NCBI RefSeq assembly: GCF_026151205.1
Contig: NC_087081.1
Coordinates: 2,545,246 to 2,609,245, forward strand
Direction: 5' to 3'
Origin: Bolinopsis microptera
Lineage: Eukaryota; Ctenophora; Tentaculata; Lobata; Bolinopsidae
DNA: 64,000 bases
A program made the position numbers and the translations under genes. Of the stretch, positions 1 to 64,000 are shown one piece after another; the stretch's first letter is position 1, and each line of letters begins with the position of its first letter. The notes beneath the pieces were generated by a model. The model saw only the letters and a list, made by a program, of their open reading frames with translations. It was not told the origin of the DNA and did not search any database.

Positions 1-805
1 TGCTAAGATTTTAAATTACAAAGGTCTCATTTAAGTAGGCGAGCCCAATTATAAGAACTAAGACAAGTATGTAAGGTGGACCACAACTTGGCTAAACATA
101 CACGGAAGTTTAATATAATATGCTACTCTAATATAATATTTAAAATAGTAACTTTCAACAGAATTATGCGCTAACCACATCAGCAGGTTATTATTCAGTA
201 TAAACCCCTTTCTTATCATATTATTAAAAGTTTAGGTTTTTGGCTTGAAATTCAGTGTTTTTACAAGTCTCAGCAACACTAAAATCACAGTCCCCAAAGA
301 ATTTTGCGAAGTTTCTAGTTCCTTTTTTTTGTAAAACCCTTGTTGATATATGGGATCTTGAGAATGTTAAACTACTAAAGTAAATACCACCGAGTTTTGT
401 ATTTATCTTTTGGCCCTGTTTACAGCAGATCTTTAAGCCACTAGTATAATTATCTTGACGATAGATTGAGATTTATGGAGGAAATAAACAAGTTTATAAG
501 CTTTAAGATATAATCTATAATGTGATTAAACAAGTAAGTAAGCATATAAAAAGTGACTTAAAGTAGCAGTTCCGATGGTGATTATAACGATCTCATTATG
601 TCTGTAAGTCAGCTACTCAATATAAAACCTGTTTCTTGAACTACAATAATGATAACATATCATATTGTATTCTCCAGAGGATACGCGATTAAAGGTTAGA
701 TAATGTAACCAAGTTACATTCTGCGGAATTAAAGTTGTGTAACTGTAATTATTTGATACTTTCAACACTACGTTATATATAACGTTAGTTATATTAATAG
801 TTATA
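1..805. other. AT-rich non-coding stretch
   Basis: No reading frame with coding character on either strand. The sequence is strongly AT-rich with simple TA-type runs towards its right end. Nothing else recognised. Confidence 0.6.
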
Positions 806-858
806 TTAACTAACTATTAACTTACTATATATTATATAGTAAGTTAATAGTTAGTTAA
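806..858. repeat. Perfect 53-bp AT palindrome
   Basis: Two 26-base arms, starting TTAACTAACTATT, surround a single central T and match perfectly. The palindrome abuts and slightly overlaps the target-site copy of the transposon at 863-4448, so it probably marks a cruciform-prone insertion site that existed before the insertion. Confidence 0.9.
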
Positions 859-862
859 CAGT

Positions 863-961
863 GGGGGGGGTGTAACCCAAAAAAACCCAAAAAAACCCAA
901 TCCCAGTATGACCTTTTTCAGGGTAGGAGTTGGGTTTTTTTGGGTTTTTTACAAATTTTTC
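863..961 (+). repeat. Left terminal repeat of the fold-back transposon
   Basis: Eight Gs, TGTAACCC, then A7-CCC units, a short spacer, and a T7-GGG run that folds back on the A7-CCC units. Its mate is at 4348-4448. Confidence 0.8.
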
Positions 962-1415
962 ATTTGAAGGAAATAAAATCATGTAGGCACCTAGCAAAAC
1001 AATTATCAGTACAACATCACTGTTGTGGTTCATCACTACAACATCACAATAGATATAATCGCTTAAATATCACCCAAAAGCAGTATTTTATTCACTGATG
1101 CACTCAGAAGAAGTTGGCCATCCTGATATGATATCAGCCATATGTAATGCTCACTTCGAGTTAGTAGGGACGCAACTCACTGATGACCCCAACCCTGACC
1201 GCAACCGGTACGAGAGGAATAAAGCCTTTCCTCTCACTTTCACGATCTCTGTTTCCGTTTTCCTGATCATCCGCTTAACGAGAAACCATGCTCTATTTCC
1301 AACTGAAAGAATCTTGCAGTTACCATCAGCTGCATGATCACATGTGATATTAAGTGATATCTTCGCTTGTTTATGGCCCTGGAGTCGCTAAAATTTTGAC
1401 TGGGATGGCATTCGA

Positions 1416-2145
1416 TCAACAAACCTCAACAGCCGTATCATGATGCAGAGCATCACCATACACAGTTACTATTTTCGCCCATTCCTCTGATGAGTCAATA
1501 TCCTCCACTTCCTCTTCTTCATCATCTGTTCCCGCTTCGTCACTCTCTGCTCCGTCAGAAGATGGTTGGAAAGCCTCTCCTTCAAAGCTAAAGTGTTCTT
1601 GAAGGATTTCTCTACCCCTTGAGACTCCCTTCTTCATAGCTTGTAACAATCTTGAGATTGAAGTATCTTTACCTCTAAACAGTTTCTCTGCTTTCGGATG
1701 CGGTATAACAAGCTTGTTGCGAGAGTGGGCAACTGTTACAGGGATCAAACTTTTGCCGAGTGCATCAAGCTCGAGGGAACGGTTTGATTTGCCCATGCCA
1801 ACCAACATATCCTTAGAACACAGATTAGTTATAATGCCTGCATGGAGGCCTATGCACAGGAAAGCATAAAGTTTGCTCGCAGGCATCGGATGTAAACAGC
1901 CAGGGCATAAAGTGTTGATAACTGTTGTCAGCTGTTACACTGAGAATGTACAGCATCAGACCCTCGACTGTAATAATCGCCTTATCAAAATTTTTACAAG
2001 TAGGCAGGTGGTCTTTCAATGGTTGTGTGAAGCTTAGGTGGCCCAAGGCGTCACCGCTGGATAGAAGCTGGGTGGAAGCCCTGATGTGAGGCTCCCAGAA
2101 CTTTGAAAAGGGGTATCCTGCTGGTGCCCTCTTCCAGACACTCAT
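1416..2145 (-). pseudogene. Broken coding remnant inside the fold-back transposon
   Basis: Two overlapping minus-strand frames (1825-2145 then 1416-1886) read like one protein split by a frameshift. The first part has a segment around HFMPWLFTSDA that resembles the 'mLPwmFAxDHxNYARY' region of large uncharacterised transposon proteins. The second part is basic, then strongly acidic (EDDEEEE-type run, about residues 110-135), and ends near 1416. No catalytic triad can be identified. It may be the remains of the element's own transposase or a hitch-hiking gene. It is unlikely to be an expressed host gene because both frames are open-ended and sit between transposon ends. Confidence 0.4.
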
Positions 2146-3005
2146 CGGACAGCATGATGAATGCCACTACCTCCGCGTGGTGAAGACTGGATACTGGACA
2201 GGGGGTCCAGGCTAAAGGCAGGACGGTCGACGGGAGACATTGAGCCCCGGAAGTTCAATAATTTGATCTATTGACTCCTTAACTCTTGGTCTACAAGAGG
2301 CTTGGAGACTCGTAAATCTTTACTGTGGATTGCACAGTAGCTAAAGAGGTGTTGGCTGTTACCCTGTTCAACCTAGTCTACTATGACCCAGCTAGACTGG
2401 ACCACACTCTGGTAGTCAGGATACGGCTCCCTATGCCCAGGGTACCGGGTAACGAGGTAGTCAGGGGAAGGGTTAGTCCCCGCTAAAGTGTAGCTCTGTT
2501 CTCACTCTAACCTCCTTATGCTTTGGGATAAAATCGGAAAGTCCCACACTGGAGCAGGTGACGATTGGGTAAGGATTACAACTGATGCTGTTGGGTAGAA
2601 AAAGGAAGTGTCACATTTGTCTTGTATAGCATATGTTCGTGCAATTACATGCTCAAGATACCCAAGATATTATGGTGAGAGTCAAAGATGGCTATTGTTC
2701 AAGCGGATGCCCTTAACCTTTTAGTGGCGCAAGAGTTAAGAACACAATCCACTGCCAATGTGCAGGGGACTGCACAGGATTGTGAGCCAACTGAAAAGTC
2801 AAGATGAAGTTTATCAACAGCTTAAGGGTTAAAGCCCCTTATTTTTCTAGTGGAAGTTAAGTGGTTGCCGGGGTAACTACGCTGCTATTACAAAAGCTGA
2901 TGACTCGGTCTCCACAACACGACAACCTATTTCTACAGAAAGTCAAACAAGAAAACATCAAAAAATATGAACATCAATTGTATTGTATCATGTAAAAGAC
3001 TGCTA

Positions 3006-4047
3006 AGGTTAGCACATTTAACATAAGAACAGCCAGAGAACAGCACAAACGCATCGAACTTGCAGAACTATTTTCTCGAAGCAAGCTGCACATCCTTGGC
3101 CTGCAAGAACATCATGTAGTGCATTCTGAGCCTACCAGGATAGAAAAGATGAACAAAGGGATTCATCTAGTGACCTCATCTGCGTGGAGAAACGCAGCTG
3201 GCGCTTCTAATGGGAGAGTAGGAATCATCTTGACGAGGACAGCATATGAGGCTATTTAAGTCTTATAAAATCTTACAGCGCAAGGATCCTCACCATGTCT
3301 TTCAATGGAAAGCGCAGGCTCACTGTCATCACATGCTACAGTCCTACAGAAGCCTCATCTGATGAGGAGGCAGAAAATCTCTTTTGTCTAAAACCAAGCA
3401 TCTTACTGTTAATTTAGTAGAAGAGGAGCCACACACAATAACTTCTAAGGACGGACATGCCTTAGAGGAAGTTGAGGATTTTTTCTACCTAGGAGCCTGG
3501 ATAAGTACAACGGAGCACGACTTTAGGGTACGCAAGGCTTGGGCTGCCTACCACAAAATGAAGGCTATATGGAGGTCCAATTTGCGCCGAGATTTAAAGA
3601 TCCGTCTGTTTCAAGGCTACAGTTGAATCAATCTTCCTGTATGGAACGGAAACGTGGGCAATGACAGAATCTTTAAAAAGAATAGACGGGTGTTACAGTA
3701 GAATGCTTTGGATGGCCCTAAACGTGGACTGGAGAGAACATCGCACCAACAAAGAGGTCTTTGGATCACTCTTAAGAGTTAGTTCGAAGATACAGGCCAG
3801 AAGAATGAGGTTGGCTGGGCACATCCAGAGATCCAGCGATATGATGACCTGGCAGTACACCAACTTCTTCTTCGGGGACCTAGCCATGGGACCAGAGGGA
3901 GGGGCAGACCACCGTCCACCGCTCACCTTCGTCGATAACCTAATAAGTGACACCGTACTCAAGAACACTGGGGAGATTAAGGAGCTTATGGCGGACAGAA
4001 AGCTTTGGAGACACATCATTGAGACTCGGACTCTGAAGCCGCCTTAA
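3006..4047 (+). pseudogene. Non-LTR retrotransposon remnant: endonuclease start joined to RT tail
   Basis: The 5' part (about 3006-3375) reads as an apurinic endonuclease-like domain, with the LGLQEHHVVHSEP stretch carrying the catalytic-type Glu, an SSAWRN segment and, after a frameshift near 3258, the ITCYSPTEA segment. At about 3385 it jumps straight to the post-palm region of a reverse transcriptase (FYLGAWISTTE, then after another frameshift ESIFLYGTETW, RIDGCYSRML). The RT palm with its YADD box is absent, so an internal deletion removed the catalytic core. The RT tail resembles that of RTE-like and related elements. At least two frameshifts make it non-functional. Confidence 0.75.
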
Positions 4048-4347
4048 GTCAAGTAATTTAAGTCATGTGCTTTGACTTGCCCTTGACCTTCGTCATAGCC
4101 TCTTTCAATGACAGGAGAACACATTTGCCACATTTGGCACATTTCCACTTTCTGCATTCATATGGATTATATCTCGATGAACTAGACATCCTTTTTGCTA
4201 TCGTGATAACATAATTTTATTATAAACACACTTATATACTATGTAAACTATCTATTAAGTTAAGACATGAGAACAACACGTAGGTAAGACTCAGTGGGAA
4301 ATAATTCACATTCAATACAACAAATGAAATGGCTAGAATTTTGTTTA

Positions 4348-4448
4348 AATTTTGTTTAAAAAACCCAAAAAAACCCAAAAAAACCCAATCCCAGTATTAC
4401 CTTTTGTTGGGTAGGAGTTGGGTTTTTTTGGGTTACACCCCCCCCCCC
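4348..4448 (-). repeat. Right terminal repeat of the fold-back transposon
   Basis: Mate of 863-961. It has the same A7-CCC / T7-GGG hairpin and ends in GGGTTACA followed by eleven Cs, abutting AACAGT. Confidence 0.8.
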
Positions 4449-4454
4449 AACAGT

Positions 4455-7081
4455 TAGTTAATAGAGCCACCTGTTAATGTTTCCTGGTGATGACAATGTG
4501 ACGATGAAAGATGAATTCGATCATTTTTCCTGTTGACCACACCTGTTGAGTCAAGTGGAGAATCAAAGATACGATCCAGGATCAATCTATGGGTAATAGA
4601 CACATAATTATTAACCATCTCATTGTTCAATTTAAACTGCAATCATTTTCAAATCATAAGTTTAACAAATTATCACTTCAAAGAAAGTGTCTGACTCAAG
4701 TGATAGAGATATGTTTGATAATACTTGACAAGGCAACCTCTGAACAGGTCTCGCAATCACTGAGCCACTTGAAGGGGGCGGATGTGATTTCTCGCTTTGA
4801 CGAGAATATCCACCGAATTCAATTCTTTAGGAATTTCGTAACGAAATCAAAGTACATCTTCATGGGGGTTTGTTTCAGAAAATTCAGATTAGAAAATTAA
4901 AATATTCTTACGGGGGGATAGTTAGTCATAATTCTGTCTGGAAACAAGACACGCCCAATTTATAAGACGTTAAATTCATGTATATTCTACATCGGCTGAA
5001 ATTTGAACCCACGAAATCGATTAGACATGATGCCACGAATTATTGGGTATACTTTAATCAAATAACCACGTCCCACCAGATGATAGGACACGTGATAGGA
5101 CACGTGATAATACGTGCACAAGACACGTTCAGAAATACACCGGTTATATGACGAGGCATAGTATCAGCGCGGCGTACGCTTGATATAAGCAGAACACACC
5201 TTTGAGACCCAGATACTAACTACAATAATTTTATATCTAGTTCGAAAAGTTATGTGTGTCAAATACAGCTGTTTCACGCCTAACTAACACCGTTTATACT
5301 ATAAAGTTTACCTGTTACACCCACAGAAACTGGGATTAGACTCAGGTTTATGTATCATAGACTATTCACAATTAGTAACAAAGACTTTAAATCTTACCCA
5401 AAACTGCCCATTTTCAACAAAAGCTTTTTCAATTTCTTTTGGTTTTGTCTCAGCTATCCAGTGTTATTGAGCAAAACGTGAGCTTTGTAATTTTCTTTTG
5501 TCGATATTATCGCACATCACATCTGAACTGAACTGAACTGTGATACCGCATCCGGTATCACATGATGCGGAAGAAATGTACATATAATTGTGTGTGACCT
5601 TCAACTGGGTCGGTTGTCTCCCTGATACAAGATTTAGCACTCTACATCCAACAAAACCATCCTTATTTGGATATGACCGAGTGAAAAGATCAAAAGAGAC
5701 GGCCAGCCCACAACCTCTTCCTGGTGATATAACACCAAGTATTCAGGTGCCAAGCAGTGCTTACAACTACAAGGTTTGTGATATCTCTTAAATCATTGCT
5801 TGTAAGAAGATAGAACTTAAGTTAAGAATATGATGGCCTTATGGTGAACTACATTCAGATCGCTATTTTCTTCTGGTTTCGACTTTCGGGTCACACAATA
5901 AACGCTTGCTGCAAGCCTTTTGTCCGCTACTAGGGCAGAAATAGCAGAATTAACTCTACGGTATTTGCAGCGAAATTTGGTAAATAGTTTACTTGACCTC
6001 ATAATATAGGAGGCTAAATAAAATTTCAAAATATTTTTAAATAATTGTCTATTGGCTGGTCTCTGGAAACAGAAAGTAAAACGCACCTGATTCTCGAGTA
6101 CCTTCTTAGAGTAATATAGAACTATCTCAGATAGCATAACTTTGCATTGATGCTCCAGAGTCCAGGATCTCCTGCCTCAAGTTTGTCACTTTAATAACAG
6201 CACTAATCCTTACCAAAACAATGAAATTAAATATAACCAAAGTTAAAGCCCTCTCCTAACCCAGAGCAGTGAAGAATTTAACTTTTGTGAATGCTACCCA
6301 AAAATGTGGCTACGTTATTGTCAACAACTATAGCTGGACACTAAGGCGAGCTGCACCACTCTACATTCTACATTCTACAATCTACATGCTGTATAGTGTA
6401 GACATGGGCGACTTCACCACATTGGGCTGTAAAGTTAAAGAAGAACTCCCAAAGTTTGAAATACATGACAATAAAGACTTGGTTTGGATTTCGTCATCTT
6501 TAGCGTGAAGGATTGTGGGATTGTGTGATTTGTGGTGTGATTTGTGTGATTTATAGTGTGATTCCCACACCTTGACACGCCATGCAGTCCGGACTAGACT
6601 GTAATTATCATGTCTGTCAAATGAGCAGCGTTTAGAAGCAGATGTGTTATAAAAGTACACAAAACCTTAACTGTTGATGTTTAGAACCGAAACCGGTCAA
6701 GTTGAAACTACCACTGTATTTCTTGGATAGTTAGCATTATACATCCTCTTGAGGGTTGAGAGATTCTTTATATCTGTGGAGACAATCCATGGAGTTTAGG
6801 AGATAATAGTGAAGATAAAGTTTGATAGTTTATAAAAAACAGACTGAAGTGTATTTACAGAGCTGACCTAATATCGCACTTATAACAGTTACAGAGTTGT
6901 TAATTAACTGCAATGTATCTCCAGAGCTGTGGGTTCGTGATGTAAACATTAGAGTATTTTAAACAATCACACGAGTTCATGGTACCTACAAGTTGTATAA
7001 TAAGAGTTCAGTGCAACTATAATGGGAGTTCAGAAGCAGGTCCAGTCTTGTTCAGCTCACCGTGTAAGTAGGTGTCAGTGA
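4455..7081. other. Non-coding, AT-rich
   Basis: No convincing exon. There is a small hairpin at about 5541-5562 (GTGATACCG ... CGGTATCAC) and a cluster of ACACGTGATA-type motifs at 5085-5130. Open frames here (4589-4900, 5588-5791, 5817-6137, 6269-6508) lack domain signatures or a convincing start. The 3' exons of the coiled-coil gene (8269-25455) may lie here, but I could not place them. Confidence 0.5.
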
Positions 7082-7087
7082 GGAGAT

Positions 7088-7145
7088 GTGACAGTAGCTG
7101 TCACGTGACAGTAGCTGTCACGTGACAGTAGCTGTCACGTGACAC
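7088..7145. repeat. Three tandem 17-bp near-palindromes containing GTCACGTGAC
   Basis: The unit GTGACAGTAGCTGTCAC occurs three times head to tail. The arms GTGACAG/CTGTCAC are inverted, and each junction creates a perfect GTCACGTGAC (7100, 7117, 7134). A further ATCACGTGAT follows at about 7166. Confidence 0.95.
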
Positions 7146-7199
7146 ACTACTACTACTACTGCTACTATCACGTGATGTGACAGTAGTAAATGTTCAGAG

Positions 7200-8268
7200 C
7201 ACTGTGACAGTTACAAGTTATGTAGTGGTTTATATACCACGCCCTGCAACCCATCACCTTTTGTGTACAGGTATAGATATTTTAATGCTATTTTTAGTTA
7301 GGTGAATGGTATGATGTTTTAATTATATATTGTATTTCACTAAAATGTTTAATTCCAGGCCTATATAATACACACATTTATGATGAAGCTTTATCCTTTA
7401 TTTATAATTTTACATCTTTTTAGGATTTCAGATAGTTGTCCTTCATGCAGGACTGATTAACTCTTTGGGATGTTATTTTACTATCGAAGTGTTAGAATAC
7501 AGTGTTATACATTACATTATCATAATATTTTATTGTTCAACTAAGGTGTAGTATTGCCAGATCCCAGTTCAATTTGTAACGGAGTTTTATATTAACAGGA
7601 AAACGATGTAACAGAGTCGATATATTTTAATGTTGCCATGGGGTGGCAAGTCCCCATACATCGTCGTCCGGTAGTTTCATTGCGTCCTAATATATTTCAC
7701 TAGACTCTTATACTTCACATTAATGTTTTTCTTAAGAAAGCTCAGAGACCAGAGTGAGTACTGAGTATACATTCATTAATATTCTAGTTCCATATTTCTG
7801 AAGAAATTGTTACCAAAGAGTGAGCATTGAAATTCTAGAAATTATAATTTTTATATCATAGTATTTAATGTATTCGCTGCTATTGATCTGTTTTCAGAAT
7901 ATAACCGAACAGTGTATAATACTATTAAACCTCTCAGTGCCAGATGATAAATCATAAAGCCGTGAATTATGTCGCTGGTACACATAGTCATAAGCACTAT
8001 GGCAAAATTGACAGTCGCGAATTGTCTCCAAAATGATCTAACTAAACTTTTAAAACTTTTAAAACAACCGATCATTATTGGGCGCCAGAGTCGCCATAGC
8101 GTAATGTTTTACGAGATGACGACATTTACAGTATAGGGAAATAAAAAATATAGGGAAAATCTTGGTCGCACTTTCGTATGCTTTGCGCGATAACGAAAAT
8201 ATTATTAAGAAGTCATGAACTGTAGTAATTTAATTATTATAATTACTAATTATGTATAATTACAATAC
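7200..8268. other. Non-coding stretch
   Basis: AT-rich. The minus-strand frame at 7851-8075 has no recognisable domain. Probably intron or 3' sequence of the neighbouring coiled-coil gene. Confidence 0.5.
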
Positions 8269-11200
8269 CTTTATGTTCGCACGCTCAGCCTTCAAATCGT
8301 GGATATCCTCATCCTTTAGATCCAACTCTTGGAGTAGATTGTTGTACTCTTTCGTCACTTTCTGGTAGTCCTGAATAAGCAATAACGAGTTAGGAGTGTG
8401 TTGCAGTTTATTGGTAATGGGGTAGATGTAATGGGGTATATGTAATGATTAGGTCTACTTCATAAGTGGCCGGGGATGAAGAATCTTCTCCCTCCGGAAG
8501 TCCTGAGTCACACTCATGTGGCATTGTTGAGGGCTTGTTCTACGAGAACTCGTGAGAGAACCTCTAGCAAGAGCTGTACTAGTGTGTACTAGTAGTGTGT
8601 ACTAGTGTAAACTAGTGTCATATTTACACTATATATATTGTGACCGGCTGTAGTTGGAACCGAACCAAGAACCTTCTCCTCGACAGACAAGTTTCTAATG
8701 CCTACTATCTGACTGGTAATGGAGCAGGCTGTTGATATGTTCGTCGTGGGAAAATGTTGTTAACACCCAATTGTTAATAATTTGCATAGAATGCCATATT
8801 AAGTCACTGATAGCTGAAGCTTGATACCCACTCTATTAAAATGTGGAAATACGGACTGATTTAGCAAAAAAACACGTACCGAAATAAGATCTGACAAAAA
8901 ACAAACAAAAAACAAACAAACAAACAAACAAACAAACAAACAAACAAACAAACAAACAAACAAACAAACAAACAAACAAACAAACAAACAAACAAACAAA
9001 CAAACAAACAAACAAACAAACAAACAAACAAACAAACAAACAAACAAACAAACAAACAAACAAACAAACAAACAAACAAACAAACAAACAAACAAACAAA
9101 CAAACAAACAAATAGATAAGATGGGTGTTTAACCTCTTCTAAGGGTGTCTTCTTAGCTTGAGCAGGGTTGAATTGGTCGCTCACTATCTCGTTGTATAAC
9201 TCCTGAAAGTAACGGGTTTTAAAATAAACAAATTTAAGATTTAGAATATGTTTATAGGTGCAATGTAAGTTATGTAAATTATAGGTTAAAAAGTATGATT
9301 GTGATGATTTTATCATTATCATCCATATTCTGTCAATATATATTTATTATTAAGCCTCTAGACTCAAGGTATAGTTCCATGAATTATCAACTCTCATACA
9401 CCTACATTCTACAAACAACATGTTTCTTGATCAAACTATGTATATCTGGTGACGTCAAGTGAAATTAGGTGACGTCAAGTGAAATTTGACGGACAATTTA
9501 CAACATTGACTTAACGTCCTGTACAGTGTACACTCGACATGTCTGACGAGTTAGGAACTGTAGGAACTGTAGGAACTGTCGTGGAACCAGCGTTTGACGT
9601 AGATCATGTAGGGAAATGGGATGTGTTACTGTAATTATTGTCGTATTTTGAATGACAATCAATAACTCTAGTCGGGTCCCAACCGTTCTAAAAGGCCATA
9701 TTGTTAGCTTTTCGTGTTAAAAGCGATTTCTCGACGGTTATCACCTCTTTAGATGATGCTTAAAACATTTTGACTCTATTGAATTTTTTGAACTTAATGC
9801 AATACGGCTGTTTTCGGCCACACCCTTTTTCAGGGTTTCCCGGACACTCGAATTTTTGTATTTCAGCCCAGAAACGTCGTAGAGACTGTTCCCATACACC
9901 AAAATGTGCCTAATAGCAATATTTATATACAACTTATGAAGCAACATATACCCTTAAAGGTTTATTTTCGGAAATGTGGCTGAAAAACGGATTTTTGCTA
10001 GAAAGGTCCTGAAGACTCATGAGCAACATAGCATTTGTCACAAGATGTAAGATGACTCACTCTGTGTCCAGAAACACCTAACAAAATTGGAGAATGATCT
10101 AGCAGCATATTTGTGTCTTACGAAAGGGTAATTTTTCAAAATTACGGTTTCTTTAGTAAAGGTCAAAGTAAAGGTCAAAGGGTCAGCTGCTAACAGAATT
10201 GTTCGCAATTGCCGACTCATGCACAACATATACTCAAAAACGCTCCGTTTAGGAGTAATTAGTAAATAAGTTTAACTAATGCATGATTTTTGAAAACTCC
10301 AACAATTTTTCATTGGCACCAATTTAGCCAAAATGTGATGACCAAAATTCAACTTTTAATTTATTCATTCCATGAAACTATGACATGTACTAAGAATACC
10401 GGACCTAAAATAATTCGGCACTGGATCCGGGCCAGATTGTTGCTTGACCACTGACCAGTAGCCCACTTTATTATTATAATTGACTTCGCTGCCTCGACCA
10501 ATATTGGTCTGTAAACCCTGGATTGAGATCTGTTGGCCCCAGTTTAATATAGCTCATTTACCATAATAATATAATAGCAATACCGCAAAAAGAATATGGG
10601 GTCATTCTGAAGTGGGAACCAAACCACTGCGGTATTATAGGAAATTAGCTAAATTTAAATAATGGATCCGGGCCAGATTGTTACTTGACCACTGACCAGT
10701 AGGCAGTACCCACTTTATAATTATAATTGACTTCGCTGCATCGACCAATATTGGTATGTTATCCCTGGATTGAGATCTGTTGGCCGCAGTTAAATTTAGC
10801 TAATTTCCTACAATACCGCAGTGGTTTGGTTCCCACTTCAGAATGACCCCATATTCTTACCATCCGACTCGAGATTTACCCACAGATTCGTTTCTCCAAA
10901 GTCGACCGATATAATTTAGAGATCTTCTGCCAAAATGTCAATGTGGTTTAATCCTTTGCGGTGTGAGTTTCTCACACGTCATGCCATTATAAATAATAAT
11001 AAATTAATGTTATTTTTATACACCCCAAAATGTTGAAATCATTTAAAAGATACTTTTAAACTTGAGAAGTTGTGCATCTTGAACTGACATGAGGTGACTG
11101 ATATGTGAAATATGAAACTGTTAAGAAAAGAGAAGTTTACATACAGTTTCTTGACCTTATTCAGACATGGTGACATAATATTACGCCTTACTTAAGTAAA

Positions 11201-14200
11201 TTGACGGTGAAATGTTTAAAAACTTCATCTCAAGGAAAGAGATACAATTCTCACAGCTCACTGCAGACTAGAGCAATTACACTTGGTGTTTTCTTGTTGA
11301 TAGAATGTAACATTGAGTTATATACGTGGCGTGGGACTGGGTTTTACACATGATACAGTGAGACTTATATAATTTAAAGATATATATTATAAAATATTTT
11401 ATTATAAAATACCTTATATAATGTGATAAACCTTGGATAACAATATGGTATAAAAATTAAAAGCTCATGTGAGAATATGATGATCACTATCTTGAAGACA
11501 CCAATAATAGCCTGTACCAAAAATGGCAAAGTCTATTAATTAACTTACCTTTAAAATATATTTCTCCCCTCTATCTTATTGGTTGATTAACTTGTACAGT
11601 ACAGCACCATAATTATAAGACTCAGACAATAAATCCTATTAAGTCACTATTTTGCGTCACTACTGATAACCGCTGACTCACTAAAAGATCTACCAGACTC
11701 TCACGCAGTACTATTAATCCAAAACTCGAAACCCGATACCATCCGACTCGAGATCTACCCACAGATTCGTTTCTCTAAAGTCGACTCCCAATAATGACCG
11801 ATATAATTTAGAGATCTTTAAATGCCAAAATGTCAATGCGATTTAATCCTTTGCGGTATGAGTTTCATTTTACATCCAGTGATTTCATCTTACGGGCAAG
11901 CAGTTTCTTATTGAACTAACGTTTCTGTAATCGCATTGTGTTCTTGTAATTAAATCTGTATTATGTTTAACAAAATCCAGATTTCATAAACCTAATGTTC
12001 ATATCATGAACGATCTCCAGATTAACTTAACAGATACCATGATATGGATTAAGGTCACTTATAATCCAATATTCGGACACAATATGAATATTGTGGGCCA
12101 CGATGTGAACTGAACGAGATGACATCACGTGACATCACGTGACTCAACATTTGATGAATTAAAACCACATACTCCTCCCAACCCAGATACGTGTGATTGA
12201 ATACACGCACTTTATAGTCTAGAATATACTATTATATTATAGCTCCCACACACTCACATGGTATAAACCCCGTTGTTGTACAGCTGGACTCTGATTAATT
12301 GAAAGAGGGGTTCCCTGGAATTATAGCACACAAACACAGTATTGCACCCAGTTGTCTGCCAGCCAGGGGCTGCCACTTGAGCTCCCCCGGGGGAGGCAGC
12401 TCACAATCTTAGTCACATCCTGCCTTAATCTAACACATCCTTTTGCAATGTAACGTCGCGATCTTAGTCAACCACATCGTTTTACGCGTACGGCCACGGT
12501 ATATTAAGTAAAATATAATGTTATTATATTATATTATTTATTATTTTTTCATCTATATTTAGATTAATAACATTTACAACAATACTGGATTAAGTTCATT
12601 GTCTAAAAGCACTAGGTATATCATATAATGAATCTTATTCTTTTGCACAATCTAGTTAATAATTTACTGATGCCGGCGGCTATAAATGTTTTAATTTACA
12701 CTCGTTACCAGCTATTCATCAACTAAACTCTTAAATAGTGCATAAATTATTACACGCCTGTTAAATATGGTTACACGTGAGAAATACTAATAACTACAGT
12801 ACAATAAGTCATGATGTACGAGTGGTCTGAGGGACTAGAACTCTACGATAAAGAACAGAGATTAGTCCCATCCTGTACATGAAAAACCATTAGAAGATGA
12901 GGTACAAGTCAGACCTTTGGAGATGACTAATGAATAAATCCAGTGCAGAGTTAGAAAATATGATAGTTTGCTTTGCTTGTACACAACTAAGGACACTGGA
13001 GAGAGAAAATATGAGCCCGACGAGAAAAGCAATCTTATTCTTAAAGTCTTAATATCTAAGCTTTTTCCATTGTTAGGAAACCATTGAACACACCGAATGA
13101 GGCCAGGCAGGGGCCGGGTAATGATGTTCAAACACTTGCACTATTGGTTTTGTATGCAATATAGATTATAGAATATACAATATAATTATTAATTATACAA
13201 TATATAATATAAATACAGGTCCCAGATAAACCAGAATAGTTGTTTCTTTTAAAAAGTTCAATAAGTTTCCTTATCGCGATCGTCTCAGTCACAGTTCTCA
13301 AATGAGTTGGTAGCTGCTTCCAAACAAAGGGTCTACAATAAATAAATATTTGCTCAGACGATAATTGGAACAGAAGAAACATTTAGGACATTATAATTAT
13401 ATCGTTCGGACACAATAGTGGACACAATAGCGGACACAATACATAATGTTACTTCTATTATACACCAAATGAGCTCCTTCAAACTAAGTTACTGTTTGAA
13501 TTGAGTTTTTACTACTCCTTCAAAAATATATAACGTATTTATACATGTGTATAATGAACATTGCATCGGCCGGGTCACTATCTGTTGACCGTTTTTATCG
13601 TACAAATCGTTTTATAAAGTTATAATAGCAAGGAGGTAGGATAAAGAAACTGATTTAAATACAAGTTTTTAATGCAGTTTGCTGTGTAGGCGTTTCTTGG
13701 TTCTAAAAATAAAGGTTGGGCCACTAATCATGGTAGGTGGTATGTACTTGACAATTAACATCAAACATGTAAAGGTGTTTGGTTGAAAAATGTGATGAAA
13801 CGAGCGAAGTGATGGTCATTAGTTTATTCGGGCCATTTAAACGTTTTTAAACATTCTAACAGTATCAGAAACCTGTTGAAAGACCACGCAGCATTTCACC
13901 TGTTATCACTTATCAGTCATAGCGAAAAAGTTGAGTCTACTTTTATCAATTTATAAATTAATACTGATCTTATGAGAAATCATAGTGGTTATCGCATTTG
14001 TGTCTAATTCTATAGATTCTTAGGAATTAGTAGTGCACCCATGTACATGTGGTAGCGATAGCCTAGAGTTGCATTGTATGTGACAGAAGATTACTTAAGT
14101 GTACTGGATATGTGGTACATATTGAGTGATATCACCACATGTTATAATTGTAGTCATGCATAGCACATAATATTAATAATTTCAGATATGATATTAGCAT

Positions 14201-17200
14201 AAAAATGTAACATTATTTCCCACGATAGCCACTGAGAAATGTGTAAGCTATATTATGTATCAGCATACCATTGCAAATATGCAGCATTTTCATACAATGC
14301 ACAAAAATGACGAATATATAATATATAATAACTATACCACAGACTATACTGTATACCGCATACATCACCGAAGTATACTTATCTGCAGTAATCAAGAACA
14401 CCTATTTCATATTTGACATCGTTTCTTACATTCAGAAGGCAATTTGCGGTACAAATTTCTAGGTGAAGTAAGATGGACAAATTCCTTGATTCAGATAAGA
14501 TATCAGATATCTATCTCTGCAAAGTATCTAGCTCTAGCCACAATCCAAATCTCGAACATACTCAGAGAGGCTCTGTAACCAGCACACACGTTGGAATATT
14601 GCAAATATCTTGAATTCCGAACCTTAAATATTTGTACTTTTACTGTGTAGCACGTTTTATTGCCCAACAGTTAAAACTCCTTCAGAATAGCATTAAAGAT
14701 ACTTAGCTATGTCGTATAAAATTTCTATATCGATCAGGGAATTCCTAAGTCAGGTGTTGTGATCACGTGACTTGTTGTGTTCACGTGATTCGAACTCTAG
14801 ACCAAGTAGATTTAAGTAATTTACATTATGCAGTTTTTAATGAGACACGTCAGCAAAATGAAAGCCAGATTTTGAGGTATATAAAGTTTGATGTAAGATT
14901 AAGAAATTGTTTTTTATTCCCCGTTGAAAGCATAATTTCATAATATTTGTGCAGCGCCTCTCTGAGATAGCGCCACGTTTATTGATCAAATGATATCTTC
15001 TCAAACAACAATTAAAATCATCTTCCTCTCTCATTCCACGGATCATGTGACAGATAATCATGCTGCTGGAATTTTGTCATCTTCTAATAATACTGGTGTA
15101 CACCAAAATAAAAATCGTATAATATGTCTAATTTTGTCTATCAATACTCGCAGTGTCGTGGTTATTAAAAGAAAGCGGCATAATTCAAAGCCGAGTTGAC
15201 ATTTGAAAATAACATGGCACTGATCCACCCGTCAAACTTCGCTAGTATTATTTGCGGCAAACAGCCCGGCAGTGTAAACTTCCAAACTGAGCAGGCCCTA
15301 GTTAATAATAATAATAATAACGCTTTATTTGTATACCGCTTAGGCCGTATAAGCGACCAAAGTCCAAAAAATGGAGTTGATACTGGCCAACAAAGCGGTG
15401 CAGATAAATTTACCTTAGTAGTCCCTTTTCTAATCAAAAATTCAAATTTATAAATTGTAGATTGATCTTAAAGTCCTGCGTCCATGACTACTGAATCACC
15501 AAAAATACTGTTCGCACATACAGGATAGGCTTGATGAAATAGATGGGTCTTGAGAGCCTTCTTGAAAACATCTAGTCGAGAGATGGAGCGTAGTGAGTAG
15601 GGAAGTGTATTCCAGATTTTAGGAGCAGTGTGAGAGAAAGCACCAGCTGTAGCCCTCAGCCTTGATAAAGGAGGGCGTTCCAGTAGGAAGAAGTCGTGGT
15701 CCATTCTGACATGATGTTTACTAGTGTCCCTAATTTTGACCATTGTCCTTAGATATTCAGGAGCACAATCGTTTAGGCACTTGAAAACCAGTAACGCTAT
15801 CTTGAATTTGATTCGCATTGCTACAGGTAAGAAGTGTAATTCAATCATATAGGGTGTGATGGGCTCCTGTCTCAACTTCCCATGAAGTCCGAATATGAAT
15901 CTCACAGCAGTATTCTGCACTTTTTGAAGTTTCTGGAGAAGTCGTTCAGAAAGGGCACCATAAGTAGCATTTCCATTGTCCAGAATGGAATGAATTGAAG
16001 CATGTACCATTTGGATTTTGAGCTCCTTACTCAGTTTGGAACCTATTCTGCCAAGATTTCGCTGATTTACATAACAAACTCTGACAACGTTGTTGATCTG
16101 TGCCTCTAAATTGAGATGGTTGTCAAAAATGAATCCCAGATTCTTTGCTGACTTGGTAGGTTTAATGGAGCATATGCTGTCAAGATTGAATTCAACTTGT
16201 TTTGGAGCTTTGGAGTTTGTAGAGATCTCGATTATCTCACTTTTATTGTCGTTGAGTTTCAGGTAGTTCTCACTCATCCATGATTTGATGTGCTCGAAAC
16301 ATTCTTTCAATTTGCTCTTCATAGATTCAATGTCCATGTCTTTCTTAGGATCAAATGAGAAGTATATCTGAGTATCATCAGCATATAGATGGATTTGGAG
16401 ACCATGCATACTTGCAATATCTTGTAGCTGTTTAGTGTAAAGGATGAAAAATATAGGACCAAGAATTGAGCCCTGAGGAACTCCAATCTCGAGGTCACAG
16501 AGAGAGGAATATTCACCCTTAACACCAACGATAAAGGATCGATTTGACAGGTAGCTTGCAACCCATTGAAGAATAATACCACTAAATCCATAGCTATGTT
16601 CGAGTCGTCTCAAAAGTCTTTTGTGATTGATGGTATCAAATGCAGCTGACAAGTCAAGAAGAAGAAGAACAGTATGACTCTTCTTGTCAACTTGGAGGAG
16701 TATATCATTATGTACCTTGAGCACTGCAGTTTCACAGCTCATGTTTTTCCGGTAACCTGATTGATTTGCTGCGAAAAGATTGTTCTTATTTAGGTACTCG
16801 GAAAACTGTGAGTGGGCACACTTTTCTATAACCTTGGAAATAAAACTGAGGTTACTCACAGGTCTATAGCTTTTCAAGTCGTCTGCATCTAGAGAGGCTT
16901 TCTTTAGGACTGGTCGTACTATAGCAGACTTCAGAGCATGTGGAAAATAGCCCTCTTGGAGGGATAGGTTAACTATGAGGGTGATATGAGGGAGCAATTC
17001 ATCGAGACAGTGCTTGAGGAGCCATGTTGGAAGAGGATCGAGTTCACACGACTTATTATTCATCGTCTTAGTAATCAGGGAAAGAACCTCTGATCGAGTA
17101 ACTAATCTGAAAGCTGTAGCAGAGCATGGTAGAGAACTATGTGTATCATTAGGCATCTCTAACTCTTTTACACAAGGTTTGTCGTCAGATTGACTATCAG

Positions 17201-20200
17201 CACTGGACAGGCTTTCCTCTGAGATAGACCCATAAATCTTCTTTACTTTATCGTCAAAGTAGTTTTTGAGACTTTCTGCAACTGCTTGATGCGTGGGCCC
17301 AGAAGGGGACTTCTGAGAAAGATCTTTATCCAGAAGGTTATTTATAATTCTGTATGTAGCTTTTGGATCTCCTTTAGCATCTGTAAGTCGTTTCTCATAA
17401 TAGCGATTCCGTTCTCTAGAGATGATTAAGGTAGTATCTACACAAGCTTCCCTGTAGATTTCTCTATAATCTTGAGCATCAGCCATACTTTTATGCTTCT
17501 TCCAGAGTCTTTCAGCAGCTCTGCGCTTTTTACGGGCATCATTGCAGTTTTCATTCCACCAGTCACTACGACCAGGTATAAAATAGATGTTCTTAGCTGG
17601 TGCATGCTTATTAAGAACTGAGGATATAACAGAATCGTATTTGTCGACTGCGTCATCTAAACTAGTTAGCTGGGATGGAGATGGCATGTGTAGTACAATG
17701 TCAGCTTTGAAAGCATCAATATCAATTTTGCTAAACTCACGAACTGTTTTTTGTTCCTTACTTGGCTGCTTTGATGACACATCAATCTCGGGTGCACTAA
17801 ACTTAACCAGGAAGTGATCTGACGTTGTGCCCGTGTCTTCCACAATTTCAAGCTCTGTGATGTTTAAGTTGTCAGCCGGTGATTCCAATGTTAGCACTAG
17901 GTCCAGTGTGCCGCCAGAGATGTGTGTTGGTGAGGAAACATGCTGCTTCAAGCCTTTTGAATGACAGAGTGCCATGAATTGTTTAGCCCAATAGTCTGGA
18001 TCCTCTACATGAAAGTTGAAATCCCCTGCTAATATAGGAATACCAGATTTAGTTATCAAGGTATCCATGTAATCAGAAAACTGTTCAAGAAACAATTTCT
18101 TTCGGGTTAAAACCTAAGGTTAAAACTAAAACAGAGCCTAATATTTAAACCTCAGCTACATGTTTATCTGAACTTTATAGTGAAGTAATCCTGAAGTAGG
18201 ACGGCACCTGTCATATTTAAAATTCCTGGTTTGTGTAAACAGATCCTGAAGTAGTATGACACTTGGACGACGCTTGTCAACACGAGGTTGTACTAGTAAT
18301 TCCGAACTTTGGCTCACTGCAGCTTTTTCAGGTTCCGAATAATTGGGGTACTAATTTCAATGTATATCGATGATCGATGTGGATTCAATCTTTTCAATAT
18401 GTTGCTAAAATATGTTTGCACTTGCACTATGCATACTGTTTGGAACATTGCAATTCAGTCATTTTTCTTTTTCTGAGAAATTCTATCAAGTTCGATGTAT
18501 TGCAGGATTGCAACATAAATCTGTAAAGTGTAAATGATGTCTATATTAACACCGGGTACTTATCTAGAGATTCGTTTAACACCGGCTGTAGATCAATTCA
18601 AGAATGGATTCACACTATATAATGGGGGTTGACGTGCTGTATTGTAATGTCGACGTTAAATCACATCAGATGAGGAATTCACAATTGTTCAGCATCAACA
18701 TTTCTGTACAATATGTTCATTATACAGTCCAAATACTGGAAAGTTCTAAACCTATTATTTACCCTATTTTATAACTTTATTTACGACTTACGTTGATACA
18801 GTTAAAGGAGGAACATGGTACAGTGGTCCATTACTAGAGCTCGCCAAACTTTTGTTGGCCTTAATATTACATCACGTGTAGCTAATAAGTGCAATCAGGT
18901 TTCTGTAGTGCAAGCAGAGCTCTCTATCGCCCACTATCTAGAACTTTGTGTGGCAGAACTTACCTTACTCAAAAACAAGAAGTCGTAATTAGACGGCAAA
19001 AGACGATGCTTCGTCTCAAGAATCAGTATTATGCCGCCAAAATCTAAGGTAAGGTTTCATCACGCCTCTTATCTATTGGAGTTGACATACTTACAGTTCG
19101 CTGTTCATAAATATGCGTAATTTTTGCATTTGTAACATGCGGTACGATAGTGAGCTAACGTGCCGTTCTATCATGTCTGTAGTTGTAGTTGTCAAGGAGA
19201 CAGCGTTGTCATGGAAACGGCATGATAATTGATATACTACTAATCTGACCATATTGGGTAAAACAAGACCATATTTGGTTGTAAATGATCACGTTTGGTA
19301 CTAAATAATAAGTCAATTTAATATTTACCAGATATAATAGCCAACTTGTTTTAAAATTATTCAAATTATTCAAATTAATCATTCGTTAAGAAATTACAAT
19401 AATTCCCATGTTTGGTATCAGTACACCACGTGACCAACGACCAAAAACTATTTTTAAAAGACCCAACAATCTTGAGAATCTGGATAATATCCGATGAATA
19501 CGTTGACCAGATTGAACTTGCAATAGGAATGCTAAACAACATACCCTGCATCACACGCGCAGACGCAAAACCTTAATCACGTGATAACTTTAGCACAGAA
19601 TTACTTTTTGCACTGCACTAATCTGCTCTCTGTATACCAGCATTTCCAAACAATCCCAAGCTGCAGCTGCATACACAACTTATAGTTCTAAAAATAGATC
19701 ACGACACGTTGAGCGTCCTAGCGTTTGCGGAAGATACATGTTGTTATATTATGTAGACTTACGAATAATAATAATATCATAGTGTGTATAATAAAACATA
19801 TTCAAAAGAATTTGAGTTTGAAAATTCCAACAGATCATGACCCAGCGTGTACGTGTTTTTGGGAACATCAGCTTTTGTGGGATGTCCGGGATCGTACGGT
19901 TTGCACTCTGCAGTAACGATCTCATTTCATTACACGTATAGCGTATTATGTGGAGTGGGCAGACTGAGAATAACAGCATATAGCTGTACTTGTCCACATT
20001 TGTTAGCTATAAATATAAAGATATTGTCCTCTAACAAACTTGGTATTTTCTATGACAGTTGTCCCGTAGAAATGTTAAAGCGTAAGCTCCAAGAAAGGTC
20101 TAATCACAGGCCATAAGCCAATCATGTTGCATACCTTATACCGTCATATCGTGATAAAGTTCCTGTTTTTGAGGAAGGATTCCTATTTTACCAAGTAAAG

Positions 20201-23200
20201 ACTGTGTTAACGATTTAAGTATTATCTTATCTGTGTAACGATAGTATTATCTTATCAGATCACTATTCCAGCAAGTGTGATGGTGGACTAAACCCAAATT
20301 GTCCAATACATGGTACAGTTCTAGTGTCACAGTGGCACAGCTCAGTGGCACAGTGTAGTGGCACAGCTTAGTGGCACAGTGGCACAGCTCAGTGGCACAG
20401 TGGCACAGCTTAGTGGCACAGCTTAGTGGCACAGTGGCACAGCTCAGTGGCACAGTGGCACAGCTCAGTGGCACAGCTCAGTGGCACAGTGGCACAGCTT
20501 AGTGGCACAGCTTAGTGGCACAGCTTAGTGGCACAGTGGCACAGCTCAGCGGCACAGCTCAGTGGCACAGCTCAGTGGCACAGTGGCACAGTGGCACAGC
20601 TCAGTGACACAGTGGCACAGCTCAGTGACACAGTGGCACAGCTCAGCGGCACAGTGGAACTTGTACAGTTGTCTGTTGTACTGGTTTTATGGATATCAAT
20701 TGTCAAGGTAACAGCAACCTATAATTATACCTGACTGATAACTTGATACTTTGTGTTGTACTTAATGACCAGGTCCCAAACACACCTGGTGGTGGTGGGG
20801 TTCTCTACAAATCACTCATCAGAGTTATATGTCAACATCAGAGTTATATGTTAACATCAGAGTTATATGTTAACATCAGAGTTATATGTTAACATCAGAG
20901 TTATATGTTAACATCAGAGTAACAAGTTAAAGAATACAGTGTTACTGTTAACTTTTCATATGATTTGATACGGTAACACATATGACAATGTTACAGGTAC
21001 AGGTACTCAAGTTCGACATGCACTCTTTTTCGACACGTACTGTAGTTCGACAAACCCTAAAGTGCGCTACCTCGAACTAGAGTTTTGAAATCTCCGATCT
21101 CAAGCAACGATCCTTTACGAGCTTGAAATCTATTCGTTTGTTTGTTTTCCACTTGTCTCATGCTGTTTAACTACGTGAATGTAATCTCTATTATATATAT
21201 GTGTATATATGTATATAATATCTACCACATACCGAGTACCGGTCTAGAGATTTGGCTGCTGAACCGGAAACAGCCGGATATCAATATATTTTCCTGTTAG
21301 CTAGACCAGAACCGAGTGGTAAACAGGAGAATTAAAACTATACTAATATATATATAATATAAAAGGTTCTGGAATTTCTAACCACTTGTTTCTAGATGTC
21401 AGAAAATTGTTTTATCTGCCATTGCACCCTGTGATCCTATCATACCCGGCAATAGCCGTTGGATTACAGGCAGAAACTAGAGTACGCTACTTGGACTCTA
21501 GTTCGACACGCACCGAAGTTCGACAGGGATGATATCTGTCGAACTTAAGTTTTCGAACTAGAGTACGTGTCGAACTAGAGTACGTGAATCAATATGACAT
21601 GAATGTTAAATTTAAATATACAGGGTGGCCCATAAGTGACTACCCACACGCAACCTCTTAATAACTCACGTAATTCGTCTCCAAATTGCACCAAAATTTC
21701 AGAGATTATAGATATGGGTCAAACTTAGATTTCCTGAAAGTTTCGTAAGCCACGCCCAATTACAGTGGGCGTGGCGTGACACTCCCTCTTTTTCACTATT
21801 GTCTTCATCAAATGAGAACGCTTTAAGCTAAGAACTCAAAATTTTTTGCACACATTTGGCTTGATAATTGAAAACTTTTCCAAAAGTTTCAAGTTCATTG
21901 GTTTAAATATGGCTGAGTTATGACCATTTTAAAATCCATCGGATATGTGATCCGAGCACTCAGTCAGTGATATTTGCACTCAATTAGTGATCTCGTCACC
22001 CAATCTGATCAAGAGTAAGGCGTTAGCGTGAATTAATGAGGTTCATTAGGCTTTGATTGGATACCGATGATGACTTTGCTAGAAAGGAAAACACAAATTT
22101 TTAGGATAAATCCGGGTGCCAATCTTAGGTGTGTCCATCACGTCACCAACAACCATCGTGATGTTTTCTACAGTCCTCTTGTGATGAATGTCAAAGCAGC
22201 TTTTCCGGCAAGGGGGTGGTCGGTTGAATTTCATCTGAAATTGTCGTTTAATCTGAGGGTAGAACTCCCCATTTTCTTTCTTCAGGTAGACGAACAATCG
22301 TTGTTCTGCAGTAAAGGGAGGATAGTGAACCATTTACGATGATTCAATGGATGGTTCATTCCTTTTTATTGATTGTAAGGAACCTGTGACTAGCAGGGCT
22401 AACAAGCCCTGAAATGGTGACACCACCATAAATTCGTGTGATAGCGTTTTAGGTGCTGTCAGCTGTATAGGCCGGCCCATAAGCAGGCTGCAACCAATCA
22501 AGCGGTGCATGTGAGCCAAACAGGTCATTAACCAAGTGACGAGATCACTGACTGAGTGCTCGGATCACGTATCCGATGGATTTTAAAATGGTCATAACTC
22601 AGCCATATTTAAACCAATGAACTTGAAACTTTTGGAAAAGTTTTCAATTATCAAGCCAAATGTGTGCAAAAAATGTTGAGTTCTTAGCTTAAAGCGTTCT
22701 CATTTGATGAAGACAATAGTGAAAAAGAGGGAGTGTCACGCCACGCCCACTGTAATTGGGCGTGGCTTACGAAACTTTCAGGAAATCTAAGTTTGACCCA
22801 TATCTATAATCTCTGAAATTTTGGTGCAATTTGGAGACGAATTACGTGAGTTATTAAGAGGTTGCGTGTGGGTAGTCACTTATGGGCCACCCTGTAGGTA
22901 TCGGGAATGTCACTTCTGGCTCACATGTGCCAGACAATGCAAAATATTACAGATCAAACCATTTGTGTCTGATCACTGTGTAGTGTGTATTTTGGAGCTA
23001 TTTTAGGTTTCCGAAGAATCGACTCGGAGAACTTAAATATCATTAAATACCATGAAGGGATTTATTTGGAATCTAAGGACCGATGTTATTTATTTTTTAA
23101 GATCTTCACGGCACCGGGAAGGAGGTTGATAAAGAAAACCTGACACAAAATGTTGGCCGATATCCATTCCATGTAGGAACGTAAAAGGAACACAACAGGT

Positions 23201-25455
23201 GTCCACTCTCCAATAGCAGAACTAGTTACGTAACTTCTCAGACAACTAGCCATATCCACTCTCCACTCTCCGCTCTCCGCTCTGTGTTATAACAATTACA
23301 TGCGGAAATCAGCAGAAGATATTACACCTATAAGCATGTTATTGAGCTAATACCACACACACACTCACACTCTCGGGGTGTAATATAGTTAACTGAATTA
23401 CACGCACTCCGGGATATTGTATTAGCAATTACACGCCCCTTTCAATCACGTGATACTCATTTCTGTCACGTGATACTCGTTTTCTACACCATCACGTGCG
23501 TTTAATGTACCCTTAGAAAGTACTCATGTGGATAACCTGAGCAAACATACCATGTATAATATAATGTGTGAATATTTGGCAAGATCTCGATTCTCGGGTG
23601 ATGGAATGTTACTTTTGGTAAGGAGTGTTTTAAATGACAAATATACCATATTAATTACATCAGCAGGATACGTGAGTGTGACGTGTGTGATGTGTGTAAT
23701 GTGGTTGGACTTTTAACATTTTTTGAATACTTTGAGCCAAGGACTGAAGGATTAAAGCATCATGTTCGTAAGTCTGGGGTGTAGCTGTAAGCAGAACTTT
23801 CAAGTTTGAATTATCAAGCCGAGAAATGTGCGTGGTACCAAATATTTCATTTTCCCACCCGGGAAATGCACAATAATATTTACATAAACACTGTATAACA
23901 TAAACCTGAATACCCATGAAAACATACATGTGATAATTAGCGTTAATAATAATACGTGTGATTCAAATTAACCGATTAAATAACCAAACTTCACAACATT
24001 CTGACAACCTTAAGTAGGTGGTTAAGAGTTATCTCATCCTTACCCGGGTCTACACAGGTCTGACTCATGTCACGTGGTGTTGTGATGACGTCACGTGGTG
24101 TTGTGATGACGTCACGTGACATTTTAAAAAACACAGTATTATTCCTGACGGCTGGTTCATCTCCTATTCTTAATGACATTAACTAGAACTGCTTTGAGCA
24201 GTTATAAACCGACAATGCCATAGTTTGTAGTGTGAGAGTGTGTAAGTGTGTGGGGGCGTGACAGGATGCGACTGTAATTCTTAACATACCACACGTGACA
24301 TTGTATTGTCACGTGACAAACACATTGTCTTGTTGGGAGAATGTATGTGATGTGTTAAGTGCTGCAGAGAGGAGTTTTAGTTATAATTGTCTGTGTTTTT
24401 ACGGAAAATGGAGGGAATTGTGCTGTCGGAAGGTTTGTTCCAGAATGAGAAGGAAGAGGAACCAATTGTTAACAAACTATTTTGAAACATGTGAGTTATT
24501 TGTTATTATGTTATTAAACTGTACATCCACAATGAAAAGGGTAAGGTACTATTCGAATAGGTGTCACAATCTGTATGTTCACGAGACTAATTTCGGTATG
24601 TAATAAATATATAATGAGGAACTGTAAGCTTAAAACTAATTTGTGGATTAACAACTTTATTAAACATAAAATGTTAGCAGCCTCACATAACATTGCATGT
24701 ATTCAAGATGATAACTTAATTACAAACCTTAACTTTCTCAGGCATTGAATTCAGTTTCTTTAAGAGGCGCTTGTTGACAATGGCAATATCTTCCATTGTC
24801 AGCTTTGCTTCATCCATCTCATCGTTTTTATCGTTAATCTCTTGAGTAAGTCTGGATGACAATAAATACATCATTGAGAAGAGGAAATGACTACACAAGA
24901 CAGATTCTAGATCTCAAAACCAAAAGAAAATTTAATGAAAACCCACAATTTTTGGAACTGATAAGTGATAACTAATTAAAGGCATGATATTTAAAAACAA
25001 TATTGCACCTTTAACAATATAAAAACCAAAACCAACATCAAAATTTCTTATCTCATACTGAACCTACTTAAATTCATCAAATTCCTTGAATTCTCACCTC
25101 TCCTTCTCATCGAGAAGTTCGCTGAGCATGAGTCTGAGGTCTTCATAACTCTCACGCTGCCCTCCTTCCGACATGTGGACACTGTGTTCATCCTCTTCTT
25201 GATCTGCGGTAATAGATGATTTATATTTAACTTTATTACAACACTACATTATTAGGTTGGATTATTAGGTTGAAAATACAATATGATGGTAATGACAATA
25301 TATCATTCATGGTTATTATGATTTTAAATACTAAAATGTTGTGCCGAAATCACTGTAGGACTAGAATGGAAAACGATAAAAGCCCAATCAACAGTAATAA
25401 TGCAAAAACCTTCAGCTTCTTCGTCCAATATTGGCATCACATCCAACAGGCTCAT
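8269..25455 (-). CDS. Unrecognised coiled-coil protein, multi-exon, 3' end not found
   Basis: I assembled this gene from GT-AG exons whose phases agree. Exon 1 (25410-25455) starts MSLLDVMPILDEEAE and ends in phase 1. Exon 2 (25098-25203) begins with an acidic QEEDEHS segment and continues into ESYEDLRLMLSELLDEKE. Exon 3 is 24728-24851 (LTQEINDKNDEMDEAK..). A weaker exon is 23711-23773 (TYEHDALILQSLAQSIQKM; poor donor gtccaa). Two more are 9134-9202 (ELYNEIVSDQFNPAQAKK) and 8269-8370 (EYNNLLQELDLKDEDIHDL). From exon 3 onward the junctions are phase 0. The product is acidic and rich in E/K/L heptads with almost no Cys or Trp, so a coiled coil, perhaps cytoskeletal or ciliary; the family was not identified. 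The exon 8269-8370 ends in a donor, so at least one more exon must lie at or beyond the left of the window. The 14.5 kb intron between 23711 and 9202 contains a LINE, a mariner-like element and minisatellites. Confidence 0.65.
8893..9112. repeat. (CAAA)n microsatellite, about 215 bp
   Basis: More than 50 uninterrupted CAAA units. It lies in the short intron between the coiled-coil exons at 9134-9202 and 8269-8370. All minus-strand frames through it read as FVCL repeats and are artefacts. Confidence 0.98.
9203..10419. other. Intronic non-coding DNA of the coiled-coil gene
   Basis: Nothing recognised apart from short local repeats, for example GGTGACGTCAAGTGAAATT twice near 9450-9487 and GTAGGAACT three times near 9556-9580. 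Confidence 0.5.
10424..10862. repeat. Composite repeat: direct duplication plus inverted flank
   Basis: A block of about 140 bp starting GGATCCGGGCCAGATTGTT (10424) recurs in the same direction at about 10664. A segment at about 10595-10655 (GGGGTCATTCTGAAGTGGGA ..) returns in inverted orientation at about 10793-10855. This looks like a MITE-like element that duplicated or inserted into a relative. No coding capacity. Confidence 0.75.
10859..10975. repeat. Dispersed repeat, copy 1
   Basis: A block of about 115 bp starting ACCATCCGACTCGAGAT is found again at 11739-11872 with a few substitutions and a small insertion near GTCGAC. It joins the composite repeat at 10424-10862. Confidence 0.8.
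10976..12855. other. Intronic non-coding DNA
   Basis: Apart from the dispersed repeat at 11739-11872, it holds two adjacent ATCACGTGAC motifs (12124-12142) and a small GC-rich palindromic patch (CTCCCCCGGGGGAG, about 12391). No exon recognised. Confidence 0.5.
11739..11872. repeat. Dispersed repeat, copy 2
   Basis: Same family and orientation as 10859-10975, about 880 bp away. It has a small insertion near GTCGAC and a few substitutions. Confidence 0.8.
12862..13382 (-). pseudogene. Eroded LINE 3' remnant
   Basis: The minus frame at 13128-13382 contains CRPFVWKQLPTHLRTVTET followed by IRKLIELF. This matches the conserved end of CR1/L2-type reverse transcriptase ORFs (compare GPKLWNELPLEI in the element at 28237-29130). 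The rest of the ORF is missing, and the adjacent frame at 12862-13131 shows no domain. It is a decayed insertion within an intron. Confidence 0.55.
13383..15302. other. Intronic non-coding DNA
   Basis: AT-rich with two TCACGTGA motifs (14762, 14781). No exon with coding character found. Confidence 0.5.
15303..18110 (-). mobile_element. 5'-truncated CR1/L2-like LINE with (TTA)n tail
   Basis: On the minus strand the element runs from about 18110 to a short TTATTATTATTA tail at about 15303-15322, directly after an AATAAAGCG end. A 3' microsatellite tail and 5' truncation are typical of target-primed reverse transcription in the CR1/L2 group. Its long intact ORF (15468-18095) suggests recent insertion. 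It sits in the large intron of the coiled-coil gene, on the same strand as that gene. Confidence 0.9.
15468..18095 (-). CDS. LINE ORF2: endonuclease (partial) and reverse transcriptase
   Basis: An open frame of 875 codons without frameshift. N-terminal residues 1-100 are the C-terminal half of an APE-type endonuclease: GDFN at 24-27 and the catalytic SDH at 92-94. The start of the endonuclease is missing through 5' truncation, so the true start codon is absent and the frame opens at a non-ATG codon. The RT domain carries FD at 486-487 in LLDLSAAFDTINH, GVPQGSILGP at 538-547 and the catalytic YADD at 571-574. The C-terminal part holds the usual thumb and the ..PKIWNTLPYSLR.. signature. This would nick target DNA and reverse-transcribe the element's RNA, but this copy lacks ORF1 and the first endonuclease residues. 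Confidence 0.93.
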   Translation of the reverse strand: MFLEQFSDYMDTLITKSGIPILAGDFNFHVEDPDYWAKQFMALCHSKGLKQHVSSPTHISGGTLDLVLTLESPADNLNITELEIVEDTGTTSDHFLVKFSAPEIDVSSKQPSKEQKTVREFSKIDIDAFKADIVLHMPSPSQLTSLDDAVDKYDSVISSVLNKHAPAKNIYFIPGRSDWWNENCNDARKKRRAAERLWKKHKSMADAQDYREIYREACVDTTLIISRERNRYYEKRLTDAKGDPKATYRIINNLLDKDLSQKSPSGPTHQAVAESLKNYFDDKVKKIYGSISEESLSSADSQSDDKPCVKELEMPNDTHSSLPCSATAFRLVTRSEVLSLITKTMNNKSCELDPLPTWLLKHCLDELLPHITLIVNLSLQEGYFPHALKSAIVRPVLKKASLDADDLKSYRPVSNLSFISKVIEKCAHSQFSEYLNKNNLFAANQSGYRKNMSCETAVLKVHNDILLQVDKKSHTVLLLLDLSAAFDTINHKRLLRRLEHSYGFSGIILQWVASYLSNRSFIVGVKGEYSSLCDLEIGVPQGSILGPIFFILYTKQLQDIASMHGLQIHLYADDTQIYFSFDPKKDMDIESMKSKLKECFEHIKSWMSENYLKLNDNKSEIIEISTNSKAPKQVEFNLDSICSIKPTKSAKNLGFIFDNHLNLEAQINNVVRVCYVNQRNLGRIGSKLSKELKIQMVHASIHSILDNGNATYGALSERLLQKLQKVQNTAVRFIFGLHGKLRQEPITPYMIELHFLPVAMRIKFKIALLVFKCLNDCAPEYLRTMVKIRDTSKHHVRMDHDFFLLERPPLSRLRATAGAFSHTAPKIWNTLPYSLRSISRLDVFKKALKTHLFHQAYPVCANSIFGDSVVMDAGL
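18111..20317. other. Intronic non-coding DNA
   Basis: No convincing exon on either strand. One TCACGTGA at about 19577. The short frames near 19725-20116 are AT-driven. Confidence 0.5.
20318..20660. repeat. Minisatellite of AGTGGCACAGCTC-type units
   Basis: About 340 bp built from two alternating short units, AGTGGCAC and AGCTCAGTGGCAC (or AGCTTAGTGGCAC), with higher-order variation. Frames through it in both directions are repeat artefacts. Confidence 0.95.
20818..20930. repeat. 20-bp tandem repeat, about 5 copies
   Basis: The unit ACATCAGAGTTATATGTTA plus one base is repeated almost exactly, then decays. Spacing is continuous with no spacers, so it is not a CRISPR. Confidence 0.95.
21015..21595. 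repeat. Dispersed GTTCGACACG / CGAACTAGAGTACG inverted motifs
   Basis: The motifs AGTTCGACA and CGAACTAGAGT recur in both orientations at 21013-21085 and again at 21475-21590, enclosing about 400 bp of non-coding sequence. This could be the termini of an old MITE. No target-site duplication could be defined. Confidence 0.5.
21621..22894. mobile_element. Mariner-like fold-back element, 1274 bp, TA target site
   Basis: It starts CAGGGTGGCCCATAAGTGAC and ends with the exact reverse complement. A TA dinucleotide flanks each end (21619-21620, 22895-22896). The inverted repeats are very long, about 360 bp, extending to a GTGATCTCGTCAC motif; the left arm carries a small internal duplication. The central 500 bp hold only a transposase N-terminus (22079-22333 minus). 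Lacking a DDE domain, it must be non-autonomous. Confidence 0.92.
22079..22540 (-). pseudogene. Transposase N-terminus (DUF4817-like helix-turn-helix) remnant
   Basis: The minus frame from 22333 reads FTAEQRLFVYLKKENGEFY then FQMKFNRPPPCRKS. This is the characteristic start of the DUF4817 helix-turn-helix domain found at the N-terminus of mariner/IS630-type transposases in animals. The frame ends around 22079 and no DDE/D catalytic region follows, because the element was internally deleted. The 22334-22528 frame just upstream shows no recognised domain. Confidence 0.75.
22895..24727. other. Intronic DNA of the coiled-coil gene with one weak exon
   Basis: It contains a cluster of CACGTG palindromes (23450-23500 and 24065-24120, 24290-24315). 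The only coding-like piece is the candidate 63-bp minus exon at 23711-23773. The plus frame at 24295-24603 has no domain support. Confidence 0.5.
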
Positions 25456-26018
25456 ATTGCTACTGCACTACTCTGCAGAGAAAACCTCAACACAAACACC
25501 CTAAGCTTTACTTCTGGTCATGTTTACTATATCTGAAGAAACTATGTTAATTTAATAATTAAATCTGATGCTTAAAGTAAAGTAAGTAACGTAAAGTAAA
25601 ATTTATGACATCACATCATCACACATGTTTACAAAATATCATTGCACTATGCTTAAAAATAAATAATAAATATTTCCCCACTAACATTAATTATTTATCA
25701 AAACATTATCCTATTATTACGACAGGCAGACATACAGTGAATAAAAGAGTGTTAGATTGAACTGAATAACAATGATTCTGTTACATGCCATAGATCAAAA
25801 CATTTTCAAGTTTCCATTGCAGACCCCAACCTACAGGGTATCCTAAAAAGGCAACTATGTAACTTTTATTAATAACTTGACTCAGATCATATGAAACTTC
25901 AGAAGTCATGTGCTATGCTCTCTTGCTTATCTCTACTTGATAATTACACGCTGAGCGGATTACCCTGTTACTGTGTTACACCGGATATACAAGCGAATTA
26001 TACATTGCACATTGTATT
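25456..26018. promoter_or_regulatory. Upstream region of the coiled-coil gene; divergent LINE fragment begins
   Basis: This lies between the ATG of the minus-strand coiled-coil gene (25455) and the ATG of a plus-strand LINE ORF1 (26019), so the gene's promoter should be here unless an unseen 5' exon exists. No TATA box or other element can be called with confidence. An ACAGGGTATCC motif at about 25834 resembles a transposon end. Confidence 0.35.
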
Positions 26019-26927
26019 ATGGCTGTTCGGTATGATTCTGACAAGTATTTGAAGAAAATATTCGAGGAGGGAATCGGGTCTGACGAAGTTTTTGGGGAGG
26101 ATAATCTGAAGGAAGTGCAGAAATCATGTAATTCATTGTTTAACGACATGTGTCAAGTTTATAACTGTGATGACCCTGGGGATTTTGAACCTGATATGTT
26201 AAACAAGACCTCTGTTGTAAAGGCCCAGATGGCTGAGTGGTTGCATGCGGCGATTTATCTTCTTCATCAGACTTGTTTGCCGATGATGTCTTCTGCCAGA
26301 AGAAAGATTGAAGATTTGCAGGAAGAGAATATTTCTGATAAAAAGGAAATGATCACTCTGCAGAATAAAGTTATCACCATGAAAGATAGAGATTTAGCAA
26401 TCATTCAGCATTCAGTTCAGAAGGAGATAAAGTCTTATTCTTCAATACTACAGGAGAGCTGCTCAACACTGCAGGAGAGCTGTTCAACTGCTCTATCACC
26501 GACGAAGATTGCTACAGCAGTTAAGAAGATCGTCAAGGAAGAGGACAGAAGTAAAGAAGTTGTTGTGTTCGGTGTTGAAGAGGAGAATGGCGAGTGTCCA
26601 GCTACAAAAGTGTCTAAAATCCTCGAACAGCTGGAGGAGAGGCCACGTATCACGGGATGCAGGAGAATCGGTCAGCGTGGAGCTGATCTCAAGAGACCGA
26701 TCATATTCAGTGTTCAGAGTGCGGACGTGGTTTATCAAATACTGAAAAAAGCTAAGCGACTTAAAGATATAGAAGGTCTTAAGACAGTCTATATTTCACC
26801 AAATAGAACTCCCGAAGAACGTATCAGCCGTCAGAAACTCGTTACCGAACTAAAGAAGAAGCGATCAGACGACCCGTCTGGAAGCTATTTCATACGGAAG
26901 GGTGAAATAGTGAAGGCTGATAAATGA
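26019..26927 (+). CDS. LINE ORF1-like nucleic-acid-binding protein
   Basis: 302 residues from ATG, intact. Residues about 95-135 are a predicted coiled coil (ARRKIEDLQEENISDKKEM), followed by a short Ser-rich duplicated LQESCST motif. Residues about 180-290 resemble the RRM-like RNA-binding part of LINE ORF1 proteins (EVVVFGVEEENGE, then GCRRIG, RPIIFSVQSADVV). Such proteins coat the element's RNA. The RT piece at 28237-29130 on the same strand may belong to the same original element, with endonuclease and RT N-terminus lost. A domesticated gene cannot be ruled out, since the frame is intact while the RT is not. Confidence 0.75.
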   Translation: MAVRYDSDKYLKKIFEEGIGSDEVFGEDNLKEVQKSCNSLFNDMCQVYNCDDPGDFEPDMLNKTSVVKAQMAEWLHAAIYLLHQTCLPMMSSARRKIEDLQEENISDKKEMITLQNKVITMKDRDLAIIQHSVQKEIKSYSSILQESCSTLQESCSTALSPTKIATAVKKIVKEEDRSKEVVVFGVEEENGECPATKVSKILEQLEERPRITGCRRIGQRGADLKRPIIFSVQSADVVYQILKKAKRLKDIEGLKTVYISPNRTPEERISRQKLVTELKKKRSDDPSGSYFIRKGEIVKADK

Positions 26928-27699
26928 ACTTGAAGGTTTTGTATCGTGTGATATGTTTTGTCTGTGCATTTACGAGAGTGCCTTTTGACCACAGCTCACA
27001 ATTCATGATTTGCTTTTAATTTTGTTATATTGAGTATCACAGCTCACATTTCATTCTTGCCTGAAGGGCCCATCTTTTGCGAGCGTGACTTGTCATGCAA
27101 TCATCGTGTTTTGGTGTCCCGTCATTATTTACAGACGGAAGCATGTTTTTACCAGTTTTATTTTCTGATCGATTTATTGCTGTTCTGTAAATTTTGAAAA
27201 GATTTTCATAAAAAAATTATGCTCCACAATCTGCGGCACAAATTTCAGTGCAACAATACATCAGGAACCTGTTCATTCATTTTACTGCCAGAGTGGTTGA
27301 ATTTCTTCAAGTGCTGCTGACTGAATTTCTTAAAGTGCTGCTGTTGAGCATATTTCACTTAATTTGGTTCATTGTGTTCAGAATCTGAAACCAATCGGCA
27401 CCTAAAATTTCAAGGCTCTAATTCATTCAGGAGCTTCGGAATGATAATGTGATCCACTCTGTAAACAGCTACAGGATCTAGTCAGCTTGTATGTGGAATT
27501 ACCAGATTAGGCGGTTGGTGCTTAGCTGCATGTTAACGAGTCTGTAGGCTGATCAGGTATCTAATGAGTACATGGCACCAGCAATACACTGCATGTAAAA
27601 CACCACTCATGTGAAGTTTTTTCTTCAGCAAATCATGTGGTTATCCAAGCTTAGCATCAGATGATCTCCTCTTTGGGACCATGAGTGATATTGATTTGA
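26928..27699. other. Non-coding stretch after ORF1
   Basis: No coding frame. It is probably the eroded middle of the LINE or unrelated sequence. Confidence 0.4.
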
Positions 27700-27834
27700 A
27701 TCAAATTGTTTTTAGTAAAACAGGTCCTTAGGAAAAAATTTTAAAAAGTACTAGCAAAATTGCACTAATTTTTTTCAATTTTACTTTTTACTTTATTAGG
27801 GGGCGGGGGCGCCAGAATCCAACGTTACGCCACT
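27700..27834 (+). mobile_element. Truncated hAT-type MITE (3' end only)
   Basis: It ends in the same AACGTTACGCCACTG terminus, with GGGGGCGCC motifs, as the full copies at 27883-28170 and 31905-32207. The left end is missing. Confidence 0.7.
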
Positions 27835-27882
27835 GAAGAAGGCATGGACTGCCCCTGTATCTAGTGTTTGATGTCTCCTGCA

Positions 27883-28170
27883 CAGTGGCGTAACGAAGGG
27901 CCCTGCTGACCCCGCTGTGCAGGGGGGCGCCGTCTTAGGGGGGCGCCAAATCGTCGTTTGAATGTGGGACAATTTCGAAAACTTAACTAAAGTACTAGCA
28001 AAACTGCGCGTTTTGCTCTAGATACACACTTTTTTAGAGATTTTTACCGGCGTATCTTCTAAAATCACCTAATTTGTTCAATTTTAGGGAGGGGCACCAA
28101 AAGGGGAGGGGCGCCAACAGGGGGGCGCCTTTTCGGCAGGGGGGCGCCAACAGGCAACGTTACGCCACTG
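27883..28170 (+). mobile_element. hAT-type MITE, 288 bp, perfect 8-bp target-site duplication
   Basis: Termini CAGTGGCGTAACG and CGTTACGCCACTG are inverted. CTCCTGCA flanks both sides (27875-27882, 28171-28178). The 8-bp duplication and CAGTGGCGTA-type ends identify the hAT superfamily. The interior has multiple GGGGGCGCC motifs and no coding frame. Confidence 0.95.
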
Positions 28171-28236
28171 CTCCTGCAACCTGATCCCTGGGAGAAGAGT
28201 TACGAGGGATAGATGAAATGACTAAGTGCTTAACGG

Positions 28237-29130
28237 GTGATACTCGTAAAATATCTGTTCCATATATATTGGACTCAATTCAATGTGCAAGGATATGCAG
28301 ATGACCACCAGGTATATAAAACTTTCAAACCTTGTGATCAGGTAAATGTTCTGGGCATCCAAATTGTGAATTGCGCTAAGACCATACAGCGCTGGATGGT
28401 TGAATATTGCCTTCAACTTAATCCTGGAAAAACACAAATACTTATCATCGCCTCACCTCAAGTTCTAAACCAGGTCAGTATAGGGGGAGTTAAGCTATCA
28501 AATGGTACCTGTATCAGATTTGTCAGCACAACAAAGAACCTTGGTGTTCAAATTGACCATCATCTTACTTTTGAGCCTCAAATCATGTCCCTCAAAAAGC
28601 ATTGTTTCAGACTCCTTAGGAATGTAATAAGGAGAAAATATCTCTTTAGTAAAGCTCAGCTCAAGCTTATAATTAACAGCATCATTGTCTGCAAATTGGA
28701 CTACTGCAATGCTCTTTATTATGGAATTAGTGACAACCTCATCCACCAACTCCAACTCGTTCAGAATGCAGCTGCTAAAGCTATAGTAGGACTATATAAA
28801 TATGATCATCTAGGAGACACTCTGAAAGACCTTCATTGGCTGCCTATTAGTTACAGAATTCAATATAAGTTATTGCTTCTTGTCTATAAATGTCTTAATG
28901 GTATGGGACCAGATTATTTAAGTGATATGTTTAAATATGCCAATTATAATCATCTTATCTATTTGACTGAACCAAGAGTATATTCACAGTATGGAGAAAG
29001 ATCGTTTCAGAAGGTTGGCCCTAAATTATGGAATGAGCTGCCTCTTGAAATTAAGAATTGCATGTCACTGGAATCTTTTAAAGTGTATCTGAAAACGTTT
29101 CTTTTTAAACGTGTTTTTGATATTAATTAA
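28237..29130 (+). pseudogene. LINE reverse-transcriptase C-terminal fragment
   Basis: The open frame begins just before the catalytic YADD box (about 28294-28305, in QGYADDHQVY) and continues through the RT thumb to the conserved end (VGPKLWNELPLEIKN). Fingers, GVPQG region and endonuclease are absent; a hAT MITE and its partial relative occupy the preceding stretch. A (TTA)n tail at about 29323-29342 marks the 3' end. It belongs to the CR1/L2-like group and is clearly diverged from the element at 15303-18110. Confidence 0.85.
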
Positions 29131-31904
29131 TTTACTACTTTTTCAACGTGTCTACTGTTAAGTGCATACCCTTAACCTTGTAATTTAGTGTATCAAGTCT
29201 TTACAATTTTCTATGGTTTGGAACCTAAATGTGGATTGCTTTTCAGGTTTTCTTGTATCCTGACTTGTTTTCGTGGCACACCTGTGCATTTTAAGTTGTT
29301 GTGCCACTATAATCTATAAGTTTAAATTATTATTATTATTTATTGGACCGTCGACGAGACCAACTCGGCACACGTCCTGGTAGGTTGTAAACCTACAACG
29401 AAGTACCCGCTTCCGAATAACGTGTCGAAGAACAGTTTTTTGTCAGATTTGTTGCTCATGATTTATGATTGTGCTCTGCCAATTCCATCACTCGATTTAA
29501 ATGAATGTTTATTATATTGTTTGAATGATATTTTACTAGTTCATACCATTTACCCACTGTGGATGATAAATTACGATTTCAAACGTTCTTGAGTCATTAA
29601 CACTGATCACATTGTTGCCTTTTTGGATACCCTTATTAAATAATAAATCTATACAGTGCAGTAACAAAGAACTGTTCCATATTGTCGTTGTAATAAGTTG
29701 ACAGCCTTATCAGGCTTACGTTATTTTTTAAATTTTCATTTGTTAACATAACATAACATAACATAACATTATAAATAATGCCTCTCTGGGCATCTCAAAA
29801 AGAAATTCATAGAAAATGAACACTTTACGTTTGAAACCGTATAGTTACAAACGTTTAATAAAATTCAACTAAATACCTTTGCTATTAACCTTGATATTAA
29901 CTTTGTTTACCTGAGGACCCCAGGCTATTATGTTCATTAACGAATGAAGATTTGGCGGAATGACAGGCTGAGCGCGGCGCAGTAATAACCTTGTTGGATC
30001 TAAATTCAAAAATTAAATTATTTTTATAAACTACAAATTTGCTACATATGATTTAAATGCTACTTGATTGTTAATTCTTGGAAAAGATAAAATAAACGAT
30101 TTAAAATTATCTTTAGTTGATCATTTTTATATTACAAAGGTTTATATTTTTACCCCAGTTTTTAAAATGTGTACCATTTTTATAGCATTTAATTTATTGT
30201 ATTATATTGGAAATGTGCACTGTGCTTTCCGCGGTGGAAATATAAACGATATTAATTCATCGCAGCTAGGCGAGGCCCAATCGTGTATCTCGCTGATCTA
30301 GCGAGAAGCATAATTGAGTGCGCGGCGCGGCCCAGTAAACATTGCGCTACAAATGTGATATGGTAATATCCAGCTTTATAAATTTTCTGAGCTCTAGCTG
30401 GTTTGTGTACAGCATACTTTAATTTTTAATTATAATCTCACGATCATTAATTAATTGGCGATGCCAAGTTTTTCACAATTTGATCTTGTTAAGGTTTATA
30501 ATACATTATAGGAACTCACGATTTGCAATTTTATGCGCGGCGCATGGCATGGCATCAAAAAATCAAAAATCAAAAATATAATGACAGAAACATCATCACA
30601 TATCATCAAAAATATATCTACTAAAGTTTTAAAATTATCTTAAATCTATTGGCCTAGACAACCTTAAGTTAAAATGAATTTAATTTACATACTTTCCATA
30701 TTATCAGGGATATTTTATACGATATATAAGATATATACAAAAACATATACGTTATACGACCACAGCGCAGACAGTCACATACCTCCAAATATTGTGAAGA
30801 CTAGTGGCAATGTCAATTTTATATTTTCTCGAATTTTCTGTACACGAATGACGACACTGTGACTAAAGGAACTAATGACAAATATAACGATAACAGATAA
30901 CAAAATTACAAAAATGGCTAGAGAGTGTGCCTCCACACCATATTCAAGACTAGTGAGACAAACAACAAAGGATCCTTTCTCTGACTGACTGAAGTACTCT
31001 CTACTCATAGAAATCTTTGTTATGAGCTTTCCCATACCCACTGTTGATCTTATCTACTGGCTTAAAATGAGTTGTAGTGAGGATGTGTGACCCTGATGTC
31101 AAAGAATGTTCTCTCAAAGGGTGCATTCACCCTCTTTTTTTAACGCCACTATTGGCACTCGAGTCCTTGATCTTTCCGATGGTTCACTGTGCCTTTTGAG
31201 CTGCCGTCCTTCAGCTTCTGTCAACTGAAATTACTATTCTAATCCAAGTTAAGGCAATCAGCCGACGCGCGGCTTTTATGGTTATATATGATATGTTTAA
31301 TCTGTAATAAAGATCAAAATTCAAATTTGTTTCTCTAAAAAATTTGTTTCTCTTCAGTCCAACAGCTGCAACATCAGGACAGGCTTCATGCTGAGTGTTG
31401 GTCTTCCTTGAGAATGAAGTTGGTTGTACAGGCAGATGTGTAGAATACATCCTTACACTTTGATTCTTGGAGGAAGAAAGCTGCAGTATCTCTTATGGCA
31501 TTTTTGAATTCCTTTTTAAATTTTTTTATTAGAGGGATGAGATGATGTACCCTACCTGTGTGCAGATATTTTGAAATCATGTTATAAGTCATCAGAGGGC
31601 CTTTTAATTGGGCTTATGTTATCTTCAGTAATAATTGCATATTAATAACCCCATTAACATTTCCCCTTTTTACTTATTTATCATTTATTATTATTCTATT
31701 TATTTAATTGATATAATATTTTATCATTGTGTACAGTGTCTATGACTCTATGTTTATAGTATATAGTTTTATAATGAGATTAATCAGAGCTGTAATATAT
31801 TGAATTATACCATTATAATATTAGAAGGATATAGACAGCATTTTGAGCTTGAGTGGTGCAGGGCAGGGGGCAAAATCTTTTATGCACGGGTATTGGTGTG
31901 GGAG
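29131..31904. other. Non-coding, AT-rich, minor repeats
   Basis: LINE 3' end to about 29342, then a short ACATA array at 29746-29771. There are three GCGCGGCGC-type patches at 29962, 30320 and 30536, which stand out in the AT-rich surroundings. Short frames with one hydrophobic stretch (30068-30301 plus, 30775-31041 minus) have no family support. Confidence 0.45.
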
Positions 31905-31936
31905 CAGTGGTGTAACGAAGGGCCCCGCTGACCCTG

Positions 31937-31970
<34 letters not shown>

Positions 31971-32207
31971 ATCTTAGGGGGGCGCAAAATCGTCGTTTGA
32001 ATGTGGGACAAATTTGAAAAACTTAACTGAGGTACTAGCAAAACTGCACGTTTTGCTCTAGAAACACACTTTTTTAGAGATTTTTCGGGTATATTCTCTA
32101 AAATCACCTAATTTGTTCAATTTAAGGGAAGGGCGCCAAAAGGGGAGAGGGCGCCAACAAGGGGGCGCATTTTCGGCGGGGCGCCAACAAGCAACGTTAC
32201 GCCACTG
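31905..32207 (+). mobile_element. hAT-type MITE, second full copy, with a G30 tract
   Basis: Same family and orientation as 27883-28170. The 8-bp flanks TGTGGGAG (31897-31904) and AGTGGGAG (32208-32215) differ by one base. A run of 30 Gs at 31939-31968 expanded a G-rich stretch that is shorter in the other copy. Confidence 0.93.
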
Positions 32208-32292
32208 AGTGGGAGTGTGTCTTGTTGGGTTTAGGTTGCAAGAATTTGGGTTGTAGTTCGAGTTGGAGATTTTGGTTTTGTGTCATAGCAAG

Positions 32293-33520
32293 GAGTGTTA
32301 TAAAGTTGTTGTACTCTATAAGTGTATATTCACCTACAAGCATAACTGCTTGGCGTGATGAGGTACATCTTTGATTGGTCGAAGGTCTTTCAACAACACA
32401 GCATCATCACTTTCATAGTAGTCCCCGGCTTATGACGGGTTCATAGCGGTATTAAACATGTTTTTCTGGGCCCAAACATTCTACGCTCCTACTATGCTAT
32501 TACTGGTCTCTTGACTAACTCCCAATCATCTGTCCATATGGTATTGTTTCTGGACAAATAGATGGTATACGATGCCCTCAGGCTGATCTCATCGATCTTC
32601 ATGCAGGCCTTCTTCTTCTCTTTGTTGTTTACGTTCAGGTGGTTCATAAAGGTTGGGAGGCTATAGTTGTAAATGCCTCGAGCTCCCACTTCTACTGTCT
32701 GGAGCTTGCAAGCCCATCCGTTGGCTTCTATCTCTTCTGTCAGCTGCTGATATCTCTTCATCTTTCGCTTCTCTTGATCAGCAAAGTTCTGCTCATTTCC
32801 ACAAGTCAGCTCCATTAGATAAACCTTCTTTGCTTTATCTGAATAGATCACTACATCAGGTCTTAGTGGTGTAGCTGCAATGTGCTGCGGGAAGTTCCTC
32901 TGTCTCTCATCCTCATCAAATATTATCTTCCAGTCGTTGGCATCTGAAAAGAAATATCTTTGGGTTTTATGATGAGTTGGGTCAGCTAAGGTAACCTTCT
33001 CGCGCTTATTGCCTGCCTTGTGAAAGACCGACGGTGCCCTCTTCGATTCCTTGGCGATGTCGGAATTAAACTCTTCAATCTGTGATGAAACGGTCTTCAT
33101 GATTTCACGTAGGACCTGATCATGGCGCCAGTTGAAACGTCCCTGTCTTAGTGCAACCTTGCAGAACGTCAGGATATGATTGAGTGTCCCTTGTTTGCTG
33201 CAGAGTTTACAGTTTCCTGAAACGGCTTTATTCCAAAGCTTTAGGTTGCTAGGTGTTGACGCAGTGTCATGAATAGCATTGACATGAAACTTTAACAGTT
33301 CCGGACTAAGTTGATAGATCAAGTTATTCCACGTGGTGTCAAATGTCATTGTATTTTTCCATGTGAGAAAGAGGTTTTGCCGCTTTTTGTCAAAAAGTGA
33401 ACAAATAAGTGTCTCTTCATCAAAGGTCCTCACCATGTTGGTTAGCAGTTTCCTCTCTGATTTGTCCTCATATCTTGTCCCATACCCGAGGCCAGTTGTA
33501 CCAACTGCAGGTATAATTAT
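32293..33520 (-). mobile_element. 5'-truncated LINE with restriction-like endonuclease
   Basis: The element runs on the minus strand from about 33520 to a 3' end at about 32293. Its 3' UTR is found again, alone, at 38053-38235 on the plus strand, which defines the 3' end. The coding part (32492-33436, open back to about 33510) carries a zinc knuckle and a PD-(D/E)xK-like nuclease, typical of site-specific or REL-type LINEs (R2/NeSL/Hero-like groups). Confidence 0.85.
32492..33436 (-). CDS. REL-type LINE protein C-terminus: zinc knuckle and nuclease
   Basis: 314 residues from the first ATG; the frame is open for about 25 more codons upstream, so the true N-terminus with the RT is lost. Residues about 75-92 hold a CCHC knuckle (CKLCSKQGTLNHILTFC) followed by GRFNWRHDQVLREI, a signature of this LINE group. 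Residues about 190-225 form a restriction-like endonuclease core: RPDVVIYSD then VYLMELTCGNE, matching the PD..(E)xK layout. In intact elements the knuckle and nuclease position and nick the target for target-primed reverse transcription. With RT missing, this copy cannot move. Confidence 0.88.
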   Translation of the reverse strand: MVRTFDEETLICSLFDKKRQNLFLTWKNTMTFDTTWNNLIYQLSPELLKFHVNAIHDTASTPSNLKLWNKAVSGNCKLCSKQGTLNHILTFCKVALRQGRFNWRHDQVLREIMKTVSSQIEEFNSDIAKESKRAPSVFHKAGNKREKVTLADPTHHKTQRYFFSDANDWKIIFDEDERQRNFPQHIAATPLRPDVVIYSDKAKKVYLMELTCGNEQNFADQEKRKMKRYQQLTEEIEANGWACKLQTVEVGARGIYNYSLPTFMNHLNVNNKEKKKACMKIDEISLRASYTIYLSRNNTIWTDDWELVKRPVIA

Positions 33521-34078
33521 AGTTATCTAATCTTTAGTTTAGAGTGTTGCATGTATTATAATTGTAAGTTTATTAATTTTTAATAATTGTTTTTCTCTTC
33601 TATGAGTAATTTGGCGCTCCACTAGCTACCTTAAAGCTACAACTTAGCCTGTATTTAAGTCAGTCATTTTAATACATTCAACACTGTTATATAATTGACT
33701 AGACACCCGCTAGTCGAAAGCTTTGCTCGAGGAAATTTTAAAAATCAGTTAATTACAATTACAGTGAATGGGATATTGACTTTGAATAAGGAATGTTATG
33801 ACATGATTGGATCTTGTGATATAAATTAAGAATAGCTCATCGCATGTGATCCTCGACAAGCTAGTATGTTTTACTACAAGCTTTCGGTTCTTCACGATTG
33901 ACTTTAACATTGATTACTTTAACTGGTTGTTTCACTTGTCCTCACTTACTTTAATAGGATCAAAAGTTCCATTTTCGTATTTGGCAGGATGAGGTCTATC
34001 TTCATTACCTATGATTAAATACCAAACATATTATGATAACAAAATCAAGACAAATAACACTATCTTTATATTTAACAG
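33521..34078 (+). other. Non-coding stretch upstream of the desaturase exon
   Basis: No coding frame. It ends in a good acceptor (TATCTTTATATTTAACAG, ending at 34078), so at least its right part is probably an intron with a 5' non-coding exon further left. Confidence 0.5.
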
Positions 34079-34080
34079 GA

Positions 34081-35190
34081 ATGATGGCCGGGGAAAATAT
34101 AACACCATCTGTAATTCCCTCGCGTCCCTACGTGGACCACATTCCCCAGAAACTGAAGTTATCTGAACACTTCAGTTCACTCATGCTCAGCTTTGACCGC
34201 TGGGCAACAATCATAGAGGTTTTATCCATGACAATCTTAACTTTTGTTGCTTGGTTCTACGAGATTAAAGTTGAAGGAAGCATGTCTTTGTTCCATGTAG
34301 CGCTTGCAAAGTGGGGCTTGAGCTTGTTCAGGAGGATTTATAACAACTATCTGGAGGCAACTTTCTGTGCATTTCCTAGCTACAGGACCCAGACTGTGTC
34401 TGAGCATCGACTGAATAAGGAGAGGGATCTGACTGGACGAGACAAGGAGCAGATGAAATACATTGTATACCAGGATAAATTGATTTTTGCCGGTCAGTTC
34501 TGTTTTGATTTGGTGGTATACTTCATGCTGCCTGGTTATTATCCGGGAGGGGATATCACAGGTACTCTCTCAGAGAGGGTCATGAAACTAGCTCTCAACC
34601 ATTATGTTCTGTCATTTGGCATGTATTGGGGTCACAGAGCACTCCACAAGAATGCGTGGCTTTGGAGGAATGTTCACTCTGTCCATCACTTTGCAAAGCA
34701 TCCCTTGTCCAGGACAACATTCCAGGAGCACTGGGGTGATAAGATCTGGAATGCCTTTTTTGGGCACTTGTTTGCTCAGCTTCTCGTACCCTTGGATAGG
34801 CAAATGTTCTATGTTTCAAGGATCCTACGAACATGTGAGAGCCTGGAGAAGCATTCTGGATCAAGTGGTCCTTTCAATCTGGTTCATTCGGTTCAGAGGT
34901 GGATTCCATTTGCAGACATGCCCCACCATCACGACTGGCACCACGAGGGACACAAGGGTTCCAACTTTTCCTTCACACCAGTCGGGGGACTTTGGGATTG
35001 CCTGTTTGGAACAAGAAATGCTGGTCGAGCTTCTGAGGCGGCGCAGACGTCTAATGATGTGTTGGAAAAAAGCCAAAAGAGAGTGCCTCCCACAGCTGAT
35101 ACAAGCTTCTTTGACGGGCAATATTCCTGTTTTATCCCGCAAGCGTGTATGACAGGAGCTGTTGCTTTGAGGTTAATGAACATTATTTAA
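34081..35190 (+). CDS. Fatty acid hydroxylase / sterol desaturase family membrane enzyme
   Basis: 369 residues from the ATG at 34081. An in-frame ATG at 34033 is less likely because an acceptor-like site ends at 34078. The histidine boxes that bind the di-iron centre are present: HRALH (185-189), HSVHH (199-203), a single H in EHWGD (217) and HHHDWHH (282-288) followed by GHKGSNFSFTPVGGLWD. Hydrophobic segments at about 40-60 and 135-155 suggest an ER membrane protein. The family hydroxylates or desaturates sterols, sphingoid bases or alkylglycerols using O2; the substrate cannot be read from sequence. All boxes are intact, so it is probably functional. It is a single coding exon, unlike the HYOU1 neighbour. 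An AATAAA at 35287 could end the transcript. Confidence 0.87.
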   Translation: MMAGENITPSVIPSRPYVDHIPQKLKLSEHFSSLMLSFDRWATIIEVLSMTILTFVAWFYEIKVEGSMSLFHVALAKWGLSLFRRIYNNYLEATFCAFPSYRTQTVSEHRLNKERDLTGRDKEQMKYIVYQDKLIFAGQFCFDLVVYFMLPGYYPGGDITGTLSERVMKLALNHYVLSFGMYWGHRALHKNAWLWRNVHSVHHFAKHPLSRTTFQEHWGDKIWNAFFGHLFAQLLVPLDRQMFYVSRILRTCESLEKHSGSSGPFNLVHSVQRWIPFADMPHHHDWHHEGHKGSNFSFTPVGGLWDCLFGTRNAGRASEAAQTSNDVLEKSQKRVPPTADTSFFDGQYSCFIPQACMTGAVALRLMNII

Positions 35191-35286
35191 GTGAAAGATG
35201 TTGTTATCAAAGTCTTGATACTTCAAATCTGGATGAGTTCAGTTAGCTGGAGGAGTTTACCAAGCTGTACTAGTGTAGGCCCGGGC

Positions 35287-35292
35287 AATAAA
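35287..35292 (+). terminator. Candidate polyadenylation signal for the desaturase gene
   Basis: AATAAA lies 97 bp after the stop codon, followed by a T-rich stretch. It lies just before the inverted repeat at 35328-35673. Confidence 0.55.
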
Positions 35293-35327
35293 ACGCATTT
35301 TACTGTTTTTAGTTTTATAGTTTTAAC

Positions 35328-35673
35328 AGTTCTTTTATTCAAATTTCTGATTGTTTCTGAATAGACTCAGTGAAGAAAGATTCTAATGGAAATAAATAGC
35401 TGAATAAAGTCATTTCTACGTCATACTCATATTCTCAATAAATGTAATAGATTTGTAGTGTTGTAATTAGTTTAAAACTTTGTAATTAGTTTAAAACTGT
35501 TGTAATTAGTTTACAACTTTAAAAACTAATTACAACACTACAAATCTATTACACTTATTGAGAATATGAGTATGACGTAGAAATGTCGATACGTTATTCA
35601 GCTATTTATTTCCATTAGAATCTGTCTTCACTGAGTCTATTCAGATACAATCAGAAATTTGAATAAAAGAACT
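35328..35673. repeat. Large inverted repeat, arms about 150 bp
   Basis: The left arm starts AGTTCTTTTATTCAAATTTC and the right arm ends with its reverse complement. The arms match with a few substitutions and a small insertion. The loop has three TTGTAATTAGTTTA-type copies. It is probably a fold-back MITE; RNA from it would form a long hairpin. Confidence 0.92.
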
Positions 35674-36732
35674 ATCAAAATGAGACTCAACAACACTACA
35701 CGAATCCACCAGTTTTACCAGTCTTCGAAAACATTTATATTTTATAACCGTATTCAGTATTTCGTTTTTAATCAGATTATTTTGGTAAGAGATAAATCTA
35801 CCGTGACCCTATTTATGTTGAATAACTAAAATATTGATAAGATCTTGTATTTTGTACATCGAACAGCATTTTAACATGGGAATTTATATTCGATTTTAGT
35901 GTGAATCTCGATAGTTTTAAATTTAATTAACATTTCTGAATATGAGTTTGAAATGTTGAATCGTGACCCGTTTTATGCCACCCTCTCTGCCGTTCTCGCG
36001 CTTGCGCTCACCCACTCATCAGTGGGCTGTTCATTTGACAGAGTTACTGGCTGGCACTCCCATCATCTTCTCACTCACCATCACTGCCCGATCAAATTTA
36101 TGCAACCCATAATCATATGGTCAAAACACAAAGCTTTGAAATATACTCTTTTCTGTTTGAGATTTAAAATAACGTTACTGTAATGTTCCAAATTATATTT
36201 TAGATGTTCAAAAATGACCCTATTCATGTTGAATAACTAATATATTGATAAGATCTTGTATTTTATACATCGAAAAGCATTTTAACATGGGAATTTCTAT
36301 TCGATTTCACTGTGAATCTCGATAGTTTTAAATTTAATTAACATTTCTGAAGATGACTGTGACATTTTGAATCGTGATTTATCTATTAACCTATATTAGA
36401 ATATTGTCATCACTGAATCTATTCAGAAAAATCATAATAGTTCCTGAAAGAATCATCAAAAGAGAAAAAATTTGAAAAAGAGAAACCTGAAAAAATCATC
36501 AAAAGAGCAATCGGAATTGTTGTACGTTTCATAAATCAGAGGTAGCTGAACTATATAATTAGGTAATTTGGCAGGAAACCTCAAGATTGTCTATCAATTA
36601 GTATTGGGGGGTATTACTATTAGATACCAGAGGGGCATTCAAAATTAAATTGCAGTGTGTTTGGACTGAGCGAGTTCATACTTTCGCACCGTTTTAACTA
36701 CGAAAATGTAATGCGTTTTTCAGAATATAATA
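35674..36732. repeat. Non-coding with a duplicated block of about 165 bp
   Basis: Sequence at about 35807-35967 (GTTGAATAACTAAAATATTG ..) recurs at about 36215-36375 in the same orientation with around 10% change. The frame at 35953-36183 between them has no domain support. Confidence 0.75.
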
Positions 36733-36800
36733 GGCGGGTTTAAACTTTTGCATTTCAACTGTGATAGTGAAGTCCCAGCCATAGGTACGGGTTACACTAA
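36733..36800 (+). mobile_element. Helitron-like 3' end fragment
   Basis: It ends GGTTACACTAA after a decayed CCC..GGG hairpin and is similar to the last 70 bp of the elements at 51079-52623. CTAA is an accepted CTRR-type Helitron end. Confidence 0.6.
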
Positions 36801-37428
36801 AACAAGTAAGTATATTTTTCCTCATTTCCGACGTTGATTATATTTACACTGGCGCAAGTTGGAAAATGTGATTAAACTTTGAAAAATTTTAATCACGTAC
36901 AGGAAAATGACACGTACACAGTTTAATCATGGTTGTAGCGTCAAACTTAAAGTAGATGATCACTGACCAGTGACACATTGAGCTTGCTGGGGAGTCTATT
37001 TCTCTTTAAGAAAAATTAATAATAACATATATCGTTCATCACTAATATTTTATATTTTATATAACTAACAAATAATTTGAGGACAACATGACACTTCAAA
37101 ACTTTGAACATAACACGAGGAAATATGGGCAGAACTGAACAAGAACAAAAACCACATTTAAAAACTAAAAAATCTGGAGGACTCTGCGACCCAGGAATTA
37201 ACTACTCAGTTATCATCGCTCAATAATCGGTTTGGTATCGACGTTACTAAAAATACTCAATTGTAACTGCTGTTTTACAGAACTCTAAATGTTTAATGAA
37301 CACTCTTGCAGGTATTGCCCGTATTCACACTCAGACCTGAGTTTAGTCATATTCCAATACGAGATTGGAGACGGGTTCTATAAACAAACAAACATCAAGC
37401 CAACAATATTTTATAGAAATTTATTATT
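36801..37428. other. Non-coding stretch
   Basis: AT-rich, nothing recognised. Confidence 0.5.
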
Positions 37429-38605
37429 TACAAAAAATGGGGCTGATTCGTGTAACATACGTGTTTGAAACATTAAAGATGGTGGCTGGCTTGATGCAGT
37501 TCAAATTTTCGTGGTGTCAATCGTGTCTTTTTCAGTGACGCAATATAAATAAGATATGAATCACTATGTAGCTTTCGTTTTCCCTTGATTAGCATTAATT
37601 GGTAAGGTTTTCACTTCATAGGTGGTAAATATAGTTTTTCAGGGCATAATTTGGGGTACAGTACAGTATGAGGTTAACATTTTGACTTTCACGCACAGAT
37701 GTTTTACCAATATAATACAATATAATGTATGTTTTGGTAAATGTTTATTATGAAATAGTATTTTACATATTCACATGAGTTTTATTAAATTGGGTTATTT
37801 TAAATTTAGGTGAACACTAAACATTGGTTATTCCTACCACCCATTAAATCTTGAATTAAACAAATCTTTGATTGATAATGAAGTTTTCAACTAAAAATAA
37901 GAGTTCAACAGCTCTTTAACTTTCAATAAATAGGACCTTAGAAATCAGTATTGCGGCGGCATAACTAGGATGTGATTATCTATCCTTAATAGTATTTATA
38001 CTGGCGCCAATTGGAAAATATGGGTAAACTTTGCAAAATGTAATTTTGTTAAAGGCCCAGAAAAACATGTTTAATACCGCTATGAACCCGTCATAAGCCG
38101 GGGACTACTATGAAAGTGATGATGCTGTGTTGTTGAAAGACCTTCGACCGATCAAAGATGTACCTCATCACGCCAAGCAGTTATGCTTGTAGGTGAATAT
38201 ACACTTATAGAATACAACAACTTTATAACACTCCCACATCATTAAAAAATTTTGTTAAACAAACATTCCTCCTCATTTGTGTCAGATACATGTTTGATAC
38301 ATTAAAGATGGTGGCTGGCTTGATGGAATTCAAATTTTCGAGGTATTAACCGTATCTTTTTCAGTAACGCAATATAAGATATTAATCACTATGTAGCCTT
38401 TATTTTCCCTAAGTTTTTGTAAGCTTAGCAATAATATTGGTATATTTTAGGTGAAAATTAAACATTGGTTACTTCTACCACCTATTAAATCTTGAATTAA
38501 ACAAATCTTTGATTGATAATGAAGTTTTCAACTAAAAATAAGAGTTCAACAGCTCATAAACTTTCAAAAAATAGGACCTTAGAAATCAGTAGAGCGGCGG
38601 CGGCG
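37429..38605. repeat. Segmental duplication with a LINE tail inserted between copies
   Basis: Two blocks, about 37450-37580 (ATTAAAGATGGTGGCTGGC) and 37807-37965 (TTGATTGATAATGAAGTT), recur in order at 38300-38400 and 38449-38605. The copies differ by substitutions and by length between the blocks. The LINE tail at 38053-38235 lies between the copies. Confidence 0.85.
38053..38235 (+). mobile_element. Solo 3' end of the REL-type LINE
   Basis: From GGCCCAGAAAAACATGTT to CTTTATAACACTCC it matches the 3' UTR of the element at 32293-33520, in the opposite orientation and with very few differences. It is an extreme 5' truncation with no coding part. Confidence 0.9.
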
Positions 38606-38934
38606 GCTCCCAAATTACATAAATATGAACAAAAAGAAAAGCGTGCATGATGCGCGCGCCTACCATGCGGTTTGCACTGTCTGGATGCACCGCGCAGCCA
38701 CCGTTCGCAGATTGATCCAAATTGAGGTAATGATTTATCACTTGAATTATCAACCATTTAATTAATTTGGAAATAAAATTTCAAGCGAGAGGCTCCGGGA
38801 ACAAATCAAAAAGAATGTTATAACTATGTCAATTAAAACAATATACAAATAAATAACACACTAACTCCGAAATATCTGGTAATCCAATTCTCAAAACAGT
38901 CATCCACCTATCCAGGAATCTCACTCAGATCAAT

Positions 38935-39435
38935 TTGCAAAGATCCAACGGTCCTCATTATATCTTTTTAATTGCTCGGTTATGTGGAGAGCATGTGGCA
39001 GTGTATAACGTACGGGGGCCGGAGGTCTTTTGGAGACAAAATATCATTCATGAGTACAGCTTGAAGGGTAAAGATGGGGGTTTCGGATGGGACATGTTAG
39101 TCTGTAATGTAGGGATACATTCGCCGATGGAATGCACCCAACAATTATTCAATTATGCTTTGAAAGTCAAACAATAATAATTATGTGAGTATCACAGGGC
39201 AAAAAGGCTGCCTGACGCAGTTGTATCCAGCATGTGAACAATATAATAAACATTTCTAGTAATATAATCCAAATATTTCTAGTTTTAGAATATGACCTCA
39301 AATCCAATTGCCACTCTGAAAATGCTTCCCATAAAATTGGAGCCAGACTTAATTAAGGAACTAAATTTGACAGAATCCTGTCCTAATAAAACATCTGACA
39401 TTCGGCAATTTCTGCATAATATATTAGGAAAAAGT
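38935..39435 (+). other. Possible small coding remnants, family unknown
   Basis: Two plus-strand frames look more protein-like than their surroundings. One is 38935-39177 (segments YNVRGPEVFWRQNIIHEYS and GWDMLVCNVGIHSPMECT). The other is 39292-39435, 47 codons from an ATG preceded by a TTTTAG acceptor-like site (KLEPDLIKELNLTES). They could be exons of a small gene just downstream of HYOU1 on the other strand, or a transposon remnant. I do not recognise either. Confidence 0.25.
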
Positions 39436-39599
39436 TAGAATCAGCCAGGTGAACCACGGGGAAAATTGTAACTTTAAAACCTATCAGCTTGCAAACTTCA
39501 TAAAACAAAGTTTAGGTAAATGAACCAGCATCAAATTTAAATAAACTTTAAATTCCAATTAAAGCCGAATAATTAAAATTTCTAAAGAATCGTCCTATA

Positions 39600-42500
39600 T
39601 TACAATTCTTCTTTATTTTCCTTATCGTCCTTTTCTTCTACAACTTCTTCTTTAGGCTTCTCTTCAACAACTTCTTCTTTGGGCTTATCCTCAATAGTGG
39701 AGGTCTTCTCTTCAGTGGATTCTTCTTTCGGGGTTTCAACCGGTTTCTCCTCAGATTTTGTGTCTGCTTTATCATCAGATTTTGCTTCTTCCTTGTCTTC
39801 CAGTTTTGTCTCTTCTGCTTTCCCTTCTTCTGTCTTCTCCTCCTTCTTCCCCTCTTCGGTAGTCGTACTCTTCTTTGCTTCCTCTGCAGTCTTGGTACTG
39901 TTCTTCAGCGCCTCCATCATCTTAGCCAGTTTATCTTTGTACCACTGAGGGATTGGTTTCCTAACAAGATAGGACAAGTCCCGTTCAAGTGCTGTCTTCT
40001 TTGTCTTGATTACCTCCGACTTAAGGACCGGATCTACGTTCTTGGATAAAGCATCCTGTGCTTTTCCAGTTGTCTCAAGCCACTCCTGAAAGACAAAACT
40101 TGTTAGTTTACTGTTAGTTTAGCTGCGTGTAGTACTGATGAAATTAGCCAAAGGTTTCCTTGGAACCAGAGAATCAATTAGTCCCAACATCCAATAATTA
40201 AGTAGCCACCATGCATAAAAAGTGCATCTTAAAAAGGGCACAGCTGAAAGATAAAATCCGTTCGGACCTATAAATCTAAAGTTCTCTATAACTCCTCTCG
40301 CGCTCTCTTTTGGCTAATTTCATCAGGTTTAACATGCTTTTGTTTGCCTCGTCAAGAACTGTCAATATGTCCCGAGCGTAAGGGAACGACGGGTGGTAAT
40401 TTCCAGATTTGTTCTTGAGTCGGTCAAATTTCGACTGAAATATGTGTGCCACACATTAACAACAGCTTAAATGGAGTGAGGCTCAGCTGCGTTATGTGAA
40501 ATTGCGATGAAATGTAGAGATGGAATGTAGAGATGAAAGTGGACGTCTAAATTAGCTAATTATATCACTCCGCTACCTCCGAACCTATAATTGAGCTCAT
40601 GTTTGAACCCTTCCCTTTAAAACAAGCTCAACTACTCAATGAGAAATTGCCGTGAAATTGCGTCCAGAAGCGAGCTAATATTTAATCAACATACCAATAT
40701 TTGATCTCATTTCTGCTGCCCCCAACCCCCCCCCCCCCCCCCCCCCATATAAAAAGTTGTAGTATCCCATTACCTTGGTAGAGGTGAGCAGTTTCTCCAA
40801 GTTCTCCATCTCGACGGTAGTGTGGTAGCGGAACTCTTCCGAAGTGTTCGCTATCTTTACCAGGAACTGTTCTGTCAGGTTGAACGCTTGCTTCAAATCT
40901 GAAACGTGCGATTTGTTAATGTTACAGTTTCCACGTTTCATGTAACGTGCATTTTAACCCGGAATGTCCGTACAATATACTGTTTGTTTCCGTGGCGCAA
41001 ATTTGCAGATAATTTTTGTAATCAGACACACTGTAACTATTCGTATAATGCATTTAAATTGTATGTATTTACAAATACCAGCAAACTCATCACAAGTCAC
41101 ACACCGATTGTTATTATATTTATGTCGGAGCTAATTTAACTGAACTAGCCGACCAATTTAGACTCTTAAGTCAGGAGACAGGAGTCCAGGAGCTCCTGAG
41201 TTAGTGTCACAACTGCGCTCCATGCACATAATTGGATGCCCCGTGTTCTAACTATCCGCAATGCAGATAATTATGTCCAATATCTATACCGTTCCAACTG
41301 TGAAGCGACCAGACGTCGAGACCCCGACATATCTACATATCTACATATTTATCTGCAACTAAAAGAATTTCTACGGAACTACCAGAGTACCATCGGGTAC
41401 CATATGGTTCGGTAATTTAGAAGCGTGGTGAGGGTGTGCGCTGTAGGGTTTTTTTGGACAAGACTAAGGGGGACTAAGAGAAACGAGCACGTTATGAAAC
41501 TGATTTAAACTATTGTAGCATATTTAACAGTAAGGAAAATGGGAGCTAGCTGTTGAACTTCTTTGAAGTGACAAAACTCTCTCAAAATAATACGAGGCTG
41601 TGCTGATTAGAGCTGTTTGATTCAGCTTAAATAAACATGTCCAATTATCACGCTTATTTCAGTAATCATTCCTCCGACATCAATCTCGGGCATCCGGTAT
41701 TAACCTCGGGCTTTCCGGTACTAACCTCGGGCTTCCCGTCTCAACAATAATTCGATATTCATGCATACAATATCATTGTCTTCGCGTCTGCGGCTATCAA
41801 TCAACTTTCAAATCATCAAACAACTAGCTCCTAAATTCTGTTATCTTTAAAATTGATCGTTATCAGAATTTATCTTTGGCCGTAATCAATCATAAATCAT
41901 TTGTCAATCATTCGGTATCGTACTGTGTCATGCTGTTCAATAAATGATTCCGCTTATTTGATCAAAGTTTGAATCACTCGAGATCTCTCAAAGAATTTAA
42001 CACTACTTCAAGATTTAAGATTAAAGTGGATTTATCATTTTATTGTCCTAGATTCAAATTCTTGTCCCAAAATCAGGAGATGGAATCAGGTACTTTAAAG
42101 AAATCAGTCTGGAATCAGTTGGCACAGCTCCATATCCAACTTTACAACTTTCACGTGAATTCTACAAAAAACTAAAATTATTAAAGAAACTAAAGTTAAA
42201 AATCTAATTACGCATGCGAACTCGATCTCTACAATACTTCCCCGTAGAAAAGCTTAAAAATAAATTCCTCTCTGCAGTCTTTGAAAAGTTGAGAATTAAA
42301 AGTGAGACCAGTATAAAATCTTAGGGCATCATATGACAAAATTGTAAAATTCTATATATTCAAGGTCGGAACTGTGTAATTATCGGTTCAACCGTCAATC
42401 ATTGTTTGGGCTGCATTAGGCAGTAAATTCAAGTCTTTAAAAATTAATGTTCAGTTCACTTGCACTGGAGCTTCATTTGCAATAGAGTTTTTTTTGTCTT

Positions 42501-45500
42501 GATACAGTGTTCCAAATCACGACAAGCCGGGACTACCCGACAAGGGGAAGAGCAGGAAAAGTAGAAGAAGTACCAACAGTGATAAAGAAGAGATTGATGA
42601 GCGTGGCCGGCCAATGGCTCGTGTCGAGCCTCTGGAACCTGCCGAGGGGAGTAGTGTGTTCACTGCAATGTTATATTGTTAGTTTGATAGATTGTTGATT
42701 GTTACATTGTAGCCGTTTGAGGAGTTTCTTTTGCATTATGTTGCAGGTATCCAGGGTAACCGAGGTCGAAAGACTTCGCAGACTGATCAGTGAGCGATCA
42801 GCGACTACAGTGAGCGACTACAGTAACAGAGAAGTGTAGACCCTCAAGCATTTACTACAGGCTCAACAATTTATAGGGTAGTAATTCCTCATTGGAGAGC
42901 CACTACTTGAAGGTTCCGTCCAATCTGGTCGAGTCTTTGTTAGTCTTTAGTAGGAGAATCTTTGTCATTATCTTTAAGGTCTTTGATGCTTCAAGAGATA
43001 ACTTACATCTTTTCAGGTCGAAGAAATTACGGGTGAGGTACTGGACATTATCCTTGCTTTCTAACCAGCTCTTCACTTAGCTTGTTAATACTAGCGCCGG
43101 CACGCGGCATGTCTACGAGGGTGTTTACAGTGGTGCCAAACAAATTTGAGTCCAAGTAGAAGTGGCCTTCACAGAAATTGACCTGTGAAGACTGAAGATG
43201 GAGAGACAGAATCTGAAGCGGTGTTCTCCCTCCCTCCAGGGGAGTGGTGACCTAGTTTTGTGGTACCTCAGATGTATTATTGAAAGGAGTCGAGTAGTTT
43301 GCTTGAGGTCGATGGTTCAGCAGGTCAGGGTTCTGTATACCCACAGGACCGCTGTTTGGAGTATAATGCTGATTACTTGCAGTGTTCTGGTACGGCTGGT
43401 GCACTGGATGGCTGGCTGTTGGTACTGCTGCAGGTGCGTTTGTAGTGGTGAAGCTTCTGTTATTGTAACCGTTATCGTAGCCAGGCTGGTAAGCTGGGCT
43501 TTGATAAGGTTCTTGAGGTCTAACATCTTCTTGGTCTCTGTTAGGTCCATTGTAGATGGGTCCTTGTTCCGAGAAATGACCAGGTCTGCTGTTGCCAGGT
43601 CTACCATATCTTGGCGATGTGAAGTTAGGTCGTCCTATCTGTCCATTCAATCCACTAGCGCTCCAACTTCCCTCGTCTCTCATCTTTTTACGACAATCTC
43701 TTTGAAAGTGGCCATAGTTTCCACAATAGTGACACTGGACGCTGTTGTTTCGTCTTTGGTTTTGGACCACCGAGTAGTTAGGACAACCATTAGCGTAGTG
43801 ACCATACTGATAGCACTTGTGGCACTGTACTTGGCCTCTTAAGTTGCCAGCATGAGGCTGTTGGTCATATCTGGGATCAGCTGGTTGGCCAGGATTGTGA
43901 GAAGACAGCTGATTTATGAACTGCTGGGGATGATAATTTGAGCCTTGTTCAATACCATAGACTTGGCTTTGCTGCACTGCTCTACTTTCTGTTCCAAGGC
44001 GGCTCTCGTATTGGCCGACGGTATATTGAGGCAGGCCCATTGGATAATGATTGTGAGGTCTGTTAGTTTGTTCTGCTTCGCCTATGGCTAGTGATTCATG
44101 CTTGTCGATGCTAACTTCATTTTTAAGAACAGCGACGTGGACATTATCTTCATCACGTAGCGAAGACCTGGCCCTATAAGCTCCGTCCAACTTGACGGCT
44201 TTTTCGAGAGCAGTTTTAAAATCTATCTCAGGTTCATTTATCAAAGAAACAGCAATTTCATCTCTGTTCAATCCTCCAGTCAGGGCATCTTTTAAAATGG
44301 AGTGCATAGCGTCTTGTTCATCAGCAGTGTAACCTAATTTAGCCAGGTCCATAAGTCTTTCTCCGAACTCCGACACTGTTTCATCCAGTTTTTGTTTAGC
44401 TTTTTTCAGTTCGTATCTTGCTTTGACCGATCCACTGGGGGAGGTCAAGGCTGTAATCGCCTCTCTACGAAATTCTGCCCAGTCGTCCTTCCTAACTAGG
44501 TCATTGGCAATCAAGGCATTTAGTGACTTTTGGTCGAGATAAGTCAGGAAAGTATTAATTGCCTCAGCACCTGCAAGGTTCATTATCCTTCGAAAAGGTT
44601 CAAAGCTATCGAAATACGAAGTAATGTGAGAAGTGGTCGGGTCAAACGAGTTAGGCCGGCGACTCCCAGCAACTCCAGCTCTGAAGTCAACTTTGGCTTG
44701 GTTAGTAGCTTGCACAGCAGCCTCCCTTTGTGCTTGCATAATAAGGTTCTCCACGGCAGCTTTCTTTTCAGTACTCAGCTCAAGTGCTTCAATGGAAGCC
44801 ATTTTCAATCGATGAAATTATTACCAACTTCGGGATCAGGAGTCTTTAGAACTTCATTGCCCGGGTTCTCCACCAATTGTGCGCTGTAGGGTTTTTTTGG
44901 ACAAGACTAAGGGGGACTAAGAGAAACGAGCACGTTATGAAACTGATTTAAACTATTGTAGCATATTTAACAGTAAGGAAAATGGGAGCTAGCTGTTGAA
45001 CTTCTTTGAAGTGACAAAACTCTCTCAAAATAATACGAGGCTGTGCTGATTAGAGCTGTTTGATTCAGCTTAAATAAACATGTCCAATTATCACGCTTAT
45101 TTCAGTAATCATTCCTCCGACATCAATCTCGGGCATCCGGTATTAACCTCGGGCTTTCCGGTACTAACCTCGGGCTTCCCGTCTCAACAATAATTCGATA
45201 TTCATGCATACAATATCATTGTCTTCGCGTCTGCGGCTATCAATCAACTTTCAAATCATCAAACAACTAGCTCCTAAATTCTGTTATCTTTAAAATTGAT
45301 CGTTATCAGAATTTATCTTTGGCCGTAATCAATCATAAATCATTTGTCAATCATTCGGTATCGTACTGTGTCATGCTGTTCAATAAATGATTCCGCTTAT
45401 TTGATCAAAGTTTGAATCACTCGAGATCTCTCAAAGAATTTAACACTACTTCAAGATTTAAGATTAAAGTGGATTTATCATTTTATTGTCCTAGATTCAA

Positions 45501-48500
45501 ATTCTTGTCCCAAAATCAGGAGATGGAATCAGGTACTTTAAAGAAATCAGTCTGGAATCAGTTGGCACAGCTCCATATCCAACTTTGCAACTTTCACGTG
45601 AATTCTACAAAAAACTAAAATTATTAAAGAAACTAAAGTTAAAAATCTAATTACGCATGCGAACTCGATCTCTACAAGGGTAACATTTAATTGACACTTC
45701 TTTGAGAACTTCTTAGTCTAATTCTATTAGGGGTACGGTGTTGGTAGCTGGTGCTCAATGTGTACTAACTACTAACTATAACTGTTGTTTCAGAGCACAG
45801 TTGTTGTTCAAGATAAGTCGAATTTCGTAGATCTTAGTGGTTGAACTTTTAAGGTCATGCATTTTTTTTTTCGGTTGAGAATAAGCAGGTTCAATATCAT
45901 TACTTAGTATCTATCACCGATCCACCATTTATTGTCTATAAATCTGGAGGAAACTCTCAATCCTTCACCGTCACAAGTGAGACTTCAAGGTCATTATAAC
46001 CTGGTAATCTGACTGAAATACAATAATTCTTATAGAGTTAGTTCGAACCATCTGGTCCCTCCCTCTATCCTTCAACCCATACTGTTAGAACCAAAGAGTA
46101 ATGTGAGTTAAATACAATAGAATTAGTAGGGCCAGGTAACATGAACTGTGGCTCTTTTGGAACCAGTGATGTGTTAAATTGGTGAAATACTGAAGGAGTG
46201 TTGTGATGATCGCTGAGTAGCATTTCTGATTTGAAACAAATTGAGTTTACATTCCTGTTTAAAGAACCGGATTAATTTTATATTTTTATTCTCAAGGCTC
46301 AAAGTAGTGTGTAGATCGATTCGTCAAACCTCTTAGTAGTTCTTGTGAAGCGTATGTATAAGTGAGACTAAGATTTCCGATTTCAAACAGGTGCCCTTTC
46401 GATGATCAGTAAAGTTAACACTATTATTGGTCAATAGCCAACACCGCTTGTCCCACTTTTGTTCTTTTAGATTATCTACAGAAAACCGCATCTTTAGTCT
46501 CTTGTAAGGCAAATCGTTAACCAGAAACTGGCATTTATCTTTTATGTAAGGGTTTGTTAAATTAATTTTACAGGATTCCAGGGCTGGATAAATTGTTGAA
46601 AAGGTGTCGAAAGGCATTTGATTTGAGGGTTGACGCCTGACGGTAGAGTCTGCACTTAGTACGTTCTTAATACAGGTTTTATTGCATCACTATCAGTGAA
46701 AGTAAACGTAAAGAAAACTGCCAGATCCTTGCCCTGCTCCAATGCTTAAAAATGAACATATCAACCCTCAGCAATTACTCAACACCAGGGTCCAGGCCAC
46801 GTCAATATAAACATGATTAGTCGTTCTTCAATTTGTGCCGATGAAATTAATCTGAAGTTATCAGAATATGAGATGAGTGACTGTGACTGTGTCAGAATGA
46901 AAGTTAGCCTATTGAAAACGGAGAGCACTATTAAACCAGAAAATGAAACCATTTATAGACTCCACATAAACAAGCTGTTTAATTGTTTTCTTACGAATAC
47001 AGCACGCCTTCATCAAGGGGGGCCGTTTAAGAGCGCATTTTTAGATACCATCGCAACCATTCTTAGCAAAAAACAGCCCCTCCTCCATCGTGGGTACAAG
47101 TACAATAGCATAATGTTATCTGCAGCCCTACTTAAGTCCGACATTCTCACATTCCGACAGATTTCTAATTATCTGAAATGTCTGGGATTGCTCCTGGGCA
47201 GTTTGGAGGTTGGGGCGTGGAGACAGTCTCCACGCCCCATCTTCACAGCTCCACTGTTATTATCTACCAACGGGAACTTATCTGGAGTCATGATCGGAAT
47301 TTCAATAGTGTCACGTTGAAATTATCAAACTCTTATCTTTTATGTGGTGTGAAGATTAACATTATTAAGATATCACTCGCTAGAACATTAGATAGGCATG
47401 TTCTTGTTATGGCCAGCTAGAACGGACGGAATATGTTGGCTTTGAACGATTGTTCGTTTTGCACTCCTCATTTCTGTAGATCGCACTCTCTTGAAATAGC
47501 ACCAGTTGTTGATTAGAGGTGAATACCATTCTTCCTCCACCTATTAACCCGGATAATTGTGGCTTAAGAATGCTAGAGCTAGAGATGATAAAGCAGCTGA
47601 TAAGCCCACGAAAGTTAAGGCCGAAATCAGAGAAGATCAAGAAAATGTACAGCCTTTGTCACATGACAGTCACGTGCCAAAATCCCAAAGTTCGAACAAG
47701 ATACGGCCGTAACTGCAATATAATTGACAGTGGTTATCAAATATAAGCACCCTAGGACCCACGTGCCAACATATCCAGTCACGATGCCTAGCACTAAGCT
47801 ATTCCAGCACCTGTCCAAAATTATTAATAATTCGGCCAGAATTACTCATTTCAGGGTGAGTGTTGTAGTGCTGTATATTCCAGCACTTGTATCACATCTG
47901 GGTATTTAACTTAGGGAGGTCTACCTTACAACTGTACTTTGCCCGTTTCTTGGCAAAAGGTGGACTCCAGTGACCAGTTTGACCCCGAAAGTCGTCTCGG
48001 ATGTCTTGAGTCGCTTGTGATTTTCTAATTTCATGTGAGGCACCCTACAATTAAACATGGTTAAGAATCCCCTGGATGGCATGCATAATGTTAAAGGCCA
48101 GGATGGGTTTATCTTTAAAACATTGTTGCGGTATCACCACACATTATCCGGCGCACCAGAATGTTATGTACCAAATACCACGCGTTCCCCCTTGGCATGT
48201 CAACAACAGGGAATGCTAATATCCCCTTATGTCAAATAACAGGATGTCATTTAGTAAATTATCCTTTAGTAATGGGGCATATTTATGCCAACTATCGCTG
48301 GAATTCGTTGCAATCCTTGTTGTTTTCCGTTTGTTGCAGGCTTCAGTCCACTATAGACACATTGCTTGGGAAAAAGGAAACTGTTATTGTAATTTTATGA
48401 GTGCTTTTAGGACCATTTAAGGTCGTCAAAACTACACTTTGATTTTTTGCTGAAGTCGTAACGCTCGCCCTTTATTATCTCTAGGCTAAAACCGGATATA

Positions 48501-51500
48501 GTTCATTCCATAATCACGTGACCTTAGACCCAATCAACTGGGTTCTGGCCTGGTCTGCTCCCTGTTACCCGATCTTGAGGTGACGTACGACACCTCCATG
48601 ACCCAATCAATGTCTGGAAGCTGCAAATTTTCACATGCCAAATTCACAAGATTCTTAAGGAGTTGTGCGACATGACGATACATAGAGGCCGCAGAATTAT
48701 GAGGACTACCAGATCCTGGTGGAACCTAAGCGATCAATGATATTACAACAGGCTCTAACGGACCCACAATGTTACTGACACACCGTATCTCTACTAACAA
48801 TATCTAGTTAGATATTGTTAGTAGAGATCAGTAACATTGTGAGTCAGTTGTTAACAACACCACGTGACGTGACGAGGTGTATGAGAACGTTTTGTGAGTA
48901 TCTGGAAGAGTATAATGGGGTGATCACAAACCGTGAAATCATTCCATTCTTAACCGGTACCCCTGGCTTCTTGAGTTTCACTTTCCAGCGAGCGAATATG
49001 AACTGTCACCCCAATTCAACAAACGGTTTGTTCCCTATTTATCGCACGCGACACAGCATTTGATTACTTAGCTGCATTCCTGCAGATTAATCGCACTTTT
49101 GATAAGCTCAAGACAATCCAACCAACTCCACAGCTAAAATTTTATTCCATCCAGTGAACCTATTTCATGATGTTCGAGCTAAATTTGTGAGTTTGGAGTT
49201 AACCTCATTATAGTACAGCTAATGCTGCCGACAGTGTCGACAAGATAAGTACGCGTTTTTTCCTGATCAATCACACCGATCATTTCGAGTCCAGAAATGA
49301 ACCTCTTCATTCCTTCCATACTATATTTAACTCTAAAGAAGTAATGCTTTACATTAGAAGAAAGGCCATCAGTAATTAACCTTACAGAAATAAAGAATAT
49401 AATGAGCCCCAGTGATGACTATTGACTAACGATCAGCTATTTATTTTTTCAATTGTACTTGTAGGCTAATGATGCTAGACTATAATATGAATTAAGATCG
49501 AAAAGGTTTCTTTATTTAATTTCTGTTAAGAAGAATTTGTTGTCATGACGTACTAATTATTATCTGCGTCTAAAATAATCTCTCTCAATATATTTTATAG
49601 TCTAACCAACTTTTCTGTGTGTCCTGTATGTAGGAATTTTATTTTACTCGACATTATCTGCTCGATATAATTAACTATGTCTAAAAATATAGTAATTATG
49701 TATATTGTAACGCTCCAGTCAGATAAGTAACAACTATGTTGCAGCTTTTTTGTTTAATACTGTTACTTACCTTGCAAGATTTTTAACTCTTAGTCGAAAT
49801 GTTATTATCACCCGCACTGTAGATTATTGCGGGACTAAAGAATATGTACCTCTTATTTTATTATAAGTTTGAAAGCCCGTACTTACTTGTTCATAATCTA
49901 CTACCTGTTTATAATCTACTACTTGTTCATAATCTACTACTGGTTCATAATCTACTACTTGTTTATAATCCACTACTTGTTCATAGTCTACTACTTGTTT
50001 ATAATGATTCTGCCGCACTGACCAACTGAGAGTAGTAAGCTCAGCTCCTTTAATAATTATAAAATAAACATACGTATTCAGGAATATTTTCAGCCTCTCT
50101 AACATGGTAACATTACATCATACAGTCCTATAACTACAAGGTACTTACTTATACTCACTGCATATATTACGTGACACAATTGTAATAGCCCCTAGCCAGC
50201 TGCCAGTAGTAACAACTTGCTAACTGTACTGGTTATATTGTGATTTGTGTGACGTTATTATGTCACGTGTGACGTTATCGTGTGACGTGTGACATACCTT
50301 GTGACACTCTCCGTGACCCTTTAAGCGGTGGTTATAAAGCAATAACATGATCGTTAGGCAGTTGAGATCGTCTATTTTGGATTTTGTTGCCCCTGATAAG
50401 CATAATTATGGGCCCATGGCCTCATATTATATAATAGCTCGTCCCTTGTTGATTGTGGTCTTTAGTCCCAATTGATTATCATCATTGCGTATATTAATCA
50501 GAAAGAATGGCCTCACATTTATGGCCATTGCCTTGAATGGCAGTATGAGCAGCTCGTCTGGTTTGTGTATTAATGTACTAAGAAGCCTGTATCACAGAGA
50601 ACCTTAATACATTAAAAAATAAACCAGACGGGCTCAGCAATTGTGTTCATTTGACAGGTTTTACTGTACAGATTGTATTGAAGTTGCTACGGTAATTACA
50701 TTGAACCAGGTTGACAATAAAATTACCAGGTGCCCATAAGACATGTGGAGACATGGGACCTAAGGCCTGTAGACAGGGACTAGGATAACGCAAGATGGTG
50801 CAACATTTAACTCGTCTGTAAGACTGGGGCCGTACTTTTAATTGCAAGCTTCCACAACAGTACAATCGTATTTAAGCAGCTTCAGTCTAGGCCTGAAGCT
50901 TGAGAATAAGTTTACCTTTCGTGTCACTTGATGGGAACATAGTGATACCACTGTGCTGGGTTAACTAAAGATTTCCCGTAGATTAATATTATTGACCAAC
51001 AATCTTTAGGGGCACATTGCTTAGTGTTGATTGCTCTTAGTCGTATAACAAATTACCATAAATTATAATATTACACTATCACCTTAATAACACCAGAATG
51101 TGTGTGTGTGTGTGTGTCTGTCTGTCTGTCTGTCCGTGTGTAATTTCCGGTCGGTTATACAAAAAAAACGGTAAGAGTTACGGGACTGATTTTTTCGGTA
51201 TAGTGTCGACAAAACTCTGATGAAGCCCATAGGAAATTTTTTTTAAAATCGGCCGATGGTAAGTGGTTTAATTGATGGTTTTGTACCACAAATGTTACAT
51301 AAAATTGCGTGAGCAGAACGGCAAGAGTTACGGGGCTTGCTCTCTCTCATTACTGTGTAATATGTTATAGCTGCATTTAAGTAGCGTCATAATTGGATTA
51401 GCCTGGAAGATTCGCTGTAATGTTATACCTTAAGCTTATTAGGGGAGGGGGGACTGTTAGTGTTTGGGGTCTGTTTGGACTGCAGAGAGAGAGAGAGAGA

Positions 51501-54500
51501 GAGAGTTCATACGACAATGTTATGCGTGTTTTCAAATATAATATGCGGGTGTGGTGCGGAGTTAACAAGGGTTAATTTCTATAACGATTTAAATAAAAAT
51601 AGAAAGCGGTTCAAGACGGGAGTGATGAGGTGTAATACTCGGTGTTCAGACCTTATGATCATGGAGTGTGGTGCCTCATGGCTAATAATGACTTAATTAT
51701 CCACAAGAAATAACTGATTATGAGATTATTGTTTAAGAAACTATTGGGTCACCTAATGCGGGTTTTGACTCAGCGGGTAATTACTCCTACCCTTTTTAAC
51801 TGCGGCAGTGAAATCCCGGCCGTAGGCCGGGTTACACTAGTCACCTTAATAACACCAGAATGTGTGTGTGTGTGTGTGTGTGTGTCTGTCTGTCTGTCTG
51901 TCCGTGTGTAATTTCCGGTCGGTTATACAAAAAAAACGGTAAGAGTTACGGGACTGATTTTTTCGGTATAGTGTCGACAAAACTCTGATGAAGCCCATAG
52001 GAAATTTTTTTTAAAATCGGCCGGTGGTAAGTGGTTTTATTGATGGTTTTGTACCACAAATGTTACATAAAGTTGCTTGAGCAGAACGGCAAGAGTTACG
52101 GGGCCTGCTCTCTCTTTCTCTCGCTCTCTCTCATTACTGTGTAATATGTTATCTGCTGCATTTAAGTAGCGTCATAATTGGATTAGCCCGGAAGATTTGC
52201 TGTAATGTTATATAATACCTTAAGCTTATTAGGGGAGGGAGTACTGTTAGTGTTTGGGGTCTGTTTGGACTGCAGAGAGAGAGAGAGAGAGAGAGTTCAT
52301 ACGACAATGTTATGCGTGTTTTCAAATATAATATGCGGGTGTGGTGCGGAGTTAACAAGGGTTAATTTCTATAACGATTTAAATAAAAATAGAAAGCGGT
52401 TCAGGACGGGAGTGATGAGGTGTAATACTCGGTGTTCAGACCTTATGATCATGGAATGTGGTGCCTAATAATGATTAAATTATCCACAAGAAATAACTGA
52501 TTATGAGATTATTGTTTAAGAAACTATTGGGTCACCTAATGCGGGTTTTGACTCAGCGGGTAATTACTCCTACCCTTTTTAACTGCGGCAGTGAAATCCC
52601 GGCCGTAGGCCGGGTTACACTAGTTATTATTATAACATCAAAACATTAGCTCTACTAGCAAGCAAGCCATATTCAGGCTGCAGTGTTGCAAGTAAAGTCT
52701 ACCTTAACTCTTATTTATAGCCCTCCTTTCTATTTAAAGTTTAGTTTCACTCTGATGGAGAGCACCTGTTCTCTACGGAGCCAAGTTCAGTTTAATCTGA
52801 AGCCTCTTGCTCCTTTCTTCTCAAAGGATATATGTTTACAAAGTTAATTTCGGTTGTAACCATGATACAGTTAATAATGAGGGCGGTAATTAGAATTACA
52901 AAGGAGTTAGAGCTCCAAAATAAGATCAAGTTTTGAGCCCTACAGATAGAATTAGTTTGCAAATTATCAATTGATATCAGGTTCCCGGCCCAGTTCTCTT
53001 ATTTTCTCTCTTCAAAGGGAATTAATATGTCCTGATGCTTCAATGTTATTTCCACAGCTGCCACAATGTTCTTAATTCTTTGAATTAAAAAGTCGAGTTC
53101 TTGTACATTGGATACTTCTCGTCCTTTCTCTCATGAGATAGTATCTACTTAACATCTGCACATTCTAGACGGGGAAGCTTTCTTTATTTCTATTATCAGG
53201 TTATTGTTGATACTGTATATATAATGATATTCCAAACTCAACATTAGCCACTAATAGACCTGTTATAAGGTAGCTCTTCAAATATGAAATAGACATGAAG
53301 GATTAAACAAAAGATGGCTGAGGGCCAACAAGACCGTTTTGTCTGAGAAACAAGGTTCACGTGGCAGCGCGTGGCACTGAACTCGCCAGAGAGCCAGAAC
53401 ATTTGCCTCAAAAGTACCTCATGCCCCTATTAGATGCATTACCCCAGACCTTAGTTCAAGTTCCTGTATCTCTATCCAGCACTCAGACTCATTCGTGCTT
53501 TGTACAAATTGTGTAATTTGTTCCCTCTTTTTTCTGCAAGGATGCGGGAACGTGGTCCTTGCATCCTTTTATTTTGTAACTTAGTGACGACACTTAAAAT
53601 TTGCTATTACCATAATAAAACGGGGATAACATTTTGTTACGTTCATAGTATCTCAAATTTTGTCAGAGATATTAAGAGTACATACCTTAGATACAATTGT
53701 GTGCGTTTACTTGAAACTGATCTCAGCTCAATGCACTACTTCAGTATCACTATGTCACTTTTTTATCTCCTGTTTGCCAAAACAGGTGCTGGTCATCATA
53801 ACGAGTAAGGACATGAAACTTGCACCACTTGTTGGCTGATAGTTGATACCTAGTCTATCATGTCTGAGTATTGTAATCAATTCTTTAGTCTGACATTTAT
53901 GACAAATATCATATTATGTAATATTTTATGCGGGGATTTGACGAATTTTCTAACTCAACTAAATATGCTGCTGTCTTCTCTCTAAGTCTCTAATCTGATT
54001 TTAGTCTGCTCTTTAAAATTTCGGGCTGCCAAGTAGAAAAAGCTGCAAAATACCCTTTGAAATTTCTAGCGACCGCAAATAATGTCAGCAGAAGAATACA
54101 TGATGCCTGGAGACGGTAGACAAGAGGTCCCTGTGCAGATTGAGAAGTTTGTCCAGCAACGAGGATTCCTCATTGCCTTTGCAGTCATTGATTTCGTTCT
54201 GGGAGTCGGGAGCGGATTTTTGAATGGTAAGAACCTTGAAAATATTTAATTTTGATGATGAGTCTCAGCAGCAAATCAGTAATCACCCGGTGATCTTGTA
54301 CAATATCTTATGAACTCAAAGTAAACCATACATTTTTTCAACACAATATCTTGAGAAAATGATTTCCTAAGTAACAATTACACCTCTCCCAGGTGTCTCT
54401 GTACTGTACTACAAACAAAAGCTGGGACCTACAGACAACATCAACCACCTCCTCTACTTCACCCTCTCCCTCTTCGGTGTCCTGATCTCCTGTGGAGCCT

Positions 54501-57500
54501 TCCTCCACATCTTCGTCCTGATCTTCACGCTCTACTACGACCAGGACACCCTGAACATCCTACTTCCTACATCCTACATCCTCATGATAACCTCCACCTA
54601 CACTTCAGCTCTGATAAATGTGAGCCTGGCTGTGGTGAGGACTATCAACATTGTGAACCCCCTCCAGAGGATCAACAGGAAGGCTGCTATCATCAGTATA
54701 TCAGCGTACTGGCTGCTAACAGTTACCGTGGCTGTTGTGGATGTCGCGTTTTGGAAGAGCGGATCTAGCATTGGACCAGGGTATGAGTATTACTACACTT
54801 TCATAAACATGTCCAGTTGCTATGGTATCATATCTCTTCTCCACACTAAAAACTTACTCCACCCGTTTATCGTAGCCAATCACAAAGCCCTCTTCCCTGT
54901 CCTTATATGGGTGATTCCCTGTGTTATCCCCTCTGTTTTCTGCCTCGTCTCCTCCTCAATACAGATCTTCTCTCTACGAAGAAGGAAACTCCTCCGACAA
55001 GAAGACCAGATCCACAGCAAGGTTACAATAACAATCCTTCTGCTAACAGTAACCTTCTTCATCTGCAACACCGTTAACTTCACCTACGTCTTCCTTATGT
55101 CGTACGGAGAGTGGATTGGGTACAAGGTGTTCCTCACCCTGTACGTGGTTACCAGCATGGTTCCCTTCATCAACACCCTGGTGAACCCCATCATCCTCGT
55201 CTCCAGAGGGCATCTTCTCAGGAGGTTCTTTGTGGGGTTCCTAAAGAGGAGGAGGAGGCTGACGAGCGGGGAGGTGTTGTTGGAGATGGAGTGTGTCCAG
55301 GGGAGGGAGGACTTGAAGATTGAGCATCCTGTCACTAGACAGGAGACTGTTGAGAGCTTTACAAGGACATTCAGTAGATAGTATGCTAAGTATGACGATA
55401 AAATATGCTGATGAAAACATGCTAAATATTCAGGTGAAAATATGCATTCAGTTGAACTTTAACTTTATTTGTCAGTGCCATTTGTTGGAATTTGAACCCT
55501 TTTAAAGACTGAAGGCGAGAATTTTGCCACATTTTTCAGGTTGGGTCAAGACTTATTTTATACAAATTATTCTGATTGCCGATTTCAATTACAGCGGTAA
55601 TCGCTAATATTTATGCTCAATTCGTGCATGAATGATTCTAACTATGTATCATTTATTTTTTATCTATTACCGTAAGTTGGACTTATTATTCATGGTCTGT
55701 GCGTCTCTCAGTTACATTTCATAAATTACAGAATCCCAGTTGCTTAATTATAATCTTTATTGAGATGGTTATTACAGCGGATCTTAGGGGTACTGCTAGG
55801 GCCGAGCCCGAAATTATAATTTAACGGTTGTTCTAAATATCAAAATAATAAACAGATAATCTCAGATTGAGTTTAAGACAATCAACTTATTTATTTGCCT
55901 GATCAAGTAAAAATAATTGAGTAATTAAATAATGATTAAGTAATTAAATAACTGACCAGCGATGGCGGCAGGACGTGCTTTCATCTCTTTAACTCTGTTA
56001 ATGACGGGGTCACAGTAATCTTCTAACGTAGCCAACCTTGCGTTAAACACCTTCAAAAAGGTGAGTAATTAGTAATTAGTATCTAATTATCAATTAGCTT
56101 CGTGCCACTGCAATTGTGATATATCCTCTACCTACACTGTCGGAATTTTTTCTATTAATTACAGATTGAAATAATAACTAATTAAGTAATAGTTAATCTC
56201 TAAAATAGTATTTATAATTAATTATCTAATTACCACGAAAGTTTCACCCCAACTGTCCTCTTCCAGCCAGTCTGTCTCCTTACTCAGTGCCTCCTTCATC
56301 TTCTCCATTTCTTTAGGTGTGCTGGCTGCTATGTACACATCTACATTGGGAGACGTGGATTTTAGCAGTCGCAGTTATGAGTTACACATAAAGTGACATA
56401 ATGAAAAGGAGCTGTAATTTTGTAGGACCTTTTCCGAAGAAGAAATAACGACTTAGTCACATCTCAGGTGACAAAGAAAATGTTGATATATCGTGTAAGA
56501 TGTTCTAGTTAAAAAGAGCAGAAGTCTGAAATGGGCATATTTTCTTAGTGAAGTGGATTGTATCTAATAGATAGAAACTAACCGTCATCCTCTAACAAAT
56601 CCTTCATGTTGATAACGAAAGATTCCAGGCTGTTCCTCGCCATTTCGGGGGCACGTTTATCATCATCTATCTTCTTCAAGGCTGCTAGTTTTTCTTTGCT
56701 AGGTTTTGTGTCAGCCAAAATGGGGATTCCTGGTAAAGATCAGGGTGTCAAACATCAGAGCAGTGACTTAAATAGGCAAGTGCCTATTTCCTTCACATAT
56801 TCAAATAATATCTAGGTCATATTTGACAGAACAAAACACAATCTAGTTTCACTGGTTCATTTTATACATTCATATTATTTAACAATGAAATATTATATAC
56901 GTAAATGTATGTTCAAGTTCAGGATTGTTTACAACTTACCGAAATGGATAGAATCCAGTTTAAGGATTTCTTTAATAGTAACAGGCTTCTCCGGAACAGC
57001 TTCAGTTTCATTCTGATGAAAATTTTATTTCACTGACATGATTGAAATATATTTAATTACTAAAAATTACATTGTGAGAAGAGTATCTGTATAATCGCTG
57101 AATACCGTGTTTGGACCTTGCAATTGTTCTCTAACTAAACAAGCACCTTAGCATCTTTTTTGACCTCCTCTTTATTTTCTTCGGTTTTCTTCTCTTCCTC
57201 GGGTTTCTTCTCTTCCTCGGGTTTCTTGTCCCCCTCGTCTTTCTTCTCATCTTCTTTCTTTTCTTCTCCAGCCTCACTTTCCTTCTTTTCACCTTCCTCA
57301 TCACTCTGGTTAAACAGGACGTTAAATTGGAAACTGTTGTGTATAAGATGAGAAAGTTAGTAAATTACAAGTTAAGTTCCGTTGCCGGTAACAAGACATA
57401 AAAGAGCAAAGCAAAAGTTAAACTGAAACAAAACCCCATAATAATTGCTTGGGGAAGAAAAAATGTACGGAATGTCGAGGACAACCTGTTTTTTAACATC

Positions 57501-58810
57501 TGTTAAGCAAAAACCTTACATATTTACATATATTTACAGCGTATATACATATATTTACAGCGCGGGGATACGAAAGGTACTGCATGTAATCATGCAACTA
57601 CAAAATCAATAGTACAACATACGTTTCCACCGAAGAAATTAGAGACGCTATCCATCCACCCAGGCTCCGTTTTGTTAGCCACAATGGTCTCGAACAGTGC
57701 TTCTACTGAGTCAACCGAGATTAGGCCTGACTCGTCCACCTGTCAGTCAAAAAGGTTACTAACAGGTTACTAACAAGTTATGTACTGGTTACTAACAGGT
57801 TACTAACAGGTTCCTAACAGGTTACGAAGGATTATCTTAGAAAAAGCTGTTTCCAGGATTTCTTAGTCATTACGGTGCAGTGATCACCATTACCATCTCG
57901 ATAATTCAAATTGTTTCGTGGTCAGGATACAGAAAACATTTTTTAAGACATACCAAGATGTGAGCCTTGATTCCTTTAGCGGTTTTGTCGTGATGCTGGT
58001 TGAACACATCTTTAACTCCCTTAACGTTAACCATCATCAGTGGTAGAGAACCAAACTCACTGTAATTATATAGTTGGTCAGATATAAGGTAAAACTAAAA
58101 GGGCTCAGAAATCTGCAAATTACGACTTAGGAAAAACCTGGTGAGATTCCGCAAGAAAATCATGAAATTATACTTGTACTACTTAACTTTTTTGTAAGGC
58201 AAGAAATACTATAAAATAAAGACACGCGTACTTGGTCTGTTTCTCAGATAGGTAATCCAGGTTACCGTAGCTGACGTTAAAGTGGAAGTCGTCAGAAAAC
58301 TTGGTGTAAGTCATGGCTTTCTTCTGGGGGAGTCCGTTGTTACGGTAATACAGCTCCTTGTTAACCAGTTTAGTCTCTGTTACTTCGCCTGGGAGGTCAT
58401 TTAGATTTATTTATTTATAAATTAAATTTATGCTATATATATGCATACTGTATATAGCATCTTTTTATGCTATACATCCTTTTATGCACTATCTTTTTAT
58501 GCTATACATAGCATGAATTTTTTGCTATATATAGCATAATTCATGCTATGTATAGCATACAAAGATGAAATAATGAAATGATCAGGGTTTGAGAGGAATT
58601 TGCGGCTGCAGTCCGCAATCGGTTATACCATAAAGTTTCAATCAGCAGAAGTAACCCCAGCAAAATGTTGTGTGTAGGGCTGTATTTGTATAAGAATTGC
58701 TTAGAAATATGTTTTAAAATAAAATGTAACCTTCTTCGTTGAGAACAAGTTTGTTGAAGGAAACAAAGAATGGGAACTGGTTGGCGTCTCTCAACTTTAT
58801 CTGTTTCGTT
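39600..58810 (-). CDS. HYOU1: Hypoxia up-regulated protein 1 (HSP70-like ER chaperone), C-terminal half
   Basis: Eleven minus-strand exons join in frame with GT-AG borders: 58731-58810, 58232-58388, 57954-58059, 57623-57739, 57147-57305, 56940-57012, 56583-56729, 56234-56340, 55957-56050, 40774-40898, 39600-40085. They encode 549 residues matching HYOU1/GRP170 from its substrate-binding domain onward: IKLRDANQFPFFVSF, LPQKKAMTYTKFSDDFHFNV, VKDVFNQHHDKTAKGIKAH, DESGLISVDSVEALFET. Then come a K/E-rich linker (57147-57305), the helical lid (RNSLESFVINMKDLLEDD, DWLEEDSWG) and a long acidic tail ending KEEL, an ER-retrieval variant. Human HYOU1 is about 1000 residues, so the N-terminal ATPase exons lie beyond the visible part. 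The protein acts in the ER lumen as holdase and nucleotide exchange factor for BiP. The intron 40899-55956 hosts a GPCR gene and several transposons. Confidence 0.95.
40086..40773. other. HYOU1 intron with C21 tract
   Basis: Non-coding apart from HYOU1 splicing signals. A run of 21 Cs lies at 40726-40746, just downstream (on the minus strand) of the exon 40774-40898. Confidence 0.7.
40899..41434. other. HYOU1 intron, left part
   Basis: Nothing recognised; short frame 40906-41139 unsupported. Ends at the LTR element's target site (AGGG at 41431-41434). Confidence 0.5.
41435..42233 (-). repeat. 3' LTR of the gag-only element
   Basis: 799 bp, TG..CA, near-identical to 44878-45676. The 68-codon frame shared by both LTRs is not considered a gene. 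Confidence 0.95.
42234..43047 (-). other. Non-coding interior of the gag-only element
   Basis: About 810 bp between the protease-like remnant and the 3' LTR, without pol domains. Plus-strand frames here (42507-42698, 42892-43080) are unsupported. Confidence 0.6.
43048..43251 (-). pseudogene. Protease-like remnant in frame after gag
   Basis: After the gag TAG, the same frame encodes about 67 residues including YLDSNLFGTTVNTLVD and GASINKLSEELVRK. These resemble the active-site region of a retroelement aspartic protease. The usual triad is interrupted: four residues (MPRA) stand where one is expected between LVD and GAS. The frame stops soon after, and nothing resembling RT follows. This is probably the edge of the deletion that removed pol. 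Confidence 0.55.
43252..44802 (-). CDS. gag: LTR retrotransposon gag with two CCHC zinc knuckles
   Basis: 516 residues from ATG at 44802. The N-terminal 200 residues are helical and capsid-like (SYFDSFEPFRRIMNLAG, GERLMDLAKLGYTADEQDAM), as in Ty3/gypsy- or BEL-type gag. Residues 327-340 (CHKCYQYGHYANGC) and 357-370 (CHYCGNYGHFQRDC) are perfect CX2CX4HX4C knuckles for packaging RNA. The C-terminal 140 residues are Pro/Asn/Gln/Tyr-rich. The frame ends in TAG. The same frame continues for about 67 codons to a TAA at 43048-43050, so a readthrough product is conceivable. No frameshift or stop interrupts gag, which fits the near-identical LTRs. Confidence 0.93.
   Translation of the reverse strand: MASIEALELSTEKKAAVENLIMQAQREAAVQATNQAKVDFRAGVAGSRRPNSFDPTTSHITSYFDSFEPFRRIMNLAGAEAINTFLTYLDQKSLNALIANDLVRKDDWAEFRREAITALTSPSGSVKARYELKKAKQKLDETVSEFGERLMDLAKLGYTADEQDAMHSILKDALTGGLNRDEIAVSLINEPEIDFKTALEKAVKLDGAYRARSSLRDEDNVHVAVLKNEVSIDKHESLAIGEAEQTNRPHNHYPMGLPQYTVGQYESRLGTESRAVQQSQVYGIEQGSNYHPQQFINQLSSHNPGQPADPRYDQQPHAGNLRGQVQCHKCYQYGHYANGCPNYSVVQNQRRNNSVQCHYCGNYGHFQRDCRKKMRDEGSWSASGLNGQIGRPNFTSPRYGRPGNSRPGHFSEQGPIYNGPNRDQEDVRPQEPYQSPAYQPGYDNGYNNRSFTTTNAPAAVPTASHPVHQPYQNTASNQHYTPNSGPVGIQNPDLLNHRPQANYSTPFNNTSEVPQN
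44878..45676 (-). repeat. 5' LTR of the gag-only element
   Basis: 799 bp, TG..CA; should carry the promoter for minus-strand transcription. Confidence 0.95.
47211..47239. repeat. Perfect GC-rich 29-bp palindrome
   Basis: Arms of 14 bases (TGGGGCGTGGAGAC) around a single A. Conspicuously GC-rich for the surroundings. Confidence 0.93.
48787..48828. repeat. Hairpin with perfect 19-bp arms, extended by a second inverted pair
   Basis: The arms ATCTCTACTAACAATATCT and its complement flank a 4-base loop. Outside them, CACAATGTTACTG (48768-48780) and its complement (48829-48841) extend the pairing, interrupted on the left by six extra bases. Confidence 0.9.
49878..50010. repeat. 18-bp tandem repeat, about 7 copies
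   Basis: Unit TTCATAATCTACTACTTG with small variants. Being a multiple of three, it keeps frames open in both directions (VVDYEQ repeats on the minus strand). Confidence 0.93.
50011..51078. other. HYOU1 intron, non-coding
   Basis: It includes several GTGACGT/CACGTGTGACG-type motifs near 50255-50300 and an inverted pair of about 20 bp (CTCGTCTGGTTTGTG at 50552, complement near 50618). Nothing coding. Confidence 0.5.
51079..51840 (+). mobile_element. Helitron-like element, tandem copy 1
   Basis: Starts TCACCTTAATAACACC directly after an A and ends in CTAG. A hairpin (CCCGGCC-GTA-GGCCGGG) lies nine bases before the end. TC start, hairpin and CTRR end are the structural signature of Helitrons, which make no target-site duplication. 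Contains a TG/TCTG microsatellite and a GA run; no Rep/helicase, so non-autonomous. Joined without spacer to copy 2. Confidence 0.7.
51841..52623 (+). mobile_element. Helitron-like element, tandem copy 2
   Basis: Begins TCACCTTAATAACACC immediately after the CTAG of copy 1 and ends in the same hairpin and CTAG, followed by T. Over 90% identical to copy 1, differing by microsatellite length, a CTCTCT insertion and scattered substitutions. Both copies share a frame of about 70 codons (CVFSNIICGCGAELTR) of unknown significance. Confidence 0.7.
52624..54081. other. Non-coding stretch upstream of the nested GPCR
   Basis: Within the HYOU1 intron; presumably carries the promoter of the GPCR at 54082. 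The open frame at 53500-53808 begins at a non-ATG codon and has no domain. Confidence 0.45.
54082..55381 (+). CDS. Seven-transmembrane receptor (GPCR), two exons, nested in HYOU1 intron
   Basis: Exon 1 is 54082-54226 (ATG, 48 codons plus one base; ends in TM1, AFAVIDFVLGVGSGFLN). Exon 2 is 54393-55381 (after CTCTCCCAG). Together 377 residues. Hydrophobic helices follow in order: LLYFTLSLFGVLISCGAFLH, ILMITSTYTSALINVSLAV, AAIISISAYWLLTVTVAVV, LFPVLIWVIPCVIPSVFCLV, VTITILLLTVTFFICNTVNF, LTLYVVTSMVPFINTLVNPI. TM3 ends VVRTINIVNPL, replacing DRY with VRT. TM7 has NPIIL, replacing NPxxY. The tail is Arg-rich (LKRRRRLTS). It is a rhodopsin-like orphan of the kind expanded in invertebrates; no ligand can be inferred. 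Exon 2 strongly prefers C-ending codons, unlike the LDLa receptor at 59634. Confidence 0.88.
55382..55956. other. Gap between nested GPCR and HYOU1 exon
   Basis: AT-rich non-coding: 3' UTR of the GPCR on the plus strand and the start of the 15 kb HYOU1 intron on the minus strand. Confidence 0.6.
57750..57832. repeat. GGTTACTAACA tandem motif
   Basis: Six or so short copies of GGTTACTAACA and variants in a HYOU1 intron, just upstream (minus strand) of the exon at 57623-57739. Confidence 0.8.
58430..58562. repeat. Cluster of TATGCTATATATAGCATA-type palindromes
   Basis: About eight partial or full palindromic GCTATA(TA)TAGC motifs in 130 bp, in the HYOU1 intron between exons 58731-58810 and 58232-58388. 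Confidence 0.85.
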
Positions 58811-59633
58811 CTGAAAATTATTATATAATAATATATGTAATAAAGGTCTAGTATATAATTATTTTTAGTTTTAGAATTTATGACACTCGTTACTATCGGT
58901 TTTCAATTCAACCTCATAAATATACATAAATACCCATACCTATTCTGAGATCGGACGAAGTAATACTAATAGGTAGTTATAGGTATTTTATAAGAAAGCA
59001 AAAGTGTTGAGAAAACAAAAAAACCTTAAATATACATAAATATGCTACACCTATTTTGTCTTTGAAATCGGAGGGAGTAATAGGTATTTATGAGGTTGAT
59101 GCCCCCCCTCTCCGTTAGATAATTCTTTACCGATTATGTGGAACACAAAAGAACGCTCTACCTTAGATATCTCTTTGTTGATTTTTTAAATGAATCACAA
59201 GGCGCGCCGACACTACCTATTGTTTCAGTTTGATCTGATACCTTTATCGATACCCCCTCTTAGTCAACACCTATTTTGAAATCGGAGGGAGTAATAGGTA
59301 TTTATGAGGTTGATGCCCCCTCTCCCCTCTCCGTTAGATAATTCTTTACCGATTTTGTGGAACACAAAAGAACGCTCTACCTTAGATATCTCTTTGTTGA
59401 TTTTTAAAATGAATCACAAGGCGCGCCGACACTACCTATTGTTTCAGTTTGATCTGAAACCTTCATCGATAGTGACGATACCCCCTCTTGGTCAACAGCT
59501 GTTGTTCAAATTACAATATTTTGTTGCGCGGTTATTATTTAAGGATATTATTTAAGAATATTGCGCAGTCGTATTTTCTTCAAGTCACAGATTGACAACC
59601 CATACAGAAATTAATCTGTGGTCTTATGAAAAT
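58811..59633. promoter_or_regulatory. Upstream region of the LDLa receptor with a tandem duplication of about 210 bp
   Basis: About 59046-59260 and 59266-59480 are direct copies (GAAATCGGAGGGAGTAATAG in each, 214 bp apart) with over 90% identity. GGCGCGCC occurs once in each unit. The second unit ends about 150 bp before the receptor ATG (59634), so the duplication probably includes promoter sequence. An older GTAATACTAATAGG relative lies at about 58950. Confidence 0.75.
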
Positions 59634-62521
59634 ATGATATCCGGGCGATGCTTTTTGATAGTTTTTTTAGTTGTTGTTTTGAATGTTGATGCCCTTCTCG
59701 GCTCCAATCACCCACAAAAACCTCCTTCTAAAGAAAAGATAGTAATATCTATTGGACTGTACAGAAAAAACGCTCTTGTTCTGCCGGATGATGGATTTGC
59801 AGATTCTATGTGCTTAGATGATGCTTTTTATTTCATGCATATTAAAAATACCACCTCAAACAGATACGATAGACTTTATTATTTGGACCAAACGAGGGAC
59901 AGAGACAAATTACGTCGATCCGTCCACAATTATACTTGCCCCATGACAATGAATATTGGCAATTTACGTTATTATGATGTGTCAAACATTTATGATTATC
60001 TAACATTGGACAAGACAAATTGGAAGTGTTTGATCCCCAAAAGTTATGTCTGTGATGGTTACTCTAATTGCCTAACTGACGAGTGTAGATGCGGAAGTAA
60101 TACTACTGAGAACCCTGTCTTCTACTGTGCTCAACAGCCTGGATGTGTTACTTTTCTACAGGTAACGAATACAGTTTTCTTATAACATTAGTTGTGTTAA
60201 TCATCATAGTTATGACATAGTTAATGGTATTGGTTATGACATGGTCAGGATTATAGTCTATGCCCAATATTAATAGGGAATAAACCAATGTTACAATTTT
60301 GCTCAGGGTAGAAGTATTTACCCGTTGAGTCAAAACCTGCATTAGATGAGCAATTCTATTCGTTTGTATATATTACCGTGTAATATATACCAACACTACA
60401 TAATATGCAGTAATAGGAGAGCGAGCGAGGAGGGAGAATATGTGAGCCATTTTATCTAACATTTGCAGTACAAAACCATCTATTAAACCACTTTCCACCG
60501 ACCGATTTGAAAAACCTTTACCATTTGGCTTTGTCAGTTTTGTCGGCACTTTACCGACAAAATCAGCCCCGTAACTCTTACTGTTTTCTTGATAAAGCCG
60601 CTCGGAAATTACACACGCACGCACACACACACACACAGAAAACACACATTCTGAGATTATTGTTTAAGATACCGCATTCTCTGATATTGTTTTAAAACTC
60701 TACCTCCGAAAACAGGTTTGCGATGACGTCATGAACTGCTTGGACGGGAGTGACGAGTGTCTCTGTCAAAACCATGTGCACGTAAAACTTAACAATCAAA
60801 CGATATACTGTGTCTCAGAAAGAATCTATTGTACAATATTTTTTCCGGACAGAATTATCTACCAAATTCATCCCCAAGTCGATTGTAGTGCTCACAACCT
60901 TAGTAAGAATAATTTCAATCCAATCGAATTATGTATGAGGGAGCATTTTTCAATGCTGTTCCAGCTTTCAGACGCCCAGATAGTTGATCTTTGTGAACAA
61001 AATTGCAGCAGTTTCTTTAAACAAGACCACTGGCCTAAGTTTTGCAAGCTGTTGACCCTGAGTGTGCATGGGTTTCCAGAACTATCGTGTGAAACCATAG
61101 GAGCAGAGGCCGAGGGAGTCTATCGTAGACCCGGCATGGAATCGATTTGTGATGGTAAAGCAGACTGTGTGAGTGGGGCAGATGAAGAAGGATGCCCAGG
61201 CAGATTCTACTGCTATAATAATTCGAACAGCTTGTCTACTCTTACCAAAACAAAAATGTGGGTCCCAGCGCATAAGAAATGCGACCAAGTGAAAGATTGT
61301 CCAAACAGCATGGATGAGTGTAATCTTGACTGTGATCTAGATAACATAGCTTCTCCAAAATCCCTCATAAAATCATACGCTCTTTCATGTTTAAATGTCA
61401 TCTTCGGATTAGCAGTTTTGATACTAAATGCAATGAACGGATATAAAGCAATGAAAAGTACTGCCTCTAATTTAATCGCAAAAACTGATAGACTTCTGTG
61501 CATGCAAATATTTGTATATGACTTTATTATGGGAATCTATCTCTGCTTCATCGTGGTGGCATCTGTCGTTCTCCGATACAAAGGAGACTATTGTGTACTC
61601 TCTGACTGGTGGAGGTCGAGTGTTTACTGCGATATTTTGGGGGTGATTTTCTCTTTTTCAACTCACGGATCTCTCTTGATAGTTTCTCTGATGAGTATTG
61701 TGAGAAGCATCCAGTGCACTGTGTCATTTATCAGGATTCCTTACAAAGCCATTATTTTACTGTCCTGCATCATTTTCATACTTAACTTGATTCATGCAAT
61801 GATTCCTGCAGTAAAGCTCCCCCAAATTGAGCACATCTTCAAATCGAACATTTTTTTGCTCAACATTGCTGAAAATCCGCTGTTGAGCTCCTTTGATGAA
61901 CAGCACATAGCAGATGTGTACCACACATTCATTTCAAACCAGACTACTAAGTACACTACAACGATGCTGAATGAATTAAAGCAAATAACAAGCATGCCTG
62001 AAATCTTCGACTTTACAGTAATTGGATATTATGGAACCACACCGATTTGCATACAAAACATATTCCAAGAACAGGAATCTTACCGAGCTTATAAAATTGG
62101 GTATTGTACTGTCATATCCGTACTGTTAGCTGTAGTTTCTGTATCGTATATTCTAATAGTTGTGAAGCAAAACAAGTCAGCTGCTACCGCACAGAACAAC
62201 CAGGGAGATCATCAGCAAAACAAAGACCTTCTCATAAAGGTTTCCTTGATGATTGGATCTCAACTGGTAAGCTGGGTGTCCCTAATGATAACCGCTAACT
62301 ATTTCTTTGGCGCCGACGGAAGTTCTGCACCAGAATATGTATTTGAAGTTTTCGCCCTGTTTGTGATGCCTATCAACAGTTTACTAAACCCAATATTTTA
62401 CAGTGGTATGTATAAATATGTCAAGCAGAAAGTTTCATATATTATCAGTGCTATTAACAAAAGACTCGCTCCACCTGACCAACCAGAAGAAAATGAAATG
62501 AACAATATCAATCCAACTTAA
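59634..62521 (+). CDS. LDLa-containing seven-transmembrane receptor (relaxin/LGR-like GPCR without LRRs)
   Basis: Exon 1 59634-60161 and exon 2 60716-62521 join in phase 0 (CAG|GTTTGC) to give 777 residues. The first in-frame ATG is followed by a signal peptide (CFLIVFLVVVLNVDALL). Cys-rich LDLa-type modules follow: about 131-153 (VCDGYSNCLTDEC), 165-193 (VCDDVMNCLDGSDEC, split by the intron), 301-336 (ICDGKADCVSGADEEGC) and 342-382 (KCDQVKDCPNSMDEC). The D-x-SDE-type calcium ligands are kept. The 7TM domain runs from about 396, with GIYLCFIVVAS in TM2, IVRSIQC in place of the ERW/DRY motif and NPIFYSGMYKYVKQ at TM7 (about 734), which is close to glycoprotein-hormone/relaxin receptors. No leucine-rich repeats occur between LDLa and 7TM. 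Plasma-membrane receptor; ligand unknown. Confidence 0.92.
60283..60660 (-). mobile_element. Helitron-related fragment in the LDLa-receptor intron
   Basis: On the minus strand it shares several blocks with the 51079-52623 elements: the GGTTTTGACTCA-type block, the ACGGTAAGAGTTACGG-like block, TAATTTCC and the GTGTGTG run. Order and ends are altered, so this is a diverged or rearranged relative. It fills most of the 554-bp intron. Confidence 0.65.
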
Positions 62522-62934
62522 CAGACTATAAGCTAAGTAATGTCGTTCATTACATATCCTGGCCCGATGTTTTGATCCAAAATATGTAGCTATTTTTAAT
62601 TAAATATGTTCACTAAAATTGATAGCCCTTGCGGTTCTGTACCGTAATCGAAAGTCTTACAATTTTGTAGTTAAAAAGATTAAGAGAAAAGAATTTCTCT
62701 AAAACTCACACTATTGAGCAATATCCGCATATTTAATACTAATATCCGCATATTTAATACTAATATCCACATATTTAATACTTTAAATAGGATAGAGACA
62801 TCTTTATTTTATCAAGGGAAACGCACATTTATATTTATGTGCTAACCTGGCCCGCAGTGAGCGTGGCCAGGTTATCATTATGTGTTTTATGACCGCAGAC
62901 TGCTAAGCTGTTAAATTTTGAACATTATAAACCC
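62522..62934. repeat. Receptor 3' region with 21-bp triplicate
   Basis: The sequence AATATCCGCATATTTAATACT occurs three times in tandem at about 62720-62783. The rest is AT-rich 3' sequence. Confidence 0.8.
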
Positions 62935-63690
62935 GTTGCAAAAGGGATATTTAGCTATTTTCAGTGTTTAGTTTTGTTAATTTGTTAGTCAGTTCTTTTA
63001 CATAACTTGTCCAGCCGATGTAAAACCTTTATTTATTTAAAACCAATATAAAAATATCATAAAAATACTATAAAAAATGTTATAAAACTGTTGCAAAGGG
63101 GATATTTAGCTATTTTCAGTGTTAAGTTTTGTTAATTTGTTAGTCAGTTCTTTTACTTGTCCAGCCGATGTAAAACCTTTATTTATTTAAAACCAATATA
63201 AAAATATCATAAAAATACTATAAAAAATGTTATAAAACTGTTGCAAAGGGGATATTTAGCTATTTTCAGTGTTTAGTTTTGTTAATTTGTTAGTCAGTTC
63301 TTTTACTTGTCCAGCCGATGTAAAACCTTTATTTATTTAAAACCAATATAAAAATATCATAAAAATACTATAAAAAATGTTATAAAACTGTTGCAAAGGG
63401 GATATTTAGCTATTAATATTTTCAGTGTTTAGTTTTGTTAATTTGTTATTAAGTTGTTTTACTTGTCCAGCCGATGTAAAACCTTTATTTATTTAAAATC
63501 AATATAAAAATATCCTAACATTATACGTACTATAAAAAATGTTATAAAACTGTTGCAAAAGGGATGTTTAGCTATTTTCAGTGTTTAGTTTTGTTAATTT
63601 GTTAGTAAATTGTTTTATTTGTCCAGCCGATGTAAAGCCTTTATTTATTTAAAACCAATATAAAAATATTATAAAATTACTATAAAAAAT
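62935..63690. repeat. Satellite of about 150 bp, five copies, matching a LINE 3' UTR
   Basis: Five head-to-tail units, starting near 62935, 63090, 63238, 63387 and 63548. Each contains TTGTCCAGCCGATGTAAA and TTTATTTATTTAAAACCAAT. The last unit runs directly into the end of the LINE ORF at 63692, so the array corresponds to the element's repeated 3' UTR on the minus strand. Confidence 0.9.
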
Positions 63691-63691
63691 G

Positions 63692-64000
63692 TTACATACG
63701 GCGTAACATGTTCCTCCATTCCACTCGCTTTAGAGCCAACTGTTTTACTGCATCTCTGCTGATGTTATCGACACCAGCCGCATCCTCGAGTACACAGACC
63801 ATCCAGCCTTTGCGGGGTCGTCCTCTCAATCTCTTTCCATAGTTTGGTTTCCAATCCAGTAAGAAATTGGGAAACCGCGTCTCTGGCATTCTGACAACAT
63901 GTCCGTACCACCTTAGTCTAGCCGCACCGATGAAAGTTTCGATTATAGGGATTATAGACTTAATTCCAGCACGCCTGGGAACTTCTTCATTGGAGACATG
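63692..64000 (-). CDS. LINE reverse-transcriptase ORF, C-terminal end (runs off window)
   Basis: A minus frame open to the window edge: about 100 codons ending RRM-stop at 63692. It reads RLRWYGHVVRMPETRFPNFL, then KRLRGRPRKGWMVCVLEDA and ALKRVEWRNML. This is the well-known tail of a common animal LINE RT ORF (WYGHV..RM, GRPRxxW, R..WR). The RT catalytic part would be to the right of the window. No stop or frameshift in the visible part. Confidence 0.88.
   Translation of the reverse strand, partial: HVSNEEVPRRAGIKSIIPIIETFIGAARLRWYGHVVRMPETRFPNFLLDWKPNYGKRLRGRPRKGWMVCVLEDAAGVDNISRDAVKQLALKRVEWRNMLRRM

What the first reader, a model, noticed from the sequence alone, without database searches (positions are those of the whole stretch)
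41435..45676. Very recent gag-only LTR retrotransposon in HYOU1
Two 799-bp LTRs differ at one site seen, the AGGG target duplication is intact and gag is uninterrupted with two CCHC knuckles, yet RT, RNase H and integrase are missing. Such TR-GAG/BARE-2-like elements rely on another element's enzymes. Near-identical LTRs imply that mobilisation happened very recently, so an active helper should exist in this genome.
Basis: partly seen in the sequence, partly recalled or inferred. Interest (0 to 1): 0.75.

Follow-up and report, generated by a model that had tools for sequence, protein, structure and literature searches.

The report
Gag-only retroelement with traced helper
A stripped-down retrovirus-like jumping gene in an animal genome has lost its copying enzymes, and scars of recombination suggest that it has been copied together with a fuller relative that still has them.

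Summary
Confirmed: two 799-bp LTRs with one difference, AGGG duplication, an open 516-codon gag with two CCHC knuckles, no RT, RNase H or integrase. Not an assembly gap: four copies at four sites, each with its own 4-bp duplication, share both deletion junctions. The predicted partner exists: two pol-bearing copies with near-identical LTR ends, the same tRNA-Ala primer site, gag, pol and an env-like frame, each with identical LTR pairs. Recombination links them. Gag-only copy C8 carries about 660 bp (3' internal end plus the first part of the LTR) almost identical to partner C12, then gag-only-type LTR; the window copy has a partner-type patch in gag. So it is a gag-only (TR-GAG-type) derivative, not BARE-2-like (BARE-2 lacks gag). 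Selection on the gag-only lineage's own gag is not established. Most unusual: the partner carries an intron-containing gene antisense to gag-pol-env, of which the gag-only copies keep damaged exons; its origin is open. Present activity, polymorphism and expression were not testable; the HYOU1 context is plausible, not proven.

The parts
41431..41434 (.). target-site duplication AGGG
41435..42233 (-). 3' LTR (element reads on the minus strand)
42234..42247 (-). region of the polypurine tract next to the 3' LTR; the 30 bp here are identical in 5 of 6 copies, one difference in C2
   Evidence: PPT assigned by position only
42234..42777 (-). block C: 3' end of the partner's internal region, downstream of its env-like frame (86-88% identical)
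42527..42646 (+). remnant of antisense exon as1 (start codon and 5' splice site altered)
42747..42794 (+). remnant of antisense exon as2, cut by the second deletion junction
42778..42823 (.). second deletion junction (env-like frame removed), with a small tandem repeat that varies between copies
42823..43049 (-). block B: sequence that lies upstream of the partner's env-like frame (about 87-88% identical)
43017..43052 (+). remnant of antisense exon as3, cut by the first deletion junction
43048..43251 (-). protease stub after gag, ending at the first deletion junction (rest of pol removed)
43252..44802 (-). gag frame, 516 aa plus stop, two CCHC knuckles
44858..44875 (-). primer binding site, 18 nt complementary to the 3' end (with CCA) of a tRNA-Ala(AGC) gene of this genome
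44878..45676 (-). 5' LTR
45677..45680 (.). target-site duplication AGGG

Best explanation
A non-autonomous, gag-only derivative of a Ty3/Gypsy LTR element that has an env-like frame. An ancestor lost pol and the env-like frame by two internal deletions, once (inferred from shared junctions). Its RNA keeps the LTR ends, primer site and PPT side and still encodes Gag. It is packaged with, and reverse transcribed and integrated by, the enzymes of the pol-bearing partner. Shown: the structure, the shared junctions, the partner in the same genome, and mosaics of the two. Inferred: that the mosaics arose by template switching in shared particles, and that the partner's pol did the work. Open: whether the element's own Gag is used.
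For: LTR search of the genome: 43 matches, 16 full length, of which 8 are in four gag-only elements, 4 in two pol-bearing elements, 4 single. 6 of 6 full elements have perfect 4-bp duplications. LTR pairs of gag-only copies differ by 1 of 799, 3 of 822 (plus 7 gap columns), 0 of 818, 0 of 768; of partners by 0 of 807 and 0 of 809. The window interior matches the partner in three separated pieces: gag 91%, block B 87%, block C 86-88%. The first 20 bp after the 5' LTR are identical in 6 of 6, the 30 bp before the 3' LTR in 5 of 6. Partner Pfam hits: protease 4.5e-10, RT 4e-19, RNase H 9e-27, integrase H2C2 7e-20. C8 LTR: partner-type at 22 of the first 23 informative sites, gag-only-type at 48 of the next 49 (0 of 5000 shuffles as extreme); C8 differs from C12 at 3 of the first 487 LTR bases and 3 of the last 177 internal bases. 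C2 LTR: a shift near its start (sites 11-137 partner-type 7 of 7; 0 of 5000). Window gag region: 18 of 21 informative sites at 729-1029 partner-type, 2 of 61 elsewhere (0 of 5000). RT search: two matches at 100%, the next at 63%.
Against: DNA-level recombination or gene conversion could also make mosaics; the U3/R boundary was not mapped. Other Ty3/Gypsy elements could supply enzymes: 104 RT matches were scored out of 291 candidates. The integrase core (rve) hit of the partner is below its cut-off. Among gag-only copies the last 185 gag codons show no excess of silent change (1:7, 2:12, 3:14 silent:replacement), and C1 has a broken gag, so use of its own Gag is not shown. The window patch could instead mean that C8 and C2 hold a third type there. 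No expression or polymorphism data. Genome searches with gag and env-like protein did not complete, so counts rest on LTR, internal DNA and RT searches.
Confidence: 0.85

Rival explanations
1. An ordinary autonomous element whose copy here lost pol after insertion, or an assembly gap.
For: Pol and env-like frames exist in close relatives.
Against: Four copies at four sites share both junctions and have separate target duplications.
Confidence: 0.02
2. The deletions are copies of spliced RNA rather than template jumps or DNA deletions.
For: One deletion removes most of pol and the other the env-like frame; a GTAAGT motif lies near junction 1.
Against: Junction 1 joins ...GCAAGGAT to ...TGTCCAGTA with no GT-AG at the edges and a short similar stretch on both sides; junction 2 carries a small variable repeat. 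The GTAAGT coincides with the acceptor tract of the antisense exon as3.
Confidence: 0.07
3. Semi-autonomous mutualist: the gag-only element feeds Gag to shared particles, as proposed for RLG_Quinta. This is a refinement of the best explanation, not its opposite.
For: Gag open in 3 of 4 copies; dN/dS 0.39-0.49 among them; silent excess in the first 331 codons (P 0.001-0.02).
Against: No silent excess in the last 185 codons among gag-only copies; whole-gag excess is borderline (P 0.06, 0.08, 0.013); the 5' part has exchanged sequence with the partner, so its constraint may be the partner's.
Confidence: 0.4
4. Mosaics come from gene conversion between chromosomal copies, and the enzymes come from some other Ty3/Gypsy element.
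For: Many other RT-bearing elements are present; conversion cannot be excluded from sequence alone.
Against: C8 has the same mosaic in both of its LTRs, continuing into the internal region on the 3' side, and identical LTR pairs, as one reverse-transcription round would leave; LTR ends and primer site fit the partner.
Confidence: 0.1

Closest known systems
[quoted passage not shown] passages of PMC10552921 seen)
   Same: Two LTRs, gag only, no pol, depends on another element.
   Different: Animal genome; derived from a Ty3/Gypsy element with an env-like frame; partner and mosaics with it identified here.
RLG_Quinta with RLG_Cereba, wheat (PMC11302176, abstract and section 5 read)
   Same: Non-autonomous element with gag paired with an autonomous element sharing PBS and LTR ends.
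   Different: Centromere-specific, 935 and 2,658 full-length copies, second half of the LTR conserved; here few copies on several contigs, and the first part of the LTR is the more conserved.
BARE-2 (title 'Life without gag' seen in the reference list of PMC10552921)
   Same: Parasite of a relative.
   Different: BARE-2 lacks gag; this element has gag and lacks pol.
TelKA and TelKA2n of bdelloid rotifers (PMC5408684, passages seen)
   Same: Animal LTR elements with a paramyxovirus-F-like env; TelKA2n is a non-autonomous derivative lacking most of pol.
   Different: TelKA2n keeps the env-like ORF and loses the end of gag; here gag is kept and the env-like frame lost.
Retand and other plant Gypsy elements with antisense extra ORFs (PMC11963269, passages seen); HBZ of HTLV-1 (mentioned there)
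   Same: A coding region antisense to gag-pol between pol and the 3' LTR.
   Different: Here three exons, with the env-like frame inside the second intron; the word 'intron' has 0 hits in the main text of that paper.

Membership tests
TR-GAG | paired LTRs and primer binding site, PPT | tested here: met
   PPT by position only
TR-GAG | gag present, pol domains absent | tested here: met
   (protease stub remains)
TR-GAG | several copies with this structure | tested here: met
   4 copies
BARE-2 | gag lost, pol kept | tested here: not met
   gag kept, pol lost
Ty3/Gypsy (partner) | protease, RT, RNase H, integrase in that order | tested here: met
   Pfam on pieces in order; integrase by H2C2 and p58_C above cut-off, rve below
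Errantivirus-like Gypsy with env (partner) | third ORF encoding an envelope fusion protein | tested here: inconclusive
   770-codon stop-to-stop frame; Fusion_gly E 9e-4, below its cut-off; PAN_1 just above its cut-off
Semi-autonomous gag donor (RLG_Quinta type) | gag maintained by selection in the non-autonomous lineage | tested here: inconclusive

The most novel reading that the evidence does not exclude
The partner carries, antisense to gag-pol-env, a three-exon protein gene (as1 basic, as2 coiled-coil-like, as3 acidic tail; GT-AG introns, phase 0), with the env-like frame inside its second intron. It is either an HBZ-like antisense regulator of an animal Ty3/Gypsy retrovirus-like element, or a host gene picked up with its introns in the orientation that preserves them. 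The gag-only lineage has shed it.
Probability: 0.45. Interest if true: 0.7.

Novelty: new member of a known kind. Interest (0 to 1): 0.48.

Why it matters
It gives an animal example of the pairing of a gag-only element with a fuller one, a pairing that the papers I saw describe in plants, with the partner in hand and mosaics that suggest shared packaging. The lineage is older than its insertions, so it can be used to ask whether a gag-only element is a parasite or a Gag donor. If the antisense spliced gene is real, it would be an intron-bearing accessory gene in an animal Ty3/Gypsy element.

Tried and rejected
Splicing as the origin of the deletions was checked and not favoured. Pol as an assembly gap was rejected. 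The gag-region tests used a wrongly cut region and were redone; the LTR tests stand. In one search the window LTR showed no useful mosaic (1 of 52 sites partner-type). Pfam on the three antisense exons gave nothing above cut-off. An antisense gene was sought in 2,001 bases of the next-nearest pol relative (63%); none found by tblastn, but most of its 3' region could not be fetched, and the DNA comparison did not run for want of its query file. In the genome-wide exon searches no match lies at the places of the other RT matches. Rfam on the window: 0 matches. PDB search with flanking HYOU1-like exons: nothing convincing. Paper searches: (listings seen); of five papers I saw parts (PMC11302176 abstract and section 5; passages of PMC10552921, PMC11963269, PMC5408684; abstract of PMC9040795, not used). 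No claim of absence from print is made. Results against the antisense gene: C12 against C125 shows no significant silent excess (P 0.16), and within the C11 array as2 copies differ mostly by replacements (0:7, 2:6, 2:7, 0:2, 0:5, 2:8 silent:replacement); as1 has a stop in three C11 copies.
Full report
What is there. The window holds an LTR element on the minus strand, 41435-45676: two 799-bp LTRs with one difference, AGGG duplication, an 18-nt primer binding site, an open 516-codon gag, and about 1 kb of non-gag sequence. The primer site is complementary to the 3' end (with CCA) of a tRNA-Ala(AGC) gene of the same genome. RT, RNase H and integrase are absent; protease is cut to a stub.

The family. 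A DNA search of the genome (264.65 Mb, 232 contigs; an animal, inferred from its gene content and TTAGGG array, species unknown) with the LTR gave 43 matches, 16 of them full length. Eight belong to four elements of the same gag-only build on C10 (window), C1, C8 and C2; four to two longer elements on C12 (12.5 kb) and C125 (11.35 kb); four are single LTRs, three with perfect 4-bp duplications and one matching at three of four bases. The other 27 matches are partial. All six full elements have perfect 4-bp duplications; C8 sits in a TTAGGG array. LTR pairs: C10 1 substitution in 799, C1 3 in 822 plus 7 gap columns, C8 0 in 818, C2 0 in 768, C12 0 in 807, C125 0 in 809. Between gag-only copies the 5' LTRs differ by K2P 0.026-0.063. 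So each insertion looks young and the lineage older. No mutation rate is known here and no date is given.

The partner. C12 and C125 carry the same gag, then an overlapping pol frame with protease, RT, RNase H and integrase, then an env-like frame. In C12 pol is interrupted by a foreign stretch with a reverse-strand RNase H-like frame (by eye); the frames listed in C125 are open. The env call is tentative: Fusion_gly E 9e-4, below its cut-off, and PAN_1 just above its cut-off; the integrase core (rve) is also below its cut-off, H2C2 and p58_C above. An RT search scored 104 of 291 candidates: two at 100% (C125, C12), the next at 63%, then 49% and less. The C125 insertion is missing at two paralogous places (C10:14.315 Mb and C11:12.808 Mb; left flanks 98.5% and 98.2%, right flanks 95.9% and 95.5%), with CGAC present once; these are paralogues, not necessarily alleles.

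How the gag-only form arose. Its interior equals three separated pieces of the partner: gag to the start of protease, a block from just before the env-like frame, and a block from after it. Junction 1 has no GT-AG and shows a short similar stretch on both sides; junction 2 carries a small repeat that varies between copies. All four copies share both junctions, so one origin is the simplest reading.

Mosaics. In C8 the first ~480 bp of the LTR are partner-type at 22 of 23 informative sites and the remainder gag-only-type at 48 of 49 (0 of 5000 shuffles as extreme). The match is to C12 in particular: 3 differences in 487 LTR bases against 16 to C125, and 3 in the last 177 internal bases. A 3' internal end plus U3 from one RNA, with the rest of the LTR from another, is what strand transfer between two packaged RNAs would leave; the U3/R border was not mapped, so this is inference. 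C2 has a shorter partner-type stretch near the LTR start (7 of 7 sites at 11-137; 0 of 5000). In the window copy 18 of 21 informative sites at gag-region positions 729-1029 are partner-type against 2 of 61 elsewhere (0 of 5000), and C1 has a shorter patch at 728-782 (6 of 6; 1 of 5000). C8 and C2 show no clear patch in the gag region (1590, 390 and 470 of 5000 shuffles as extreme). The window patch could also mean that C8 and C2 hold a third type there.

Is gag used? Gag is open in three of four copies; C1 is frameshifted early. dN/dS among the three is 0.39-0.49. Against simulated unselected change the whole-gag silent excess is borderline (P 0.06, 0.08, 0.013). The first 331 codons show an excess (P 0.02, 0.016, 0.001); the last 185 show none (1:7, 2:12, 3:14 silent:replacement). 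Compared with the partner C125, both parts show an excess (P about 0.02 or less). Because the 5' part exchanges with the partner, I do not claim selection on the gag-only lineage's own Gag.

The antisense gene. In the partner, the strand opposite to gag-pol-env holds three exons with canonical sites and phase-0 joins: as1 (41 codons, basic), as2 (54 codons, coiled-coil-like by eye), as3 (37 codons and stop). The env-like frame lies within the second intron. Genome searches found as1/as2 relatives at C9 and C11 and as3 relatives at C2 and C9. In the fetched stretches of these loci no protease-RT or RT-RNase H match was seen at E 1e-3. They are not clean of element sequence, though: C9 holds ends of integrase and env-like frames, a gag-like stretch (24% identical, E 3e-9, L032) and a distant env-like stretch (23%, E 9e-6, L031); C11 copies keep the last 18 codons of the env-like frame; C9 and C11 hold LTR-like pieces in the opposite arrangement, and C9 an LTR end with the primer site. 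So C9 and C11 may be old relatives of the element; in C2 only the as3 part and the intron end before it matched. as2 is open in the 7 copies I examined of the 10 matches, and every other frame of these 7 has a stop. Silent changes exceed the neutral expectation in 14 of 14 comparisons between diverged loci (P 0.002 or less, not independent), not in C12 against C125 (P 0.16) nor in the six within C11. dN/dS: 0.12 C9-C125, 0.36 C12-C125, 0.18 and 0.24 for two C11-C9 pairs (which stopped part-way). This supports a real coding exon. Whether it is a host gene captured with introns or an element gene left in the genome is open. The gag-only copies retain only damaged exons.

Place in what is known. 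Gag-only non-autonomous elements are known as TR-GAG in plants, and wheat RLG_Quinta with RLG_Cereba is a close parallel in logic (PMC10552921 passages; PMC11302176 abstract and section 5). BARE-2 is the reverse case. Antisense extra ORFs are known in plant Gypsy elements (PMC11963269 passages). Bdelloid TelKA2n is an animal non-autonomous derivative of an env-bearing family (PMC5408684 passages). So the element is a new member of a known kind; the partner's antisense spliced gene is the part most likely to be new.

Noticed in passing
C11:753-772 kb and 898-925 kb (L033, L034, L036-L038): Arrays of as1/as2-like exons lie on opposite strands, with HSP70-like pieces at the outer ends (C11:753404 minus, C11:924257 plus): may be a large inverted duplication.
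   Followed up: no
C2:7.04-7.13 Mb (L041, L042): Repeated units, some 1.9 kb apart, share the as3-like last exon but have a different upstream frame with a cysteine-rich stretch (CRICTK...); a small multigene family or another mobile element.
   Followed up: partly
window 15468-18095 (minus) and 28237-29130 (plus): Long open frames that look like non-LTR retrotransposon reverse transcriptases (by eye).
   Followed up: no
window 8861-9322: Open frame made largely of a simple repeat (VCLF units).
   Followed up: no
L013:252-1172: Reverse-strand frame with an RNase H-like sequence (by eye) inserted in the C12 partner's pol.
   Followed up: partly
window 54584-55381 and 60731-62521 (plus): Receptor-like frames (by eye) on the plus strand between the HYOU1-like C-terminal exons and the HSP70 pieces beyond the window; nested genes in a long intron, or a sign that the two are not one gene.
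   Followed up: no
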